Made by a program: the position numbers and the translations under genes. Source: Mucilaginibacter myungsuensis (lineage in GTDB: Bacteria > Bacteroidota > Bacteroidia > Sphingobacteriales > Sphingobacteriaceae). Taken from it: 64,000 nucleotides of DNA. The stretch spans positions 62,001 through 126,000 of the forward strand of contig NZ_JADFFL010000002.1 of NCBI RefSeq assembly GCF_015222005.1, written 5' to 3'. The notes under the pieces are model-generated. The model saw nothing but the letters and a program-made list of their open reading frames with translations, searched no databases and had not been told where the DNA came from. Positions 1-64,000 of this stretch are shown piece after piece (the stretch's first letter is position 1; each line of letters begins with the position of its first letter).

Positions 1-269
1 CAAAACAAAGAACAAAAAACCTCAGCTTGGGCGTCTGAGAATTCAAAATTTAGTTTTTCACAGGTAGATGATATAATATCTTTTTTCCTGTTGTATATCT
101 TGGTAGAGATATAATTGTTGAAACAAAAGTACAGCCAACAAGCTCTTGCCACAACTACTTATACGTCAGAATTTGTAAATTAGGTTCGGTTTGAGAAAGA
201 AATAAGTTGAAACCGACCATTTTTTTTAATTTTGAACGTGCGACCGCACTATAACCTATTGTAAATTAT
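1..269. other. AT-rich leader region without a recognisable gene
   Basis: This edge region is richer in A and T than the rest of the window. A frame on the minus strand stays open from about position 158 to the window edge, but it has no ATG and no recognisable family, so I do not call it a gene. The last 90 bases hold the promoter of the XRE gene. Confidence 0.5.
207..234 (+). promoter_or_regulatory. Bacteroidota-type promoter of the XRE gene
   Basis: A TTG at 207-209 is followed after 17 bases by TAATTTTG at 227-234, matching the -33/-7 pattern TTG...TAnnTTTG known for Bacteroidota. An inverted repeat TCGGTTT (186-192) / AAACCGA (210-216) brackets and overlaps the -33 region and could be an operator. 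That second point is inference only. Confidence 0.55.
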
Positions 270-512
270 ATGTTACTTACTGATTTTGAATACCTTAACA
301 ATTCTGAGGAAGCTTTTAAGAAGAAAGTTTCATTGCAAATAAAGCGCTTGCGCAGGCAAAATCAGGTTACCCAAGAGAAATTTTATAGCGAGACCAACAT
401 TAACATAGCCCGCTTAGAATCAGGCAAGATAGACGTGCGTTTAGACACTTTACGTAAGGTTTGCTATTACTTTGATGTCTCCTTGTCGGGTTTTTTTCAG
501 GGGATCTATTAA
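270..512 (+). CDS. XRE-family helix-turn-helix transcriptional regulator
   Basis: This 80-residue protein is almost entirely one Cro/C1-type helix-turn-helix domain (about residues 18-75). It has the usual helix order: LQIKRLRRQNQVTQEKF as helices 1-2, a recognition segment around SETNINIARLESG, and the closing hydrophobic helices RLDTLRKVCYYFDVSL. There is no partner domain for ligand or peptidase function, so it is a minimal DNA-binding regulator acting in the cytoplasm. It stands alone with its own promoter and an inverted repeat that could allow autoregulation. The ATG at 270 is the only reasonable start. The target genes are unknown. Confidence 0.85.
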   Translation: MLLTDFEYLNNSEEAFKKKVSLQIKRLRRQNQVTQEKFYSETNINIARLESGKIDVRLDTLRKVCYYFDVSLSGFFQGIY

Positions 513-666
513 ATAATATAATAGCCGAAAGGCACTGTTGTAATAATTAGTACGCAATTCTGTAAAAGTGTACAATGAATGTAGGCTTAAAACTACAAAT
601 GGTGGACAACACGGGGACAAATACCGTTTTATAACCCATTTGCGGCATTTTGAGGTTTAAACTTAT

Positions 667-694
667 TTGGAGTGATCTGTTTTGCTTACCTTCA
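667..694 (+). promoter_or_regulatory. putative promoter of the barrel/lipoprotein pair
   Basis: TTG at 667-669 lies 17 bases before TACCTTCA at 687-694, a near match to the Bacteroidota -33/-7 elements. Transcription would start near 701. This favours the ATG at 712 over upstream in-frame start codons at 682 and 694. Confidence 0.45.
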
Positions 695-711
695 TGCAAA
701 ATTATCACATC

Positions 712-1395
712 ATGAAAAAACTCCTCACTTTCATGCTGTTAGCGTTCCCGGTAATGCTAATGGCCCAGGAGCAGCCGCCTGCCGAGGCTTCTGCTTACAA
801 AGCACCAATTTCTTATCAGGTCACTGCAGGTACACAAGGCATCGGTGGCGACTTTCGTTACGGGTTCCTGAACAACCTCTCGGCCCGCTTAGGTGCCAGC
901 TTTGCGGTTGTTAATGCTAACGCCGATTATTCCTTTTCGGGTTTCACCAGTACGTCCAGCCAAAAAGTAAATTTTTCTAACGTGCACTTACTGGCCGATC
1001 TTGTGCCTTTTAAAAGCATGCAAGGTTTTAGGATAGTTGGCGGTGCCGGTTATCTTTTTAAAGCCGACGGCAACGTTACCGTAACCCCAACCGGCAACTA
1101 CAATTTTGCTAATTACAACCTTACCGGTGCCGAAATTGGCACGTTGGACATGAATGTGGGTTGGAAAGGCGTTGCACCTTATTTGGGTTTTGGTTTATTT
1201 AAAGCCTTCCCAAGCAATTTCTTTAATTTTAACCTGGACCTGGGTACCTATTACCTTACACAACCATCGACCCGTATCATCGGCACTAACCTTTTGACCG
1301 ATAACAGCAAACTTGAGCCGCAATTTAACGAGAACCTTAAAGGTTACCGCTGGCTGCCGGTATTGCAATTGAATTTCAACTTCCGTATTAAATAA
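712..1395 (+). CDS. secreted outer-membrane beta-barrel-like protein (copy 1)
   Basis: This 227-residue protein has a clear signal peptide (MKKLLTFMLLAFPVMLMAQ). The rest alternates hydrophobic and polar residues rich in glycine and aromatics and ends in NFNFRIK, as outer-membrane barrels do. Segments such as GTQGIGGDFRYGFLNNLSARLG and GWKGVAPYLGFGLFKAFPSNF recur in a second protein at 53665-54342, so the two are paralogs. It lies 24 bases before the lipoprotein gene at 1420, and the second copy is also followed by a lipoprotein. The function is unknown; a small-molecule or structural barrel is possible. I chose the ATG at 712 because the upstream in-frame starts would put extra residues before a perfect signal peptide. 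Confidence 0.75.
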   Translation: MKKLLTFMLLAFPVMLMAQEQPPAEASAYKAPISYQVTAGTQGIGGDFRYGFLNNLSARLGASFAVVNANADYSFSGFTSTSSQKVNFSNVHLLADLVPFKSMQGFRIVGGAGYLFKADGNVTVTPTGNYNFANYNLTGAEIGTLDMNVGWKGVAPYLGFGLFKAFPSNFFNFNLDLGTYYLTQPSTRIIGTNLLTDNSKLEPQFNENLKGYRWLPVLQLNFNFRIK

Positions 1396-1419
1396 TTAAC
1401 CTGACATATCATCATCATC

Positions 1420-3261
1420 ATGAAATTTTTAGCTCGCACTAAAGCAAGCCGATCGGCTGCTATTGCCTTAGCCTTGACCATATTGACCACGGCAGGTTTT
1501 TACGGCTGTAAAAAGCCTACCGAAGGTATCGACCTTATTGTTAATACCGGCACACTTGTAAAATCGCCTGTACTGATCCATTTCCGTAATGCCAACCCAT
1601 CGGCCACTAATCAGCCCGGCGATTTTAACGTTACCATCACCGGTCGCGATTCGGCACTGGTAGTGTTAGACGGCGGTAGTTCTAAATTTACCGCATCACA
1701 CGGGTTTTTACCTTTATCATTACGCAGCGCTGCTAAGCCTACCAAAGCGGCCCCGATCATATTTAACGTAACATCGTCGGTAACGGGCTATGCGCCGGTA
1801 ACCAAAACGGTACACGTAACCGGCGACAACACGCAGATCATCGAGATAGACCTGGTAGAATACGCTAACCCAACTGCGGGTACGTTGAGTTTATCGCGCA
1901 CTACGGCACTGACCGGCGGTACATCGGCTGCGGTAGATCTTACCACTACGGCATCGGGTACAACTACCAAAACAGCTACGTTAAGCATACCTGCCGGTAC
2001 GCAAATGCTTGATGCCGCTGGCAATGTTATTAATGCATCGTCGTTAAAAAGCAACGTTGTACAATTTAGCAGTGGTGTGCCATCTATTATCAACGCTTTC
2101 CCGGGCGGTTTAAGGGCCGATCTGGTAAGGGGACCTAACGGCGCACTGGTGCCCGGAGGCGTTAACTTTGTTACCGCAGGTATGTTGGCTATTGATATGA
2201 CGGCTGATAATACGCCGGTAAAAGGTTTCTCTAAACCGGTTACCATGAGCGTGCAATTGCAGACCGGCCTGAACAACTTCTACACCGGTAACCCGGTAGC
2301 TGTTGGCGACACCATCCCAATGTGGAGCTATAACGAGAGAAATGGCGAGTGGAAAAGAGAGGGCGTAGCTAACATTGTAGCCGAGAATGGCCAATTGGTA
2401 GCTAAAACAACCATAACCCACTTATCATACTGGAATATCGACTTTATGTATTATGGCGATTACTACGTATCTAAAAACCCATTAGCGATCAACCTTATCC
2501 CGTCAACCGGTGCTAACTGGGCCGGCCAATACTATGTTCAGTTGCAAACCGCTGATGGCAACTACCTGACAGGCTGGAGCTACTATCGCCCGGAATATGA
2601 TTTTTATCAGCAATTCACCATTTCGGCATACTCGTACAATTATTATGGGTACACCTACAGCAGCTTCTCGCAAACATCGCAAACGGTTACCGGTAAATTT
2701 GGTTTAGGCGCGCCAAGCCTGCCAAAAGCGGCCCGTGCTAAAATTGTAGTTTACGACGAGAGAAAAGGATACACCAAGGTAGGCGAAAGCGCCATCTTTA
2801 ACACCGAAACGGCCGGCTCTGTTAACATTAACGTTACCCCTCCGCCACCACCGGATTATGTTAAAGTATATTTTAGTGTAAGCAGTAAGTGTACTACTAA
2901 AAACATCACTACCTCGCCATCGGGCTGGTATTATCTGTATGATGCTACCGCCGCACAATCTGGCGAGTACGGCTATACTTACTTCTACCTATATAACGGT
3001 GTGATCTATAACTACAGCTATAACGACCAAACAACCATCGGTGCGACAGCAAGCGGCATCGGCGGCACTACCCGAATGGTTAACGGCCACCAATACCAGT
3101 TGCAAACATACTACAACAATGCCTGGATGTCTACATCGTTCACCTTTACTAAGGCTAACTTTACCTTGCCGCCAACTAATGGTTTAAGCGGCAGCAGCAA
3201 GTACGATGCAGCAACCAACACATTAACAGTTACCGCAGCATTTGATGTGAACTGTAAATAA
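1420..3261 (+). CDS. large surface lipoprotein, partner of the barrel gene (copy 1)
   Basis: This 613-residue lipoprotein has an N-terminal hydrophobic stretch ending at a lipobox (GFYGC, Cys near residue 30). The N-terminal domain (about 40-145) resembles a beta-sandwich with a hydrophobic VTGYAPVTKTVHV strand. A second region (about 150-350) contains IPAGTQMLDAAGNVI and ends in ITHLSYWN, typical of secreted adhesion-like beta domains. After a Tyr-rich segment and a short PPPPP linker comes a C-terminal domain with two cysteines (SSKCTTK near the start, VNCK at the very end). A shorter relative at 54409 has a similar N-terminal domain and a similar Cys-containing C-terminal domain but a Thr/Pro linker between them. 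It is probably co-transcribed with the barrel gene. I do not recognise a catalytic site. Confidence 0.7.
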   Translation: MKFLARTKASRSAAIALALTILTTAGFYGCKKPTEGIDLIVNTGTLVKSPVLIHFRNANPSATNQPGDFNVTITGRDSALVVLDGGSSKFTASHGFLPLSLRSAAKPTKAAPIIFNVTSSVTGYAPVTKTVHVTGDNTQIIEIDLVEYANPTAGTLSLSRTTALTGGTSAAVDLTTTASGTTTKTATLSIPAGTQMLDAAGNVINASSLKSNVVQFSSGVPSIINAFPGGLRADLVRGPNGALVPGGVNFVTAGMLAIDMTADNTPVKGFSKPVTMSVQLQTGLNNFYTGNPVAVGDTIPMWSYNERNGEWKREGVANIVAENGQLVAKTTITHLSYWNIDFMYYGDYYVSKNPLAINLIPSTGANWAGQYYVQLQTADGNYLTGWSYYRPEYDFYQQFTISAYSYNYYGYTYSSFSQTSQTVTGKFGLGAPSLPKAARAKIVVYDERKGYTKVGESAIFNTETAGSVNINVTPPPPPDYVKVYFSVSSKCTTKNITTSPSGWYYLYDATAAQSGEYGYTYFYLYNGVIYNYSYNDQTTIGATASGIGGTTRMVNGHQYQLQTYYNNAWMSTSFTFTKANFTLPPTNGLSGSSKYDAATNTLTVTAAFDVNCK

Positions 3262-3287
3262 GCCACCATCCCAATATTCAACAATAC

Positions 3288-3317
3288 AAGCCGGGGCCGT
3301 TTTGGTCCCGGCTTTTT
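3288..3317 (+). terminator. rho-independent terminator after the lipoprotein
   Basis: An 11-pair stem (AAGCCGGGGCC / GGTCCCGGCTT, with one G-T pair) around a GTTTT loop runs into a T tract at 3313-3317. Confidence 0.85.
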
Positions 3318-3373
3318 AGTTCCCGGACCGACCATAAAACATATCTGCCTGCCAATTGCTTTATGCTACAGCA

Positions 3374-4990
3374 ATGAAAGCGTTCGCACAGTTATTCCAG
3401 GCATTAGACGAAACCAACAAGACCAACGAAAAAGTGGCCGTGTTAAAGGATTATTTTGTCCGTGTGCCCGACGATGACAAGATGAACATGCTGGCGCTGT
3501 TCACCGGCCGGCGACCAAAGCGACCGATCAATTCGACCTTGGTGCGCACCTATGCTTTGGAGGCATCCAATATACCGGCCTGGCTTTTTGAAGAAAGCTA
3601 CCACGTAGTAGGCGACCTTGCCGAGACCATGTCGTTATTGATGCCCGAAGCTGAAGGTAGCAGTAATAAGACCCTGACCGAATGGATAGGCGAGATAAAC
3701 GACATTGCCAAGCGTACGGAAGAAGAACGCAAACAATGGCTGATCAGCAGCTGGGCCATGCTGGACAGGCAGGAACGCTTTGTTTTTAACAAGATACTGA
3801 CAGGCAGTTTCCGCATTGGGGTCTCGACCAATTTGGTCATTAAGGCCTTGGCCGATGTTACTGAACTGACAGCATCTGTCCTCACCCACCGTTTAATGGG
3901 CAGCTGGATGCCCAATACCTATACATACGCTCAGCTAACACAGGAGCAGGCCGATGAGGACGATATATCCCGCCCTTACCCGTTTTTTTTAGCTTACCCG
4001 ATACAAGAGACCTCGACTGTGCAAAAATCGACAGAGGAGCTGCAAACAGCCTTGGGCGATGCCACAGATTGGCAGGCCGAGTGGAAATGGGACGGCATCC
4101 GCGCCCAACTGATCAAACGCCGGGGCGAGATATTTATCTGGAGCCGGGGTGAGGATCTGGCAACTGAAAAATTTCCCGAACTGCACCCTTTTTTAAATGA
4201 ATTACCCGATGGCACCGTATTGGATGGCGAGATACTAAGTTTTGCTGATGGCCTGCCTTTGCCTTTCGGCATATTACAGACCCGCATTGGCCGGAAGAAT
4301 TTAAGTAAAAAGATACTGGCCGATAGCCCCGTAGCGCTGATCGTTTACGATTGCTTGGAATATAACGGTGAAGACATTCGCCCAAAGACACAGAGCGAAC
4401 GGCGGGAGATATTAGAAGGCTTACAGGCGAAAACATCCTACCCGGATATTTTCCGCATATCGCCATTGATCACTTTTAATACCTGGGACGAGCTGGCCGA
4501 AGTACGCTCCCGATCGCGTGAGATGGTTGCCGAAGGCATTATGCTGAAACGCAAAAGCGCCAACTACCAGGTAGGCCGCCGCCGAGGCGACTGGTGGAAA
4601 TGGAAGATAGACCCACTATCGGTAGATGCCGTAATGATCTATGCCCAAAAAGGCCACGGCCGCCGCGCCGACCTGTACACCGACTACACCTTCGCCGTTT
4701 GGGATGGTGATAAATTGGTCCCTTTTGCAAAAGCCTATTCAGGCCTTACCGATGCAGAGATAAACAAGGTAGACTATTTTATCAAACGTAACACCTTAGA
4801 GAAATTTGGCCCGGTCCGCACGGTGAAACCTGAACTGGTATTTGAGATAGGCTTTGAGGGGATCAATAAGTCCAACAGGCATAAATCCGGTGTGGCTTTA
4901 CGTTTCCCCAGGATATTAAGATGGCGTCAGGATAAACCGAAAGAGGAGGCGGATACGATTGAGAGTTTAAAAGCGCTATTAGGGGAATAA
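3374..4990 (+). CDS. ATP-dependent DNA ligase
   Basis: This 538-residue cytoplasmic enzyme seals nicks in DNA using ATP. The N-terminal third (about 1-210) is the alpha-helical DNA-binding domain (RPKRPINSTLVRTYALE, NKILTGSFRIGVS). The adenylation domain carries the active-site motif KWDG with Lys near residue 238, followed by SRGEDL, VLDGEIL, EGIMLK and WWKWK. The OB-fold domain ends with GFEGINKS and SGVALRFPRI. Length and motifs match the bacterial ligase family that in many genomes sits beside a Lhr-like helicase, an exonuclease and a small phosphoesterase for DNA repair. None of those partners is next to it here. An upstream TTG gives a longer frame, but the ATG at 3374 starts the conserved sequence. 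It is followed by hairpins and a convergent ispH. Confidence 0.93.
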   Translation: MKAFAQLFQALDETNKTNEKVAVLKDYFVRVPDDDKMNMLALFTGRRPKRPINSTLVRTYALEASNIPAWLFEESYHVVGDLAETMSLLMPEAEGSSNKTLTEWIGEINDIAKRTEEERKQWLISSWAMLDRQERFVFNKILTGSFRIGVSTNLVIKALADVTELTASVLTHRLMGSWMPNTYTYAQLTQEQADEDDISRPYPFFLAYPIQETSTVQKSTEELQTALGDATDWQAEWKWDGIRAQLIKRRGEIFIWSRGEDLATEKFPELHPFLNELPDGTVLDGEILSFADGLPLPFGILQTRIGRKNLSKKILADSPVALIVYDCLEYNGEDIRPKTQSERREILEGLQAKTSYPDIFRISPLITFNTWDELAEVRSRSREMVAEGIMLKRKSANYQVGRRRGDWWKWKIDPLSVDAVMIYAQKGHGRRADLYTDYTFAVWDGDKLVPFAKAYSGLTDAEINKVDYFIKRNTLEKFGPVRTVKPELVFEIGFEGINKSNRHKSGVALRFPRILRWRQDKPKEEADTIESLKALLGE

Positions 4991-5032
4991 ACCGAAGATC
5001 TTTAGAAGTATCCTCTACCTCAAAACACCCAT

Positions 5033-5077
5033 GCGCAACCCATCGGTTGCGCGTTTTGTAAAAAAATTACAAAACGC
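5033..5077. terminator. paired overlapping hairpins between convergent genes
   Basis: Hairpin 1 is GCGCAACC (5033-5040) / GGTTGCGC (5045-5052). Hairpin 2 is a perfect 11-pair stem, GCGTTTTGTAA (5051-5061) / TTACAAAACGC (5067-5077), around five A residues. The two share bases 5051-5052, so they cannot both form completely. Their place between the 3' ends of the ligase and ispH suggests transcription termination, although neither hairpin has a canonical T tract. Confidence 0.5.
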
Positions 5078-5166
5078 AAAAAAGGCTCACATTTTTCATC
5101 AAAACCGTGCATTTAGCGCAATAATTCGGCACAAGAAATTCGGGACTTTAAGCAGGCTGATCGGAC

Positions 5167-6018
5167 TTAATATCTTTCCAACTGAGCTTTTACTAATTCC
5201 ATCAACCACATTGGTGTCGAGGTAGCTCCGGCTATGCCGATGGACTGCCCGGGGCGGAACATTTCGGGGTGCAACTCTTCTACCGATGATATAAAATGCG
5301 TATCAGGGTTATGCTTGCGGCATACCTCGTACAGCACTTTTCCGTTAGATGATTTTTTGCCGGATACAAATACGATCTGGTCGAAACTTTTAGCGAAAAC
5401 CGGCAGATCCTTATCGCGGTTGGACACTTGTCGACAGATAGTATCGTTAGCTTTTACCTCAAAACCCTTGGCTAAAAGCTGATCTTTGATCTGGTAAAAC
5501 TTGTCGGTGCTTTTTGTGGTTTGGCTATACAACGTGAATTTTTGAGGCAGTTCCACAGCATCCAGTTCGGCTATATCAGCGAAAACGATCGCCTCGTTAT
5601 TGGTCTGCCCTTGCAGGCCTATCACCTCGGCATGGCCGTGTTTACCAAAGATCACGATCTTCTCGTCCTGATCGTGCGATGTTTTAATGCGATTCTGTAG
5701 TTTTAATACCACCGGGCACGAGGCATCTATCAGCGTGATGTTGTTCTCTAAAGCCAGCTTATAGGTCTCAGGCGCTTCGCCGTGGGCGCGGATGAGTACC
5801 TTTTCGTTATGCAATTCGTGCAGTATGCTATGGTCAATGATACGCAGGCCTTTAGCTTTCAGGCGCTCAACCTCTTCATCGTTATGGACAATGTCGCCAA
5901 GGCAGTACAGATAGCCGTCCTCGGCCAGTATCTCTTCGGCCATATCAATAGCGTAAACCACGCCAAAGCAAAAGCCCGAATCTGCATCAATGGTCACTTT
6001 TAAGTTGTACTCACCCAT
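5167..6018 (-). CDS. ispH: 4-hydroxy-3-methylbut-2-enyl diphosphate reductase
   Basis: IspH (LytB) reduces HMBPP to IPP and DMAPP in the last step of the non-mevalonate isoprenoid pathway, using a cytoplasmic iron-sulfur cluster. The 283-residue length is normal. The three cluster cysteines are visible at Cys17 (SGFCFGV), Cys101 (DASCPVV) and Cys195 (NDTICRQVSNRD). Substrate-binding histidines lie in GDIVHN and RAHGE, and the active-site Thr pair is in LYSQTTKS. The gene is alone and convergent with the DNA ligase. It diverges from the DUF1365 gene, with about 80 bases between the two starts. Confidence 0.97.
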   Translation of the reverse strand: MGEYNLKVTIDADSGFCFGVVYAIDMAEEILAEDGYLYCLGDIVHNDEEVERLKAKGLRIIDHSILHELHNEKVLIRAHGEAPETYKLALENNITLIDASCPVVLKLQNRIKTSHDQDEKIVIFGKHGHAEVIGLQGQTNNEAIVFADIAELDAVELPQKFTLYSQTTKSTDKFYQIKDQLLAKGFEVKANDTICRQVSNRDKDLPVFAKSFDQIVFVSGKKSSNGKVLYEVCRKHNPDTHFISSVEELHPEMFRPGQSIGIAGATSTPMWLMELVKAQLERY

Positions 6019-6101
6019 AGTGTTACAAAATTACGGAGAAAGTTTGGTAAACATCAAAATATTAAGGCATCCATATCAGGTGTTAATTCGTACCTTGTAA
6101 C

Positions 6102-6914
6102 ATGGCTAACGCTATTAATTCTTGTCTATACAAAGCACGGGTAATGCACCACCGGCTCGAGCCTAAAAAGCATCATTTCCATTATGATATTTTTATGTTC
6201 TACCTGGATCTGGATGAGATAGATAGCTTGAATAAAAGGCTACGCTGGTTCAGTCGCAATAAATTCAACCTGTTCAATTTTCGGGATAAGGATCACCTGC
6301 AACTGCCGCGTGAGATGCCCGCAACTGGCAAGAACACCCGTGAACACATTACCCAATATCTAAAGGAAAACGGTGTAGACATTGGCAAGGGCCGGATTAT
6401 GCTGCTGACCAATCTGTGTACTTTGGGGTATCAATTCAATCCGGTATCATTCTATTTTTGCTATAACGAGCAGGATGAGGTGGTTTGTTCGATAGTAGAG
6501 GTCTGCAATACTTTCCTGGAAATGAAGCCTTACTTTTTAGGCGGCGATACACGCAATGGTGATGAGTTCCATTTGAATACCACCAAATATTTCTATGTAT
6601 CGCCATTCATCGATATGGATACCAATTTTGATTTTAACCTGGAAGTGCCGGGCGATAAATTGAACGTCAGGATAGATGACTTTAACCAGGATGGCAGCCG
6701 GTTCTTCATCAGCACCTTATCAGGCACACGTGTCCCGCTGACGGACGGTAAGATGCTGCAGTACTTTTTCAGTTTCCCGCTGATCACGCTAAAAGTGATC
6801 GGCCTGATCCATTGGCAAGCGCTTAAACTATGGTTAAAAAAACTACCTTTCCATAAAAAGACCGACAATGCCCATCTGCAACGCGATGTTTACCGCCCGT
6901 CGGGAGTGAAATAA
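6102..6914 (+). CDS. DUF1365 domain-containing protein
   Basis: This 270-residue protein belongs to DUF1365. It opens with the family signature LYKARVMHHRLEPKKHHFHY, and the middle has the conserved LTNLCTLGYQFNPVSFYFCY and CSIVEVCNTF. The C-terminus has a hydrophobic segment (LITLKVIGLIHWQALKLWL) that may touch the membrane. DUF1365 genes typically sit in operons with cyclopropane fatty acid synthase and an FAD-dependent amine oxidase. Here the synthase follows after 71 bases on the same strand, but the oxidase is absent. A role in modifying membrane fatty acids is inferred from this association; the reaction is not established. Confidence 0.88.
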   Translation: MANAINSCLYKARVMHHRLEPKKHHFHYDIFMFYLDLDEIDSLNKRLRWFSRNKFNLFNFRDKDHLQLPREMPATGKNTREHITQYLKENGVDIGKGRIMLLTNLCTLGYQFNPVSFYFCYNEQDEVVCSIVEVCNTFLEMKPYFLGGDTRNGDEFHLNTTKYFYVSPFIDMDTNFDFNLEVPGDKLNVRIDDFNQDGSRFFISTLSGTRVPLTDGKMLQYFFSFPLITLKVIGLIHWQALKLWLKKLPFHKKTDNAHLQRDVYRPSGVK

Positions 6915-6985
6915 ACAAACGATCTGAAAACTTATTGGTTGATAAAGATCGTACATGCCTAAAACAATAATACAATTATAACCCA

Positions 6986-8224
6986 ATGCCGAATACCCTT
7001 ACGCTTGTTAAAAAACGCAGCTTTTACCAGGACATCGTCTTAAAGGCGCTATCCGAAATGGACAAAGGCACGCTGCACCTGAGCCTGCCCGACGGGCAAA
7101 GTTTTACCATGGGTACTGGCGAAGGCAACATTAGTTGCCGGTTAAATATTGTTGATCCTGCATTTTTTAAGCGAGTGATCCTATACGGCGATATCGGTTT
7201 CGGCGAGGCTTATGTAGATGGCCTTTGGGAGACCGACAACATCACCAATGTGATCAAATGGATATTGCTGAATATAGAGAACGCGCCAAGTGTATCGGGT
7301 GGTAAGGTAAAAGCTTTCGGGCTGAATATTTTAAAATGGTTCAATAAGATCTATCATAGTAACCGCGCTAATACGCTGGATGGCAGCCGAAAGAACATAT
7401 CCGAACATTACGATCTGAATAACGATTTCTTCGCCAGCTTTCTGGATCCTACCATGACCTACTCGGCCGCTTATTTTAATAAAGAGGGTTTGAGCTTAGA
7501 GGAAGCGCAGTACGAAAAGTACGATCGCCTTTGTCGCCAACTGCACTTAAAACCAACCGACCATGTGTTAGAGATAGGCAGCGGTTGGGGTGGTAATGCC
7601 ATTTTTATGGCCAAGAACTATGGTTGTAAAGTAACCTCGCTCACCATCTCAGAAGAGCAGCATAAATTAGCCACCGAGCGTGTAAAAGAAGCAGGCTTGG
7701 AAGACCGCGTAGAGATTCTGATCAAAGATTATCGCCTGATAGAAGGCACTTTCGACAAGATAGTTTCAGTAGAGATGTTGGAAGCCGTTGGGCATGATTA
7801 TCTGGAAGAATACTTTCGTCGTTGCCACGAGTTACTGAAGAAGAGTGGTATACTTGCTTTGCAGGTGATCACCAGTCCGGATAGCCGTTATGAGAGTTTG
7901 CGTAAGGGTGTGGATTGGATACAGAAACACATTTTCCCGGGATCGCTGCTGCCCTCGGTTGCGGCTATCAATTGGGCCGTTAACAGCACCGGCGATATGA
8001 CGCTGGTAGACCTTAAAGATCTTGGCTTGGATTATGCATACACGCTTAAATTATGGTATGAGCGGTTCAATGCGAGCTTGTCAACCGTGAAAGACCTGGG
8101 TTTTGATGACCGCTTTATCCGCAAGTGGAATTATTACCTCTGCTATTGCGAGGGGGCTTTTGCTATGCGTAATATCAATGTGATGCATTTGACTTATACA
8201 AGGCCTAATAATATTGAGCGGTAG
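6986..8224 (+). CDS. cfa: cyclopropane-fatty-acyl-phospholipid synthase family protein
   Basis: This 412-residue SAM-dependent methyltransferase is predicted to add a methylene group to unsaturated acyl chains of phospholipids at the inner face of the membrane. The N-terminal lipid-binding region (about 1-130) includes GDIGFGEAYVDGLWE. The family block NISEHYDLNNDFFASFLDP and the SAM-binding glycine motif VLEIGSGWGGNA (about residue 195) follow, then SVEMLEAVGHDYLEEYF and the C-terminal LWYERFNAS and FRKWNYYLCYCEGAF-like blocks. It forms a probable operon with the DUF1365 gene upstream. Repeat copy A lies between it and the convergent gcvT. Some relatives use other SAM chemistry on lipids, so the exact product is uncertain. 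Confidence 0.9.
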   Translation: MPNTLTLVKKRSFYQDIVLKALSEMDKGTLHLSLPDGQSFTMGTGEGNISCRLNIVDPAFFKRVILYGDIGFGEAYVDGLWETDNITNVIKWILLNIENAPSVSGGKVKAFGLNILKWFNKIYHSNRANTLDGSRKNISEHYDLNNDFFASFLDPTMTYSAAYFNKEGLSLEEAQYEKYDRLCRQLHLKPTDHVLEIGSGWGGNAIFMAKNYGCKVTSLTISEEQHKLATERVKEAGLEDRVEILIKDYRLIEGTFDKIVSVEMLEAVGHDYLEEYFRRCHELLKKSGILALQVITSPDSRYESLRKGVDWIQKHIFPGSLLPSVAAINWAVNSTGDMTLVDLKDLGLDYAYTLKLWYERFNASLSTVKDLGFDDRFIRKWNYYLCYCEGAFAMRNINVMHLTYTRPNNIER

Positions 8225-8266
8225 ACACCAACGAGGGAATTGGGTTCGCTGAACATTGCGCATAAG

Positions 8267-8369
8267 TTACCCCTTATTAAAGTTTTTACTAAAGCAGTGT
8301 CCGTGGTCTTCCCCTAAATTAGGGGAAAGCAAAGGCAGTGCAAATTGCAGTGGCTTTAATAAGGGGTAA
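8267..8369 (-). repeat. intergenic palindromic repeat, copy A
   Basis: This 103-base element has perfect 16-base terminal inverted repeats (TTACCCCTTATTAAAG at 8267-8282 / CTTTAATAAGGGGTAA at 8354-8369). Its central palindrome is TTCCCCTAA-A-TTAGGGGAA (8309-8327). Compared with copies B, D, E and F it is in reverse orientation. It sits between the convergent cfa and gcvT genes. Confidence 0.93.
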
Positions 8370-8416
8370 AATTCGGGGAGCGCTTGCCCCTCCTAAAAGC
8401 GGCAAAGCCGCTATTG

Positions 8417-9496
8417 TTATTTGTAGAATGGCGGCTTTGCTACTTTTGCTTTAACCTTGTTATCGCGGATGAGGATGTAGATCTCGGTGCCTTCTTTGGC
8501 AAACTCGTTAGCTACGTAACCCATCCCGATGGCTTTTTGCAACGATGGGGATTGTGTCCCCGATGTTACGCGGCCAATCTGGTTACCATCGGCATCTACG
8601 ATCTGGTAATCGTGCCGCGGGATACCGCGGTCTATCATTTCAAAACCTACGAGTTTTTGCTTAACGCCTTCAGCTTTTTGAGCTTGCAGGGCAGCGCTAT
8701 TGGTAAACTCCTTGCTGAATTTGGTTACCCAGCCTAAGCCGGCCTCTAACGGCGAAGTTGTATCGTCGATGTCGTTACCGTACAGGCAGAAACCCATCTC
8801 TAAACGTAAAGTATCACGGGCTGCTAAGCCGATCGGCTTGATACCGAAAGCCTCGCCTGCGGCAAATACGGCGTCCCAAAGTTTTTGAGCATCGGTGTTG
8901 TCAACATATAACTCAAAACCACCGGCACCGGTATAACCGGTTGCAGAAATAACTACATTATCGATACCTGCAAATTTGCCCTTAGTAAAAGTGTAGTACT
9001 CCATCGAGCCTAAGTCGGTATCGGTAAGGCTTTGCAAAGCTTCGGCAGCTTTAGGGCCTTGTACGGCTAATAATGAGGTACGGTCGGATATATCTTTCAT
9101 GTCCACACCGCCGGTGTTGAATTGGCTGATCCAATTCCAGTCTTTTTCAATGTTCGACGCGTTGACAACCAACATGTAGGTCTTCTCATCTATACGATAA
9201 ACCAACAGGTCATCTACGATACCGCCGTCCTTGTTTGGCAGGCAAGAGTATTGCACTTTACCGTCGTATAGTTTAGAGGCATCGTTACTGGTTACACGTT
9301 GGATCAGATCTAAAGCACCTTCGCCTTTTAAAATAAACTCGCCCATGTGGCTTACATCAAAAACGCCAACGGCTTTGCGCACGGTGTCGTGCTCGGCGTT
9401 GATGCCGCTGTATTGCACAGGCATATTGTAGCCTGCAAAAGGCACCATTTTAGCGCCAAGTTGTATATGTACGTCGGTAAGAGCAGTAGTTTTCAT
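8417..9496 (-). CDS. gcvT: glycine cleavage system aminomethyltransferase (T protein)
   Basis: GcvT transfers the methylene carbon from the aminomethyl group on the lipoyl H protein to tetrahydrofolate, releasing ammonia, as part of cytoplasmic glycine degradation. The 359-residue length is typical. Recognisable blocks are [16 protein letters not shown] at the start, [11 protein letters not shown], the folate-site region [30 protein letters not shown], and the C-terminal barrel with [15 protein letters not shown]. The other glycine cleavage genes (gcvP, gcvH) are not in the window, as is common in Bacteroidota, where these genes are scattered. The ATG at 9496 directly precedes the conserved N-terminus. 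Confidence 0.96.
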
Positions 9497-9531
9497 TTAA
9501 AGCGTTTTGTTACGCTGCGAAATTAGTAAAA

Positions 9532-10743
9532 TCAATTCACATCTTTAGGCAGCACGCGTTTGTAAAACATCACTAAGCGGGTGGTAATAGCGCCTATATC
9601 GTGCTGGGCCTCTATCATCCGGCGAGCGTTAAGGCCAATTTGCTTGCAATATTCCTCGTCGGCCGTGCAACGTTGTATGGCATCGTAAAACTCCTGACGG
9701 GTGTTGGCGATGATGATATTGCCGCCATCATGATACTGGATACCCTCAGCCCCAAGACTGGTAGAAATAATACATTTTTGCATGGCCATCCCTTCAACGA
9801 TCTTCACCCGCATGCCACCACCGGACAGCAGCGGAACGATCATTACCGACTTGCTGTTCACAAACTCCAGCGCGTTATCTACCTCGCCCTTAATATAGAT
9901 CTTGTCCAGCGCTTCGTACTCATCGAACTGCTCGGGAATATCATTGCCGGCTACGTAAAACTTGGTGCGTAATTCGCCGTTGACGATATCGTTATGGAAA
10001 TTCTCTAAGAACCACTCGATGCCCTCGCGGTTAGGCATCCAATCCAACGAGCCTAAAAAGAACAGGCTTGGGAATTGGGTCTTGCGCGGTTCGGGGCGAT
10101 AATGGTCCATATCGATACCGACCGGGATCACCTCCAAATTCACATTCAATTCATAACTTTCAATGGTCTTTTTATCCTGTTGAGTAAACACCGATATCCC
10201 ATCAAAACCCTTGATCTGCTGCAACTCGTACTTCTTAATGCGCCTGGCTACCAGGTTAACGAACCAGCGCTTCAGCGGATCTTGTTTTTGCAGGGCCACG
10301 CGTTCCCAAACTTGGTGTTCGATATTGTGGGCGCGATAAATGAGTTTGGCTTTGGTGTTTTTGCGGACGCTCTCCAGATAAGTTGCCACGAACAGGCCCT
10401 CAAATTGAATAATATCGAATTCTTTCTTTTTCACCTCGGCTATCAGAAACTTCTCGAAACCGGCATCATAATACCTGTCGGTACTGGTCGACTGCTTGCC
10501 TAATAGTTTGATGAGCGCACCCATCATAGAGATGCTGGTATCGATATTAAATACCCGGTGATCTATGCGGTCCAGCAGTTCATCTTGTGCCACCTGCTTG
10601 CCGGTCTCTTTTTTCTCGTTCAGGGATATGAGCGATACGGTGTGACCTTTATCTACCAAGCCACGGATAGTGTTCCCAACCACAATAGGGTAACCCCCAT
10701 TTTGCGGGAACGGTACGCGATGTGTTAGTATCAGGATGTTCAC
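9532..10743 (-). CDS. glycosyltransferase family 4 protein
   Basis: This 403-residue GT-B fold glycosyltransferase probably transfers a nucleotide-activated sugar to a cell-surface glycan. The N-terminal domain starts with ILTHRVPFPQNGGYPI, the acceptor-side signature of these enzymes. The C-terminal domain has LFFLGSLDWMPNREGIEWF, the VPLLSGGGMRVKIVEGMAMQ block that contains the conserved glutamate of the donor site, and CIISTSLGAEGI. The N-terminus has no signal peptide. Translation appears to start at a GTG (10743) directly before NILILTHR. It lies 35 bases downstream of rnhB-side sequence on the same strand and just upstream of gcvT, but no linked pathway is apparent. Donor and acceptor cannot be read from the sequence. 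Confidence 0.87.
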   Translation of the reverse strand: MNILILTHRVPFPQNGGYPIVVGNTIRGLVDKGHTVSLISLNEKKETGKQVAQDELLDRIDHRVFNIDTSISMMGALIKLLGKQSTSTDRYYDAGFEKFLIAEVKKKEFDIIQFEGLFVATYLESVRKNTKAKLIYRAHNIEHQVWERVALQKQDPLKRWFVNLVARRIKKYELQQIKGFDGISVFTQQDKKTIESYELNVNLEVIPVGIDMDHYRPEPRKTQFPSLFFLGSLDWMPNREGIEWFLENFHNDIVNGELRTKFYVAGNDIPEQFDEYEALDKIYIKGEVDNALEFVNSKSVMIVPLLSGGGMRVKIVEGMAMQKCIISTSLGAEGIQYHDGGNIIIANTRQEFYDAIQRCTADEEYCKQIGLNARRMIEAQHDIGAITTRLVMFYKRVLPKDVN

Positions 10744-10793
10744 AAAAAAGTGGCTTTATTTGGTTATCTGCAAAGATAACAGAACCAAGCAAA

Positions 10794-11390
10794 CTAAAAA
10801 ATGCTTAGTTGAGGATCGGTCACCTTAAAGGTGCGGCGGTGATAGGGTGTGTATCCAATTTGCCTTACCATGTTGCGGTGCTTAATGGTTGGGTAACCTT
10901 TGTTACTATGCCAATCGTATTCTGGGTGTTCTGTCGCGATCATGGCCATGTAGTCATCGCGATAGGTTTTAGCCAGTATGGACGCCGCAGCAATGCTGAG
11001 GTATTTGCCATCGCCCTCTACAATGCAACAGTGTGGAATTAAGCCGTATTTGTTAAAACGGTTACCATCAATGATCAAATACTCCGGCTTCAGATGCAGC
11101 ATATCCAGTGCGCGATGCATAGCTAAAAACGATGCGTTGAGAATATTTATCTGATCGATCTCCAGATTATCTACCGATGCCACAGCATAAGCCAGTGCAG
11201 CAGCTTCTATCTCGGGGCGAAGTTTATAGCGGTCGGCCTCGGTCAGTTTTTTAGAGTCGTTAAGAAGGGGGTGACTGAAATCATGCGGCAAAATAACCGC
11301 AGCTGCAAACACCGGCCCGGCCAAACAACCGCGACCTGCTTCATCGCAGCCGGCCTCTAAATAGTCGTATTGGTAACGGGGTAATAACAT
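10794..11390 (-). CDS. rnhB: ribonuclease HII
   Basis: RNase HII cuts the RNA strand of RNA-DNA hybrids and removes single ribonucleotides from DNA. The 198-residue protein starts at the ATG at 11390 ([21 protein letters not shown]). The catalytic acids are in [14 protein letters not shown], and further motifs are [16 protein letters not shown] and [14 protein letters not shown] longer frame extends to 11495, but that extension runs through repeat copy B and has no family similarity, so I reject it. It is followed on the same strand by the glycosyltransferase gene. Confidence 0.96.
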
Positions 11391-11446
11391 GGGTGCAAAA
11401 ATAAGAGTTATACGGTTTGGGTGGAGAAATATTGTTTGTCGGCTTT

Positions 11447-11548
11447 TACCCCTTATGAAAGTCTGTAGCAAGTTGCACTGACATTGCTTTCCCATAAATT
11501 AGGGGAAGACCACAGACCCTGCTTTTGCCGTGGCGTAAATAAGGGGTC
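11447..11548 (+). repeat. intergenic palindromic repeat, copy B
   Basis: This copy runs from TACCCCTTAT at 11447 to AATAAGGGGTC at 11548 with a slightly decayed core (TTTCCCATAAATTAGGGGAA). It shares TTGCACTGACATTGCTTT and GAAGACCACAGACCCTGC with the other copies. It lies between two genes that both read on the minus strand. Confidence 0.9.
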
Positions 11549-11553
11549 AAAGC

Positions 11554-11925
11554 TCACTTTTTATTCTTCATCGCTGCCTTCTCCAAATTCTCCTGTATTT
11601 TAAATCGCACCATCGCCTTGATCAACTCCTCGGGCAATGGCTCATCCAGCGGAAACTGTACCGCGCCTTTAGAGTTTTTGTAGGCCGATATCTCTTCTTT
11701 AAAATGCGTAATGGCCGAACTTGGATAAAAGCCGATGTGTTTAGCATACCCGGCAAACCATACCGTGATATAGCCATCTTGCTTAAAAGCAGGCATCCCG
11801 TAGCTGATCACCTCTGTGGCAGCCGGTGCGGCTGAAAGAATGATCTTACGCATTTCCTGCAACAGCGCTTGTGTAGGCGGTGGGAAGGTGGCGATGTATT
11901 CGTCGGTGTTGGCGGGTTTGTTCAT
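11554..11925 (-). CDS. DUF1801 domain-containing protein (YdhG/CyaY-like)
   Basis: This 123-residue cytoplasmic protein matches the DUF1801 (YdhG-like) fold. Its N-terminal helix TDEYIATFPPPTQALLQEMRK is followed by the characteristic ATEVISYGMPAFKQDGYITVWFAGYAKHIGFYP and a basic C-terminal helix. Some relatives are called iron chaperones because of structural similarity to frataxin, but no metal ligand set is evident here. The gene stops 6 bases from repeat copy B and starts 6 bases downstream of the SGNH hydrolase stop, so the two are probably co-transcribed. The biochemical role is not known. Confidence 0.85.
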   Translation of the reverse strand: MNKPANTDEYIATFPPPTQALLQEMRKIILSAAPAATEVISYGMPAFKQDGYITVWFAGYAKHIGFYPSSAITHFKEEISAYKNSKGAVQFPLDEPLPEELIKAMVRFKIQENLEKAAMKNKK

Positions 11926-11931
11926 GGCGGT

Positions 11932-12657
11932 TTATTTTAGTGCTTTGGCAATAGCTTCTTCGGTGATCTTGGCCATGATCTGGTATCCGGCCACGTTGGG
12001 GTGGGCACCGTCGGTGGTCAGATCAGCGCGCTGGCCGTTGCGCTCGTCCTTTAGTGGGGTGAAGTAATCGAGCAGCACCAGTTTCTTTTGGTTGGCGTAG
12101 GCTTCTATCTCTTTGTTGAGGGCGATGATCTTGTCGGCCGGTTCTAATCCCTTGCGCCAAGGGTAATCAAAGATGGGTAAGTAGGCGCACAGTATGGGTT
12201 TGATCTTATTAGCCTCGGCCAGTTCTACCATCGACTTAATATTGTCCATAATGGTTTGATTGGTCACATGTCCGGTCGTACCTGCAAGATCATTACTCCC
12301 GGCCAGGATGATCACCGCTTTAGGTTTCAGGTCGATAACATCCTGACGGAAACGGATCAACAGCTGCCCCGATATCTGCCCGGCTATGCCACGGTTAACA
12401 TAAGGCTTGCCTTCAAAAAACGCAGGCACTTTCTGTTTCCAGAATTCAAATATCGAACTGCCTAAAAACACCACGCGTTTTTCGCCAGGGGCTGGTGGGG
12501 GCAGGGCTGTGTTCTCGGCGGCGTATTTATGCAGGGTGGCCCAATCGTCTTTAAAATCCTCTTTAGGCGCGGGTGCTTTTTTAGCGGTGTCCTGCTGGGC
12601 GGATGCGTTAAACGTTATTTGAGCTATAAATAATAGCGATATTAATAATTTGATCAT
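11932..12657 (-). CDS. secreted SGNH/GDSL-family hydrolase
   Basis: This 241-residue protein has a signal peptide (MIKLLISLLFIAQITFNASAQ), so it acts in the periplasm or outside. The SGNH catalytic blocks are all present: the nucleophile serine in VVFLGSSIFEFW, glycine in NRGIAGQ, asparagine in ILAGSNDLAG, and the acid-base pair in DGAHPNVAGY. This family removes acyl groups such as acetyl esters from carbohydrates or lipids; the substrate is not predictable. It lies upstream of the DUF1801 gene in the same direction. Confidence 0.9.
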   Translation of the reverse strand: MIKLLISLLFIAQITFNASAQQDTAKKAPAPKEDFKDDWATLHKYAAENTALPPPAPGEKRVVFLGSSIFEFWKQKVPAFFEGKPYVNRGIAGQISGQLLIRFRQDVIDLKPKAVIILAGSNDLAGTTGHVTNQTIMDNIKSMVELAEANKIKPILCAYLPIFDYPWRKGLEPADKIIALNKEIEAYANQKKLVLLDYFTPLKDERNGQRADLTTDGAHPNVAGYQIMAKITEEAIAKALK

Positions 12658-12716
12658 TGTAGTGCTGGTTTTTAACCTTGATCAAATATAATCGTTTACC
12701 AAGAAAAAGGGGTTGA

Positions 12717-15170
12717 TCAGCGGATCAATGTTACATGACCGGAAATGGTTTCGCTGCCGTTGCCTGGCTCGATGCGGTAATAATACACCCCTGCGGTACA
12801 CGGTTGGCCATTATAAGTGCCATCCCAAGCCACTCCATAGCCCGCCGACACGAATAGCTGTTGCCCCAACCTGTTAAAAACACCTACCACAGCTTTAGGG
12901 AAAGCGGTCATCCCCGCAATATTCCAGGTATCGTTAACGCCGTCGCCATTAGGTGTGAAAGTATTGGGCGGTACCAACCTAACAATATAAGTAATGGCGA
13001 TACGGATCGTGTTAGACGATACCGTGCTTTGCGATGTACAATCTGTAGTGTTAGTTAACTTGCAGCTTATATGGTCGCCATCTGCAAGTTTGTTGGTTGT
13101 AAAAGTACTCCCTGCAGCTACTACTTTGCCGTTCAACATCCATTCATAAACCGGGTTTGTACCAGCGTTCGCAATGTTGGCACTAAATGTTACCGTGCTG
13201 CCGATGTAGATCTTATCCAGATCGGCCATTATGCTAATAACGGGTAAAAGCAATGGTTTTATAATAATAGCCACAGGCTGGCTGATAGCAACATCTGAAG
13301 CCTGGCAATATTGGGCATTACTTAGCACACGGCATGTTACCGCATCGCCATTTGCCAGCTTATTTGACGTGTAAGTGTTACCACTGCCTGCACCGGAAAT
13401 GACCGAACCATTTAGCAGCCAGGTATAAACAGAAGCGTTGCCACTATTAGTAGCCGTTGCTGTAAAAGTGATGGCCTCACCCTGGCAAATACTTAACTTG
13501 TTGGAGGCTATGGAAACCGTTGGCACCTCAACCGGTGCAGATACCGAAATAGTATTACTGGTCGCACTCGTTATTGTTTGACAATACTGCGCATTACTGA
13601 TGATATTGCAGGTAACCCTATCGTTGCTTTTTAGCTGGTTAGTGATAAAAACACTGCCGTTGCCTGAATTTGGTACCGCTGTGCCGTTTACGATCCAGTT
13701 ATAAGTGGGAGCGATCCCCGCATTCGTTGCCGTGAACGTGATGGGAAAGGCGGTACAAGTAACATTACTATTAGATGTGATACTTACCGTTGGGGTTTCG
13801 GTAGGGGCGGTTATGGTTATGGTGTTGCTTGTAACGCTGGTCTCAGCTATACATAGCGCATTGCTGTACATAATACAGGTTATCTTATCACCGCTTTTTA
13901 CAGTTGCACTCGTAAATACATTGTTGTTACTTTTGGACCCGGCGTTAACGCCATTTACTTGCCACTGATAAGATGGAGCTGCACCCCCATTTACCGCGCT
14001 TGCCGTAAACGTTGCGGGATAAGCCGCGCAAGACAAAGCATTGTCTGCCACTACACTTACCTTGGGTTGTGCCGGCGGTAGCACAGTAATGGCATTAGAT
14101 GTTACCGTGCATCCGCTTGCAGTAGTAATCTTGGCGGTGTAAACGCCCGGTGCAGGGATAGTGTAAAGCCCGGGTACCATATTGGGATACCTTAGCACTC
14201 GCCCCATCTCAAAGTCTGTAAGATAAAGGTCTCCTGAGGCGGTCATCCAAATATCGGGGGAGTAAATGTTGTTATTGATGATCATCGTGCGTGCCGATGG
14301 CTGAGCTATTGGGATCCGCCAAATTCCTCTGAATTGATGTGAGGTGACGTACAAATTACCTTGGTTATCTCCTGTTATACCTATGGGGTTACCAAGTTGC
14401 CCGGCCACAACGGTACCATTAGATGATCCCGGACTAAATTTAAATACCGATTGCTGATCCGTATCGCAAACGTAAAGATCCCCGTTATTATCGATAAATA
14501 TACCTGTAGGACTTGAAAGATATATGTTACTGCGCCCTGCAACCACTGTGCGCGTGCGAAGATCAGGACTGAACTTGGTAACGATATTTGCCGTTTGTTC
14601 AGAAACGAAGAGGTTGCCATCCTTATCAAAACATATTCCGGTCGGGATCTGCACAGCACTGACCACTGTGGTGCCGGACGCGGCTCCCGGGACCCATTTT
14701 TGTATGCGGTTGTTATTTTGGTCAGCGATATATATATTACCATCCTTGTCAAGCGTAACCCCCACCGGCCTGCTAAACTGGTTAGCGGCATTGCCTATTC
14801 CGTTACCTCCCGCAACCGTCACCCCAGATGTTGCGCCTTTAGCCCATTTTACTATACGTGCATTACTGATATCGGCAACGTATATACTGCCATCGCTATC
14901 AACAAATAAACGGGCCCACTGAGCGGTGCTTCCGCTTATACCGTTGCCAGCTACCACCGTCCCGGTAGGTTCGATGCCAACATTTTGGGTTAGTATGTCT
15001 CGGCCGTCTTGCTGCCAGGTAACCGATCGTATCGTTAAATTACTGGTAGCCGTTAGCACTCTACCAACGCAATCATTACCACTTATTGTTGCCGTGCAAT
15101 TATTACCTTGAGCAAAAGAGGCTGTAAAATTAAATATCGCTAAAATGATCAGGGCAAAAAGGGATCTCAC
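12717..15170 (-). CDS. secreted NHL-repeat protein with type IX (type B) C-terminal domain
   Basis: This 817-residue extracellular protein starts at a GTG with a signal peptide (RSLFALIILAIFNFTASFAQ). Residues of about 80-345 form an NHL-type beta-propeller, with repeated units such as GVTLDKDGNIYIADQNNNRI. About 350-730 are four Ig-like/PKD-type repeats, each with the pattern YxWxxNG and CxxxSNAxC. The last 85 residues (NTFTPNGDGVNDTWN to HVTLIR) are the gliding-motility-associated C-terminal domain that directs export by the type IX secretion system. A protein at 56799 has the same terminal domain. The Ig repeats explain the many open antisense frames here. It is likely cell-surface or secreted; the binding partner is unknown. 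Confidence 0.92.
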   Translation of the reverse strand: MRSLFALIILAIFNFTASFAQGNNCTATISGNDCVGRVLTATSNLTIRSVTWQQDGRDILTQNVGIEPTGTVVAGNGISGSTAQWARLFVDSDGSIYVADISNARIVKWAKGATSGVTVAGGNGIGNAANQFSRPVGVTLDKDGNIYIADQNNNRIQKWVPGAASGTTVVSAVQIPTGICFDKDGNLFVSEQTANIVTKFSPDLRTRTVVAGRSNIYLSSPTGIFIDNNGDLYVCDTDQQSVFKFSPGSSNGTVVAGQLGNPIGITGDNQGNLYVTSHQFRGIWRIPIAQPSARTMIINNNIYSPDIWMTASGDLYLTDFEMGRVLRYPNMVPGLYTIPAPGVYTAKITTASGCTVTSNAITVLPPAQPKVSVVADNALSCAAYPATFTASAVNGGAAPSYQWQVNGVNAGSKSNNNVFTSATVKSGDKITCIMYSNALCIAETSVTSNTITITAPTETPTVSITSNSNVTCTAFPITFTATNAGIAPTYNWIVNGTAVPNSGNGSVFITNQLKSNDRVTCNIISNAQYCQTITSATSNTISVSAPVEVPTVSIASNKLSICQGEAITFTATATNSGNASVYTWLLNGSVISGAGSGNTYTSNKLANGDAVTCRVLSNAQYCQASDVAISQPVAIIIKPLLLPVISIMADLDKIYIGSTVTFSANIANAGTNPVYEWMLNGKVVAAGSTFTTNKLADGDHISCKLTNTTDCTSQSTVSSNTIRIAITYIVRLVPPNTFTPNGDGVNDTWNIAGMTAFPKAVVGVFNRLGQQLFVSAGYGVAWDGTYNGQPCTAGVYYYRIEPGNGSETISGHVTLIR

Positions 15171-15280
15171 GTGATAAAGGCCGATTAAAAATTACAGCCC
15201 TAATTTAGCAAAAATTATGAAAACCACAAACGCAACAAAGAGCCATTGCGGCCCTTTGTTAAACATATATGGTTTACAAA

Positions 15281-16750
15281 TTATTGGTCGAATTTTACAC
15301 TGCTAAAGTTAGATTTGATAGTGATCAGCTTGTCGCTGTCGCCTTTGCCTATCGTTCCTTTATACACCTTGGTGGTGTTGATAGAGCGATCACTCTCCGG
15401 GCTTTTGCTGGTGACGTTCACTTTATCATCATTATAAGTGAAACCGCCGTAGCTGGTGGTCACGTTAAAGTTGGCATCATTTAACGATGCTAATTTTACT
15501 GGAGCGTATGATGAGTTGATAGACAGTGTCTTCAAATTCTTATCCAATGTAGCTATTTGGATACCCTCACCAAAGTGAACCTTAATATCGGCCGAATTGG
15601 TCAGTCTGCCTATTTTGGCTGGGGTGTACTCTAATTTCGCGTTCAACTTATCGGCCAACTGCAGATCCAGCGCACCAAAAGATACCGCCAGGTTACTGCC
15701 ATACAGGCTTTCGATGTTGGCGTTGCCATATCTAACCTCGATACTGTTATCGGGGTTGGTCAGGGCTTTGGCGGTGAAATTACCAAATTGATTTTTGATC
15801 GTTAATTTGCCATTCATATCCGGCAATATAACTGCACCATAACTATTGGTGATATTCAGCGGGTTTTTGGCCGGCATATACACCGTGTAGTTTATCACTG
15901 TTTTATTGATCACATATTTACCGTTGCCTATGCTCACATTATTACCGTCGTGCCTGCTGATCTTGGTAATAAAACTAACGCCATCGCTACTTTTATCACT
16001 ATCAATGTTAACAGCATCTAACAATTTATCGGCTTTGTCATCGTCGTTAGCGTAGGTTTTTATATCCACGTCAACCTTAACCTCGTTCTTGTTCCAGGCA
16101 TTAATGGTAACTTTACCAAACTTGTTATCGATCTTTACTACATCGTTAGCATCTACAGAAAAGCTTTTGCTGATGTTTTTGGTTTTCATCTTAACATCGC
16201 CACTGGCTATCTTTTTTTCAAGTTCGGTATCGTTGCGATCGTAGTTATATCTCGATGTAAGTCCGGTTAGCGTAAAGCGGTCGGCAAATTTGCGTTCCGA
16301 ATCTTTAGCACGGTCGGCGATCTGCCTTTGGCGCTCCGCATTTACTTTTTTATACTCTTCAGTACGCAGGGCGCTCATCTCTTTTTGTATCGCACTCACT
16401 TGCTCTTGCAGCTTTTTCATCTTTTTAAGATAAGCAGTGTCTTGCGAGGCTGCGCCGAAGGCGTCCATGTATAAACCGTTCACTGATGCCAATGTATAAG
16501 CGTTAGAGCCGGTGGTGTACAAACTGGTACCAGGTGATATGGCCGCTAACTGTCCGCCGTTCAGCACAATGGTCTTTCCTGTCGAACCGGGCAAAATTTG
16601 TATCCCATTAATAGAGGTGGTAGCAGCCCTTGGCGTGGTATCGGTTTTTGATGATGATGTAGTACCTGTTACTGTTTGTGCGAAGCTGTTTGTTCCCAAT
16701 GCGATAAGGGCCAAAGCCATCGCGGCGATGTTATATACTTTTAATTTCAT
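15281..16750 (-). CDS. secreted DUF4097-like beta-helix protein of an ECF sigma operon
   Basis: This 489-residue protein has a signal peptide (MKLKVYNIAAMALALIALGTNSFAQ). It then has a Thr/Ser-rich segment, a charged coiled-coil-like stretch (about 110-170, rich in K, E, Q) and a C-terminal half of short repeated beta strands (VKIDNKFGKVTINAW, LTIKNQFGNFTAK). The C-terminal half is characteristic of DUF4097 / putative adhesin proteins. The gene overlaps the anti-sigma gene by 20 bases, which implies translational coupling. Proteins of this type often follow ECF sigma/anti-sigma pairs in Bacteroidota. I chose the ATG at 16750 because it begins the signal peptide; an upstream TTG is less likely. 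The ligand is unknown. Confidence 0.78.
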   Translation of the reverse strand: MKLKVYNIAAMALALIALGTNSFAQTVTGTTSSSKTDTTPRAATTSINGIQILPGSTGKTIVLNGGQLAAISPGTSLYTTGSNAYTLASVNGLYMDAFGAASQDTAYLKKMKKLQEQVSAIQKEMSALRTEEYKKVNAERQRQIADRAKDSERKFADRFTLTGLTSRYNYDRNDTELEKKIASGDVKMKTKNISKSFSVDANDVVKIDNKFGKVTINAWNKNEVKVDVDIKTYANDDDKADKLLDAVNIDSDKSSDGVSFITKISRHDGNNVSIGNGKYVINKTVINYTVYMPAKNPLNITNSYGAVILPDMNGKLTIKNQFGNFTAKALTNPDNSIEVRYGNANIESLYGSNLAVSFGALDLQLADKLNAKLEYTPAKIGRLTNSADIKVHFGEGIQIATLDKNLKTLSINSSYAPVKLASLNDANFNVTTSYGGFTYNDDKVNVTSKSPESDRSINTTKVYKGTIGKGDSDKLITIKSNFSSVKFDQ

Positions 16751-17312
16751 TTTGGTGTTCTTTAAATTCTTTAATGCCTTCAATTACATTTAGTTGTTGA
16801 TCTATCACCTCGGCCTGTAACTGCAAGTTCCGGATCATTGCACGTAACACACGCTCCTGGTTAGGACTGGTAACTAATTCTTTATTTAGTTTTTTATAGG
16901 TAGAATCCATCTTGGCTAACTCGGCGCTGAACTCCTTATATAGCTCGGGGTTGGACTTGGTCAGCGTTTTCAACTCGCTACGCCCGGTCTGTACTATCGA
17001 CGCGTATTTAACCTGCTGTTTGGCAAACTCGGGATTGATCTTGGCGATATCTACCTTAGTAGGGGTAGTACCGGCCGGCTGCATTTTAATGTAGAATACA
17101 AAGCTGATCCCCATTATTACGATAACCGTTGCGGCCACCCGCAGTACAAAGCCTAAGGAGAAGGTCTTGACCTCTTTCCGTTTAGGTAGTTCGATCACTT
17201 TTTCCTGCTCCTGCAGCTTGCTCACTATCTTACCCCAAAGCTCTATGCGGGGTTCTAACTCGTCAAATTCGTCGCGGTTGTTCCTAATAAAGTCCTCTAA
17301 TCTCTTGCTCAT
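16731..17312 (-). CDS. membrane anti-sigma factor-like protein
   Basis: This 193-residue protein has a cytoplasmic N-terminus (MSKRLEDFIRNNRDEFDELEP) with the short helical pattern typical of anti-sigma domains. One transmembrane helix follows (about residues 51-71, VLRVAATVIVIMGISFVFYI), then a periplasmic alpha-helical C-terminus. Its start codon overlaps the stop of the sigma factor gene in an ATGA arrangement (17309-17312), and its end overlaps the DUF4097 gene. Holding the sigma factor at the membrane until a periplasmic signal arrives is inferred from this arrangement. I see no zinc-binding HxxxCxxC motif, so it would be a zinc-independent type. Confidence 0.8.
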   Translation of the reverse strand: MSKRLEDFIRNNRDEFDELEPRIELWGKIVSKLQEQEKVIELPKRKEVKTFSLGFVLRVAATVIVIMGISFVFYIKMQPAGTTPTKVDIAKINPEFAKQQVKYASIVQTGRSELKTLTKSNPELYKEFSAELAKMDSTYKKLNKELVTSPNQERVLRAMIRNLQLQAEVIDQQLNVIEGIKEFKEHQNEIKSI

Positions 17313-17869
17313 GCCACTACTCCTTTCTGTCTTAATATTTCACTCAATTTTCTTTTCGCCCTCAGGAATTGCGTCCTCGAGGTGTTTTCGCTGATGTTCA
17401 GTATCTGTCCGATCTCTTCGTGGTCGTAGCCTTCTAACAAATAGAGGCTGATCACCACACGGTAGCCCTCGGGCAGTTCTTTCATCGCGGCCTTTACGCG
17501 GTCGACCTTGTAAAGCATTTCTTCGTTATCCTCCGGCTCCTCGTCGGGGATGTTCTCTAATTCACCATCTTCAAGCTCGGCCCATTCCATTTTGCGCTTG
17601 CGCAGCAAATTGATAGAACGATGCACTACGATCTGTTTCAGCCACAACCCAAAGGTGGTTTCCTGACGGAAGTCTTTGATCCGCCCAAAGGCATCCACAA
17701 AAGCTTCCTGCAAAACATCTTCGGCCTCGTCCATATTACCTACCACCCTAAAGGCAATGTTCAGCATTGCTTTAGAATATAACCGGTAAAGCTCATAACA
17801 GGCTTTTTTACTGCCCTGCTTACACTCGGCTACCAGTTGGTAATGTTTATCGATGTATACAGCTTCCAA
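17309..17869 (-). CDS. ECF-type RNA polymerase sigma factor
   Basis: This 186-residue sigma-70 family factor lacks regions 1 and 3. Region 2 includes ACYELYRLYSKAMLNIAFRVVGNMDEAEDVLQ-type sequence with DAFGRIKDF and TFGLWLKQIVVHRSINLLRKRK. Region 4 has LPEGYRVVISLYLLEGYDHEEIGQIL and a helix-turn-helix ending in SRTQFLRAKRKL. It directs RNA polymerase to a stress or envelope regulon. The start appears to be TTG at 17869; no ATG exists upstream in frame, and the next ATG would delete region 2.1. It heads the sigma/anti-sigma/DUF4097 operon. Confidence 0.92.
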   Translation of the reverse strand: MEAVYIDKHYQLVAECKQGSKKACYELYRLYSKAMLNIAFRVVGNMDEAEDVLQEAFVDAFGRIKDFRQETTFGLWLKQIVVHRSINLLRKRKMEWAELEDGELENIPDEEPEDNEEMLYKVDRVKAAMKELPEGYRVVISLYLLEGYDHEEIGQILNISENTSRTQFLRAKRKLSEILRQKGVVA

Positions 17870-18201
17870 TCGTGAATCAGTTTCTATCTAAATGACACAG
17901 CCTTTTTGCATGTGTTGCATAGGGTTACAAAAAAAGTTAAGAAATTTTATGGAAGATACGGGGAAAGTACGATGCGAGTAAACAGTATGGCAAAAAGATC
18001 CGTATAGGGATATACCGTCAAGCAAAATGATTTATTGTATCGACGGTTTTTGATACCTTAGTTTAACCAATTATAAACTACCTATTTATAACAATTTATA
18101 TCGGCCATCGGCAACTTATTGCCGATGGTATGCCATTATAGCTATACCCTATAATCAACTAACCAAAACAATTTATATAAACCTTAATGACCAACGCAAT
18201 T
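17870..18201. promoter_or_regulatory. divergent intergenic region of the sigma factor and the first YD-like lipoprotein
   Basis: About 330 bases contain no gene. On the minus strand a TTTTTTTGTAACCC run lies about 50 bases before the sigma factor start; it resembles the GTAACC-type elements often seen ahead of self-regulated ECF genes in Bacteroidota. A perfect 10-pair hairpin CCATCGGCAA / TTGCCGATGG lies at 18105-18128. TAACCAATTATAAACTA at 18064-18080 occurs again at 19145-19161 upstream of the second lipoprotein. Confidence 0.5.
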
Positions 18202-18969
18202 ATGAAACTTAACCTCTACTACACCTCCCTGTTGCTATTGATAACTTTTGCTGCTTGCAAAAAAAGCACCACGACCGAACCTACCCCCGACCCCAAACCC
18301 ACTACCAAAACCATTAAACTACTTACCAGAATGGCCAAAGTGGTAGAGGGCGGTAAAGATACCGTGTATACCGACATTACCTACGACGATCGAAATCGTA
18401 TTCGCACGATCAAAACCGGCATCACCATTAAACAATATAATTACCTGGGCGACGAGCTGATCAGCCTTACCCGGATAGATGATCAAGGCAAGGTCATGAG
18501 TACTTATGCCAGTTTTATTTATGCCGATGGTGTACTCACCAGCGGGTTAGCCAGTACAACTGCCGTAACCTACGAGATGAGCGGCGGCAAAGTACTGAAA
18601 CGTAACAACGCCACACAGACCATGTTCGAATTCACCTACAGCGGTAACAATATGGTCAGCTATAAACAAGCCAACGGACAGGTGACCGGTTACGAGTTCG
18701 GCACCGCCAAGAATCCGTTCTTTCATACCCGCCACCGTTATTATCAACTGACCGCGAGCGAAAGTGAAGACATTTACTCAGAGAACGCGCCTACTAAATT
18801 TATTATAGCCATCACACCGGTCTTCCGCGGATCGATATATACCTACGTGGTAGATAAGGATGGGTTGCCGCTATCGGCGCAGGTTAAAGCCACACAATTT
18901 GCAGATCCGTCGTTATTTAGCACTACGGTAGTGGTTTACACTTACACATCAAAACAGGTGCCGTTGTAG
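18202..18969 (+). CDS. YD-repeat-like lipoprotein, tandem copy 1
   Basis: This 255-residue protein has a lipoprotein signal peptide (LLLLITFAACKKS, lipobox Cys near residue 20), so it is probably membrane-anchored facing the periplasm or surface. After a Thr/Pro-rich spacer come short repeated beta units such as YDDRNRIRTIKTG, YNYLGDELISLTRID and FEFTYSGNNMVSYK, like YD/RHS-type repeats of other Bacteroidota lipoproteins. It is clearly paralogous to the next gene (both share KLLT, AKV, GG, DTVYT and GKVMST blocks). The function is unknown. I prefer the ATG at 18202 over the one at 18187 because it begins the signal peptide. Confidence 0.75.
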   Translation: MKLNLYYTSLLLLITFAACKKSTTTEPTPDPKPTTKTIKLLTRMAKVVEGGKDTVYTDITYDDRNRIRTIKTGITIKQYNYLGDELISLTRIDDQGKVMSTYASFIYADGVLTSGLASTTAVTYEMSGGKVLKRNNATQTMFEFTYSGNNMVSYKQANGQVTGYEFGTAKNPFFHTRHRYYQLTASESEDIYSENAPTKFIIAITPVFRGSIYTYVVDKDGLPLSAQVKATQFADPSLFSTTVVVYTYTSKQVPL

Positions 18970-19037
18970 TTGCGCGCTGGACGATAATTCTGTATAGACA
19001 TGATACCTTGTGCTCCTGAGCATGCAGGGCCGCAAGA

Positions 19038-19060
19038 TCTTAGACCTGATCGGTCTAAGA
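19038..19060. other. hairpin between the two tandem lipoproteins
   Basis: A perfect 9-pair inverted repeat TCTTAGACC (19038-19046) / GGTCTAAGA (19052-19060) lies after the first lipoprotein. It has no T tract, so a role in termination or mRNA processing is uncertain. Confidence 0.4.
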
Positions 19061-19168
19061 AACGATGTATCTTACCTTAAAGGGAAAAAAGGCCGTCCCC
19101 CCAAATAAACTGGTGGGGTATGCTCTTTTTTCCCTAACTTGGTATAACCAATTATAAACTATCGCCTT

Positions 19169-19939
19169 ATGAAAAAGAATATCCTTGCTATGGCAATGTT
19201 ATTGCCTATGGCGTTCGCTGCCTGTAAAAAGAATACCGGTAGCCAACCCGAGCCTAAAGCCCAAGTGAAACTGTTAACCAAAATTGCAAAAGTTACGCGC
19301 GGCGGTACAGATACTGTTTACACCTATATCAGTTACGACAGCCGGAATCACCTTACCGAAATGAGGACCGGCAATACCGTAAAAACTTACAACTACACAG
19401 GCGATAACCTGACCAGTATTACCAATAACGATCTTACAGGCAAAGTTATGAGCACCGTGCTAACGTTCACTTACAATGGCAACGTAATAGCCGGCGCGCA
19501 TGCCCCCAATAGCATGCCCGCTTTAGATTATAAATACACCTACAACGTAGTGAACGACCGTATAACCAAGCGCAACGGCCCTACACAATATACCCACGAG
19601 TTCACTTACAGCGGTAACAACCTGGCAAGTTATAAGTTAGTAGGAAGCGGCACATCTGTTTATGATTATGGTTTGGATAAAAGCCCGTTCTACAATGCCC
19701 GCCATAAGTATTACTTAACACTGCCGATAGAGGGCGAGGACATGTTCTCTGAAAACAATGTGGTGAAGATCACCGATGCAACTACGCCATATTTCAGAGG
19801 TGCAAATTACAGCTACCTGGTGGGTAACGATGGATTCCCAAAAACGATGACCATTCAGCGGACACAGTTCTTAGATCCTGAAAAGTTCACTTATACCGAG
19901 GTGGTGTATAGCTATACCATGATGGATGTGAGGAATTAA
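19169..19939 (+). CDS. YD-repeat-like lipoprotein, tandem copy 2
   Basis: This 256-residue paralog of the preceding gene begins with MKKNILAMAMLLPMAFAACKK (lipobox FAAC). It has the same repeated beta units, for example YDSRNHLTEMRTG, YNYTGDNLTSI and HEFTYSGNNLASYK, and the same C-terminal pattern (PYFRGANYSYLVGNDGFP). Upstream it carries the same 17-base motif found before copy 1, so each copy probably has its own promoter after a local duplication. No enzymatic motif is visible. Confidence 0.75.
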   Translation: MKKNILAMAMLLPMAFAACKKNTGSQPEPKAQVKLLTKIAKVTRGGTDTVYTYISYDSRNHLTEMRTGNTVKTYNYTGDNLTSITNNDLTGKVMSTVLTFTYNGNVIAGAHAPNSMPALDYKYTYNVVNDRITKRNGPTQYTHEFTYSGNNLASYKLVGSGTSVYDYGLDKSPFYNARHKYYLTLPIEGEDMFSENNVVKITDATTPYFRGANYSYLVGNDGFPKTMTIQRTQFLDPEKFTYTEVVYSYTMMDVRN

Positions 19940-19965
19940 GAGGTTGAATTTCCATCCAATACCTT

Positions 19966-20067
19966 TACCCCTTATCAACGTTTTTCGCTAAGGCACTGTC
20001 CGTGGTCTTCCCCTAAATTAGGGGAAAGTAATGGCCGTGCAACTCGCAGTTACTTTCAAAAGGGGTA
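19966..20067 (-). repeat. intergenic palindromic repeat, copy C
   Basis: The 102-base element runs from TACCCCTTAT (19966) to AAAAGGGGTA (20067) with the core TTCCCCTAAATTAGGGGAA. It shares GGCACTGTCCGTGGTCTT with copy A and has the same, reverse, orientation. It lies between the second lipoprotein and ahcY. Confidence 0.92.
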
Positions 20068-20149
20068 ATAGCACTTAAGCAAAAAACTACGCCATCCGCC
20101 TTGCGCCGCGCCCTTAAAATACACCTTAGGTTTTCTCCGACCTATTGGT

Positions 20150-20157
20150 TATTTTTG
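20150..20157 (+). promoter_or_regulatory. -7 element of ahcY
   Basis: TATTTTTG matches the TAnnTTTG -7 consensus and places the start of transcription about 17 bases before the ahcY ATG. I see no good -33 TTG at the expected distance. Confidence 0.5.
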
Positions 20158-20180
20158 CAACAAAATCAATAAGATACAAT

Positions 20181-21497
20181 ATGTCATCAGTAGAAACCGC
20201 CTTTGTTAAATACAAAGTAAAAGACTTTTCGCTGGCCGAGTGGGGCCGCAAGGAGATAGAACTGGCCGAAGCCGAAATGCCGGGCCTTATGGCGCTGCGT
20301 GCCGAGTACGGTCCGTCGCAACCACTTGCGGGTGCGCGCATTGCAGGCTGTCTGCACATGACCATCCAAACCGCTGTGCTGATCGAGACTTTGGTTGCTT
20401 TGGGCGCTGAGGTTACCTGGTCATCTTGTAACATCTTCTCTACGCAAGATCACGCTGCTGCTGCTGTTGCTGCTAACGGTGTATCTGTTTATGCGTGGAA
20501 AGGCTTGGACGAAGCATCGTTCGACTGGTGTATTGAGCAAACTTTATTCTTTGGCGAAGACCGCAAGCCATTGAACATGATATTAGACGACGGTGGCGAT
20601 CTTACCAACATGGTATTTGACCGTTACCCTGAATTGGTTGCCGGCATTAAAGGCTTGTCTGAAGAGACCACTACCGGTGTTCACCGTTTATACGAGCGCA
20701 TGAAGAACGGTACTTTGCCGATCCCTGCGATCAACATTAACGATTCGGTTACCAAATCTAAATTCGACAACAAATACGGTTGCCGCGAATCATTGGTTGA
20801 CGCGATCCGTCGTGCAACTGACGTGATGATGGCCGGTAAAGTTGGTGTTGTTTGCGGTTATGGCGACGTAGGTAAAGGTTCGGCTGACTCATTGCGTAAT
20901 GCAGGTGTACGTGTGATCGTTACCGAGATAGACCCGATCTGTGCTTTACAAGCTGCTATGGAAGGCTTTGAAGTGAAAAAACTCTCGACCGCTATCGCCG
21001 AGGCTGACATCGTTGTTACTGCTACCGGTAACATGAACATCGTTCGCGAAGAACACTTCCGTGCTTTGAAAGATAAAGCCATCGTTTGTAACATCGGTCA
21101 CTTTGATAACGAGATCGATATGGCCTGGTTAAATGGTGCTTACGGTAATACTAAAGTAGAGATCAAACCTCAGGTTGATAAATACACCATCGACGGCAGC
21201 GACGTGATCGTATTAGCCGAGGGCCGTTTGGTTAACTTAGGTTGCGCTACCGGTCACCCAAGTTTTGTGATGAGCGCATCGTTCACCAACCAAACTTTAG
21301 CCCAATTAGAGCTTTGGTTACACCCGGAGAAATACGAGAACAAAGTTTACGTATTGCCTAAAAACCTCGATGAGAAAGTTGCCCGCTTACACTTAGCCAA
21401 AATTGGCGTTGAGCTGGAAGTACTTGACCAAGACCAAGCTGAATACATCGGCGTAACGGTTGAAGGTCCGTTCAAGGCTGATTATTATAGATACTAA
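20181..21497 (+). CDS. ahcY: adenosylhomocysteinase
   Basis: This 438-residue enzyme hydrolyses S-adenosylhomocysteine to adenosine and homocysteine, clearing the product of SAM-dependent methylation in the cytoplasm. Conserved blocks are [39 protein letters not shown], the NAD-binding [12 protein letters not shown] (about residue 225), [15 protein letters not shown] and the C-terminal PDHYRY-like KADYYRY. I chose ATG 20181 (MSSVETAFV), which sits just after the -7 element; the longer upstream frame would begin before the predicted transcript start. It is a single-gene unit with its own terminator. Confidence 0.97.
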
Positions 21498-21539
21498 AAT
21501 CTGGACTCAAGAATAACGAGTCAGGAACCAAGATAGGAA

Positions 21540-21569
21540 GGGCATGGCTTTGGGGTCATGTCCTTTTTT
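21540..21569 (+). terminator. terminator after ahcY
   Basis: A 7-pair stem GGGCATG / CATGTCC with a 10-base loop is followed by six T residues. Confidence 0.75.
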
Positions 21570-21598
21570 GTTTACCTTTCTGCTGCAAAAAGGTCTAA

Positions 21599-21991
21599 AT
21601 GAAAAGGAAAGCAATAGCTAACGTAAAATTTTTTACAGGGCTCGGCCTACAGGCAGTTTTAGCTGTTACCCTCTTGTTCCTTGGCTGTAAAATGGGTTTC
21701 ACCAGTGTAAACCTCTCCGACGTCAATGTGACTATAGGAAAAATAGCATTTGTTTCCGTGCAATCCAACAGGGGTCCCAAGGCGGTACCAGGGCAAAAAG
21801 AATTTGTTTTTTATATAGATGCGCAAACAAACGGGTACTGGATCTATAGGTCGTCTGGAAAATACGATGACCTATTGTCAAAAATATCGGCAGGAACAGA
21901 GGTCAAAGTATTTTATAGTCAAATGTCGGATCAAACAACTACTACACTGCTTACCAAATTAATGTTAAAAGCAAACCCATTTACAGTGTAG
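21599..21991 (+). CDS. small two-TM-type envelope protein, probably truncated by frameshift
   Basis: The 130-residue product has one N-terminal transmembrane or signal segment (LQAVLAVTLLFLGCKMGF). A soluble beta-rich domain follows with the block ISAGTEVKVFYSQ, reminiscent of DUF3592-like membrane proteins (TM, beta domain, TM). The frame stops at 21991, but in the -1 frame the sequence continues without a stop to 22107 and encodes a second hydrophobic helix. So the intact protein probably had a C-terminal TM segment. Whether this is a real mutation or a sequencing error cannot be decided here. The function is unknown. Confidence 0.55.
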   Translation: MKRKAIANVKFFTGLGLQAVLAVTLLFLGCKMGFTSVNLSDVNVTIGKIAFVSVQSNRGPKAVPGQKEFVFYIDAQTNGYWIYRSSGKYDDLLSKISAGTEVKVFYSQMSDQTTTTLLTKLMLKANPFTV

Positions 21992-22107
21992 CCGAATATG
22001 ATCAAAAAGAGCAAATGGCTGGTCGGTTTATAATTTTACCCTTCGCACTATTTGTTATATCTCTGCTCATCTATCAAATAAGAAATCTTTTCAAGAAACC
22101 AATTTAA
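21985..22107 (+). pseudogene. out-of-frame C-terminal part of the preceding gene
   Basis: In the -1 frame relative to the 21599 gene, SVAEYDQKEQMAG is followed by the helix RFIILPFALFVISLLIYQI and a basic end (RNLFKKPI, stop at 22105-22107). An independent small protein starting at ATG 22015 (30 residues) is possible but less likely, because the charged-then-hydrophobic pattern fits the missing tail of the upstream protein. Confidence 0.5.
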
Positions 22108-22178
22108 ACGCCGCCAAATTCTTCTAACAAAAAAGGTCCGATCGAACCTGTGTCAAATATTCTTAAACTAAGCGGGCC

Positions 22179-23126
22179 TTACAATAACGCCACTTTCTTC
22201 ACATTCACCGGCTGAGGTACTTTTACATAATAACCCGTACCATCGTAAATGCGTTTGCGGGGGTGTTCCTGGCAAGTGGTGCTGCAGCAGCCGTCGGTGG
22301 CGGTGCCGCATTCGTCGCATTGAGTGAAATGCTCGTTGCACTCGGGGTTGGCGCAATTGATCATCTTGTCGGTGGTCTTACCACAGTTGTAGCAGGTCGA
22401 TACCACAACAGGGTTCACCGTATTTACGTCGACCGCTAAGCGGTTGTCGAACACGTAGCATTTGCCGTCGAAATCTTCGCCGCCTGCTTCTTTGCCGTAT
22501 TTAATTATACCGCCGTGCAGTTGATACACATCGCTGAAACCTTCGTGCAGTAACAGGGCCGATGCCTTTTCGCATTTGATGCCGCCGGTGCAGTAGGTCA
22601 GTATCTTTTTGTCTTTAAACTTTGCCAGTTCGTTGATCTTGGCCGGGAAATCGCGAAAGTTCTCGATATCCAGTGTCACTGCGTTCTTAAAGCGACCAAG
22701 AGAGTGCTCATAGTCCGAGCGTACATCCAGGATCACTACATCGTCGCGGTCCTTCATCGCCAAAAACTCGGCCGGCTCCAGGTGTTTGCCGGTCTGACGG
22801 TTCGGGTCTATCATTTGCGGGTCACGCAAGCCTGAGTGTACGATCTCGCTCTTGTAGCGGCAGTGCATTTTAACAAATGACGGCTCGTCTACTTCGTCTA
22901 TCTTAAATTCGGTCTTGGCAAAGCGTTCGTCGACATGTATGGCCTCCATGTACGCTTTACAAGCTTCGGGCGTGCCGGATACAGTGCCGTTAAGACCCTC
23001 GTCGGCCACAATGATACGACCTACCAGCCCAAGGCTTTTACAAAATTTTAAATGATCAGCGGCAAAATCTTCCGCGTTAACTATTGGCGAATAGCAATAG
23101 TAGAGTAATGTTTGATATCTTTCCAT
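22179..23126 (-). CDS. trhO: oxygen-dependent tRNA uridine(34) hydroxylase (rhodanese family)
   Basis: This 315-residue TrhO (YceA) protein makes 5-hydroxyuridine at the wobble position of certain tRNAs using oxygen. The N-terminal ferredoxin-like domain has RIIVADEGLNGTVSGT. The rhodanese domain has VVILDVRSDYEHSLGRF and the active-site cysteine loop LTYCTGGIKCEKAS. The C-terminal region holds many cysteines (CYNCGKTTDKMINC, CDECGTATDGCCS) that probably bind zinc. This zinc-rich tail is a normal feature of many family members. It is a single gene. Confidence 0.94.
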   Translation of the reverse strand: MERYQTLLYYCYSPIVNAEDFAADHLKFCKSLGLVGRIIVADEGLNGTVSGTPEACKAYMEAIHVDERFAKTEFKIDEVDEPSFVKMHCRYKSEIVHSGLRDPQMIDPNRQTGKHLEPAEFLAMKDRDDVVILDVRSDYEHSLGRFKNAVTLDIENFRDFPAKINELAKFKDKKILTYCTGGIKCEKASALLLHEGFSDVYQLHGGIIKYGKEAGGEDFDGKCYVFDNRLAVDVNTVNPVVVSTCYNCGKTTDKMINCANPECNEHFTQCDECGTATDGCCSTTCQEHPRKRIYDGTGYYVKVPQPVNVKKVALL

Positions 23127-23244
23127 GAAACCATTGATACTGCTGCAAACAGCGTTTAATGCGGTGCAAAGATAAGCATTTGAGCGATAGCAGAAAAGTG
23201 ATGCTGATCATAAGCAAGCCAGTATGCTTTTTTTGACAAATTTG

Positions 23245-23340
23245 TTGTAGAGACGCGATACTTCGCGTCTCGAGTTAGCAGGTCAGGACTTGCAAATTGG
23301 ACCTGCATAGTGGCAGACACGAGGTATCGTGTCTCTACAA
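23245..23340. repeat. composite three-hairpin intergenic element
   Basis: Outer arms TTGTAGAGACGCGATAC (23245-23261) and GTATCGTGTCTCTACAA (23324-23340) are complementary at 16 of 17 positions. Each arm region also forms its own hairpin (GAGACGCGA-TACT-TCGCGTCTC on the left, AGACACGA-GGTA-TCGTGTCT on the right). An inner stem GCAGGTC / GACCTGC sits between them. Similar GTAGAGACGCG repeats are common in intergenic DNA of Bacteroidota and cyanobacteria. Confidence 0.85.
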
Positions 23341-23374
23341 AAGATCTTAAACGAACTATAAGTCCAGAGATCCC

Positions 23375-23404
23375 AAAAAAGGTGTCTGTGTGGACACAGA
23401 CACC
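23375..23404 (-). terminator. terminator of the small lipoprotein gene
   Basis: On the minus strand a perfect 11-pair stem (GGTGTCTGTGT / ACACAGACACC, 23381-23404) runs into six T residues, 18 bases after the stop of the gene at 23422. Confidence 0.85.
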
Positions 23405-23421
23405 GGAGATCTAGGAAACGG

Positions 23422-23775
23422 CTACCTATTCACCCCCCTTTGCGTATTCAATATCAGCTTAACTCCCTCGGCTAATAATTGCTTATCGTCCTGATCTGGT
23501 TTTGTTTTTACATGACCGTTATCGTCGGTATAGGTGATCTTGCCCTTGTTATCGCATTGCACCTCTATCTGATCGCCGTTCTTGTTCACCATAAAATAAC
23601 TGTGGCGCGACATGCGACCTATCGACCTGTCCTCATCAAAAATGATCTTACCCGAGTAGACGGCTTCCAGGCGGTTATGGCCGTCGGATGTTACGTATTG
23701 GTGCCTGTTGCGTTTGCATGCTGCAGCCATCACTAACAGCATGATAGCCAGTATAAATGTTTGTTCCTTTTTCAT
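23422..23775 (-). CDS. small lipoprotein of unknown function
   Basis: This 117-residue protein has a lipoprotein signal (MKKEQTFILAIMLLVMAAACKR, lipobox AAAC). The mature part has a short beta-rich domain (LEAVYSGKIIFDEDR, YFMVNKNGDQIEV, KITYTDDNGHV) and no recognisable catalytic residues. It is monocistronic with a strong terminator. I do not recognise a family. Confidence 0.7.
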   Translation of the reverse strand: MKKEQTFILAIMLLVMAAACKRNRHQYVTSDGHNRLEAVYSGKIIFDEDRSIGRMSRHSYFMVNKNGDQIEVQCDNKGKITYTDDNGHVKTKPDQDDKQLLAEGVKLILNTQRGVNR

Positions 23776-23935
23776 TGTGAGTAATTTGTTTCGACAAAAC
23801 TAAATCAAAACATAGTAATATGCAATACATAGTACTATTTATTTAAAAATTTGTTGCTCCGGACAAACTTTCGTCAAGAATGATATCACCAAACAAATAA
23901 TCCTTACCTTGGAGGTTCAACTTGAAACGGGCCTT

Positions 23936-25156
23936 ATGAAAAGATCTTTTATAGCGATAGCACTCTTATTTTTAACCACCACTGCCCGTTCGCAAACGGA
24001 AACGTTGGTCGGTCAGCAAGCGCCGCCCGTTGTTTTTCAGCAAAATTTAGGCAAACCTGTAAAGCCCGACTTTTACAAAGGCAAAGTGTTGGTGTTGGAC
24101 TTTTGGGCCACCTGGTGCGCGCCATGCATCGCCAACTTTCCGCATTATAATGAGCTGGCCAAAACCTATCAAAATAAGGATGTAGTGTTCGGGATCCTGT
24201 CGGACGAGCCGTTAACCACGGTAAAGAAATTCTTCGACCGAACCAAAAAAGAAGTTGTCGGCCTTAACCTGACGGATACCACCCGCCAAACCATGAACAG
24301 TTATAAAGTGCAGTTCATCCCCTATTGCGTGGTGATCGGTAAAGACAATGTGGTGAAATGGATGGGACAAGGCCAGGCGCTTACTGCTGATATTTTATCT
24401 ACCATCATCAAAGGCGATGCTTTACCGGCATCTGCTCCGGCGGTTGAAATGCCGAAGCCTGTGGTAGCGGCGGCACCTGCAACAACAGAGCGCCCTGTGC
24501 AACCGCTATTCTCGTTTACCGTAACGCCATCAAAAGGTGGCAAATTTGGTGGTGGGGCCATGAATGCCGGTGGCGACTATATCAGCCTATCCAGAACTAA
24601 CGCCGCATTAGGCGTTATCATCGGCGATGTATCTGAATATACGCGTAATGTGCGTTTAGTGACCAACGACACAGCGAAGCTTAACCAATTGGTCGATCTG
24701 AAATTTTCGAGCAAGTTCGATACCACGCTGTTCAGGAAATATAAGGGTAGGATCATTCCCGGCTATCCGCGCCGGAATATGATCTTAGAAATGCTGGGCG
24801 ATGCCATGAAGTTTAACACCAAAGTGATCAAACAGCAACGCAAGTATTACGAGTTAGTGGTTACCGACAGCGCCAAGTTGCATACCTTCCGCTCTATGCA
24901 AAAAACGCATTCAAGTTTCTCTGATGATAACCTGCCACAATTTGAGATAGTAGGTTACACTTTAAAAAACATGGTCACCGAATTGCAAAGCACCGCTAAA
25001 ATAATCATCAAGGTGGATATTAAAGATAATAACTGGTACGATCTGGCTTTGAATATCAAAGACGTGCCTACGCTGAAAAAAACGCTTAACTTTCATGGAT
25101 TAGATCTGAAGGAAACTACCGGCGAGGTAGAATTGCTGGAAGTTACCTTTTATTAG
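23936..25156 (+). CDS. TlpA-type thioredoxin fused to a TIGR03435-like domain
   Basis: This 406-residue periplasmic protein starts with a signal peptide (MKRSFIAIALLFLTTTARSQ). Residues of about 25-165 form a TlpA-like thioredoxin domain with the redox motif WCAPC (about residues 59-63) and the cis-proline region QFIPYCVV. After a Pro/Ala-rich linker, the C-terminal half (about 200-406) resembles the TIGR03435/DUF3738 domain of soil bacteria (RRNMILEMLGDAMKF, YTLKNMVTELQ). In other genomes this domain is often separate or fused to TlpA or BlaR-like proteins. A disulfide-exchange role in the envelope is inferred. I chose the ATG at 23936 for the signal peptide; the upstream in-frame TTG lies next to a TACCTTGG promoter-like element. 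Confidence 0.82.
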   Translation: MKRSFIAIALLFLTTTARSQTETLVGQQAPPVVFQQNLGKPVKPDFYKGKVLVLDFWATWCAPCIANFPHYNELAKTYQNKDVVFGILSDEPLTTVKKFFDRTKKEVVGLNLTDTTRQTMNSYKVQFIPYCVVIGKDNVVKWMGQGQALTADILSTIIKGDALPASAPAVEMPKPVVAAAPATTERPVQPLFSFTVTPSKGGKFGGGAMNAGGDYISLSRTNAALGVIIGDVSEYTRNVRLVTNDTAKLNQLVDLKFSSKFDTTLFRKYKGRIIPGYPRRNMILEMLGDAMKFNTKVIKQQRKYYELVVTDSAKLHTFRSMQKTHSSFSDDNLPQFEIVGYTLKNMVTELQSTAKIIIKVDIKDNNWYDLALNIKDVPTLKKTLNFHGLDLKETTGEVELLEVTFY

Positions 25157-25325
25157 TCTCATAAAGTCACTGTCTACCAATGCATACACGTAGAACTACG
25201 TGGTGCAAAATTCAAGTATTTATACGTATAGGTTCTGTTCAGTTTATTCAAGTAATTTGAGTGTCGATAGTCAAATAGTTTGTTTATCACTTAAAGATCG
25301 CAAAAACCTAAATCTTAGAAACAGT

Positions 25326-25357
25326 AAGGCCACTGAAGTCGCAAATTCAGTGGCCTT
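25326..25357. terminator. bidirectional terminator between convergent genes
   Basis: A perfect 12-pair stem AAGGCCACTGAA / TTCAGTGGCCTT with an 8-base loop lies between the TlpA fusion (plus) and the M28 peptidase (minus). T-rich sequence follows on both sides. A second inverted repeat, CACGTAG / CTACGTG, lies upstream at 25187-25202. Confidence 0.75.
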
Positions 25358-25383
25358 GTAGTTTTAAATGATTTTGGCGTGAA

Positions 25384-27027
25384 TTACTTCCCCGCCATCA
25401 ACTTATCCCTGATCGCCTTAAACTCCGACCCTGCTTTCCATCCCGGGAATTTAGTATCGTTGGCCAGTTTTGTGCCTAATCGGTATAACAGATCGGCCGT
25501 TTGTACCATGCCGCTCATATCCATATCGGCCGAAAAATTATCTGATGCCTGATGATATTTGTTTTCGGTATAAGCTTTCTGTTCGGCCGCGCCCCATTCT
25601 TTGCCTTTGGTCACGCTTTCGGTGCCGTTATTAATATCCAAGGCCGGGATACCGATCTTGGCAAAATTAAAATGGTCGGACCGATAATAACTGCCAGCGC
25701 CCGGTTTAGGGTCTCCCACTAAATAAAGGCCGTCGCCTTTGGCCAACACCTCTAACTCATCTTCCAGTTCGCTTTGGCCTTTGCCCGTTACGGATATATC
25801 CTTGGTCGGGCCATAAGTGTGCAAGGCATCCATATTCAGGTTAGCGACGGTTTTGTTGACCGGGAAGATAGGGTGTGTGCCATAATATTCAGACCCCAGT
25901 AGACCTTGTTCTTCAGCTGTAACAGCCAGGAAGATGATGCTGCGCTCCGGTTTCTCTTTTGCATTCATAAATGCCTTGGCAATGGCCAGTAAAGCCGCGC
26001 TGCCAGTGCCATTATCCACCGCGCCGTTGTAGATGCTGTCGCCTTTAGCATCGGGCTTGCCAATGCCTAAGTGGTCCCAGTGGCCCGAGTAGATGATATA
26101 CTCATCCGGTCGTTTGCTGCCTTTGATCATAGCGACCACATTCTTCGACTCTGAGTATTTTAACTTGGTCTGTACGCCAAGCGTAACATCCAAACCCAGC
26201 GACACAGCTTTAAAATCTTTTTTACGGGCAACCGCACGGATATCCCCGCTAATACCTGCCGATGCTAATAGTTTAGTGGCGGTAGCTTCGGATATCCAAC
26301 CTTCGATCTGGCAGCGGTTCATGTGCTTGTCGGGTTGGGTCAGTTCTAATTTAGCGCCGGTGTTGCTGGTTTGCACCACTTGCCAAGGGTAACTGGCCGG
26401 TTCGGTCTGGTGTACGATCAGTACGCCGGCCGCGCCCTGGCGGGCGGCCTCTTCAAATTTGTAGGTCCAGCGGCCGTAGTAGGTCATGGTATCGCCGTGG
26501 AAGAATTTGGGGTCGCCGCTTTTAAAGCCGGGGTCGTTCACTAATACAACTACCGTTTTGCCTTTTACATCAAGGTCTTTGTAGTCGTTCCAATTATATT
26601 CGGGGGCAACTACACCATATCCGGCAAATACAAGAGGTGAATTTTTCAATTCTACCGATGGCACCTCCCTGCGGGTAAGGGCAACATAATCATCACTGAA
26701 TTTAAAGGTCATGTTCGCTTTCCCGCTGATCTGCATGGTTGGTGACGGAGTACTGGTCACCTCTACCATCGGCACATTCTGAAAAAAGCTACCGTTGTTG
26801 CCCGGCTCCAGACCAAGCTTCTGGTATTCTTCTGACAGGTATTTTACCGTCTTGGTCTCGCCTTCGGTAAAAGGTTTACGCCCTTGTAACGAATCGTGCG
26901 CAAGGACCGTAAGATAGGTTTTGATATCATCGCCGCTCACGGTCGGGCCGGCACTTTTGGGGTCGCTGCATCCGGTGGCTAAGGCCAGTGCCGCGATCAA
27001 CAGATAATTGTGGTTGAGTTTGATCAT
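25384..27027 (-). CDS. M28-family zinc aminopeptidase lipoprotein with PA domain
   Basis: This 547-residue exported peptidase has a lipoprotein signal (LLIAALALATGCSD). A PA domain insertion occupies about 120-280 (LVFAGYGVVAPEYNW, GAAGVLIVHQT). The catalytic di-zinc site of family M28 is complete: HxD in YSGHWDHLG (about 310), D in GAVDNGTGSAALL, EE in TAEEQGLLGSEYY, D in NMDALHTYG, and H in SDHFNFAKIG. It probably cleaves N-terminal residues from peptides at the cell surface or in the periplasm. It is a single gene, convergent with the TlpA fusion. Confidence 0.93.
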   Translation of the reverse strand: MIKLNHNYLLIAALALATGCSDPKSAGPTVSGDDIKTYLTVLAHDSLQGRKPFTEGETKTVKYLSEEYQKLGLEPGNNGSFFQNVPMVEVTSTPSPTMQISGKANMTFKFSDDYVALTRREVPSVELKNSPLVFAGYGVVAPEYNWNDYKDLDVKGKTVVVLVNDPGFKSGDPKFFHGDTMTYYGRWTYKFEEAARQGAAGVLIVHQTEPASYPWQVVQTSNTGAKLELTQPDKHMNRCQIEGWISEATATKLLASAGISGDIRAVARKKDFKAVSLGLDVTLGVQTKLKYSESKNVVAMIKGSKRPDEYIIYSGHWDHLGIGKPDAKGDSIYNGAVDNGTGSAALLAIAKAFMNAKEKPERSIIFLAVTAEEQGLLGSEYYGTHPIFPVNKTVANLNMDALHTYGPTKDISVTGKGQSELEDELEVLAKGDGLYLVGDPKPGAGSYYRSDHFNFAKIGIPALDINNGTESVTKGKEWGAAEQKAYTENKYHQASDNFSADMDMSGMVQTADLLYRLGTKLANDTKFPGWKAGSEFKAIRDKLMAGK

Positions 27028-27190
27028 ATCGGGGATAGTGGTTTTATCAAATGTAAAAAATAAATGGCTTGGCTATCAGCCCACAAACAAATTCCATAAA
27101 ACTGCCTTTACGTAGATGTGTAACAACTATGTGATATTTGTGGAATAACCGGATGACCGGCATCCTACCTGTATAAAAACAAAAATGAAT

Positions 27191-27889
27191 ATGAAAAAGA
27201 TAAGCATCGCGATACTATTAGTATCAATAGCATTAACAAGTTTTGCCCAAAATGTAGACCTGCGCCGCAAGATAGAAGTGGTTGGTGTGGTAGAACGCGA
27301 AGTTACCCCCGACATTATCAACGTGACCATATCGTTGAAAGAGTACATGGACGGCAAAAACAAAGTAACCATCAGTCAGCTGGAGAGCGCGCTGGAAAAA
27401 GCGGTACAAGAGGCAGGTATCCCTAAAGGTGACTTCACCGTGAACAACCTGTCATCGTACCAGCAAGTGGTATCTAAAAAGAAAGACCCTAACTTTTTGG
27501 CCAGCAAACAATACGGTATCCGTTTCCGTGATCTGAACCGTTTTAACCAGATCTTAAGCAAACTCGACGCTAAGGGTGTGCAATCGACCTATATCGACAG
27601 CTACGACTACTCTAAAATGGCCGAGGTTAAACAAGAGCTAAAGATAGCTGCCCTGATAGCCGCCCGCGATAAAGCCGCTGCTTTAGTTGGCGCGTTGAAC
27701 GAGAAACTGGGCAGCGTGATCAACATCGTCGAAAATGATGATAATATGGGCAACTATCCCGCTCCACGTGCAATGATGTATGCCAATAAAGTTTTAGCTG
27801 CCGATGCCGCCGCTCCCGAGAGCGATATTGATGCCCGCAAGATCAAACTGAGCTTTAGGGTGAATGCGACCTTCGAAATTGGCAAATAA
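27191..27889 (+). CDS. SIMPL domain-containing periplasmic protein
   Basis: This 232-residue protein has a signal peptide (MKKISIAILLVSIALTSFAQ) and one SIMPL (DUF541) domain: IEVVGVVEREVTPDIINVTISL at the start, GIPKGDFTVNNLSSYQQVVSKK in the middle and the final beta strand KIKLSFRVNATFEI. SIMPL proteins form oligomeric rings in the envelope and are linked in other bacteria to oxidative stress tolerance or signalling. An ATG six bases upstream is equally possible. It is followed by a strong terminator. Confidence 0.87.
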   Translation: MKKISIAILLVSIALTSFAQNVDLRRKIEVVGVVEREVTPDIINVTISLKEYMDGKNKVTISQLESALEKAVQEAGIPKGDFTVNNLSSYQQVVSKKKDPNFLASKQYGIRFRDLNRFNQILSKLDAKGVQSTYIDSYDYSKMAEVKQELKIAALIAARDKAAALVGALNEKLGSVINIVENDDNMGNYPAPRAMMYANKVLAADAAAPESDIDARKIKLSFRVNATFEIGK

Positions 27890-27897
27890 AGAAAATT

Positions 27898-27938
27898 ATA
27901 TTCCCCGGGGTTAATAAAACTTCGGGGAATATTTTTTT
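27898..27938 (+). terminator. terminator after the SIMPL gene
   Basis: A 10-pair stem ATATTCCCCG / CGGGGAATAT is followed directly by seven T residues (27932-27938). Confidence 0.87.
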
Positions 27939-27983
27939 GCTAGGTATTCTACTATTAATTTTATGTCAAATCGCCACAATAGG

Positions 27984-28013
27984 TTGACAAGCTGAATTTT
28001 ACGCTTATATTTA
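27984..28013 (+). promoter_or_regulatory. promoter of the receiver-like gene
   Basis: TTG (27984-27986, within TTGACA) and TATATTTA (28006-28013) are separated by 19 bases, close to the TTG-N19-TAnnTTTG pattern. Transcription would start about 10-12 bases before the ATG at 28032. Confidence 0.55.
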
Positions 28014-28031
28014 GCTAACAAAACTATTGTG

Positions 28032-28445
28032 ATGCCCCTAATTAAGTCAAGCAAGATACTCGTGGTCTCGTCGGCCACATCGTTAGTACCCGTTCCGGCC
28101 AAAAAACATGTCATCCATGTAGATAGCGCCGACAAGATATTCCCCGCCATTCATCAGCACCAGCCAGATAGTATCATCCTGGATCATGATCATTTATTGG
28201 CCGATACCGAAAAGGTTCTGCGCCGTTTAAGCAGCAATAAATTTTACAGCAAGATCCGCATTGTTTGCCATAAACGTACCGAGCAACCCAAGGTAGATGA
28301 TCTGCTGAAAACCCTGGGTGTTGACAAATTTATCTATGCTGATGAGGTAAAGTTGAAAGCCGAGCAACCCAAACGCGACCTGAAAGCCCTGGCCGAAGAA
28401 TTGGAGGCCAAAGTGGTGGGTGTATTTGCCAAGCCAAGTTTCTAA
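28032..28445 (+). CDS. degenerate response-regulator-receiver-like protein
   Basis: This 137-residue cytoplasmic protein looks like a receiver fold. Strand 1 is KILVVSSA, strand 3 PDSIILDHDHLL keeps an aspartate at the phosphorylation position, strand 4 is KIRIVCH, and strand 5 is GVDKFIYAD. The acidic pair after strand 1 is replaced by serines, and the strand-5 lysine-proline motif of active receivers is missing. It is therefore best seen as a pseudo-receiver that may work by protein-protein contact. A charged helix rich in Lys and Glu closes the protein. A GTG just before the ATG is an alternative start. I do not recognise a specific family. Confidence 0.6.
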   Translation: MPLIKSSKILVVSSATSLVPVPAKKHVIHVDSADKIFPAIHQHQPDSIILDHDHLLADTEKVLRRLSSNKFYSKIRIVCHKRTEQPKVDDLLKTLGVDKFIYADEVKLKAEQPKRDLKALAEELEAKVVGVFAKPSF

Positions 28446-28500
28446 AACCATAACGGTTACGCAACAAACAATAAACAGCTTTTTGCGTAGTTTTATCATC

Positions 28501-29268
28501 ATGAAAAAAGCTATCCTATTTGCCGCGATCGTATCTGCGTTCTGCCTTAATTCTTGCGCTATACAGGCACAAACACCGCGCAGCAGTTCATCAACGCCTG
28601 CAAAATCATCATCGTCTGCCACGCAAACATCGTCGAGCCTGATCCCGACCAACCTTGATATCAATAACGCGCTTAAGCAAGCTTTAGAGTTAAGCACCGG
28701 TAAAAGTTCGGATCAATTATCGGCTGTCGATGGTTTTTTTGGCGATGCAGCAATTAAGATCCTGTTCCCGCCCGAAGCTTTAAAAGCGGAGAAGACCTTA
28801 CGCTCGCTGGGTTTAAATAAATTGTGCGATGATGTTATCCTGTCGCTCAACCGTGCTGCCGAAGGTGCCGCCAAAGAGGCCAAGCCGATCTTTGTGAACG
28901 CCATTAAGCAAATGACGCTGAAAGACGTCAGCAACATCCTATTAGGCGAGCAAGACGCGGCTACCCAATATTTTAAAACATCAACTACCACGCAGCTATC
29001 GGCCAAGTTCAAACCGATCATCGAAGGATCGTTAAATAAAGTTGGCGCTACCCGTTACTATACATCAGCGGCTACGCAATACAATAAGGTGCCTTTTGTA
29101 AAAAAGATAAACCCTGATATTACCGAATACGTCACCCAAAAAGCGATGGATGGCCTGTTTTTGCAGATCGCCAAAGAAGAGTTAAAGATCCGCAGCGACC
29201 TTTCGGCACGTACTACGCCGTTGCTGAAGAAGGTATTTTCTTTTGCGGACGAGATGTTGAAGAAGTAG
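28501..29268 (+). CDS. DUF4197 domain-containing exported protein
   Basis: This 255-residue protein has a lipoprotein-type signal (LFAAIVSAFCLNSCAIQAQ, Cys at the lipobox). A Ser/Thr-rich spacer follows, then an alpha-helical DUF4197 domain (NNALKQALELSTGKSSDQLSA, IKILFPPEALKAEKTLRSLGL, KDVSNILLGEQDAATQYFK, VTQKAMDGLFLQIAKEELKIR). The fold is present in many Bacteroidota and proteobacteria without a known activity. I chose ATG 28501 because the upstream frame would overlap the preceding gene and precede the signal peptide. It ends at a strong terminator. Confidence 0.9.
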   Translation: MKKAILFAAIVSAFCLNSCAIQAQTPRSSSSTPAKSSSSATQTSSSLIPTNLDINNALKQALELSTGKSSDQLSAVDGFFGDAAIKILFPPEALKAEKTLRSLGLNKLCDDVILSLNRAAEGAAKEAKPIFVNAIKQMTLKDVSNILLGEQDAATQYFKTSTTTQLSAKFKPIIEGSLNKVGATRYYTSAATQYNKVPFVKKINPDITEYVTQKAMDGLFLQIAKEELKIRSDLSARTTPLLKKVFSFADEMLKK

Positions 29269-29303
29269 CCTTGCTGTTACCTCAAGGTATATCTAAATAA
29301 ATT

Positions 29304-29339
29304 AAGCCTTAACAGACATCGGTCTGCTAAGGCTTTTTT
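29304..29339 (+). terminator. terminator after the DUF4197 gene
   Basis: Nested stems AAGCCTTA / TAAGGCTT and CAGAC / GTCTG form one long hairpin followed by six T residues. Confidence 0.87.
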
Positions 29340-29364
29340 ACGGAGGTGTGTGTTTGAGCATGCT

Positions 29365-30513
29365 TTATTGTAACACCTTAAGTTTTGGTTGGTCGGCCGG
29401 CTTAATGATGGTGTGGTTATTACCCATCAGATTTTCTAAGCGGCATTCGTCCAATACCTCGCGGGCGGGTACTTTGTTGGGCAGGTATTTCCATTTGATC
29501 AGGCGGATCATGCCGTCGGCTATCTCCAGGCCGGTAATGTCGCCATCGTCAAAACAGCAGCAGCCGGTGTTAAAGTAGCAAGGCTTGTAGTTATCATCCT
29601 TAAAAACGATCACGTTATCGCCCTTATGGTGCCGTTTGGCTATGCGGGCTTCCAGATCAAGGATCAGGGCTTCGTCGTTCGCGGCCTTGGCTTTGTCCAG
29701 CTCAGCGTATAAACGCTCTATCTGTGTAAGCGAACGGAATACCGGCTGATGCGTATGCCCGGTGATCAGCAGCAGATCGGTCTTTTGCTCGCCCCACTCG
29801 TACATGATACGGTTGTGGTCGGTCTTTAGCTGATCATTGTTGGCAGGTGTATTGGGGTTAACACGTAAATAGGCCTGCAGCGGTCCCCAAACGTCGGACA
29901 CGAACCATTTACTTAGCCAGCTGCCATCGCTTTGCAGATCGCCCTGGTGGCCGTGGGTAAGGTACACTTCCAGTGGCTTGTTGTCGATATTGGTCTTCAG
30001 TACAAGGCCCTCGTAAACTTTGATGCTTTGGCCGTACACCTGTTTCAGGCTTAGCTGGGCCAGCGGGTCGCTATCCCAATAAAGATCGTGGTTACCGAAT
30101 ATTTTGGTAAATGCTGCACGATCCAAAAACATACGTTCCCGGTCGAATGTGGCTTTATTACGTTTTTTTACGCTGGTAAAAGTGTTCTCCCAAAGCTCTT
30201 CGCTATCACCCAGACTAATAAAATGGAAACCGTTATTGTTATAATGGTCCAGCGCGGCCAGGTAATTTTTCTCGGATGGCGCAAAATCGTCGGCGCCATC
30301 GCGCGCGCCTTTGTGCTGATCCGAAAAAATGATGAATTTGTGCTTTGATGTGTCAAAGTTAAGTACAAATCCCCGTTTGGTATCCGGTTGGTTAATATCC
30401 TCGTAAAGTTCATCCAGCGCCTTATCCACCCTCTTTTGGTCAGGCCGCGACGAGTATTTCTCGTTCAGCCTAATGATCGGCTGCTTCAGTAAGCGTTGTA
30501 GCAGAGCCCGCAT
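29365..30513 (-). CDS. calcineurin-like metallophosphoesterase
   Basis: This 382-residue cytoplasmic protein carries all metallophosphoesterase metal-binding motifs in order: FSDQHKGARDGADDF (D-x-H), SLGDSEELWE (GD), FGNHDLYWDSD (GNHD), THGHQGD (H) and ITGHTHQPVF (GHxH). A C-terminal domain with CYFNTGCCCFDDGDITGLEI follows. The length and the extra C-terminal part suggest a UDP-diacylglucosamine pyrophosphatase-like or general phosphodiesterase relative, but the substrate is not predictable. It stands alone and is divergent from the unknown gene at 30726. Confidence 0.87.
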   Translation of the reverse strand: MRALLQRLLKQPIIRLNEKYSSRPDQKRVDKALDELYEDINQPDTKRGFVLNFDTSKHKFIIFSDQHKGARDGADDFAPSEKNYLAALDHYNNNGFHFISLGDSEELWENTFTSVKKRNKATFDRERMFLDRAAFTKIFGNHDLYWDSDPLAQLSLKQVYGQSIKVYEGLVLKTNIDNKPLEVYLTHGHQGDLQSDGSWLSKWFVSDVWGPLQAYLRVNPNTPANNDQLKTDHNRIMYEWGEQKTDLLLITGHTHQPVFRSLTQIERLYAELDKAKAANDEALILDLEARIAKRHHKGDNVIVFKDDNYKPCYFNTGCCCFDDGDITGLEIADGMIRLIKWKYLPNKVPAREVLDECRLENLMGNNHTIIKPADQPKLKVLQ

Positions 30514-30725
30514 ATTTTATTAACAGTATATGATCAATTTTTGTGTTAAGGTGATAAAATTGGCTGGGTACAAATATCAACACTGAAAATAGGTTAACAG
30601 TTAGTTAAAACTACCATTGCGCAGGGTGTTTTCACCCTTTGTACAGCAGTTAAAAAACCATATACCATAATTAAAACATAATGCTAATTTTAGTAAAAAT
30701 TATTTGACCTCACTAAATTGCAATT

Positions 30726-31220
30726 ATGTCTAAAGATCAGATCAGCCGTGGCAACGCCGGCGTAAAAAAAAGCCAATTACAAAAGTTAGTTAACAACTAT
30801 TACGACGTCATTAAAAAAAAGGACGCGAACGGAAAGATAGTTGACCTTGACCGTAAAAAGGACGCCCGCAGCGCCTGGTTCAGCAAAGAAGTGATCGACC
30901 AGATGTTCGCCGCCCATGGCTGCACGGCCGAAAACAGTAAAGAGTTTGGCTTGCGTTTATACTTCGGCGTCCACAAAAAAGGTGTTTTGGAAAGGAATGG
31001 CGAGGACGTTCCCGAAAAATACCATAATCAACAAACCATTGTATTGGTACCAACCCGCTTAAAAGATGGTGTACCTGATGCCGACCTATTGAAAGATGAT
31101 ACCCACGCATTTGCAGGTGCCGATGGTAAAGGCGACGGTAATGCCGAAGGAGAAGGCGACGGTGTAAATCACTCTAAACTTTGCCCGCCCGAGACCGGTT
31201 GCGGTTCCCTTATCGACTAA
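30726..31220 (+). CDS. conserved-looking cytoplasmic protein of unknown function
   Basis: The 164-residue protein has no signal peptide or membrane helix. Residues 10-60 form a charged helical region (SQLQKLVNNYYDVIKKKDANGKIVD-like), followed by WFSKEVIDQMFAAHGC. The block GLRLYFGVHKKG, with NQQTIVLVPTR, looks like a compact alpha/beta domain. The C-terminal tail is acidic and glycine-rich and ends CPPETGCGSLID with two cysteines. I do not recognise a named family. It is followed by a hairpin and then by the 7TM/kinase/regulator set, so it might be part of that signalling unit. Confidence 0.65.
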   Translation: MSKDQISRGNAGVKKSQLQKLVNNYYDVIKKKDANGKIVDLDRKKDARSAWFSKEVIDQMFAAHGCTAENSKEFGLRLYFGVHKKGVLERNGEDVPEKYHNQQTIVLVPTRLKDGVPDADLLKDDTHAFAGADGKGDGNAEGEGDGVNHSKLCPPETGCGSLID

Positions 31221-31250
31221 CAAGCGACATATTTTATCCGATCCCATATA

Positions 31251-31296
31251 ATGCCGGCTTATCTGCTAAAGATAAAGCCGGCATGTTTTGATTTTT
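31251..31296 (+). terminator. hairpin directly upstream of the 7TM gene
   Basis: ATGCCGGCTT (31251-31260) pairs perfectly with AAGCCGGCAT (31275-31284), followed by GTTTTGATTTTT up to the ATG at 31297. It looks like a terminator for the unknown gene, but it ends right before the next start codon. It could therefore also modulate expression of the signalling genes. Confidence 0.65.
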
Positions 31297-31947
31297 ATGA
31301 CCGATTACCTTAGCATCATTTTAGAGGGACTGGCGTTGCTCGTCGGACTGATCAGCTTCAACAAGATCACTATCGGTCGGTATAAACTGCTGCCGCCTTA
31401 TCTGGCCATCATTATCTCCTTTGAAATATGTAATATGATGGGGCTTTTTGCCTATCAGCGCACAAATTTGTGGGTGATGAATATCGCGATCACCTTCGAA
31501 TTCCTATTCTTTGGCGCCTTCATTTTATCGGCCTATCGCAATAAAAAAGAGCAGCGCATATTTGGATTGATCATGCTGGCGGTCCTTCTGTACACTGTTA
31601 TAGACGTGGTGTGGGTGAAGGGGGTATTTAAACTTGGTTATCATGCAATTGTGGTACAGTACAGTTTGCTTATAGTTATTGTATGCCGCTTGTTTTATAA
31701 TATGATGCAGGAGTTTGATCGTGGTACATCCTTAGCCCATGATCCTGATTTTTGGGTGAGCACCGGCTTGCTGTTCTTCTTCCTGGCCGAGTTCCTGTTC
31801 TTTGCATCCTTTAAGTTGGCTTATACCCATCCGGATACCTTTAGCGCATTATTTAAAGTAATAAAGACCATAGCCAATTTTATTTTATATTCTTGCTTAA
31901 TAGTTTCGTTTTTATGGGCGCGCCGGGCGAAGAAAATATCTTACTGA
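31297..31947 (+). CDS. 7TM membrane protein, probable sensor partner of the kinase
   Basis: This 216-residue protein is almost entirely hydrophobic, with about seven predicted membrane helices, for example IILEGLALLVGLISF, LAIIISFEICNMMGLFAY, FGLIMLAVLLYTVIDVVW and GLLFFFLAEFLFFASF. Its gene overlaps the start of the histidine kinase gene by 34 bases. Because that kinase has only one TM helix and no sensory domain, this membrane protein may supply signal detection. The TTG nine bases upstream is a weaker start. No family name is certain. Confidence 0.7.
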   Translation: MTDYLSIILEGLALLVGLISFNKITIGRYKLLPPYLAIIISFEICNMMGLFAYQRTNLWVMNIAITFEFLFFGAFILSAYRNKKEQRIFGLIMLAVLLYTVIDVVWVKGVFKLGYHAIVVQYSLLIVIVCRLFYNMMQEFDRGTSLAHDPDFWVSTGLLFFFLAEFLFFASFKLAYTHPDTFSALFKVIKTIANFILYSCLIVSFLWARRAKKISY

Positions 31948-32741
31948 TCGTTGCAGGTACCAGCATGTTTTTGCTGCTGGGCATCTTCATAGTCAGTTTT
32001 TTGTTTTTTTACCAGCGCAAACGCATCATCCACATCACCGAGCGTGACCAAATGAAGGCGGCTTACAGCCAGGAGATACTGACCACCCAGATCGAAGTTC
32101 AGGACCAAACGCTGAACTACATCAGTCAGGAACTGCACGATAATATTGGCCAGGTGCTGTCCTTCATCAAACTGAACCTGGGTACCACGCCGTCACTGGA
32201 CGAAGAGAAAAAGCAACGTAAAATAGACGAAAGCCGGGACCTGTTGGCCCAGGTGATCATGGACCTTCGGGACCTGTCTAAAAGCCTCAGCTTTCAGCAG
32301 ATCAAGCAATACGGGCTATTCCGGGCAATGGAGCTGGAGGTTGACCGGGTGAATAAAAGCGGGCTGATGAAGATCGATATAGCTATCGACGGCGACCCTT
32401 ATCCGCTGGGTGAACAGCGGGAATTGGTATTGTTCCGCATTTTTCAGGAATCGATGAATAATGCGTTGAAGTATGCTCATGCGATCAATTTCAATATCAG
32501 TTTGAAATATTCCCGCGATCTGTTTAATTTGACCATGGCCGACAATGGCGTGGGTTTTGATGCTGATATCGCTGGTGGTAAGAACGGTTCGGGATTGAAG
32601 AACATCGAGCACCGGGCATCACTGATCGGCGCTAAGGCATCGTTAACTACTGCGCCCGGCGAAGGCTGTATCGTAAAAATAGATCTTGACCCTGTTAAAC
32701 AATTAAATTTAGATGGAACCTATCCAAATAGCGCTGGTTGA
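31914..32741 (+). CDS. DesK/LiaS-type sensor histidine kinase
   Basis: This 275-residue kinase has one N-terminal TM helix (LLIVAGTSMFLLLGIFIVSFLFFY, residues about 10-33) and no periplasmic domain. A short coiled coil follows, then a HisKA_3 dimerisation domain with the phospho-histidine in SQELHDNIGQ (His75). The ATPase domain has ESMNNALKYAH, DNGVGFD and GLKNIEHRA. It autophosphorylates and passes the phosphate to the response regulator encoded downstream, whose gene overlaps by 29 bases. The ATG at 31914 is preferred over a TTG upstream. Confidence 0.92.
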   Translation: MGAPGEENILLIVAGTSMFLLLGIFIVSFLFFYQRKRIIHITERDQMKAAYSQEILTTQIEVQDQTLNYISQELHDNIGQVLSFIKLNLGTTPSLDEEKKQRKIDESRDLLAQVIMDLRDLSKSLSFQQIKQYGLFRAMELEVDRVNKSGLMKIDIAIDGDPYPLGEQRELVLFRIFQESMNNALKYAHAINFNISLKYSRDLFNLTMADNGVGFDADIAGGKNGSGLKNIEHRASLIGAKASLTTAPGEGCIVKIDLDPVKQLNLDGTYPNSAG

Positions 32742-33348
32742 TGATCACCGCCTTTTTCGCAGCGGTATCGCGTCACTCATCAGTGGCTTTAAGGGATATC
32801 ATGTGATGTTCGAGGCTGGCAACGGTGAGGAACTGACCAATAAACTGACGCCCAAAGTTAAGCCCGATATTATCCTGCTGGACATTAATATGCCTATTAT
32901 GGACGGCATCCAAACCGCCAAATGGCTGCATGATACTTACCCTAATATCTGCGTGATCATCCTATCCATGTTCGGCGATGCCGAAAAGGTTTTGCAGATG
33001 GTAAAGATGGGCGTAAAAGGCTATTTGTTAAAAGATGCCGAGCCGCACGAGTTTGAGCAGGCCTTGGCCAAGGTATCGGCCGGCGAGGTTTACTATCCAG
33101 ATTTTGTGACCCGCCACATCATCAATAGTTTTAATCAGCAACCCGAGCTGATCAAACTGAACAACCGCGAGATCGAATTCCTTAAACTGGCCGCCACCGA
33201 GCTGACCTATAAAGAAATAGCAGACGAAATGTGCATCAGCGCCCGTACGGTTGATGGTTACCGCGATGCACTGTTTGAGAAACTACAAATTAAGAGCCGT
33301 GTAGGCCTGGTTTTATACGCCATAAAAAATAAGATGATCACATTGTAA
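32713..33348 (+). CDS. NarL/LuxR-family response regulator
   Basis: This 211-residue protein has a receiver domain (acidic pair VDDH near residue 10, phosphoacceptor Asp57 in ILLDINMP, and KMGVKGYLLKDAEP with the conserved lysine). A C-terminal LuxR helix-turn-helix follows (LNNREIEFLKLAATELTYKEIA and DEMCISARTVDGYRD). It is the DNA-binding output of the two-component system encoded just upstream. The overlap of 29 bases with the kinase gene indicates translational coupling. Its targets cannot be read from this window. Confidence 0.95.
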   Translation: MEPIQIALVDDHRLFRSGIASLISGFKGYHVMFEAGNGEELTNKLTPKVKPDIILLDINMPIMDGIQTAKWLHDTYPNICVIILSMFGDAEKVLQMVKMGVKGYLLKDAEPHEFEQALAKVSAGEVYYPDFVTRHIINSFNQQPELIKLNNREIEFLKLAATELTYKEIADEMCISARTVDGYRDALFEKLQIKSRVGLVLYAIKNKMITL

Positions 33349-33377
33349 CTTGCTAATTTATTTAGCAGATTTGTACT

Positions 33378-34448
33378 ATGGCACACGAGGACAACGCGGA
33401 GTTTTTTAAAGGGCGCGGCGCACAGGTAAATACCCATAACAAATTCCTGAAACGCAAATACGTGCAAGAGCACCCCGAAGGGCTTGATGAGCCTTTTATG
33501 GAGAACTCGCGCACGCAGCTTTTTGAAGAGCATGCCAAAAAGATCGTGAGCGAAAGTAGCAGTCCCGATCTTAGTCACATGCATTCTATTAACCCCTATC
33601 AGGGTTGTGAGCATGGTTGCATTTATTGCTACGCCCGTAATAGCCATGAATATTACGGCTTTAGTGCCGGGCTTGATTTTGAACGGAAGATCGTTGTTAA
33701 ACGCAACGCGCCCGAACTGTTAGAGCAGTACTTTAACAAAAAGAACTACACGCCGGTCACCATCCTCATGTCCGGCAATACAGATTGCTACCAACCGGTA
33801 GAGCGTGACCTGGAGATCACCAAGCGCTTACTGGAAGTTTTTCTGCAATACAAGAACCCCGTCAGTATCATCACTAAGAATAACCTGATCTTACGCGATA
33901 TCGATATTGTAGCTGAATTGGCGGCCCAGAACCTGATCAACGTTAATGTATCTATAACCTCGCTTAACGAGCCTTTGCGCCAAAAGCTTGAACCACGTAC
34001 CGTAACGGCCAGCGGACGCCTTACAGTGATCGAAAAGCTGTCTCAGCGGGGCGTACCGGTAAGGGTGATGGCCGCGCCGATCATTCCGGGGTTAAATAGT
34101 AACGAGGTGCCCGCTATTATCAAGGCCGCTGCCGACCGTGGTGCAAGAGGCGCCGGCTTTACCATGGTTCGCCTGAACGGTGCCATAGCCGAGATATTTG
34201 ATGATTGGATACACAAGACTTTCCCGGACAAAGCCGAGAAGGTTTTGAACATGATCCGCAGCGTACACGAGGGCAGCCTGAACGACAGCGACTTTGGCCG
34301 CCGTATGAGTGGCAGTGGTAACATTGCCCACTCCATCCACCAAATGTTCAACATGGCGGTGAACAGGTTTATGGGCGACAGGGGTATGCCCCCGTTGGAT
34401 CATACCCTTTTTATCCCGAAGGGTGGCAGGCAGACATCGTTGTTTTAA
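33378..34448 (+). CDS. PA0069-family radical SAM protein
   Basis: This 356-residue enzyme has the radical SAM cluster motif in CEHGCIYCYARN, preceded by SINPYQGCEHG and followed by NSHEYYGFSAGLDFE, the signature of the PA0069/SplB-like family. Further family blocks are MSGNTDCYQPVERD, SIITKNNLILRDIDI and FTMVRLNGAI. It binds a 4Fe-4S cluster and cleaves SAM to start radical chemistry. The substrate of this family is unknown. It begins 30 bases after the response regulator on the same strand. Confidence 0.93.
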   Translation: MAHEDNAEFFKGRGAQVNTHNKFLKRKYVQEHPEGLDEPFMENSRTQLFEEHAKKIVSESSSPDLSHMHSINPYQGCEHGCIYCYARNSHEYYGFSAGLDFERKIVVKRNAPELLEQYFNKKNYTPVTILMSGNTDCYQPVERDLEITKRLLEVFLQYKNPVSIITKNNLILRDIDIVAELAAQNLINVNVSITSLNEPLRQKLEPRTVTASGRLTVIEKLSQRGVPVRVMAAPIIPGLNSNEVPAIIKAAADRGARGAGFTMVRLNGAIAEIFDDWIHKTFPDKAEKVLNMIRSVHEGSLNDSDFGRRMSGSGNIAHSIHQMFNMAVNRFMGDRGMPPLDHTLFIPKGGRQTSLF

Positions 34449-34502
34449 ATTGCTTGGTTTTTACTACAAAGGGCATTAAGCCTTTATATCCCAGAACGAC
34501 GA

Positions 34503-34542
34503 CTTTGTGTGCTTCGTGAAAAACTTTGTGCACTTTGTGGCC
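34503..34542. repeat. degenerate CTTTGTG-type intergenic repeat
   Basis: The stretch contains CTTTGTG, CTTCGTG, CTTTGTG and CTTTGTG in a row. Short repeats of this kind are widespread in intergenic DNA of Bacteroidota; here there is one unit and no gene. Confidence 0.5.
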
Positions 34543-34655
34543 AAATAACCGATAATGTTAAAGATCTAATTTTCAGCTGATTTAATTTGCAATGATCAAT
34601 ATTGTTAATTAGATTTACAACCAATAGTTGTAATCAATATCACCTAATATTCAAC

Positions 34656-34997
34656 ATGGAACGCCATCACCCCGACCTCCGCTTTCCCCTTATTGTCGCC
34701 GGCTTCAGTGCTGGTCTTGTCAATAGGTACGATATGATCATTACCCGCTTGCAAGCGCTGGAAACTAAAATAAAGCAAAACGATCCGGGCTTTAGTATCA
34801 AACCCATGTGGTCGGTAAATTACAGCCGGGGGCGGATGATCTTTCATGTAACCGCCCACTGTGTGGACAGGGTGCTGAAAAGCGAATTGCTATCGATCTT
34901 TAGTATGACCGATATTAAAACAGCTTACGTGCCACGCTTTACATGGAAAAAGGCGCCTAAACTTAGCGCCACGTCTATACTGTCAGTAGTAAATTAA
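34656..34997 (+). CDS. small protein of unknown function
   Basis: The 113-residue protein has no signal peptide or TM segment. It starts MERHHPDLRFPLIVAGFSAG and contains a helix rich in Leu and Lys (MIITRLQALETKIKQND) and a basic C-terminus (FTWKKAPKLS). I do not recognise a domain. The ATG at 34656 gives the shorter, more plausible product; an upstream TTG adds 18 residues with no support. Its own terminator follows at 35078. Confidence 0.45.
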   Translation: MERHHPDLRFPLIVAGFSAGLVNRYDMIITRLQALETKIKQNDPGFSIKPMWSVNYSRGRMIFHVTAHCVDRVLKSELLSIFSMTDIKTAYVPRFTWKKAPKLSATSILSVVN

Positions 34998-35077
34998 TAG
35001 GACTTTCAACCTGCCCCATACCCAATTGGCATCGGGATAGATATTCATTATCGCTCATATGCCCCTGTTAAAATGCG

Positions 35078-35105
35078 AAAAGGCGCCCAACTGGAGCGCC
35101 TTTTT
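35078..35105 (+). terminator. rho-independent terminator
   Basis: AAAAGGCGC (35078-35086) pairs with GCGCCTTTT (35096-35104), running into a T tract. Confidence 0.85.
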
Positions 35106-35177
35106 CTATTTTTTATTGGTTGACCCCGAAGTTAAGCCTATCCCTAACCTCTGATCACTAATTAACTGATCAACTGA

Positions 35178-35924
35178 CTACGCTTCTTCCTCAACGGTCA
35201 AAGCCATTTGCTCATCAACCAGGATACGGCCGCAGTGCTCGCAGACGATGATCTTTTTGCGCTGACGGATATCAGACTGGCGCTGAGGCGGGATCTGGTT
35301 AAAGCAACCAGAGCAAGAATCACGACGGATGGTTACTACGGCCAAACCATTTTTAGCGTTTTTACGCAGGCGGTTGTAGGCAAATAACAAACGCTCCTCG
35401 ATGTTAGCTGTAGCGGTTTCTGCATTAGCTACCAGATCTTCTTCTTCTTTTTGAGTTTCAGAAGTGATCACGTCCAGCTCTTGTTTTTTAACGTCAAGGT
35501 CACCTTTGCGTTCTTCAAGGTCGGCAAGGGCCTTTTCGTAAACCTGGTTTTTGGTAGTGATCTCGAAACCGAACTCGCGGATCTTTTTCTCGCTCACCTG
35601 TATGTCCAAGCCTTGTATCTCAACTTCTTTAGAAATAGCCTCGTACTCGCGGTTATTTTTTACGTCGTTCAGTTGGGCTTCGTATTTTTTGATGTTGGTT
35701 TGCGCATCCTTAATGGTGTTTTTGCGCGCAACGATCTCGTCTTCCAGATCATCAAGTTCGTACTTGATCTTTTGGATACGGGTCTCCAGACCGGCAACGT
35801 CATCCTCAAGGTCGGCAACCTCCATCGGCAATTCGCCACGAACCTGGCGGATCTTGTCAATCTCTGAGTGGATAGTTTGTAGCTCGTATAAAGCTTTCAG
35901 CTTCTGTTCTACGGTTTGTTCCAT
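35178..35924 (-). CDS. zinc ribbon coiled-coil protein (DUF164/CT398-like)
   Basis: This 248-residue protein is mainly a long coiled coil (about residues 1-185, heptads rich in Glu, Lys and Leu). It ends in a C4 zinc ribbon with two CxxC pairs: CSGCFNQ and CEHCGRILVDE. This matches the DUF164/zf-RING_7 family, whose role is unclear but which often accompanies NIF3-type genes. Its ATG overlaps the stop of the NIF3 gene by one base (TAATG), so the two are co-translated. The antisense frames in this region are by-products of the repetitive codon usage. Confidence 0.92.
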   Translation of the reverse strand: MEQTVEQKLKALYELQTIHSEIDKIRQVRGELPMEVADLEDDVAGLETRIQKIKYELDDLEDEIVARKNTIKDAQTNIKKYEAQLNDVKNNREYEAISKEVEIQGLDIQVSEKKIREFGFEITTKNQVYEKALADLEERKGDLDVKKQELDVITSETQKEEEDLVANAETATANIEERLLFAYNRLRKNAKNGLAVVTIRRDSCSGCFNQIPPQRQSDIRQRKKIIVCEHCGRILVDEQMALTVEEEA

Positions 35925-37021
35925 TAAATATAATATTTGACGGGGTTAGTATTAATTTCTGTTAAACGGACGGCAAAGTTAGCGAATTTATTTTGAATAA
36001 TTTCACACAATAAATGTTGCGTAAATTGCTCACTTTCAAAATGTCCCACATCGGCTATCACCAGTTTGCCTTCGGCATCAAAAAACTCGTGGTATTTATA
36101 GTCGGCGGTCACAAATATATCGGCACCGGCGGCAATGGCTTGCTTCAGTAAAAAGCCACCCGAGCCACCACAAACGGCCACACGTTTTACTTGCCGGCCG
36201 GTCAGTTCGGTATGGCGGATCACACTGGCGTCCATCTTATCTTTTACTCGTTTTAAGAAAGTGCGCTCGTCGACAGGATATTCTACCTCGCCGATCATGC
36301 CTGCGCCAACTTCCTGGTGCTGATTGGTGAGGGTGTAAAGATCGTAAGCAACTTCCTCGTAAGGGTGGGCTAAAAACAGTGCCATCAAAACCTTACTTTC
36401 TAAATGCGCCGGGTAAATGGTCTCTATCCGTGTCTCCGCTTCTGTATGGCGTTCACCTTGCTGGCCAACGTAAGGGTTTGTCCCTTCGCCGGGTTTAAAG
36501 GTGCCATCGCCCGGGGCGTTAAAGCTGCAATCGCTGTAATTACCGATATGGCCCGCACCTGCTTTGAATAAAGCACCACGCACCTGTTCGGCCTGGGCAT
36601 GCGGCACATAGGTCACCAGTTTTTTAAGCAGACCGCCTTTGGGGGACAGGATGCGGCAGTTCTTCAGACCAAGCGTCTCGCATATGCGGGCGTTAACGCC
36701 GGTCTTGATATGATCGAGGTTGGTGTGGATGGCATAAATAGCAATATTATGCCGGATAGCTTTTTCTACCACGCGCTCCACGTAGGTTCTTCCGTTAAAC
36801 TTCTTTAGGCCTTTAAAAACGATGGGGTGATGCGATACGATCACCTGGCAACCACGGGAAATGGCTTCGTCTACCACCGCTTCGGTGCAGTCTAAAGAGA
36901 CCAGCGCCTGCCGTATCTCCATATCGGGGTGACCCACAATGAGGCCCGAGTTATCATAATCTTCCTGATAGATGAGCGGGGCAAGGCTCTCCAGGTAATT
37001 GGTCAGTTCGGATAGTTTCAT
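35924..37021 (-). CDS. NIF3-like dinuclear metal-centre protein
   Basis: This 365-residue protein is the long NIF3/YbgI type with an inserted PII-like domain (about residues 125-230). Metal-binding residues are seen in VSHHPIVFKGLKKFNG near the start, AIHTNLD, and the C-terminal TADYKYHEFFDAEG and VGHFESEQ. These proteins form hexameric rings with two metal ions per subunit. A GTP cyclohydrolase-like role has been proposed for some members, but the cellular function is not settled. It is translationally coupled to the zinc ribbon gene. Confidence 0.93.
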   Translation of the reverse strand: MKLSELTNYLESLAPLIYQEDYDNSGLIVGHPDMEIRQALVSLDCTEAVVDEAISRGCQVIVSHHPIVFKGLKKFNGRTYVERVVEKAIRHNIAIYAIHTNLDHIKTGVNARICETLGLKNCRILSPKGGLLKKLVTYVPHAQAEQVRGALFKAGAGHIGNYSDCSFNAPGDGTFKPGEGTNPYVGQQGERHTEAETRIETIYPAHLESKVLMALFLAHPYEEVAYDLYTLTNQHQEVGAGMIGEVEYPVDERTFLKRVKDKMDASVIRHTELTGRQVKRVAVCGGSGGFLLKQAIAAGADIFVTADYKYHEFFDAEGKLVIADVGHFESEQFTQHLLCEIIQNKFANFAVRLTEINTNPVKYYI

Positions 37022-37071
37022 TTTATCTCCGAAGTTAGTTATGATCTTGTAATGCGCAACAAAACCCGCGT

Positions 37072-37476
37072 TTATTTTGTGCGGATGTATAGCGACGAAT
37101 AGGCTTCTGTATGGTTATCAGACAGGATAAGCGTATCGCCAATTAGGTTGATGATCAAACCACCCTGCTGATTATAATTGAACCTGAGCACAGGGGCGGG
37201 TTGCCCCGTAAAAATACTTTGCTCGGACCGTACCTGATAAGTACCGCTGAACTTCAATGTATCGTTATTAGTACGATGGAAGATACTGTCTTTCTGAAAG
37301 ATGTATAGCCATTTGCCCGTCGGTTTTACCGTATCCTTGCCCGAAATACCACCTACAGAATGGATAAAAAGCCATTTACCGGTAAAGCGACTAACAGGCT
37401 CAGTAACTTCGCCCTTACGGCAGGTCATTGCCGTAACGAGGATAAAAAATAGCGGTGTCCAGACTAACAACTTTTT
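37072..37476 (-). CDS. lipocalin-like lipoprotein
   Basis: This 134-residue protein has a lipoprotein signal (LLVWTPLFFILVTAMTCRK, lipobox Cys). The rest is a small all-beta domain with the repeated pattern GKWLFIHSVGG, GKWLYIFQKD and GTYQVRSE, like the lipocalin-type domain of Bacteroidota lipoproteins. I chose the ATG at 37476, since the longer upstream frame lies before the signal peptide. No ligand is known. Confidence 0.65.
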   Translation of the reverse strand, partial: KKLLVWTPLFFILVTAMTCRKGEVTEPVSRFTGKWLFIHSVGGISGKDTVKPTGKWLYIFQKDSIFHRTNNDTLKFSGTYQVRSEQSIFTGQPAPVLRFNYNQQGGLIINLIGDTLILSDNHTEAYSSLYIRTK

Positions 37477-37545
37477 CATAGGCAGGCGGATACTAATATA
37501 ACGCATCAAAACGGCCTTACGTTACATCTGAACGTAAAAAAATCG

Positions 37546-37575
37546 TTGACCAATAATTTTATTCTTCTATTTTTG
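37546..37575 (+). promoter_or_regulatory. consensus promoter of the isomerase/ThuA operon
   Basis: TTG (37546-37548, in TTGACC) and TATTTTTG (37568-37575) are separated by exactly 19 bases, a full match to the Bacteroidota -33/-7 consensus. Transcription would begin near 37582, about 108 bases before the isomerase ATG. Confidence 0.7.
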
Positions 37576-37587
37576 CAATCGATTGCA
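37574..37587. promoter_or_regulatory. LacI-type operator palindrome TGCAATCGATTGCA
   Basis: A perfect 14-base palindrome with the central CG typical of LacI/GalR-family operators starts inside the -7 box and covers the predicted transcription start. A bound repressor would block RNA polymerase. No LacI-family gene is in the window, so the regulator would have to be encoded elsewhere. Confidence 0.65.
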
Positions 37588-37689
37588 TTTTCGCGTAACA
37601 CTTTTAATACAGCCTTTTAGCTGCTATTAAATTTATATATTTACCGCTCGGAACAGGAACCAGTTATTCTTAAAACAGCTTCGATAACC

Positions 37690-38628
37690 ATGAAAGGCGA
37701 TCAACTATCCCGAAGAAGATTTATTACCAATGGCGCTATTGCATTAGCGGGCACGTTCATTTTACCTAAGATAAGTTTTGCTAACAACTACTTAGGTTGG
37801 GCAAAACCAAATTCGGTGGTAGGTGGGGTGCAGATCGGGGTGATCACTTATTCGTTTCGCAGTATGCCGGGGACGGTTGATGACCTGCTGAAATACTGTA
37901 TCGATTGCAACATCAGCGCTATTGAACTGATGGGCGATGCTGCCGAAGTTTTTGCCGGTATCCCAAAACGTGATCAGGCTTTAAGTCGCGAAGAGAACGC
38001 TAAAAAGATAGCCGAATGGCGCGCGTCCGTACCGATGGATAAGTTTAAAGAGTTGCGCAAAATGTACAACGATGCCGGAGTGAAGATCTACGCCTGGAAA
38101 CCGACCGCGCTGGATGCCCGCCATACCGACGAGGAGATAGCCTATGCCTTCAAGGCCGGCAAAGCCATGGGCGCAAGTCACTGTACCGTGGAGTTACCTA
38201 ATGATACCCAGACCGCCCGCTTGGGCAAAATAGCCGAGCAGCAAGATATGAAAGTAGGTTACCATGCTCACACGCAAGCCACCCCAACCCTTTGGGACAA
38301 AGCCATGGAGCAAAGCAAAGCCAATTGCATCAACCTTGATCTGGGTCACTATGTATCAGGCACAAGTAGCAGCCCGGTGCCGTTCTTAGAGAAGAACCAC
38401 GACCGTATTGTAAGCATGCATATCAAAGACCGCAAATTCAACAACGGCCCTAACGCCGTTTGGGGCGAAGGTGATACCCCGATCAAGGATGTGTTAAAGC
38501 TGGTCAAAAAAAATAAATGGAAATTCCCGGTGACGATAGAGCTGGAGTACAACGTCCCTCAAGGATCTGATGCCGTAGCCGAAGTTAAAAAATGCCGTGA
38601 GTTTGCTGCCGAGGCACTATCATCGTAA
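37690..38628 (+). CDS. exported sugar phosphate isomerase/epimerase (xylose isomerase-like TIM barrel)
   Basis: This 312-residue protein has a twin-arginine-like signal (SRRRFITNGAIALAGTFIL with RRR), suggesting export of a folded enzyme. The mature part is a TIM barrel of the AP endonuclease 2 / sugar isomerase superfamily. Visible blocks are GVITYSFRSMPG, ISAIELMGDAAE, YNDAGVKIYAWK, VGYHAHTQATP, INLDLGHYVSG with the metal-binding Asp/His, RIVSMHIKDRK, and VTIELEYN with the C-terminal glutamate. It is 45 bases upstream of the ThuA/dehydrogenase gene and shares its promoter and operator. Which sugar it uses cannot be read from the sequence. Confidence 0.87.
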   Translation: MKGDQLSRRRFITNGAIALAGTFILPKISFANNYLGWAKPNSVVGGVQIGVITYSFRSMPGTVDDLLKYCIDCNISAIELMGDAAEVFAGIPKRDQALSREENAKKIAEWRASVPMDKFKELRKMYNDAGVKIYAWKPTALDARHTDEEIAYAFKAGKAMGASHCTVELPNDTQTARLGKIAEQQDMKVGYHAHTQATPTLWDKAMEQSKANCINLDLGHYVSGTSSSPVPFLEKNHDRIVSMHIKDRKFNNGPNAVWGEGDTPIKDVLKLVKKNKWKFPVTIELEYNVPQGSDAVAEVKKCREFAAEALSS

Positions 38629-38673
38629 TATATCATCAACCCTCTATAACCAAGACACCCGATAAACCATAGT

Positions 38674-41424
38674 ATGAAATTCAGTTTCCCCCGCGTTGTT
38701 AGCGCGTTCCTGTTAGTGACATTTGCCGCCACGGGCCTTACTCAAGCTCAGGTAAAGCGTAAGTCCGCCGCTCCTGTTAAAACCAAGCCAAAGGTGTTGG
38801 TGCTGACCATTACCAAAGGCTACCGCCATGGTTCTATCCCCAAAGCGGCCGATGCCATTATTAAATTAGGTGCCGAGAACGGCTTTGCGGTCGATACGAC
38901 CAGCGACGTGACCAAGCTGAACGACGTTAATCTGAAACAATACGCATCGCTGATATTTGCCAGTACCACAGGCTCGTTCATGAACGCGGCACAAAAGGTG
39001 AGTTTGCAGCGTTACATCCAATCGGGTGGTGGTTTTGTGGGTATCCATGCCGCGGCCGATGCCCAGTACGATTGGCCCTGGTACGTACGCATGGTTGGCG
39101 GCTGGTTCGCTCATCACCCTGACCAGCAAATGGCCACTATTACGGTGACCGACAAGAACAACATTTCTACCAACATGCTCCCTGCCGAGTGGAAACGCAA
39201 GGACGAATGGTATCACTATAAAAATGTAGGTAAGGATCTACACATCCTGCTTAATCTGGAAGAATCATCCCTGACCTATAACAAAAACGGCAGCAGCGAT
39301 AAATTTAAAATGGGTGCCAGTCACCCCATTGCCTGGTACCACGATTTTGAAGGCGGCCGCGTGTTCTACACCGGATTGGGCCATACAGATGAGTCGTACA
39401 CCGAGCCGCTGTTCCTGCAGCATTTGTTAGGCGGTATTAAATACGCTATCGGCAATAATGCACCGTTGAACTATGGTAAAGCCAAAGTACAGGCTATGCC
39501 CGATGCCAACCGCTTCAGCAAGAACTCCCTGGTGACCGGCGGCTTTTTCGAGCCTACCGAAATGACCATCCTTCCTAACCTGGATATCTTGGTAGCCCAA
39601 CGCCGCGGCCAGATCATGAAGTATGATCACATCACCAAAAAGATCAGTCAGATCGGTTACATCCCTGTTTATCACCACGTGGTAAGCGCCAAGGATGTGA
39701 ATGCCGAAGAAGGTTTGTTAGGCATACAGATAGACCCGGATTTTAAGACCAACAACTACCTGTACATGTACTACAGCCCGGTAGATAGCAACGTTAACCG
39801 CCTGTCGCGTTTTACATACCGCAATAACAAGATCGATCAAACCACCGAGAAGGTGATCCTGGAAGTAAAGACCACCCGCGAAATCTGCTGCCATACCGGC
39901 GGATCCATCGCCTTTGGTAAGGATAGGATCATGTACATATCGCAAGGCGACAACACTACGCCATTTGACGAGCCGATGCCTAAGGGTAAAAAGCTCCCGA
40001 ACACCTACTCTTATGCCCCGCTGGATGACCGCCCGGGTTTTGAACAATACGACGAAGGCCGCTCGGCAGGTAATACCAACGACCTGCGCGGTAAGATCAT
40101 GCGTATCAAAATGAATTTGGACGGCACTTACAGCATCCCCGAAGGTAACCTGTTCCCGAAAGGGACGGACAAGACCCGTCCGGAGATCTATGTGATGGGT
40201 AACCGTAACCCGTACCGTATCTCTGTCGACAAAAAAAGCGGCTTCCTTTACTGGGGCGAGGTTGGCCCCGATGCCAGCAATGATAGCTTGGCCACCCACG
40301 GTCCGCGCGGATATGATGAGGTGAACCAGGCAAAAAAGGCAGGCAACTTTGGCTGGCCTTTCCTGATCGGTAACAACATCCCTTACCGCTCTTACGATTA
40401 CGCTACCGGCAAGTACGGCGAGCCTTTTGATAAGAACAAGCCGCTAAATAACTCACGCAATAATACCGGCTTAAAAGAATTGCCTGCCGGAACCCCTGCT
40501 TTTATCTGGTATCCATACGCTGATTCGCCTGAATTTCCTGAGGTTGGTAGCGGCGGCCGTACCGCTATGGCTGGTCCTGTATATCACTCCGAAGATCACC
40601 CGAGTGCAGTGGGCAAACTACCAGCTTACTATGATAATAAGCTATTCATTTACGATTTTGTGCGCGGCTGGATCAAAGTGGTGACCATGGACGAGAACGG
40701 CGATCTGGAATACATGGAACCATTTATGAAGGGTACCCAGTTCAACAGTATGATCGATATGGAAATGGGGCCTGACGGTAAACTATACGTGCTGGAATAC
40801 GGCACGGGCTGGTTCTCTGAAAATAAAGATTCGGGCCTGACCAGGATAGAGTATAACGCGGGCAACCGTGCACCGGAAATATCTGCCGTGGCTGCTAATA
40901 TGACCTACGGTACTTTACCGCTGACCGTAACCTTGACCGCCAAAGCTACCGATCCAGAGAAAGATAAGATCACTTACGTATGGGATCTGGGCAATGGTAT
41001 CAAAAAGACCACCCTCGTACCTAAGCTGAGCTACACGTACACCAAAGAAGGCACCTACGATGTGACCGTTGTTGCAAAGGACAGCAAGCTGGCCACCAGC
41101 AAACCAAGCAAAAAGTTACAGATAGCTGCCGGCAGCGCAGATGAACCAGTTGATCCGTCTTTACCATTTGCTGATGGTAAAGCGCTGATGCTGACCCTGG
41201 ATTGCAAGGTTTGCCACAAGACCGACGAGGTATCGGTTGGTCCGTCATTCACAGCCGTAGCCAACAAATACGACAAGAACGATAAGACCTTTAAAACCTT
41301 GGGCGAGAAGATTATTAACGGCGGTACCGGCGTTTGGGGCGACGTAGTAATGCCTGCCCACCCAAGCTTGAAACCCGAAGAAACCAAAAAGATCCTGAAC
41401 TGGATCATGTCGTTAAAGAAATAA
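38674..41424 (+). CDS. ThuA - PQQ-type sugar dehydrogenase - PKD - cytochrome c fusion protein
   Basis: This 916-residue exported protein has four parts. After the signal peptide (VSAFLLVTFAATGLTQAQ), a ThuA-like domain (about 40-260) contains GYRHGSIPKAADAI, GGGFVGIHAAADAQYDW and GRVFYTGLGHTDESY. A six-bladed glucose/sorbosone dehydrogenase propeller (about 285-715) has VAQRRGQIMKYD, EEGLLGIQIDPDF, HTGGSIAFGKD and MGNRNPYRIS. A PKD domain follows (about 730-810, FTAKATDPEKDKITYVWD-like). The last 90 residues are a cytochrome c with CKVCHK and the axial Met in VVMPAHPSL. Such a fusion would oxidise a sugar in the periplasm and pass electrons to the chain; the ThuA part suggests keto-sugar metabolism (inference). 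Confidence 0.92.
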   Translation: MKFSFPRVVSAFLLVTFAATGLTQAQVKRKSAAPVKTKPKVLVLTITKGYRHGSIPKAADAIIKLGAENGFAVDTTSDVTKLNDVNLKQYASLIFASTTGSFMNAAQKVSLQRYIQSGGGFVGIHAAADAQYDWPWYVRMVGGWFAHHPDQQMATITVTDKNNISTNMLPAEWKRKDEWYHYKNVGKDLHILLNLEESSLTYNKNGSSDKFKMGASHPIAWYHDFEGGRVFYTGLGHTDESYTEPLFLQHLLGGIKYAIGNNAPLNYGKAKVQAMPDANRFSKNSLVTGGFFEPTEMTILPNLDILVAQRRGQIMKYDHITKKISQIGYIPVYHHVVSAKDVNAEEGLLGIQIDPDFKTNNYLYMYYSPVDSNVNRLSRFTYRNNKIDQTTEKVILEVKTTREICCHTGGSIAFGKDRIMYISQGDNTTPFDEPMPKGKKLPNTYSYAPLDDRPGFEQYDEGRSAGNTNDLRGKIMRIKMNLDGTYSIPEGNLFPKGTDKTRPEIYVMGNRNPYRISVDKKSGFLYWGEVGPDASNDSLATHGPRGYDEVNQAKKAGNFGWPFLIGNNIPYRSYDYATGKYGEPFDKNKPLNNSRNNTGLKELPAGTPAFIWYPYADSPEFPEVGSGGRTAMAGPVYHSEDHPSAVGKLPAYYDNKLFIYDFVRGWIKVVTMDENGDLEYMEPFMKGTQFNSMIDMEMGPDGKLYVLEYGTGWFSENKDSGLTRIEYNAGNRAPEISAVAANMTYGTLPLTVTLTAKATDPEKDKITYVWDLGNGIKKTTLVPKLSYTYTKEGTYDVTVVAKDSKLATSKPSKKLQIAAGSADEPVDPSLPFADGKALMLTLDCKVCHKTDEVSVGPSFTAVANKYDKNDKTFKTLGEKIINGGTGVWGDVVMPAHPSLKPEETKKILNWIMSLKK

Positions 41425-41461
41425 GGCAGCACCTCAAAGTATATTAGCTATTTTAGCCAAG

Positions 41462-41491
41462 CGCAAGGCCCGGATGTTTTCGGGCCTTGCG
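41462..41491 (+). terminator. terminator-like hairpin after the ThuA fusion gene
   Basis: A perfect 11-pair stem CGCAAGGCCCG / CGGGCCTTGCG with an 8-base loop follows the stop by 38 bases. The T tract is poor (TATTTATAT). Confidence 0.65.
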
Positions 41492-41510
41492 TATTTATAT
41501 GGCCGAAGAA

Positions 41511-41612
41511 TTACCCCTTGTTTACGCTACAGCTATCGCACTGCCACTGCATTCCCCTAATTTAGGGGAACACAACAGGCACTGCCTTTGCCGAAACTTT
41601 AATAAGGGGTAA
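41511..41612 (+). repeat. intergenic palindromic repeat, copy D
   Basis: The 102-base element runs from TTACCCCTTG to AATAAGGGGTAA with the core TTCCCCTAATTTAGGGGAA. It has TCGCACTGCCACTGCAT in place of the usual TTGCACTGACACTGCTT. It lies between the ThuA hairpin and the LRR kinase gene. Confidence 0.9.
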
Positions 41613-41646
41613 AATATTGGACATACTACCGAGCTATCTACCACCT

Positions 41647-42945
41647 ATGCAAACATTACAACAACTACAAGCAGGCGAACTTATCGGGGCTACTTCACTA
41701 ACCCTAAGCGAAAGCCTGACCGAATTCCCGCAAGAGATATATACCCTTGCGGATACGCTTGAATATTTGGATCTGTCAAAGAACAATTTATCTGCACTCC
41801 CTGCAGATCTTGGGCGGTTAACGAAGCTGAAGATCTTGTTCTGCTCGCAAAACAAGCTTACTTCCCTGCCTGCATCCTTAGGCAATCTGCCGCTGCTGGA
41901 TATCGCCGGCTTTAAGGCCAACCAGATCAGCGAAATACCATCCGAAGCGGTCAACCCCAACCTGCGCTGGCTGATCCTGACGGATAACCAGCTAAACGAA
42001 CTACCATCCACCATCGGTAATTGCAACCGCATGCAAAAACTGATGTTGGCAGGAAACCAGCTTACTACGCTGCCCCCAGAGTTAAGCCGTTGCCGTAATT
42101 TGGCCTTGCTCCGCATATCGGCTAATCGCTTAACCCAACTACCCAAATGGCTATTGACCATGCCCAAACTATCCTGGCTGGCTTTCTCGGGCAACCTGTT
42201 CAACCGCAAGCCACCTGTCCCTCCCGCTCAATTGATCCAATGGGATGACCTGGAGATAGAACAGCTATTGGGCGAAGGCGCATCGGGCCATATCTACAAA
42301 GCCAAGCACCAAATCCCAAGTGGTTCGGTTGCTGCTGCTATCAAGGTGTTTAAAGGCGCGGTCACCAGCGACGGCTTGCCCGAAGACGAGATCGATATCT
42401 GCATTACCGCCGGCAAACACCCCGGTTTAGTACATGTGATCGGCCAGGTTGATGGCCATCCCGATAACCGCAAAGGCTTGCTGATGGACCTGATCCCATC
42501 GCATTTTTACAATCTCGGTTTACCGCCATCCTTGGAGAGCTGCACACGTGATGTATTCAAGCCTGGGCAAGCATTGTCGGTTGCAGAAGTGCCGAAGATC
42601 GCATCAACAATAGCATCCGTCGCTGCCCAACTCCACAGCAAAGGCATTATGCACAGCGACCTGTATGCCCACAATATTTTGGTCGATGATGAGGGCAACA
42701 CCCTCTTTGGCGATTTCGGTGCGGCCTGCTTTTATGATCGTAATGATGCGGAAACAGCTCCTGCATTGGAACGACTGGAAGTAAATGCCTACGGACAATT
42801 ACTGGATGACCTGATCGGTCTGTGCAATGATCTAACCCATCCCGCTATCGAAAAATTAAAAGCATTGCGCGACGAGTGTATTGGCGCAGATGTATTGGCG
42901 AGGCCGGGGTTTGAACAGATATCGAAAAACCTCGAAGCGTTATGA
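41647..42945 (+). CDS. leucine-rich-repeat protein kinase
   Basis: This 432-residue cytoplasmic protein joins about seven leucine-rich repeats (residues about 20-195, for example LEYLDLSKNNLSALPADLG and MQKLMLAGNQLTTLP) to a eukaryotic-type Ser/Thr kinase domain (about 205-432). The kinase core is intact: glycine loop LLGEGASGHIYKA, the ATP-anchoring lysine in AAIKVFKG (about 232), catalytic HSDLYAHNILV (the HRD motif as HSD) and the metal-binding DFG in FGDFGAACF. It has no TM segment. Similar stand-alone LRR kinases exist in several bacterial phyla with unknown substrates. The stop overlaps the ATG of a 60-residue ORF. A TTG 30 bases upstream is an unlikely start because it begins next to repeat copy D. 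Confidence 0.9.
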   Translation: MQTLQQLQAGELIGATSLTLSESLTEFPQEIYTLADTLEYLDLSKNNLSALPADLGRLTKLKILFCSQNKLTSLPASLGNLPLLDIAGFKANQISEIPSEAVNPNLRWLILTDNQLNELPSTIGNCNRMQKLMLAGNQLTTLPPELSRCRNLALLRISANRLTQLPKWLLTMPKLSWLAFSGNLFNRKPPVPPAQLIQWDDLEIEQLLGEGASGHIYKAKHQIPSGSVAAAIKVFKGAVTSDGLPEDEIDICITAGKHPGLVHVIGQVDGHPDNRKGLLMDLIPSHFYNLGLPPSLESCTRDVFKPGQALSVAEVPKIASTIASVAAQLHSKGIMHSDLYAHNILVDDEGNTLFGDFGAACFYDRNDAETAPALERLEVNAYGQLLDDLIGLCNDLTHPAIEKLKALRDECIGADVLARPGFEQISKNLEAL

Positions 42946-43124
42946 AGCTTGCTGTGATAGTCAATAAAGTTTACACGCTCACCGGAATAAGATATTTATA
43001 TAGGCTTAGTGACTTTGTTTATGGCGAATGGCTCATCTATAATAACGGCGACCCTGTATTCTATTTTAATGCCTTTGACGAGTTATACCAAGATACTTTT
43101 AAATCGCCTGCTGTCGACCTTTAA
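42942..43124 (+). CDS. small ORF coupled to the LRR kinase
   Basis: The 60-residue product starts at an ATG that overlaps the kinase stop codon (ATGA), a strong sign of translational coupling. It is aromatic-rich (VYTLTGIRYLYRLSDFVYGEW, then NNGDPVFYFNAFDELYQ) with no TM segment or known domain. It could be a kinase substrate or modulator, but a chance ORF is not excluded. Confidence 0.5.
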   Translation: MKLAVIVNKVYTLTGIRYLYRLSDFVYGEWLIYNNGDPVFYFNAFDELYQDTFKSPAVDL

Positions 43125-43313
43125 GCTTTCTTAAACTCAAACTGTCAAAAAAGGACGCGTCTTATAGTTTAGATCCTAAGATCCGGGGTTACAGATCAAC
43201 AAAAGAAATAACAGCACCAATTGAAGTTGAAAAACTTTCGTTGGACTGGTTGACCGAATAGCGATCGACGAACACAAATATACTAACAATTTTGGCAATC
43301 CCCAAATTTTCGA

Positions 43314-45236
43314 TCACATTTTTTCTAATAGCAGATCTATCTGTGCGCTGAGTTTCCGCTCTAAGACCATTCCCTCAAAACCTACTGTACGGAACTGCAT
43401 TTTGCCATCGGCATCTAACACGGCAATGGTTGGGATGAGTGTAAATCCTACCTTCTCGCCAATATTAGGGTCGTTGTTAAAATACAATGGGAACGAGTAC
43501 TGTTTATGCTCGGCTCCCCATTTCTGCGCGTCGACAATGGTATTACGCGCGCCGCTATTGATCACCATGAACATCACCTTTGGGTTGTTCTTATATTGGT
43601 CGTAAACTTTTTGCAGATAGGGCAATTCTTCCATGCAAGGCACGCACCAGGTGGCCCAAAAGTCCATGATCACTATCTTGCCTTTTAGTTGGTCCGCCGT
43701 TACGGGTTTGCCTTGCAGATCGGTAAGCGCGTTCAATTGTGGACCGGCCAAATTCAGCACTTCCTTTTTTACTATCGTGCGCATTTGCACTTTCAGGATA
43801 ACGGATAGTTGATCCAGCTTTTCCTGATAGCCTGCGTCAGATCCTTTGTAGGCTAAATAATTGCGCTTAGATGCGGCCAACGACGAGCTGTCCGATGGTT
43901 CATTCAGTAGGATCTTCCAGTAGGCGTTGTGGGCTTGATCGGGCATTTTCAGGTGTTCGTAAACGTAGCCGGTGTTGATGAGGGTTTGCTTATCATCGGA
44001 TAACGCGCTCGCTTCGTTCGCCTCCTTCAGGGCTTGCGTGTTATTTTTTTTACTGAGATGGTTGATGGCCATTGCCGAAAGCAAATTGGCCTTCACCTGC
44101 TTCACCTTCAGTGCACGGGTGCTGTCGGCTACGTAGCCCGGGATGTAACCGAACTCAGGGAAGTAACGGATGACACCTACCGGGAATTGATCGGCTATTT
44201 GATAAGCCTGCTCTGCATACTTTAAAGCGGTGTCCGGGGCGAGATGGTTACGGGTAAGTGTCTCTGCAATATCTTTTAAGGTCTTAGCCCGGTGCGGACT
44301 ATTATCGTTCCTGAAAAAGCGGGCGTGGTACAATGCCTTAGCGGTGTTTTTACGGGCCGCGTAGTAGTCGAACAATTCGGAGTGCAACGCGGTAACCCCA
44401 TCGCCTTTTTTATCTTTTGCTACCGCGATGCCATGCTCCAGTTTAAGGATGCGCTTGGCGGTATCTTTTTCTTTGCTAATGGATGAGGGCAGCAGGTCCA
44501 TAGCCACATCTGATGTTGGGTAACGGGCCAGCACCACTTTGTGTACCGAATCTACCCGACTGCTTTGGCCCATGATGAGGTAACCCATGGTGGTAGAATT
44601 AACGCGGCCCATATTAGTAGGATCGGCGGCAAAATAGTTGGCAATGATGCGGTCGCTTTCGTTGTAGAGTTTCTTACGCTCGGCAGCATCCTTGGTACCC
44701 GCAATGCTATTGGCCACAAGGCGCACCTGTGCCTCGTAATTATCGGGGTGGTCTTCCAGTTCGGCCAGGATCAATTCGCGCTGCCTCTCCCGCAACAACG
44801 GCGACTTACCCAACTGGGCACTCAAACTGTAGCTCTCATGCAATTGGCTGCTCTTGACACGCTTGCCCTTATCGTATACGGGAATGGCATAATGCTGATC
44901 AGCGGCGGGCTTATCGGTCAACATACCGCTTTGTACATAAAAAGTGGCAAAGGTGGCGTACCGCTGTAGTTTAAATGTTGTTGTCCATACATCACCATTC
45001 TTGGTCAGCGGAAGTTTGAATGGTAGCTCGTAAAAAGTCGAATAGGTGAACACCAAGCTGATGTCCTGCGCACCAGCCGGAATAGCCGCCCCCGCTGAAC
45101 CGGGACGGTACGTAATAGTGATAACCTGCCCGCGCTCCGGTTTTTCCGGAGTTATGGTCAGCGCGCTTTGCGCCGATGCCAGCATTGGCAGGCTAATGCC
45201 CAAGATCAATACAAATATCCTTAAAGCCTTCTTCAT
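43314..45236 (-). CDS. TlpA-type thioredoxin with a helical tetratricopeptide-like middle
   Basis: This 640-residue periplasmic protein has a signal peptide (IFVLILGISLPMLASAQ). A beta-rich N-terminal domain (about 25-125) carries the ITPEKPERGQVITITYRPG pattern. A long alpha-helical middle (about 160-490) has TPR-like features such as ALYHARFFRNDNSPHRAKTL and INTGYVYEHLKMPDQAHNAY. The C-terminal thioredoxin domain (about 500-640) has the redox motif WCVPC near residue 530 and the cis-Pro loop GFTLIPTIAV. It is predicted to reduce or oxidise disulfides of envelope proteins. The ATG at 45236 is preferred because it starts the signal peptide. It sits two bases after the DUF1569 stop, so the two form an operon. 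Confidence 0.87.
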   Translation of the reverse strand: MKKALRIFVLILGISLPMLASAQSALTITPEKPERGQVITITYRPGSAGAAIPAGAQDISLVFTYSTFYELPFKLPLTKNGDVWTTTFKLQRYATFATFYVQSGMLTDKPAADQHYAIPVYDKGKRVKSSQLHESYSLSAQLGKSPLLRERQRELILAELEDHPDNYEAQVRLVANSIAGTKDAAERKKLYNESDRIIANYFAADPTNMGRVNSTTMGYLIMGQSSRVDSVHKVVLARYPTSDVAMDLLPSSISKEKDTAKRILKLEHGIAVAKDKKGDGVTALHSELFDYYAARKNTAKALYHARFFRNDNSPHRAKTLKDIAETLTRNHLAPDTALKYAEQAYQIADQFPVGVIRYFPEFGYIPGYVADSTRALKVKQVKANLLSAMAINHLSKKNNTQALKEANEASALSDDKQTLINTGYVYEHLKMPDQAHNAYWKILLNEPSDSSSLAASKRNYLAYKGSDAGYQEKLDQLSVILKVQMRTIVKKEVLNLAGPQLNALTDLQGKPVTADQLKGKIVIMDFWATWCVPCMEELPYLQKVYDQYKNNPKVMFMVINSGARNTIVDAQKWGAEHKQYSFPLYFNNDPNIGEKVGFTLIPTIAVLDADGKMQFRTVGFEGMVLERKLSAQIDLLLEKM

Positions 45237-45238
45237 GA

Positions 45239-45691
45239 TCAAGCGCCGAATTGTGTTAAGTGGTGATCCAGGTGTTTGTAGAACATCGTGTTCCACTCGC
45301 CAATGGTTAGCTTACCGAACGAGTGAGACTCTTTGCCGTCAAAATGACCTTCGCCAAGTTCAAGGGTGCGGTCGATATAGTCGAGGATGCGTTTCTTTTC
45401 TACGTTAAAGTCCTTATCATCCTTAATGATGAATGCGGGAGCGGTCGGGCCGCTTTTTTTGTAAGGCTTTGGGCCGACCACCTGGTTCTTCACAAATGCC
45501 TTCAACATGAATTTAACGAACGCGTTAGGCTTGCGGTGCTTGTTATCGTAAACCAACTCGTACGCCACATTGCAATGGGCCAGCATTTGAGCAATGGTCA
45601 TCTTACCCCATAAGCGATGCGTATCGAGCGTCAGCTTGTTAAGGCGGGCTTTAATTTCGGCTACTTCGGTAGGGTCAAATACGCTTTTCAT
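45239..45691 (-). CDS. DUF1569 domain-containing protein (DinB-like fold)
   Basis: The 150-residue protein is a helical domain related to DUF1569/DinB-like proteins. Histidines sit where such proteins bind a metal: RLWGKMTIAQMLAHCNVAYE near the start and HLDHHLTQFG at the end. The DUF1569 pattern LWGKMT...MLAHC is clear. It is upstream of the TlpA gene with a two-base gap, so the two are co-expressed. Members may act in thiol or detoxification chemistry, but the activity here is unknown. Confidence 0.78.
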   Translation of the reverse strand: MKSVFDPTEVAEIKARLNKLTLDTHRLWGKMTIAQMLAHCNVAYELVYDNKHRKPNAFVKFMLKAFVKNQVVGPKPYKKSGPTAPAFIIKDDKDFNVEKKRILDYIDRTLELGEGHFDGKESHSFGKLTIGEWNTMFYKHLDHHLTQFGA

Positions 45692-45759
45692 TTTGTGGGG
45701 GATCTGAGGATGACTAAAGATAAGACGGATCTTTTAAAAACGCTAATTCAAACAGAGCG

Positions 45760-46269
45760 CTAATTGGTCAATGTTACGGTCTTAACTTTTACTTTGACAG
45801 GAAGACGTTGGTAGAACGGCAACAGGAAGTTGATCAACGCCATCATATTTGACGGTGGCCGAGCTGTGTAGATCGACAGAAACTCTTTATTGTAAGTGAT
45901 GTAAATAGAATAAACAGGCGTATCATGGGCTATATTTAGCTGTTTCCAGTCGTGCATCTTTCTTAGCTGACTATGGTGTAAGATATCATTCAAACTATCT
46001 AATTCCGCCTTGGTTAGTTGTCCCTTTAACGGCCCACGCGTACGGTAAGGGTTATCGGCACCGGTCAACGTGAAAAAACCGGCCGAGTCGATGCTTATCT
46101 GCATCTCCGGACAAGATCAGTAACAAGAGCCCGCAGTGAAAGTTATCCTGCTTAACCTAACAAAAGTGTCCCGCAGATCAGGTAGCCTCTTGATGGTATC
46201 CACGGTTACTTTCTGCCCGGAGCAGATCGCCGCCGAAAGAATTAAGATCATGATAAGCAGGTGCTTCAT
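45760..46269 (-). pseudogene. DUF6438-like exported protein interrupted by an in-frame TGA
   Basis: Read from the ATG at 46269, the frame gives 169 residues with a single internal TGA at codon 51 (46117-46119). The start is a signal peptide (MKHLLIMILILSAAICSG). Around the stop the protein reads AGSCY-stop-SCPEMQISIDSAG, which fits the family signature CxGxCPxYxxxIxxxG of DUF6438 with the stop replacing the glycine. A G-to-T change of GGA to TGA would explain it. After the stop the frame stays open to 45760, so the break looks recent. Reading only from the internal ATG at 46104 would lose the signal peptide and both cysteines. Confidence 0.8.
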
Positions 46270-46311
46270 ATCTATAAAGATACGACATACATCGAAAAAA
46301 TAAACCTCCCC

Positions 46312-46893
46312 TTAGATAGTGATCGCTGCCTTCACCAAATAAGGCAATATCTCTTTTTGGAAAGACACAAAATTCTTACGCACGTCCGAGTCGCTTACCG
46401 AGGTGAAGGCGAAGCTGAATACGATGCTTTTGCTGCACTTGATCAGGAAGCGCAAGCGCTGCAGATAGGTATCGTGCTTGCGGATGCCGCTTAATTGGGC
46501 AAAGGAGGTGATCAGTAGTTCCTCTAACTCGTTGCTCAGGTTTTTAAGGAACTCTTGCGAATTGGTCGATTCGCGTATGAAATCCCAACCGATAAATTCG
46601 TTGCAGACAGTGTATGACAGGCGGCTGGTTTTGATGATCAGGCTATTCAGGTGCGCTTCTTCGTCCATATCAGGGCTGTCGGCGTGGATCAGCTCGTCCA
46701 CGCTGGCGCGGATATAATCCATCAGCAGGGCATGGAGCAGGTCCTCCTTGCTGTCGAAGTATTTGTAGATAGTAGCCTTGGCTATTTTGGCGCGTTTGGC
46801 TATCTCGTTAACGCTGGTTTTATGGTAGCCGAATTTGCGGAACAGATCTTGCGCTGCCCGCTTAATACTTTCTTTTATCTTATCGGCCTCCAT
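46312..46893 (-). CDS. TetR/AcrR-family transcriptional regulator
   Basis: This 193-residue protein has an N-terminal TetR helix-turn-helix (residues about 8-55, IKRAAQDLFRKFGYHKTSVNEIA and AKIAKATIYKYFDSKEDLLHAL) and a helical ligand-binding C-terminus with no clear family match. It is a DNA-binding repressor or activator in the cytoplasm. It starts 5 bases after the stop of the Rieske-like lipoprotein and lies in the pheS transcript direction, so its expression is probably coupled to that operon. Its targets and ligand are unknown. Confidence 0.92.
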   Translation of the reverse strand: MEADKIKESIKRAAQDLFRKFGYHKTSVNEIAKRAKIAKATIYKYFDSKEDLLHALLMDYIRASVDELIHADSPDMDEEAHLNSLIIKTSRLSYTVCNEFIGWDFIRESTNSQEFLKNLSNELEELLITSFAQLSGIRKHDTYLQRLRFLIKCSKSIVFSFAFTSVSDSDVRKNFVSFQKEILPYLVKAAITI

Positions 46894-46898
46894 ACAAT

Positions 46899-47318
46899 TT
46901 AGTTACTTACAAAAAGTTGACCACTGGCCGAATATGCATTATAAACCCTTAACGACTTTGAAGCTGGTGCTTTCACAGGGGATCCGTCAGATAGCTGGAA
47001 CTTGGATCCACTGCAAGGATCGGTAACCGTGAAACCTGTATCATCGATCGTGACCGCGCACTTATTTTGCGGCTGATAACTGCTGCAACGATCGTACGCA
47101 TGGAACCCGCCATTGATATCACGATAAATGAGCAGTCCGGATACGCCAAAGCCGGTGACAACTACTGCCGAACCCAGACTGTTCAGTTTAGTGATACGCG
47201 GATCGCTAAGCGATGCCTGAAAATTTACAGGCACGCTGGGTACGATCTCGCCGCTGTCTTTCCCGCACGAGATGAGCGTCAAGGCCATCATCACCAGCAA
47301 ACCGTATCGTAATATCAT
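46899..47318 (-). CDS. Rieske-fold-like lipoprotein without the iron-sulfur ligands
   Basis: This 139-residue protein has a lipoprotein signal (LLVMMALTLISCGKD). The mature part follows a Rieske-type beta fold: LLIYRDINGGFHAYDRCSSY, then NKCAVTIDDTGFTVTDPCSGSKFQLSDGS and SLRVY. Active Rieske proteins have CxH and CPxH-type motifs; here the first reads CSS and the second DPCS, so both histidines and one cysteine are lost and no 2Fe-2S cluster is expected. It lies one base after pheS and 5 bases before the TetR gene. The role may be structural or regulatory. Confidence 0.72.
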   Translation of the reverse strand: MILRYGLLVMMALTLISCGKDSGEIVPSVPVNFQASLSDPRITKLNSLGSAVVVTGFGVSGLLIYRDINGGFHAYDRCSSYQPQNKCAVTIDDTGFTVTDPCSGSKFQLSDGSPVKAPASKSLRVYNAYSASGQLFVSN

Positions 47319-47319
47319 A

Positions 47320-48351
47320 TTAAACTATCTCTGTTTTAAATTGCTTCAGGAAACGCGCGTCGTTCTCTGAGAACAGGCGAAGATCCTTGATCACATATTT
47401 TAAGTTGGTGATCCGCTCGATACCCATACCAAAGGCAAAGCCGGTATATTTTTTACTATCGATACCGCAGTTCTCCAGCACGTTCGGGTCAACCATGCCG
47501 CAACCTAATATCTCCACGTAACCGGTGTATTTACACATGTTACAGCCTGATCCTTTGCAGATGGTACAAGAGATGTCCATCTCGGCCGATGGCTCGGTGA
47601 ACGGGAAATACGACGGGCGGAAACGTACCTGGGTACCCTCACCATACAGTTCCTGAACAAAGTGATATAGGGTTTGTTTCAAGTCGGCAAATGATACGTT
47701 CTCGTCGATATACAAGCCCTCTACCTGGTGGAAGAAGCAATGCGCACGCGCCGAGATGGCCTCGTTACGGTAAACACGACCAGGCATAATAGCGCGGAAC
47801 GGCGGTTTACCGTTCTCCATCATACGCACCTGTACCGACGACGTGTGGGTACGCAAAGCAATATCATTACCCTCATCCTTTTTGATAAAGAAAGTATCCT
47901 GCATATCACGGGCTGGATGCTCGGGCGGGAAGTTGAGGGCCGAGAAATTGTGCCAATCGTCTTCGATCTCCGGCCCTTCGGCTACAATGAAACCAAGGCG
48001 TTTGAATATCTCGATGATCTCATTCCTAACCAGCGACAACGGGTGACGCGAGCCAACGGCAAAACCTTCGCCCGGAAGGGTCTTATCGATATCGGACGGA
48101 CCGCTATGGCTTTCAGAATCAAAAGCTTCTTTGTACTCGTTATACTTAGCTTCGGTCTGTTGTTTGAACTGGTTAAGTACTTTACCAAGCACACGTTTCT
48201 CATCGGCGCTTACCGACTTGAACTGCTCGAACATATCCTTAATGATCCCCTTAGTCCCCAGGAATTTGATACGGAACTCTTCCAGCTGCGCCGGGTTAGC
48301 CGGTGCAAATTCGTCTATCTCTAAACTGTATATGTTGATCTGCTCTTGCAT
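47320..48351 (-). CDS. pheS: phenylalanine--tRNA ligase alpha subunit
   Basis: PheS is the catalytic subunit that, with PheT, attaches phenylalanine to tRNA-Phe. The 343-residue length is normal. It has an N-terminal coiled coil for tRNA binding (about 1-90) and class II synthetase motifs: PGEGFAVGSRHPLSLV, FPPEHPARDMQDTFF, THTSSVQVR and RVYRNEAISARAHCFFHQVEG, GCGMVDPNVLENCGID, and the final GFAFGMGIERI. Its ATG overlaps the stop of the upstream PIN toxin gene by one base. pheT is not in the window, as is usual in Bacteroidota where the two are separate. Confidence 0.98.
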   Translation of the reverse strand: MQEQINIYSLEIDEFAPANPAQLEEFRIKFLGTKGIIKDMFEQFKSVSADEKRVLGKVLNQFKQQTEAKYNEYKEAFDSESHSGPSDIDKTLPGEGFAVGSRHPLSLVRNEIIEIFKRLGFIVAEGPEIEDDWHNFSALNFPPEHPARDMQDTFFIKKDEGNDIALRTHTSSVQVRMMENGKPPFRAIMPGRVYRNEAISARAHCFFHQVEGLYIDENVSFADLKQTLYHFVQELYGEGTQVRFRPSYFPFTEPSAEMDISCTICKGSGCNMCKYTGYVEILGCGMVDPNVLENCGIDSKKYTGFAFGMGIERITNLKYVIKDLRLFSENDARFLKQFKTEIV

Positions 48352-48764
48352 TATATGATCGTTCTTAAAAATTGTTCGGCAGTTAATACCGGTATAGTTG
48401 AGTTTTTGTAGTCTTTAATGTTACGGGTGATGATATAACTCGCTTTCGCGGATAGTGCGGCAAAATGTTGAACAGCATCTTCAAAATCGCTAAAGGACGA
48501 GGCGAGCGCTTGCTCTATTAATTCCTTACCTTCAGATATGATACGTAGCTTACCCACCAACAACTCTACCGCTTTATTTGCGGTTTTTGCGTCGAGTTGT
48601 CTTTTTGTAACATAATGCACATTCAAAAGGGTGTGCACAGTTGTACAGCAAATAAATCCCGGATCATCGGTCAACGCTAATATTTTAGCAGACGAACTGT
48701 AAAATGGTGCTCTGTTTAAAATGATGTCAAGCAAAATATCCGAATCGATAAAAAGAACTGTCAT
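48351..48764 (-). CDS. PIN-domain ribonuclease toxin (VapC-like)
   Basis: This 137-residue protein is a PIN domain. Conserved acids are Asp7 and Asp9 in FIDSDILLDI, a Ser/Asp site in SSFSDFEDAVQHFAA (about residue 93-107) and a late aspartate in ITRNIKDYK. VapC-like PIN proteins cleave RNA and are held inactive by a cognate antitoxin. The gene overlaps the upstream DUF6364 antitoxin by four bases (ATGA) and the downstream pheS start by one base, so it is part of a single coupled transcript. Confidence 0.9.
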   Translation of the reverse strand: MTVLFIDSDILLDIILNRAPFYSSSAKILALTDDPGFICCTTVHTLLNVHYVTKRQLDAKTANKAVELLVGKLRIISEGKELIEQALASSFSDFEDAVQHFAALSAKASYIITRNIKDYKNSTIPVLTAEQFLRTII

Positions 48765-49039
48765 AAACCGTTCTTCTTCATGATATGGTCACCATACAAT
48801 TCCTTCGCGTCAAAATCAGATGTTGGTGTCTTGGTCATCGTAAGGTCTTTTATCCATTGCGGAAGAACTTCGTTTTTCTCGTCAGCCTCGCTGTTATTCA
48901 TCGGAGCGATCTGGTCAATGTCCCTTCTGTATAATTTTTCAGTGTATTCAAGCAAGCTTTCTTTTTTTGCTCTTGCCTTATTCCTGATGCTGTCAAGTAA
49001 ACTCGGCTCTAAATCAAATTCTAAAACTAACTTTGCCAT
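48761..49039 (-). CDS. DUF6364-family antitoxin
   Basis: This 92-residue protein begins AKLVLEFDLEPSLLDSIRNKAR, matching the ribbon-helix-helix-like DUF6364 antitoxins that precede PIN toxins. The C-terminal part is acidic and disordered-looking with a short PQWIKDLTM segment that probably binds the toxin. It overlaps the PIN gene by four bases. I prefer the ATG at 49039; the upstream in-frame start would add residues without family support. Confidence 0.85.
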   Translation of the reverse strand: MAKLVLEFDLEPSLLDSIRNKARAKKESLLEYTEKLYRRDIDQIAPMNNSEADEKNEVLPQWIKDLTMTKTPTSDFDAKELYGDHIMKKNGL

Positions 49040-49092
49040 AACATAACCTTTATACAAAAATACGAGAATTTCCTTTTACTTGATAACGTCAG

Positions 49093-49244
49093 CTATTCAC
49101 TGGTTTCGCTTGTATCATTTTCAGCAAGAAAGTTCTCCATAAGTTCAGTAAAAAGCTCCGAAACTGTTATGCCCTACTTTCAGCCATTTCCTTGGCCTGC
49201 TTTATAACTTCATCAGGAAGCTCTAATTCAAGATTCACTTTCAT
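49093..49244 (-). pseudogene. frameshifted second DUF6364-like antitoxin
   Basis: From ATG 49244 the frame reads MKVNLELELPDEVIKQAKEM and stops at codon 26 (TAA). One frame over, the family pattern continues as GITVSELFTELMENFLAEN to a TAG at 49093-49095. Adding one G to the GGG run near 49171-49173 would restore one 50-residue DUF6364-like protein. There is no PIN partner directly behind it. Confidence 0.7.
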
Positions 49245-49265
49245 CGCGTTCGATATTTATACGTA

Positions 49266-50456
49266 TTACTTAATAACGCCCAACTCCTTACCAACCTTAG
49301 TAAAGGCAGCTATGGCTTTATCAAGGTGCTCCCTATCGTGAGCGGCTGATATTTGCACGCGGATGCGAGCTTTGCCTTGTGGTACTACCGGATAGTAGAA
49401 ACCGATCACGTAAATGCCTTCTTCCAACATCTTAGCGGCAAACTCTTGCGATAGTTTGGCATCGTACAACATCACCGGAACGATCGGGTGTACGCCTGGT
49501 TTGATATCGAAACCGGCGGCGGTCATGGCCTCGCGGAAGTATTTGGTATTGGTCTCTAATTTATCGCGCAGTTGAGTGGTCTCGCTCAGCATATCCAGTA
49601 CCGCTATAGATGCACCTGTGATAGCCGGTGCCAAGGTATTACTGAACAGGTAAGGACGCGAACGCTGACGCAGCATATCAATGATCTCTTTACGGCCTGA
49701 GGTAAAACCGCCTGATGCACCACCTAACGCTTTACCTAAAGTACCGGTAATGATATCGATACGGCCCATTACATCGCAATGCTCGTGCGTGCCGCGACCT
49801 GTTTTACCCATAAAGCCGGAGCAGTGGCTCTCATCTATCATTACCAGTGCTTTGTATTTATCGGCAAGGTCGCAGATCAGATCTAACCGGGCGATGGTAC
49901 CATCCATGCTGAAAGCGCCATCGGTAACAATGATGCGGTGACGGCAGCCTTGGGAAGCTTTTAGTTTCTCTTCCAGATCCGCCATATCATCGTGCTTGTA
50001 GCGGAAACGTTGTGCTTTACACAAACGCACACCGTCAATGATAGAGGCATGGTTCAGTTCATCAGAGATGATCGCATCCTGGTCGTTAAACAAGGGCTCG
50101 AACACGCCACCGTTAGCATCAAATGCCGCGGCATAAAGAATGGTATCCTCAGTGCCTAAAAACTCGGCTATCTTTTGCTCCAGTTGTTTGTGGATGTCCT
50201 GAGTACCGCAGATAAAACGAACTGACGACAAGCCGTAACCGTGCGTGTCCATTACTTTTTTAGCCGCATCGATCACCTGTTGGTTACCCGATAAGCCTAA
50301 GTAATTGTTAGCGCAAAAGTTGATTACCTCTTGCCCGCCTTGCACGGTGATATCTGCGCCCTGGGCCGATGTAATGATGCGTTCACGTTTGTACAGTCCG
50401 GCTTTTTCTATTTCTGCTAATTCCTGTTCAAGTACAGGCTTCAGGGTTTCATACAT
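49266..50456 (-). CDS. kbl: glycine C-acetyltransferase (2-amino-3-ketobutyrate CoA ligase)
   Basis: This 396-residue PLP enzyme converts 2-amino-3-ketobutyrate and CoA to glycine and acetyl-CoA in threonine breakdown. Blocks include [31 protein letters not shown], the cofactor-binding [15 protein letters not shown] and the catalytic lysine in [14 protein letters not shown] (about residue 239), and the C-terminal [21 protein letters not shown]. The family also includes related alpha-oxoamine synthases, but the FCANNYLGL and RGTHE features fit Kbl best. The partner threonine dehydrogenase is not in the window. A TAATTTTG -7-like element lies upstream on the minus strand. Confidence 0.94.
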
Positions 50457-50477
50457 AACAATTGGGTTTTAAATGCT

Positions 50478-50485
50478 CAAAATTA
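50478..50485 (-). promoter_or_regulatory. putative -7 element of kbl
   Basis: On the minus strand, TAATTTTG ends 21 bases before the kbl ATG. I do not see a TTG at the expected upstream spacing, so this is a partial match only. Confidence 0.4.
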
Positions 50486-50660
50486 AAAATTGACGGGCAT
50501 TTAATGGCATGTTTTATCAGATAGATCTATCGGCCTACATCAAAGCCTATTATTTGCGCAAAAAAGAATGTGTACTAAAAACAAAGCAGGGCTTTGCTTG
50601 CTTTATGATATACGAACGCACAATTCGGGGAATAAACAAGTTTAACCAAACATTATAACG

Positions 50661-51068
50661 ATGAAAAACGCATTAATAACCGGCATAGTGATAGGCATAC
50701 TAAGTGGCCTGTGGCTATTTGTCACGCATTCGGCAGGGTATCCTACCACCGGACAGCATAAGATAGCACCATTCGAATATTTTTCGGTACTGATACCTTT
50801 GGTGGGATTATACTTTGGCGTAAGGGCCTACAAATATAACGAGCGCGACGGTGTGATCAGTTTTATAGAGGCCTTAATACAATGTTTTAAGATATTGGTA
50901 GTAGGTGGAGTAGTAGCAGTATTTGGCGCTATTGTTTATCTGAATTACGTTGAAGGCGGCATGAATTACGCAGATTTTTCGGGCCGTATGTTCGGCGCAC
51001 TCTTGGTAGGGCTGTTAGAGGCTTTGGCAGTATCGCTGATCCTGATGAATAAGTCTAAAGCGATCTAA
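50661..51068 (+). CDS. DUF4199-like membrane protein
   Basis: This 135-residue protein has four predicted TM helices (ITGIVIGILSGLWLFV, YFSVLIPLVGLYFGVRAY, CFKILVVGGVVAVFGAIVYL, GALLVGLLEALAVSLILM). The loop YNERDGVISFIEALIQ between helices 2 and 3 is the DUF4199 signature. The function of the family is unknown. It has its own terminator. Confidence 0.82.
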   Translation: MKNALITGIVIGILSGLWLFVTHSAGYPTTGQHKIAPFEYFSVLIPLVGLYFGVRAYKYNERDGVISFIEALIQCFKILVVGGVVAVFGAIVYLNYVEGGMNYADFSGRMFGALLVGLLEALAVSLILMNKSKAI

Positions 51069-51120
51069 CACGATCGCGACCTTGAAAACGAAAGGTTAGT
51101 TAATTTTATAATTTATATGG

Positions 51121-51150
51121 GGCGATGAGCGGCACACTCATCGCCTTTTT
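51121..51150 (+). terminator. terminator after the DUF4199 gene
   Basis: GGCGATGAG (51121-51129) pairs perfectly with CTCATCGCC (51137-51145), followed by five T residues. Confidence 0.85.
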
Positions 51151-51214
51151 GTTTTTATACCGGGAGGGTAACATTTACCTTTGATCGTATTCTAACAAGA
51201 AAACGTCCCTCAAG

Positions 51215-51526
51215 GTGAAATTTTTGAAAAGCAATTTCGAGTTGATCTTTTGGATCTCTGCATTGGTCGCCTTAGGCACAAGCGATCCACGCGAGGTGCA
51301 TTACACCCTGTGTCCGATCAAATGCCTGGGCTTTACCTGGTGCCCGGGTTGCGGTATAGGGCATGCTATATCGTGGTTGTTCCACGGCGATATTAAAGCA
51401 TCATGGGATGCGCATTGGCTGGGGATACCTGCTTTGGGTGTTTTACTTTACCGGGTTTACACTTTAAGCATCGGCAAATACCTGTTCCCCGATAAGGCCG
51501 ACCTATTTCACCGTACCCGCCAGTAG
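51215..51526 (+). CDS. DUF2752 domain-containing membrane protein
   Basis: This 103-residue protein has the DUF2752 signature: LCPIKCLGFTWCPGCGIGHAISWLFHGD with its conserved Cys, Pro, Gly and His residues, flanked by hydrophobic helices (FELIFWISALVALGT, WLGIPALGVLLYRVY). It starts at a GTG, since no ATG lies nearby in frame. The last 24 bases overlap the 3' end of the convergent TlpA gene. The function of this small membrane family is not known. Confidence 0.87.
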   Translation: MKFLKSNFELIFWISALVALGTSDPREVHYTLCPIKCLGFTWCPGCGIGHAISWLFHGDIKASWDAHWLGIPALGVLLYRVYTLSIGKYLFPDKADLFHRTRQ

Positions 51527-52852
51527 TTTATCCAAAAGTTCGGGCGTTTGCTTCGCTGATGGCAGGTTGCCTTTCATAGCCGCTACCTTCATGTCCTTAT
51601 CAATGATGATGGTCCGTGGAATATCGATCACCGAGTAAGCATTCAGGTCACTGCGGTCGGTCACCAATTGGGTGCCGCTGATATTCATGGTGCCCAGCAT
51701 TTTCTTCCAGGCCTCCTTGTTATCATCTATCGATATGGATAAAAACACAATGTTGGGGTTATCTTTATAACGCTCTTTCAATTTCTCCAGCGCGGGCATC
51801 TCGGCAATACACGGGCCGCACCAGGTAGCCCACAGATCTACAAAAACTACCTTGCCGGCATATTCGCTCAATTTTACTTTTTTGCCATCAGCGGTTTTAG
51901 CGGTAAAATCGACCGCCTTATCGCCATTACCAAATTTGATCAGTCCGGCATAAACGTCGCTCAGGGCGTTTTTGTAGGCCGGGGTCACAATGGCATCAAG
52001 CTCGGGTTTGGCCGCTATTACTTCGTCTTTGGTAGCCAAATGTTTGATCTTGTAAGCCAGGTCAGCTGCTTTTAGATAATCCTTGATCTGTGTTGCTTTT
52101 GGTGAGTTAGCATCTACAGCCAGAATATCATCGGCCACATCGCTATAAACTTCTACCTTAAGCAGATCGGGGTCCACAAAACCTTTGGCTAATTGCGCCT
52201 TGTGCGATGCTGTGGCAACATCAACTTCTTTTTGAGCAAGTTCGCCGGCTTCCTTACTCAGATGGTTCATCATGGGGTAATAGACCCTGAGCATGCTCAG
52301 ACTGTTGATCATATCGGCTTTGATGCGCGCTTCCTCATACGTGCGGAACGCAGGGGTAATGTCTTTTACTTTGGCCAACTGCTTGCCACGGGATTTGCCG
52401 GCTGCAAGTATGGTATCAATAGATTGCTTGATGTTCTTTTGGATCTTGCGGCCGCCTTCAATAAAAGAACCCGCTTTGGGAAATGGGGTATAGCGCAGGT
52501 AATTATTAGCCTCGACAGCCGACTCGGTAAAAATGCCATTCTCTGGTTTGTTATAATCTAAGGCTACGGTCAGTTTATCGCCGGGTGTTAGATACAGTAC
52601 ATTGCGGCCTATCCTAAAATAGCTTGGCTTGGTCAGTTTAAAGGATACCGAAAAATTGCCGGCGCTATCGGGGATAAAGGAGCGGTCATCATTAGGCAGC
52701 GCAAGGTTACGAAATTCGGATCCGTCGCTCACCTGCATTTTATTGTGGATATTGATAATGGTGCCGGATATACTGACCGTGGATTGGGCATGCGTAATTT
52801 GGCGAAAAGATCCCGCGATCAGGAAAAATATAAGGGCGGCAAGGCGTTTCAT
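51503..52852 (-). CDS. TlpA-family thioredoxin lipoprotein-like protein
   Basis: This 449-residue exported protein has a signal peptide (LAALIFFLIAGSFRQITHAQ). A beta-sandwich N-terminal domain of the DUF4369-like type (about 25-130, YVTPGDKLTVALDY-like LTPGDKLTVALDYN) is followed by a helical middle. The C-terminal thioredoxin domain (about 315-449) has the redox motif WCGPC near residue 345 and IPRTIIIDKD with the cis-proline. It is expected to exchange disulfides in the periplasm. Its 3' end overlaps the DUF2752 gene on the other strand by 24 bases. Confidence 0.9.
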   Translation of the reverse strand: MKRLAALIFFLIAGSFRQITHAQSTVSISGTIINIHNKMQVSDGSEFRNLALPNDDRSFIPDSAGNFSVSFKLTKPSYFRIGRNVLYLTPGDKLTVALDYNKPENGIFTESAVEANNYLRYTPFPKAGSFIEGGRKIQKNIKQSIDTILAAGKSRGKQLAKVKDITPAFRTYEEARIKADMINSLSMLRVYYPMMNHLSKEAGELAQKEVDVATASHKAQLAKGFVDPDLLKVEVYSDVADDILAVDANSPKATQIKDYLKAADLAYKIKHLATKDEVIAAKPELDAIVTPAYKNALSDVYAGLIKFGNGDKAVDFTAKTADGKKVKLSEYAGKVVFVDLWATWCGPCIAEMPALEKLKERYKDNPNIVFLSISIDDNKEAWKKMLGTMNISGTQLVTDRSDLNAYSVIDIPRTIIIDKDMKVAAMKGNLPSAKQTPELLDKLLAGTVK

Positions 52853-53025
52853 GGTGATGAAGTTTTGTTAAGTGAAGCTACAAAAATTAATTAGGTTTTT
52901 ACCGCTGATAATGTTGCGTTCACCGATTTTAGCTCACTGCTCGCCAGTTTTGCGTAGGCCAAATTTTAATTGTAGATTAGTTTTACATCATAAACATTAA
53001 CGATCACTTTAAAAACACACAAACA

Positions 53026-53397
53026 ATGGATATGCAACCCAACGCTTACATGATGCTGCCCGGAATTACCCCCGAAGAAATGGCCCTTTTGCAGCAAGCT
53101 ACCGCCGGACTGACCGAAGATCAGAAACGCAATTTCTTTAATATCTATGCCGGCAAACGCAAAAGCCCGCAGGACATTTTATTGTTCACTCTACTTGGTT
53201 TTATAGTTGTTGCAGGTGTGCAACGCTTTGTAATGGGGCAGATAGGGATGGGTATCCTTTATTTACTGACCGGCGGCTTTTGCCTGATTGGTACTATAGT
53301 TGACCTGGTGAACCACAAAGACCTGGCCTTTGACTACAATAAAAAAATGGCTTACGAGAGCTTCCAGATCATTAAAGGCGGCGGCGCTTTTTATTAA
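53026..53397 (+). CDS. TM2-domain membrane protein
   Basis: The 123-residue protein has a soluble N-terminus (EEMALLQQATAGLTEDQKRNFF). A TM2 domain follows: two hydrophobic helices (LLFTLLGFIVVAGVQRFV and GMGILYLLTGGFCLIGTIVDLV) joined by a short GQIG turn and ending in Asp. A basic C-terminal tail follows. TM2 proteins occur widely but lack a defined bacterial role. A strong terminator follows the gene. Confidence 0.87.
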   Translation: MDMQPNAYMMLPGITPEEMALLQQATAGLTEDQKRNFFNIYAGKRKSPQDILLFTLLGFIVVAGVQRFVMGQIGMGILYLLTGGFCLIGTIVDLVNHKDLAFDYNKKMAYESFQIIKGGGAFY

Positions 53398-53416
53398 GCC
53401 CGGCCTGACATCATAT

Positions 53417-53448
53417 AAAAAAGCGACCCCAATGGGGTCGCCTTTTTT
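53417..53448 (+). terminator. terminator after the TM2 gene
   Basis: A perfect stem GCGACCCC / GGGGTCGC with a 3-base AAT loop is flanked by A residues before and six T residues after, so it could work on both strands. Confidence 0.87.
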
Positions 53449-53664
53449 ATTTCCACATACTCCTATTCGGGTTAATTTTTACCCCAATAATTTTATTAAC
53501 TGTGGGGAAAATTACCCAACCAAAGATGCGTCTGGGGCTATTTTAAGCGGAAAATGGCCATGGCATAGTGCTTGCCTAAGCATTATCGTAACTGTTGGTA
53601 AATGTTATCATTCCGGTTGCCGATAAAACTAACACGACACTAAACACTAATAAAACTATTGAAA

Positions 53665-54342
53665 ATGAAAAAATTTATACTCGCTGCAATTGTTTCATTA
53701 ACAGCTGTCACCGTATCGGCTCAAGAATTCCCAATGGGCGAAAAACAAGCACACCCGCAAACGATCAGCTTTAGCACCGGTACTCAAGGGATAGGATTAG
53801 AATATAAATACAGCGTAACTAACGCATGGGGTCTGCGCGTTGGCGGTAACGTTTTGCCAATAAACGCAAAAAACATCATGCAGTTAAGTGGTTTTCACGC
53901 CAATTCATCAATGTCGGGCAAATTTGCCAATGCACACCTGATGGCAGATATCACCCCGATCAAAAGCATCAGTTTTTTACGTGTTGTTGCAGGCGGAGGT
54001 TATTTTATCCAGGGCGATAGTCACATCACCGTTAACCCTACCGATACCTACAAATACGGCGATATCGTATTGACAGGCGACCAGGTGGGTAACCTAAAAT
54101 TGAACATGGACTGGAAAGGTTTTGCCCCCTACATGGGCTTTGGTTTGGCGCATGCTTTCCCTAAAAATAAGTTCAACATCAACTTGGATCTGGGTACTTA
54201 CTACTTATCGCGCCCCGAAGCTAATATCGATGCGACCGGAATGCTTTCGGGCAATGCAACCCAATCTGGTCAGTTCCAAAAAAATGTATCAAGCTACCGC
54301 TGGTACCCACAAGTTGCCTTAAACTTCAACTTTAAATTGTAA
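53665..54342 (+). CDS. secreted outer-membrane beta-barrel-like protein (copy 2)
   Basis: The 225-residue protein has a signal peptide (MKKFILAAIVSLTAVTVSAQ) and the same architecture as the barrel at 712-1395. Shared blocks are STGTQGIGLEYKYSVTNAWG, NAHLMADITPIKSIS, MDWKGFAPYMGFGLAHAFP, NINLDLGTYYLSRP and a C-terminal NFNFKL ending in an aromatic pattern typical of barrels. The ATG at 53665 starts the signal peptide (a TTG six bases upstream is less likely). It is followed 66 bases later by a lipoprotein, repeating the arrangement at the start of the window. Confidence 0.75.
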   Translation: MKKFILAAIVSLTAVTVSAQEFPMGEKQAHPQTISFSTGTQGIGLEYKYSVTNAWGLRVGGNVLPINAKNIMQLSGFHANSSMSGKFANAHLMADITPIKSISFLRVVAGGGYFIQGDSHITVNPTDTYKYGDIVLTGDQVGNLKLNMDWKGFAPYMGFGLAHAFPKNKFNINLDLGTYYLSRPEANIDATGMLSGNATQSGQFQKNVSSYRWYPQVALNFNFKL

Positions 54343-54408
54343 TTGCACCGACTACAAAAATACGACACTAAAACTATACTGATCCCCTAATAGACAAACG
54401 ATATTGAC

Positions 54409-55593
54409 ATGAAAAAGCTATCCCTGATAAAAGTACTATTTGCTGCCCTGATCACCGTAAGCTTTGCTGCCTGCAAAAATGCCGGCGAGGATATTAAAGT
54501 AGTGGTTGACATGAACATTATGAAATACTCGGCCTTGTTGCATATTGCCGATGCTACCGGCGTTGCTCCACAAAACATCACCTTAGCTATGGGTGGCGCA
54601 GCAGGCGAGGACATTTATGAGATATCGGGCAAAAAAGTATTTACCGTTAAGGATGGCATCATCACTTTAGGCCTTAACCCAAAAGTTACTCCAACAACAG
54701 ATCATGAGGTAACTTATAATGTGATCATAGCATCTGCCGGCTACAAAAGCATGACGGTTGCCATGTCTTTCAAAAAAGGCGAGTTGCAACAAATGGTTAA
54801 CGTTACTTTAGAAAAAATAACTCCGGCCAATGCCAGCACTCCTACCACAACCCCGGTAGTGCCTGTAGAGACCGCTCCTGTTACCACAACTCCTACCGTG
54901 ACCACCCCGGTAACTACTACCCCTGTTACAATAGCTCCGGTTACCACCGCACCGGTAACTGTTACTCCGGTGGTAACTGCACCGGTAACCGTTACTCCTA
55001 TCGTGACTGCACCGGTGACAACTACTCCGGTCGTAACTACCCCGATAACCACTACGCCTGTGGTGACCACTCCGGTAACTACCGCACCTGTGGTGACTGC
55101 ACCAGCAACTACCACACCAGTTGTAACTACTCCGGTAGCCACCACACCGGTTGTGACTATTCCGGTTACTACCACACCGGTTGTGACTACTCCTGTTGTG
55201 ACCAAACCGGTAACCACCACACCGGTTGTAACTACTCCGGTTACTACTACACCTGTTGTGACTACCCCTGTTGTGACCACTCCGGTAGTAACTGCACCTG
55301 TTGAGCCTACCCCTGTAAGAGTGGCACTTGACTTTACTGGTTATTGCACCAACAAACCAAATTTAAAAGTACGCCCAAGCTTATATGTTTTCTATCGTAA
55401 AAAAGGCGCGGCTGCATTCCAATTTTTAGGCTTTATGAAAGATGGTCACCTGGATGCTAACCTGGCCTTAGATGTTACTTACGATTTCCAGATCACCTAC
55501 GCTGGCCAGTCTTATACCATCAGCGGCAGGATGGCCGATACTTCTTACTCCGATTCATTTAACATGGGTACTGCCCTTTGCAGCACCTTTTAA
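54409..55593 (+). CDS. surface lipoprotein with Thr/Pro/Val repeat linker (copy 2)
   Basis: This 394-residue lipoprotein (lipobox in TVSFAACKN) has three parts. An N-terminal domain (about 25-140, MKYSALLHIADATGVAPQNI and YKSMTVAMSFKKGELQQMVN) resembles the N-terminal domain of the lipoprotein at 1420. A linker of about 160 residues is built of TTPVV/TTPVT units. The C-terminal domain (about 304-394) starts VRVALDFTGYCTNK and ends GTALCSTF with two cysteines, again as in the first lipoprotein. The linker probably spans the cell surface, as Thr/Pro repeats do in other bacterial surface proteins, and may be glycosylated (inference). It is predicted to pair with the upstream barrel. Confidence 0.75.
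   Translation: MKKLSLIKVLFAALITVSFAACKNAGEDIKVVVDMNIMKYSALLHIADATGVAPQNITLAMGGAAGEDIYEISGKKVFTVKDGIITLGLNPKVTPTTDHEVTYNVIIASAGYKSMTVAMSFKKGELQQMVNVTLEKITPANASTPTTTPVVPVETAPVTTTPTVTTPVTTTPVTIAPVTTAPVTVTPVVTAPVTVTPIVTAPVTTTPVVTTPITTTPVVTTPVTTAPVVTAPATTTPVVTTPVATTPVVTIPVTTTPVVTTPVVTKPVTTTPVVTTPVTTTPVVTTPVVTTPVVTAPVEPTPVRVALDFTGYCTNKPNLKVRPSLYVFYRKKGAAAFQFLGFMKDGHLDANLALDVTYDFQITYAGQSYTISGRMADTSYSDSFNMGTALCSTF
54838..55311 (+). repeat. coding tandem repeats of the TTPV linker
   Basis: The DNA repeats short units of the type ACTACTCCGGTTGTG and ACCACACCGGTTGTG about thirty times with silent third-base changes. Such repeats can change length by slippage. The reverse complement is also open for 179 codons, as is typical of periodic repeats. 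Confidence 0.85.
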
Positions 55594-55631
55594 CAAGGCA
55601 TAAGTACCTGCCCATACACAATACGTTTGCG

Positions 55632-55661
55632 AAAGGCGGCCCCCGAAAGGCCGCCTTTTTG
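55632..55661. terminator. terminator after the copy-2 lipoprotein
   Basis: AAAGGCGGCC (55632-55641) pairs perfectly with GGCCGCCTTT (55649-55658), followed by T residues. Confidence 0.85.
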
Positions 55662-55685
55662 TTCGTGCAAAATACGATGAAGCCG

Positions 55686-56249
55686 TTAGCTGATCAGTTT
55701 AGCAATTATTTCATCGGTAGTACCAACCTCGCCAATGCGGGGGAATATGTGCATAATACTATTATTGTGGGCTTCGGCCACATTGTCGGTCATGGCATCC
55801 AGCGCGAAGCTTACGTTGTAGCCATATTCCATGGCTTGGCGGGCAGTGCCTTCAATACCTATACTGGTAGATACGCCGCCTAATACGATACCGGTAACGC
55901 CGCGTTCCTGCAATTGCTCGCGTAGGGTAGTCTCAAAAAAAGCCCCCCAGGTATGTTTGGTGATAATAATATCGCCGGGTTCGGTCTTGATCTCATGGGT
56001 GATATCTAAAAAATCGTCCTTGTACGCGCCTACAGGCATGCGCTGATCCTTACGCGACCGTGTCCACGCCGCCCCGGCGGCATTAACATTGGTGACCACA
56101 ATAGGTAAGTTAGCGTTCCTGAAAGCTTCGGTCAGTTTAGCGGCATTTTCTAATATTCCTGCCACGGGGTGCGCTTTCGGGGTATTAACAATGCCGCGTT
56201 GCAGGTCTATCAAAATAAGGGCGGTGTTTTTATCGAGCGAGGTGATCAT
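55686..56249 (-). CDS. isochorismatase-family hydrolase
   Basis: The 187-residue cytoplasmic protein has the isochorismatase-like fold: Asp in ALILIDLQRGIVNTP, the lysine in IITKHTWGAFFETTL and the third motif GIVLGGVSTSIGIEGTARQAM. Cysteine hydrolases of this superfamily have Cys in that motif, but here Gly is found, as in true isochorismatases. So the protein is unlikely to be a nicotinamidase or other Cys-dependent amidase. The substrate is unknown. It is a single gene, convergent with the lipoprotein. Confidence 0.87.
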   Translation of the reverse strand: MITSLDKNTALILIDLQRGIVNTPKAHPVAGILENAAKLTEAFRNANLPIVVTNVNAAGAAWTRSRKDQRMPVGAYKDDFLDITHEIKTEPGDIIITKHTWGAFFETTLREQLQERGVTGIVLGGVSTSIGIEGTARQAMEYGYNVSFALDAMTDNVAEAHNNSIMHIFPRIGEVGTTDEIIAKLIS

Positions 56250-56460
56250 GACTGAACTAAGGGTTTGAGCGTGTTTAACTTATAACCAACGTGCGGGCTA
56301 ATTGTTGATGCCTGCAACTATTATGGCTAAACCGTAGTAAATGTCCCTCAAAATTAAGACAGGATATTGCCCTCTTTATAGTTTATTAACGGCTGCAAAA
56401 TGGCCTCAAGAATTTTTCTGACTGAAAATCAACGCCATAAAAATTATTTGAAAGTTTTTT

Positions 56461-56490
56461 TTGAAGAATTAATAAAAGTGCCTATGTTTG
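56461..56490 (+). promoter_or_regulatory. promoter of the tRNA-Val gene
   Basis: TTG (56461-56463) and TATGTTTG (56483-56490) are separated by exactly 19 bases, a full match to the Bacteroidota consensus. Transcription would start about 40 bases before the tRNA. Confidence 0.75.
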
Positions 56491-56536
56491 CAGTCCCAAA
56501 ACGAACGGAGCACTTCTCCAAAAGTTTGAAAGAAAA

Positions 56537-56611
56537 GGGAGCTTAGCTCAGCTGGTTCAGAGCATCTGCCTTACAAGCAGAGGGTCACTGGTTCGAACCC
56601 AGTAGCTCCCA
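56537..56611 (+). tRNA. tRNA-Val (anticodon TAC)
   Basis: The 75-base gene folds as a complete cloverleaf. The acceptor stem is GGGAGCT / AGCTCCC, the D arm GCTC...GAGC, and the anticodon stem TCTGC / GCAGA around the loop CTTACAA with anticodon TAC (56572-56574), which reads GTA valine codons. The T arm is ACTGG-TTCGAAC-CCAGT. The 3' CCA is not encoded and must be added by CCA-adding enzyme. It is a single tRNA followed by a terminator. Confidence 0.98.
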
Positions 56612-56616
56612 CATCG

Positions 56617-56646
56617 AAAGCCTCACAGAAATGTGAGGCTTTTTTG
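56617..56646 (+). terminator. terminator after tRNA-Val
   Basis: AAAGCCTCAC (56617-56626) pairs with GTGAGGCTTT (56633-56642), followed by T residues. Confidence 0.87.
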
Positions 56647-56798
56647 TTTAAAACCTCATATCAATATCGCCACCACGGCATGCGATCTATCGGCGTAACG
56701 CCACGATGATCATCTATCCTTTAATTTAATTCTAATTAATTATTTTTGACCCTGTAATGTATTTAGCATAAGATCCAAATCCTGCGCGGGCTATAGTG

Positions 56799-59700
56799 AT
56801 GAGACGATATTTACCGGCAATAAGCCTACTTATTTTATGCTGCTCGCTCTGCATTGCCGGTTTTGCACAAACTATAACAGGCGGCCCAATATTGGGTGAT
56901 ATCCGCGCTTGCGTAGGTACCGCTTCCGTTGCACCGCATATCCAACAATTTACCATATCAGGCACCGACCTAACAGGAGATATGGCTGCATCAGCCCCCG
57001 ATAATTTCGAGATATCGTTAGATCCGGCGGGCAACTACAGCAAAGGGTTCATCATCCCCCGCACAGGCAATACTGCCAATGCTATCATATATGTCAGGTC
57101 GGCAGCGACAGCACCGGCGCGTTACATTTTTGGGAATGTCACGATCATATCACCCGGGGCGCTTAACCGGAACGCCTTAGTTACTGGCCTCATTAGCCCC
57201 ATCCCTACCGTTAACAAACCACCAGACCAAAGCCTTGCCCACGGCGCTATGACCCAGCCTGTATTTTTTACCGGCACCGGGCAGGACTATCAGTGGACCA
57301 ACAACAACCCATCTATCGGTTTGCCGGCAAATGGCAGAGGGAATATCCCGGCGTTTCGTGCTGTAAATAATACCGGCGTGGTGCAAACAGCAACCATTAC
57401 CGTTACCCCCGTCCCACCATCGATAGCCTATGTGGCTAATGGCGGCGGCAATACCGTGTCGGTAGTGAATACCGTTACGGGAGATGTGTTACAGGACATC
57501 GTTGTGGGTCAAAACCCATTACGCACCATTGTTAGTCCGGATGGCAGCAGGGTTTACGTCGTCAATTTTAGGGGGAACAGCATTTCTACGATAGATGCGC
57601 TCACTAACAAGGTTCTAAGGACAGATGCTGTTCCTCAAAGCCCTGTAGATATTGAAATATCACCCGACGGAAAATTTATATATGTGGCCAGCAGCGGATC
57701 TAACCGGATGACCGTTTTTAACACCGAAACATTTACGCCTATCCCTAATTTTTCCATCGCGGCTAACCCTTTTGTAATTATTAAAAGTCCGGACGGGAGC
57801 CGCATCTATTCCGCATCTGACGCGCCTCTTGGTGGTGTTACCGTTGTTAATACAGCAAACAACAGCACACAGACCATCCCACTGCCGCAAGCGCCGGGAG
57901 ATATCGCCATAACACCCAACGGGGCTTTCCTGTATATATCAGATAAAGCAGCCAACCGGGTGAATGTTATCCGTACGGCAAGCAACACCGTGCTCCCCGC
58001 CATCGCGGTTGGCGGGTTCCCAACTTCCGTGGCCATGCATCCCGACGGCAGCAAATTATATGTTGCCAATACCACGTCCAACAGTGTCTCGGTAATTAGC
58101 ACGGCTACCAATACAGTAATGAATACGATCCCGGTAAATGCAGCCGTCGGCATAACCATCAGCCCTGATGGTTCAACGCTTTACGCGGTTGGCCGCCCGC
58201 AGGATATTTCGGTGATCAGTACCGCATCAAACACCGTCGCAACCACCATCCCGCTTATGGGCAATCTGGACCTGCCGGTGCTTAGCCCCGATGGCAGCCG
58301 CCTTTTTGTGACGGATCGCACTACGCAATCGGCTTATATTATCAATACGCTCACTAACAGGATAGACGATGTTAAACCCGTTGGCTCCAACCCTTTTTTA
58401 TATAGTAACTCGGTAAGCTCGGGCACGGGTTGCAGCGGTGCGCCGATCACCTTTACCATTATGGTGCAGCCGGTGCCCCCGCCCATTATCACCTTTACGG
58501 GCACCCCGGCCATGCAGATCACTACTTACGGGGCAGCGTCGGCCGGTACCAGCATTCAGGTTTCAGGGCAGCGGCTAAGCTCGGGGATTTTAGTGACACC
58601 ACCGGCCGGGTATGAGGTAAGCCCCGACAACACCACTTTCGGCCCAAGTTTAACGGTTGGCTCATCGGGCACATTGGCCGCTACTACGCTTTACATCCGT
58701 TTAGCGGCTACCAATAATGCCTCGGCAAACTATGGCGGCAATTTGGTATTAAGCTCCGGCCCTACTACCGTCAGCATTGCTTTGCCTACTGGGCGGGTAG
58801 ATCCCGCGCCGTATGAACTTACGGTCGATGATATCTCCAAAACATATGGCGAAACCATCACCAACTTTACCGGGAACAGTAGGCACACCCTCACCGGCGG
58901 CAGCCTGAAGAATGGGAATACCATCACTTCGGTCACCGTTACCTACGGCACAGGAAGCGCGCGCACCGCGGATGTGAATATTTACAGCGGCAGCGCCGAT
59001 ATTAAATTGGCCGATATTGTTGGCGGCAACGGTTATCTGGCCTCTAATTACGTGCCTGTCATAAGGCCGGGCAAGATCACGGTAACACCTGCCGAACTGA
59101 TCATTAAGGCAGACGATATCCCCAAAAACTACGGCAGCAGATTGACCGTACACACCAACGTTAAAAACTTCAAAGCAACAGGCTTACAAAATGGCGAGAC
59201 CATTGACGGGATTACCATCACATATACTGGCCCGGGCAAAGAAGCTAACGCCCCTGTGGGCCAATATAAAGACGGGGCAGTGCCGTCGTCGCCAACCGGC
59301 GGTACTTACAAACCGAGCAACTACGCCTTAAAAACACCGCTCATCCCGGGAGATATCATTGTTAACCCGGCCCCGCTTACCATAACGGCCGATAACAAGA
59401 TCCGCGAATTTGGAGACCAGAACCCTGTATTCACTTACAGCTTCAATGGCTTTGTGAACGCAGAGGACGAAGCCGTATTGGCAAAGCAACCAACACTTAC
59501 CACCACCGCCGGACCAAATTCGCCGGGGGGCACCTACCCTATTAAACCCGACGGCGCTATCGGCACCAATTATGCCATCACTTACCGCGATGGCGTGCTG
59601 ACCGTAAAACCCGCGCTGACCCCACCGGGAGCGGTATTGAAAATAGCTAACACCTTTACCCCCAACGACGACGGCATTAACGATACCTGGAACTTGCCGG

Positions 59701-59897
59701 TGCTGGCATCTTACCCCAAATGTTCGGTAAAGATATTCGACAGGCGGGGGACGCTTCTTTTTGATTCTATCGGCTACCCTACGCCGTGGGATGGCACCTA
59801 TCGCGGGGCCAACCTGCCAACGGGCGTTTATTATTACATCATCGACCCGAAACTGGATGCCAAAGTGCTTTCGGGAACGATCACCATCATCCGTTAA
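56799..59897 (+). CDS. secreted YVTN beta-propeller protein with MBG domains and type IX (type B) C-terminal domain
   Basis: The 1032-residue extracellular protein has a signal peptide (LPAISLLILCCSLCIAGFAQ). An N-terminal region of about 180 residues is followed by a YVTN-type beta-propeller (about 200-545; repeated units such as IAYVANGGGNTVSVVNT and GSKLYVANTTSNSVSVIST). Three MBG-type beta domains follow (about 665-950; LTVDDISKTYGET, LIIKADDIPKNYGS, LTITADNKIREFGDQN). The last 80 residues (NTFTPNDDGINDTWN to GTITIIR) form the type B secretion domain of the type IX system, like the protein at 12717. A surface-exposed recognition role is likely. A GTG directly before the ATG is an alternative start. 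Its 3' end overlaps the response regulator gene by 4 bases on the opposite strand. Confidence 0.93.
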   Translation: MRRYLPAISLLILCCSLCIAGFAQTITGGPILGDIRACVGTASVAPHIQQFTISGTDLTGDMAASAPDNFEISLDPAGNYSKGFIIPRTGNTANAIIYVRSAATAPARYIFGNVTIISPGALNRNALVTGLISPIPTVNKPPDQSLAHGAMTQPVFFTGTGQDYQWTNNNPSIGLPANGRGNIPAFRAVNNTGVVQTATITVTPVPPSIAYVANGGGNTVSVVNTVTGDVLQDIVVGQNPLRTIVSPDGSRVYVVNFRGNSISTIDALTNKVLRTDAVPQSPVDIEISPDGKFIYVASSGSNRMTVFNTETFTPIPNFSIAANPFVIIKSPDGSRIYSASDAPLGGVTVVNTANNSTQTIPLPQAPGDIAITPNGAFLYISDKAANRVNVIRTASNTVLPAIAVGGFPTSVAMHPDGSKLYVANTTSNSVSVISTATNTVMNTIPVNAAVGITISPDGSTLYAVGRPQDISVISTASNTVATTIPLMGNLDLPVLSPDGSRLFVTDRTTQSAYIINTLTNRIDDVKPVGSNPFLYSNSVSSGTGCSGAPITFTIMVQPVPPPIITFTGTPAMQITTYGAASAGTSIQVSGQRLSSGILVTPPAGYEVSPDNTTFGPSLTVGSSGTLAATTLYIRLAATNNASANYGGNLVLSSGPTTVSIALPTGRVDPAPYELTVDDISKTYGETITNFTGNSRHTLTGGSLKNGNTITSVTVTYGTGSARTADVNIYSGSADIKLADIVGGNGYLASNYVPVIRPGKITVTPAELIIKADDIPKNYGSRLTVHTNVKNFKATGLQNGETIDGITITYTGPGKEANAPVGQYKDGAVPSSPTGGTYKPSNYALKTPLIPGDIIVNPAPLTITADNKIREFGDQNPVFTYSFNGFVNAEDEAVLAKQPTLTTTAGPNSPGGTYPIKPDGAIGTNYAITYRDGVLTVKPALTPPGAVLKIANTFTPNDDGINDTWNLPVLASYPKCSVKIFDRRGTLLFDSIGYPTPWDGTYRGANLPTGVYYYIIDPKLDAKVLSGTITIIR

Positions 59898-60586
59898 TAA
59901 ACCAGCTTATATCCCTGCCCGCGTATATTGATGATCTGCACCGACGGGTCTGCCGAAAGGTATTTGCGCAGCTTGGTGATGAAGACGTCCAGGCTGCGGG
60001 CATTAAAAAAACTGTCGCTACCCCAAAGCTTGTTCAGGATATCATCGCGCCCGGTTATTTGCTGCTGATTGCGGTAAAGCAGTTCCAGTATCTCGCTCTC
60101 GCGCGAGGTGAGCAGTTTAAGATTGGCGCCGCGTTGCAGGGCATTTTTATGCGGGGTGAAAGTGAACTCCCCAAAACGGAAGCTCTCTTTTTCCTTAGAG
60201 GGCTTCACGTCCAAGGTGCCTGTGCGACTTAACTGCACTTTTATCCGTACGATCAGTTCTTCTACGCTGAACGGTTTTTTGAGATAGTCGTTAGCGCCCA
60301 GCTCGAAACCGGCCACCACATCCTTAGCCTGCGAGCGGGCGGTGAGGAAAATGATAGGCGTTTGTTTATCCTTAATGCGTATCTGGCGAGCCACTTCAAA
60401 GCCGTCCATCAGGGGCATCATTACATCAAGCACCAAAATATCAGGCTTTTTGTCCTGATATTTTTCCAGTGCAGCTTTTCCGTTGGGGCAGAGGGTAACT
60501 TTGTACCCCCGCTCCTCCAGGCTTTCCCTGACGATGTGCGACAGGGAAAGTTCGTCTTCGGCCAATAGAACGGTCGCGTTATCCAT
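59894..60586 (-). CDS. OmpR-family response regulator
   Basis: The 230-residue protein has a receiver domain (acidic pair in LLAEDE, phosphoacceptor Asp54 in ILVLDVMMP, lysine in NDYLKKPF) and an OmpR-type winged helix (LTSRESEILELLYRNQQQITGRD-like, SLDVFITKLRKYL, NIRGQGYKLVY). It regulates target promoters after phosphorylation by the kinase encoded immediately upstream on the same strand (8-base overlap). Confidence 0.95.
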   Translation of the reverse strand: MDNATVLLAEDELSLSHIVRESLEERGYKVTLCPNGKAALEKYQDKKPDILVLDVMMPLMDGFEVARQIRIKDKQTPIIFLTARSQAKDVVAGFELGANDYLKKPFSVEELIVRIKVQLSRTGTLDVKPSKEKESFRFGEFTFTPHKNALQRGANLKLLTSRESEILELLYRNQQQITGRDDILNKLWGSDSFFNARSLDVFITKLRKYLSADPSVQIINIRGQGYKLVY

Positions 60587-61868
60587 TGTTTAAAGGTAAG
60601 GTTATATAAAATTCGGTGCCCGCATTTATTTCACTTTTGACGGTGACAGTGCCGCCATGCGCCTCAATGATCGAGCGGACGTAGTTCAATCCAAGGCCAT
60701 TGCCTTTGGTATTGTATAAGTTGCCATCGGTAACGCGGTAGAATTTATCGAAGATAAATTTCAGGTCCTTAGCGGCTATACCGATGCCATTATCTTTGAT
60801 CTTGATGGTGGCCATGTGCTTATCCCGATAGGCGGTAATGCTGATATCGACGCTGTCTTTAGAATACTTCGCGGCATTATCTATCAAATTGCCCAGTACA
60901 TTCTTGATATGCAGCGGATCGGCAATTATCTTCCGTACATCCGGCGCGATATTGACCGAGAAACGCACCGGCTTCACGCCTTTCAGTTGCTCCATCTGGG
61001 TCACTTGCGTTACTACGTCTTCCAGATCTACACTTTCTTTATCCAGCTTCAGGTCTTTCCGTTCGTACGATGATATATTGAGCACCTTGGTCACCATGTC
61101 GTTCAGGCGGTTCAGTTCGGCGCGGGAGATATCGAGGTAGCGCTCGGTCTTTTCCTTATCGTTAATAGCGTTGAATTTTTGCAGGCCCTCTATCGCTGCG
61201 GATACTGTTGCAATAGGTGTTTTGAACTCGTGCGTGAGGTTATTGATAAAGTCGTCCTTCATTTCGGCCAGTTGTTTTTGTTGCAGGATGAGTTTGATGA
61301 GGTAGACGATAGAGAAGATGAGACAAAACATTAGAAAGCCGTTCAGCATTAAAAAAAACAAGAGCTTTGAAGCAATTAGTCCTTGCATATTTGGACTCGA
61401 CACAGCCACTAATTTCAATTTGCCACTAACGGGATCCACTGCATGTGCAGGGTATTCAACAAATCGTGTACCGTAGGGCTCTACTGAAACAGCTGGTTTC
61501 TCCTGATCCGAAGCAAATACTATCCGTACGTTCTCAGCCATAGTAGCCTCACCCATTCCGATCAATTCACGCTTTACATATTGCGTTAATTTAGCCGTTT
61601 CAGCTTTGTAGTAGCTTGGTAGATCTCGCAGGGCTTTCGCTTTAGCAATAGAATCTTTAATGTGATATGATCTATGGTCTTTTGACCGTTCGTCATATTG
61701 CCGTGCAAAGATCGCCAAAAACGAGCGCCCCAAGGCCATTTCTAATTTACTGACCCGTTTCGCTTTTTCTGTTTCAGCTGTCTTGATGATCCAATCGGCT
61801 TGCAATGCGAAAAGCCCGATAACCGCCACCACAATGGTGATAGAGGTGTATAATAATTTTTTTTTCAT
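60579..61868 (-). CDS. two-TM sensor histidine kinase
   Basis: This 429-residue kinase has TM helices at about 7-24 and 168-192, enclosing a periplasmic sensory region of about 140 residues without a recognisable ligand fold. The phospho-histidine is His213 in NNLTHEFKTPIA. The ATPase domain has NLIDNAAKYS, DNGIGIA, FDKFYRVTDGN and the glycine box GNGLGLNYVRSI. It overlaps the OmpR-type regulator gene by 8 bases. The ATG at 61868 (MKKKLLYTSI) is the likely start; the longer upstream frame precedes the TM helix. Confidence 0.95.
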   Translation of the reverse strand: MKKKLLYTSITIVVAVIGLFALQADWIIKTAETEKAKRVSKLEMALGRSFLAIFARQYDERSKDHRSYHIKDSIAKAKALRDLPSYYKAETAKLTQYVKRELIGMGEATMAENVRIVFASDQEKPAVSVEPYGTRFVEYPAHAVDPVSGKLKLVAVSSPNMQGLIASKLLFFLMLNGFLMFCLIFSIVYLIKLILQQKQLAEMKDDFINNLTHEFKTPIATVSAAIEGLQKFNAINDKEKTERYLDISRAELNRLNDMVTKVLNISSYERKDLKLDKESVDLEDVVTQVTQMEQLKGVKPVRFSVNIAPDVRKIIADPLHIKNVLGNLIDNAAKYSKDSVDISITAYRDKHMATIKIKDNGIGIAAKDLKFIFDKFYRVTDGNLYNTKGNGLGLNYVRSIIEAHGGTVTVKSEINAGTEFYITLPLNNG

Positions 61869-61985
61869 ATTGTAATAATTTATGTCACGAATGTAGTGCG
61901 ATGGCCCGGGGCGAAGCCGTTCTGTTAACATTCGTTAACACAGTTTAAGTGTTGTTAAAGATGGGCTTAGTTCCGTATGGCAAAT

Positions 61986-62086
61986 TACCCTTTATCAAAG
62001 CACCTGCAAATAGCACTGACACTGCTTTCCCCTAAATTAGGTAAAGATCACAGTCCCTGCCTTAGCACTTCCGTTAATAAGGGGTA
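61986..62086 (+). repeat. intergenic palindromic repeat, copy E
   Basis: The 101-base element runs from TACCCTTTATCAAAG to AATAAGGGGTA with a mutated right core arm (TTTCCCCTAAATTAGGTAAAG). It is nearly identical to copy F over its first half. Confidence 0.92.
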
Positions 62087-62117
62087 GTTCGCTCGCAAGG
62101 GTCGAACGCATATCGTT

Positions 62118-62218
62118 TACCCTTTATCAAAGCACCTGCAAATTGCACTGACACTGCTTTCCCCTAAATTAGGGGAAGACCACGGACTCTGCTTTAGCAC
62201 TTCCGTTGATAAGGGGTA
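62118..62218 (+). repeat. intergenic palindromic repeat, copy F
   Basis: The 101-base element runs from TACCCTTTATCAAAG to GATAAGGGGTA with an intact core CCCCTAAATTAGGGG. It follows copy E after a 31-base spacer, forming a direct tandem pair in the divergent region between the histidine kinase and the acyl-CoA dehydrogenase. Outside these two copies and the -7 element at 62273, the 434-base intergenic region holds nothing I recognise. Confidence 0.93.
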
Positions 62219-62272
62219 GATCATACCGATAAATAAATTAGTACAAAAGTTTTACTATGCGTGCATAATAAC

Positions 62273-62280
62273 TATTTTTG
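62273..62280 (+). promoter_or_regulatory. -7 element of the acyl-CoA dehydrogenase gene
   Basis: TATTTTTG matches the TAnnTTTG consensus and lies 22 bases before the ATG. No matching -33 TTG is visible at the expected spacing. Confidence 0.45.
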
Positions 62281-62302
62281 AAATTAGATAAACCCTGCAA
62301 CC

Positions 62303-63442
62303 ATGCATTTTGAATTTACCGAAGAGCAACTGATGATACGCCAGGCCGCGCGCGATTTTGCGCAGAATGAGCTTAAACCCGGCGTGATAGAACGTGATGA
62401 GCACCAAAAATTCCCGGCCGAGCAGATCAAAAAACTGGGCGAACTGGGCTTTTTAGGTCTGATGGTATCGCCCGAATACGGCGGCAGCGGTATGGACGCG
62501 ATCAGTTATGTACTGGCGATGGAAGAGCTGTCCAAGATAGACTCATCGGCATCGGTAGTGGTATCGGTAAATAACTCGCTGGTGTGCTACGGTCTGGAAA
62601 AATTTGGCACCGAGGAGCAAAAGCAAAAATATCTGGTCCCTTTAGCAAGCGGACAAGTACATGGCGCATTCTGTCTGTCAGAACCCGAGGCGGGTAGTGA
62701 TGCCACCTCGCAACGTACCACAGCTATCGACATGGGCGACCACTATCTGCTTAACGGAACCAAAAATTGGATCACCAATGGCGGCACCGCGTCAACCTAT
62801 CTGGTGATCGCACAAACCGATGTTGCCAAGGGGCACAAAGGCATTAACGCGCTCATTGTAGAAAAAGGTATGCCTGGTTTCACCGTCGGCCCAAAAGAAA
62901 ATAAGATGGGGATCCGCGGATCTGATACACATTCGCTGATGTTCACAGATGTGAAAGTGCCCAAAGAGAACCGCATTGGTGAGGACGGCTTCGGATTTAA
63001 ATTCGCTATGCAAACGTTGGAAGGTGGGCGCATTGGTATCGCCGCACAGGCTTTGGGTATCGCATCAGGGGCGTTCGAGCTGGCTACCGCCTATGCTAAA
63101 GAACGCAAAACTTTCGGCAAGCCAATTGCCGACCATCAAGCTATTCAATTTAAACTGGCCGATATGGCTACCGAGATAGAGGCCGCACGACTGCTTTGTC
63201 TGAAGGCGGCCTGGTTAAAAGACAATCACAAACCTTACGGCCCGGCCAGCGCTATGGCCAAACTCTTCGCATCTGAAGTGGCCATGAAAACCACCGTTGA
63301 GGCCGTGCAGATCCACGGTGGTTATGGCTTTGTAAAGGAATACCATGTAGAGCGCCTGATGCGTGATGCCAAGATCACGCAGATCTATGAGGGCACGTCC
63401 GAAATTCAGAAGATCGTCATATCCCGCGATGTGTTGAAATAG
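62303..63442 (+). CDS. acyl-CoA dehydrogenase (short-chain/butyryl type)
   Basis: The 379-residue flavoenzyme oxidises an acyl-CoA to the trans-2-enoyl-CoA in fatty-acid or branched-chain amino-acid breakdown. Visible blocks are FTEEQLMIRQAARDFAQ at the start, FCLSEPEAGSDATSQRT, NGTKNWITNGGTAST (FAD-binding region), GIRGSDTHSLMF, AYAKERKTFGKPIADHQAIQ, GGYGFVKEYHVERLMRDAK and the catalytic glutamate in QIYEGTSEIQK (about residue 361). Length and sequence are closest to short-chain or butyryl-CoA dehydrogenases, although the exact substrate is not certain. It is a single gene with a -7 element and no linked beta-oxidation partners. Confidence 0.94.
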   Translation: MHFEFTEEQLMIRQAARDFAQNELKPGVIERDEHQKFPAEQIKKLGELGFLGLMVSPEYGGSGMDAISYVLAMEELSKIDSSASVVVSVNNSLVCYGLEKFGTEEQKQKYLVPLASGQVHGAFCLSEPEAGSDATSQRTTAIDMGDHYLLNGTKNWITNGGTASTYLVIAQTDVAKGHKGINALIVEKGMPGFTVGPKENKMGIRGSDTHSLMFTDVKVPKENRIGEDGFGFKFAMQTLEGGRIGIAAQALGIASGAFELATAYAKERKTFGKPIADHQAIQFKLADMATEIEAARLLCLKAAWLKDNHKPYGPASAMAKLFASEVAMKTTVEAVQIHGGYGFVKEYHVERLMRDAKITQIYEGTSEIQKIVISRDVLK

Positions 63443-63503
63443 TTACACCATTTAGATGCCCTGCTTAATTAAGAATACTAATTTAGTAGGGTATTTTATT
63501 TTT

Positions 63504-64000
63504 ATGCGTAACAGACTATTCTTATTGCTGATCGGTATCATTACCATCAGCGCTTGCCATACCACACCCACCGAATTGCAGACCGGCATTTGGCGCGGTG
63601 TACTGACCATGAAGACCGGCGACGAACTGCCCTTTAACTTTGAGGTTAAAGGCAAAGGCCCCAAACAACAGCTCACCATATTTAACGGAGCAGAAGAATT
63701 CCCGGTAGATGATGTGCGTTTGGTGGATGATTCAGTATTTATCAAAATGCCTTTGTTCGATTCAGAGTTCAAATTGAAGCAAGCCGACGGTAAACTCGTA
63801 GGCAAGTGGGTAAAACACCTTGCCCAAAAAGACAGCGAACTCGACTTTGTGGCCACTCCCGGGCAAGATTGGCGCTTTTTTGAAAAGCCAGAAACCGCTA
63901 AAGCTAATGTGGGTGGCCGCTGGTCGGCCGTGTTTACCAGCGATGGCGTGCGCGATACTACCGTTGGCGAGTTTAAGCAAGACGGCAACAAGGTTACCGG
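63504..64000 (+). CDS. start of an exported lipoprotein (probable TlpA-type), cut by the window edge
   Basis: The frame from ATG 63504 is open to the window end (165 codons). It begins with a lipoprotein signal (RNRLFLLLIGIITISACHTT, lipobox SAC). The first mature domain is a beta sandwich (GIWRGVLTMKTGDELPFNFEVKG-like, VRLVDDSVFIKMPLFDSEFKL), as found at the N-terminus of Bacteroidota TlpA-family disulfide reductases. The thioredoxin domain itself would lie beyond the window, so the identification is probable but not proven. Confidence 0.7.
   Translation, partial: MRNRLFLLLIGIITISACHTTPTELQTGIWRGVLTMKTGDELPFNFEVKGKGPKQQLTIFNGAEEFPVDDVRLVDDSVFIKMPLFDSEFKLKQADGKLVGKWVKHLAQKDSELDFVATPGQDWRFFEKPETAKANVGGRWSAVFTSDGVRDTTVGEFKQDGNKVT

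Follow-up and report, generated by a model that had tools for sequence, protein, structure and literature searches.

A predicted LacI-family operator at the promoter of an isomerase and ThuA-dehydrogenase fusion operon in Mucilaginibacter

The window analyzed in our study, a stretch of DNA of 64,000 nucleotides, belongs to the genome (5.09 Mb in 23 contigs; G000) of a soil bacterium of the genus Mucilaginibacter. It harbors two neighboring genes which are preceded by promoter elements and a palindrome:

37546 to 37548, plus strand: TTG of the -33 element, read directly and separated from the -7 box by 19 nt
37568 to 37575, plus strand: -7 element TATTTTTG, 6/6 fixed bases of TAnnTTTG
37574 to 37587, no strand assigned: palindromic operator TGCAATCGATTGCA, a predicted LacI-family site (perfect palindrome, recurrence, co-conservation with the regulator LacI1)
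37690 to 38628, plus strand: isomerase-like TIM-barrel protein of 312 aa (Pfam AP_endonuc_2, PF01261), with an export signal recognizable in its N-terminal sequence
38674 to 41424, plus strand: fusion protein of 916 aa composed of ThuA, glucose/sorbosone dehydrogenase, PKD and cytochrome c (Pfam PF06283, PF07995, PF00801, PF00034)

The two genes are separated by 45 bp on the same strand, with the fusion as the second gene of the predicted operon, and we infer that they are read on one transcript.

Sigma-A promoters of Bacteroidota consist of a TAnnTTTG -7 box that is preceded at a distance of about 19 bp by a TTG/TTTG element (PMC6847099), and in Flavobacterium the -7 element is found at -12 to -5 (PMC6847099, PMC9723704). 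The segment from 37546 to 37575 conforms to this type with all six fixed bases and an N19 spacer. A preliminary description had reported TTG-N19-TATTTTTG and, directly after it, a perfect palindrome covering the predicted transcription start, and direct reading confirmed these elements at the stated coordinates: TGCAATCGATTGCA equals its own reverse complement, is an even palindrome with the center CG, and its first two bases are the last two of the TATTTTTG box (37574-37575). As the TAnnTTTG box sits at -12 to -5, +1 is predicted at about 37580 and the palindrome would span -6 to +8. Palindromes of 14 bp as such are not rare in the window (3 compared to 3.9 expected). Therefore, the significance of TGCAATCGATTGCA lies in the recurrence of its exact sequence and not in its being palindromic.

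In the whole genome the exact 14-mer occurs three times, each copy just 5' of a carbohydrate-type operon, compared to 0.02 copies expected from base composition. The core GCAATCGATTGC is present in five copies (0.29 expected on the same basis) which are all located just upstream of a gene:

Site 1: 37574-37587, before the isomerase/fusion operon
Site 2: about 29 bp 5' of a GH95 gene that is followed by BNR/CBM9 and GH5-type genes
Site 3: 45 bp (59 from the first base of the site) 5' of a second ThuA gene, behind which a DUF7133/cytochrome c protein is encoded
Site 4: about 14 bp 5' of a GH99-like gene
Site 5: with one mismatch, between xylB-xylA and the LacI gene of contig C10, which is followed by galM

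Matches with up to two mismatches were at chance level (17 compared to 25 for the reversed control), so that only core-conserving sites were retained. A one-mismatch site at C1:621754 was excluded, as its core is broken and its neighboring genes are not sugar-like. The preliminary description had asked whether the palindrome recurs near other sugar genes or is common at random positions. Both in this genome and in its relatives it recurs upstream of carbohydrate genes and not at random positions.

The description had likewise asked for a LacI-family gene in the genome, and three such genes are indeed present, on contigs C1, C7 and C10. The one on C10 carries the motif just 5' of its start:

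G000:C10:164530-165579: LacI1, opposite xylBA and before galM, with PF00356 and Peripla_BP domains

The motif lies 53 bp upstream of the matched frame with one mismatch to TGCAATCGATTGCA; the same site thus precedes the LacI1 gene itself in an autoregulation-type arrangement. The adjoining xylA matches the NCBIfam equivalog TIGR02630, and the best family of the kinase is XylB TIGR01312 at a score below the cut-off (303 vs 380 bits). With the genes for xylose isomerase and xylulokinase adjoining both LacI1 and its operator, LacI1 resembles XylR-type regulators. The operator 5' of LacI1 was kept in 30/30 orthologue loci, at about -38 to -57, and in 19/21 further ones including other genera of the family, that is in 49/51 loci overall from Mucilaginibacter and related genera. 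It was also found in 24/24 named genomes including Pedobacter, a set that possibly overlaps with the 51 loci. Named relatives of the LacI protein group the genome with Mucilaginibacter. Motif, position, recurrence and co-conservation with LacI1 are direct observations. Moreover, the central CG, the position before the start codon and the promoter overlap fit LacI-family operators (PMC4052901), in agreement with the earlier reading of the palindrome. We therefore consider it highly probable that TGCAATCGATTGCA at 37574-37587 is a LacI-family operator, most likely that of LacI1, which would repress the isomerase/fusion operon until an inducer is present.

The strongest competing explanation is a LacI-family operator that is served by the C1 or C7 protein, or an effector other than xylose, for instance glucuronate or another glycan product. 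The genome does contain these two further LacI genes, and the motif is also present in relatives at a LacI paralogue that neighbors uxuA and glucuronidase-like genes. This second paralogue (36-39% identical) adjoins exact sites at six loci (L026, L044, L113, L125, L131 and L143), so that it and LacI1 may share one motif; use of the motif is hence not restricted to a single protein. However, no motif copy with up to three mismatches was found near the C1 or C7 LacI genes, and the C1 gene is preceded by another palindrome, CGTTCCCGGGAACG. The recognition helices of both proteins differ from that of LacI1; in contrast, A17 of the recognition helix and the ASNLR hinge are common to LacI1 and the second paralogue and missing in C1 and C7. 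Since LacI1 is moreover flanked by xylA, xylB and galM, control by the C1 or C7 protein or by a non-xylose effector appears unlikely. The perfect palindrome CGTTCCCGGGAACG lies at L023:7884-7897 (contig C1 of G000) between a uxaB-like gene and the LacI gene. We regard it as a candidate operator for a further regulon.

Across the genus, 175 exact sites were detected in 71 of 150 Mucilaginibacter genomes, compared to 2 for the reversed pattern. Genomes with LacI1 contained an exact site in 59 of 93 cases vs 12 of 57 without it (Fisher p = 4e-7, a value that is overstated because related genomes are not independent but were counted as such). The 12 genomes with sites but no LacI1 count against the assignment to LacI1. 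All sites were intergenic in the 40 wider loci that were read. Their neighbors were mostly xylan/xylose genes and included xylB, uxuA, LacI genes, SusC receptors and hybrid two-component regulators, together with enzyme-like genes resembling GH10, GH43, GH67, GH115, GH3, GH51 and GH35, labels that were assigned by eye from protein N-termini. Besides, an ECF sigma-factor-like and an anti-sigma-like gene diverge from either side of one exact operator (L028, G035:C1:670673).

Of the 127 exact sites that were oriented, 11 have a perfect TAnnTTTG box ending in the first two bases of the palindrome, whereas 2.2 were expected from flank shuffles. These comprise the site at 37574 and others 5' of GH67-like, GH10-like and xylB genes in relatives. 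Only the count of 6/6 boxes against flank shuffles was used as the geometry statistic, and a peak of 5/6 boxes at the palindrome edge was set aside as it mostly results from the fixed TG of the palindrome. A second enriched geometry places the operator near -43 to -30, a region from which some regulators activate. This would be in line with a bound protein that activates the operon or merely modulates it. At 37574-37587, however, the palindrome covers the predicted start from -6 to +8. A protein bound at this position should obstruct RNA polymerase, and for this reason we expect repression and regard activation or modulation as improbable.

The operator had initially been assigned to the isomerase and the fusion alike, and this holds for the fusion only as a conserved target. 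Among 37 relative loci no operator was found before isomerase orthologues (60-75% identical; L111 was poorly oriented), and in none of the 37 was the isomerase followed by a fusion gene. In contrast, relatives of the ThuA-GSDH-PKD-cytochrome c fusion occur in 69/150 genomes, and 14/29 relatives carry an operator variant with up to three mismatches 34-166 bp 5' of the fusion, 11 of them with up to two, where the chance of a match with up to three mismatches in 260 nt is about 0.01. The operator therefore probably belongs ancestrally to the fusion. We infer that the isomerase later came between operator and fusion in this species, and as its orthologues lack the operator, control of the isomerase would be peculiar to it. 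The center of the fusion operators was CG in 12/12 genomes with LacI1 and in 0/5 without it (p = 1.6e-4, kinship ignored); this comparison includes the site at 37574 as well as G123 and G096, whose variants sit farther upstream of the fusion, the one in G123 preceding a ThuA-fusion gene pair. In G053 and G118 the sites 5' of the fusion fall within a TolC-like coding sequence and were discarded. At L182, L184, L187 and L277, all without LacI1, the operator arms are kept 5' of the fusion or of a ThuA partner around the center CT, AT or AG, and such arms may be read by another protein. The possibility that TGCAATCGATTGCA stands at this promoter as a chance sequence would fit the chance-level number of 14-bp palindromes in the window and the operator-free isomerase orthologues, but it is very improbable given that TGCAATCGATTGCA matches exactly a motif which throughout the genus is associated with a LacI gene, that its promoter geometry is common to other promoters of the set and that fusion relatives carry operator variants.

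The operator of the ThuA-DUF7133 operon was also detected in G001 as an exact copy and in G037 with two mismatches; in both, a cytochrome c gene comes first. Stand-alone ThuA orthologues had a site with up to two mismatches within 1.45 kb in only 1/29 cases, at -467. Moreover, ThuA-type genes adjoin LacI1/xylAB in G004, G026, G029, G069 and G105. The cluster L268 (G069:C1:10000-26000) contains PQQ-dehydrogenase-like, isomerase-like, GMC oxidoreductase-like, hydrolase-like and two ThuA-like genes (named by eye), followed by an operator, LacI1, a further operator, xylB and xylA.

Under the reading we favor, LacI1 would sit on the start point at 37574-37587 without inducer and block initiation for both genes, the isomerase and the ThuA-dehydrogenase-cytochrome c fusion. 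LacI1 would then be released by its inducer, for which D-xylose or a sugar derived from xylan is probable because xylBA and galM adjoin LacI1. Repressor binding, the identity of the inducer and the sign of regulation are here predictions from DNA sequence. LacI1 is also predicted to control xylBA/lacI, the GH95-BNR-GH5 operon, the ThuA-DUF7133 operon and the GH99-like gene. More tentatively, LacI1 might in Mucilaginibacter also run a periplasmic oxidation branch in which PQQ-type dehydrogenases and cytochrome c are joined to ThuA domains by fusion or linkage, which would place ThuA proteins in the oxidative handling of xylan-derived sugars. The analysis provides a testable regulator, an operator and a likely inducer for a ThuA-dehydrogenase fusion.

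XylR of Caulobacter is a LacI-type xylose repressor. LacI-family repressors tied to xylose genes have been described in other phyla (review PMC10766802). Such repressors resemble the system described here in the LacI family and the xylose genes but belong to another phylum and promoter type. In the literature searched, which covered few subscription papers, no LacI xylose regulon was found for Mucilaginibacter or Sphingobacteria. Thus, the type of switch is well known, and the gene set under this operator appears not to have been described previously. LacI regulons characterized by comparative genomics share the even palindrome, the central CG, autoregulation, the sugar genes and sites about 140-30 bp from the start codon with our findings (PMC4052901). 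However, the palindrome is 14 bp long here instead of the usual 16-22, and the text of that study does not mention Bacteroidetes or XylR. The periplasmic 3-ketoglycoside pathway is a form of periplasmic sugar oxidation in Caulobacter and Pedobacter (PMC9007349). The GMC oxidoreductase-like and isomerase-like genes beside ThuA genes and LacI1 in G069, recognized by eye, are reminiscent of it, whereas the operon at 37690-41424 lacks a DUF1080 domain in Pfam. XylR of Bacteroides thetaiotaomicron (BT0791) also governs xylose catabolism genes in Bacteroidota but is a member of the NrtR family (PMC3878776), whereas the regulator in our study is of the LacI family. Our results hence suggest that Mucilaginibacter and Pedobacter have a xylose/xylan regulon of the LacI type, in contrast to the NrtR-type XylR of their Bacteroides relative.
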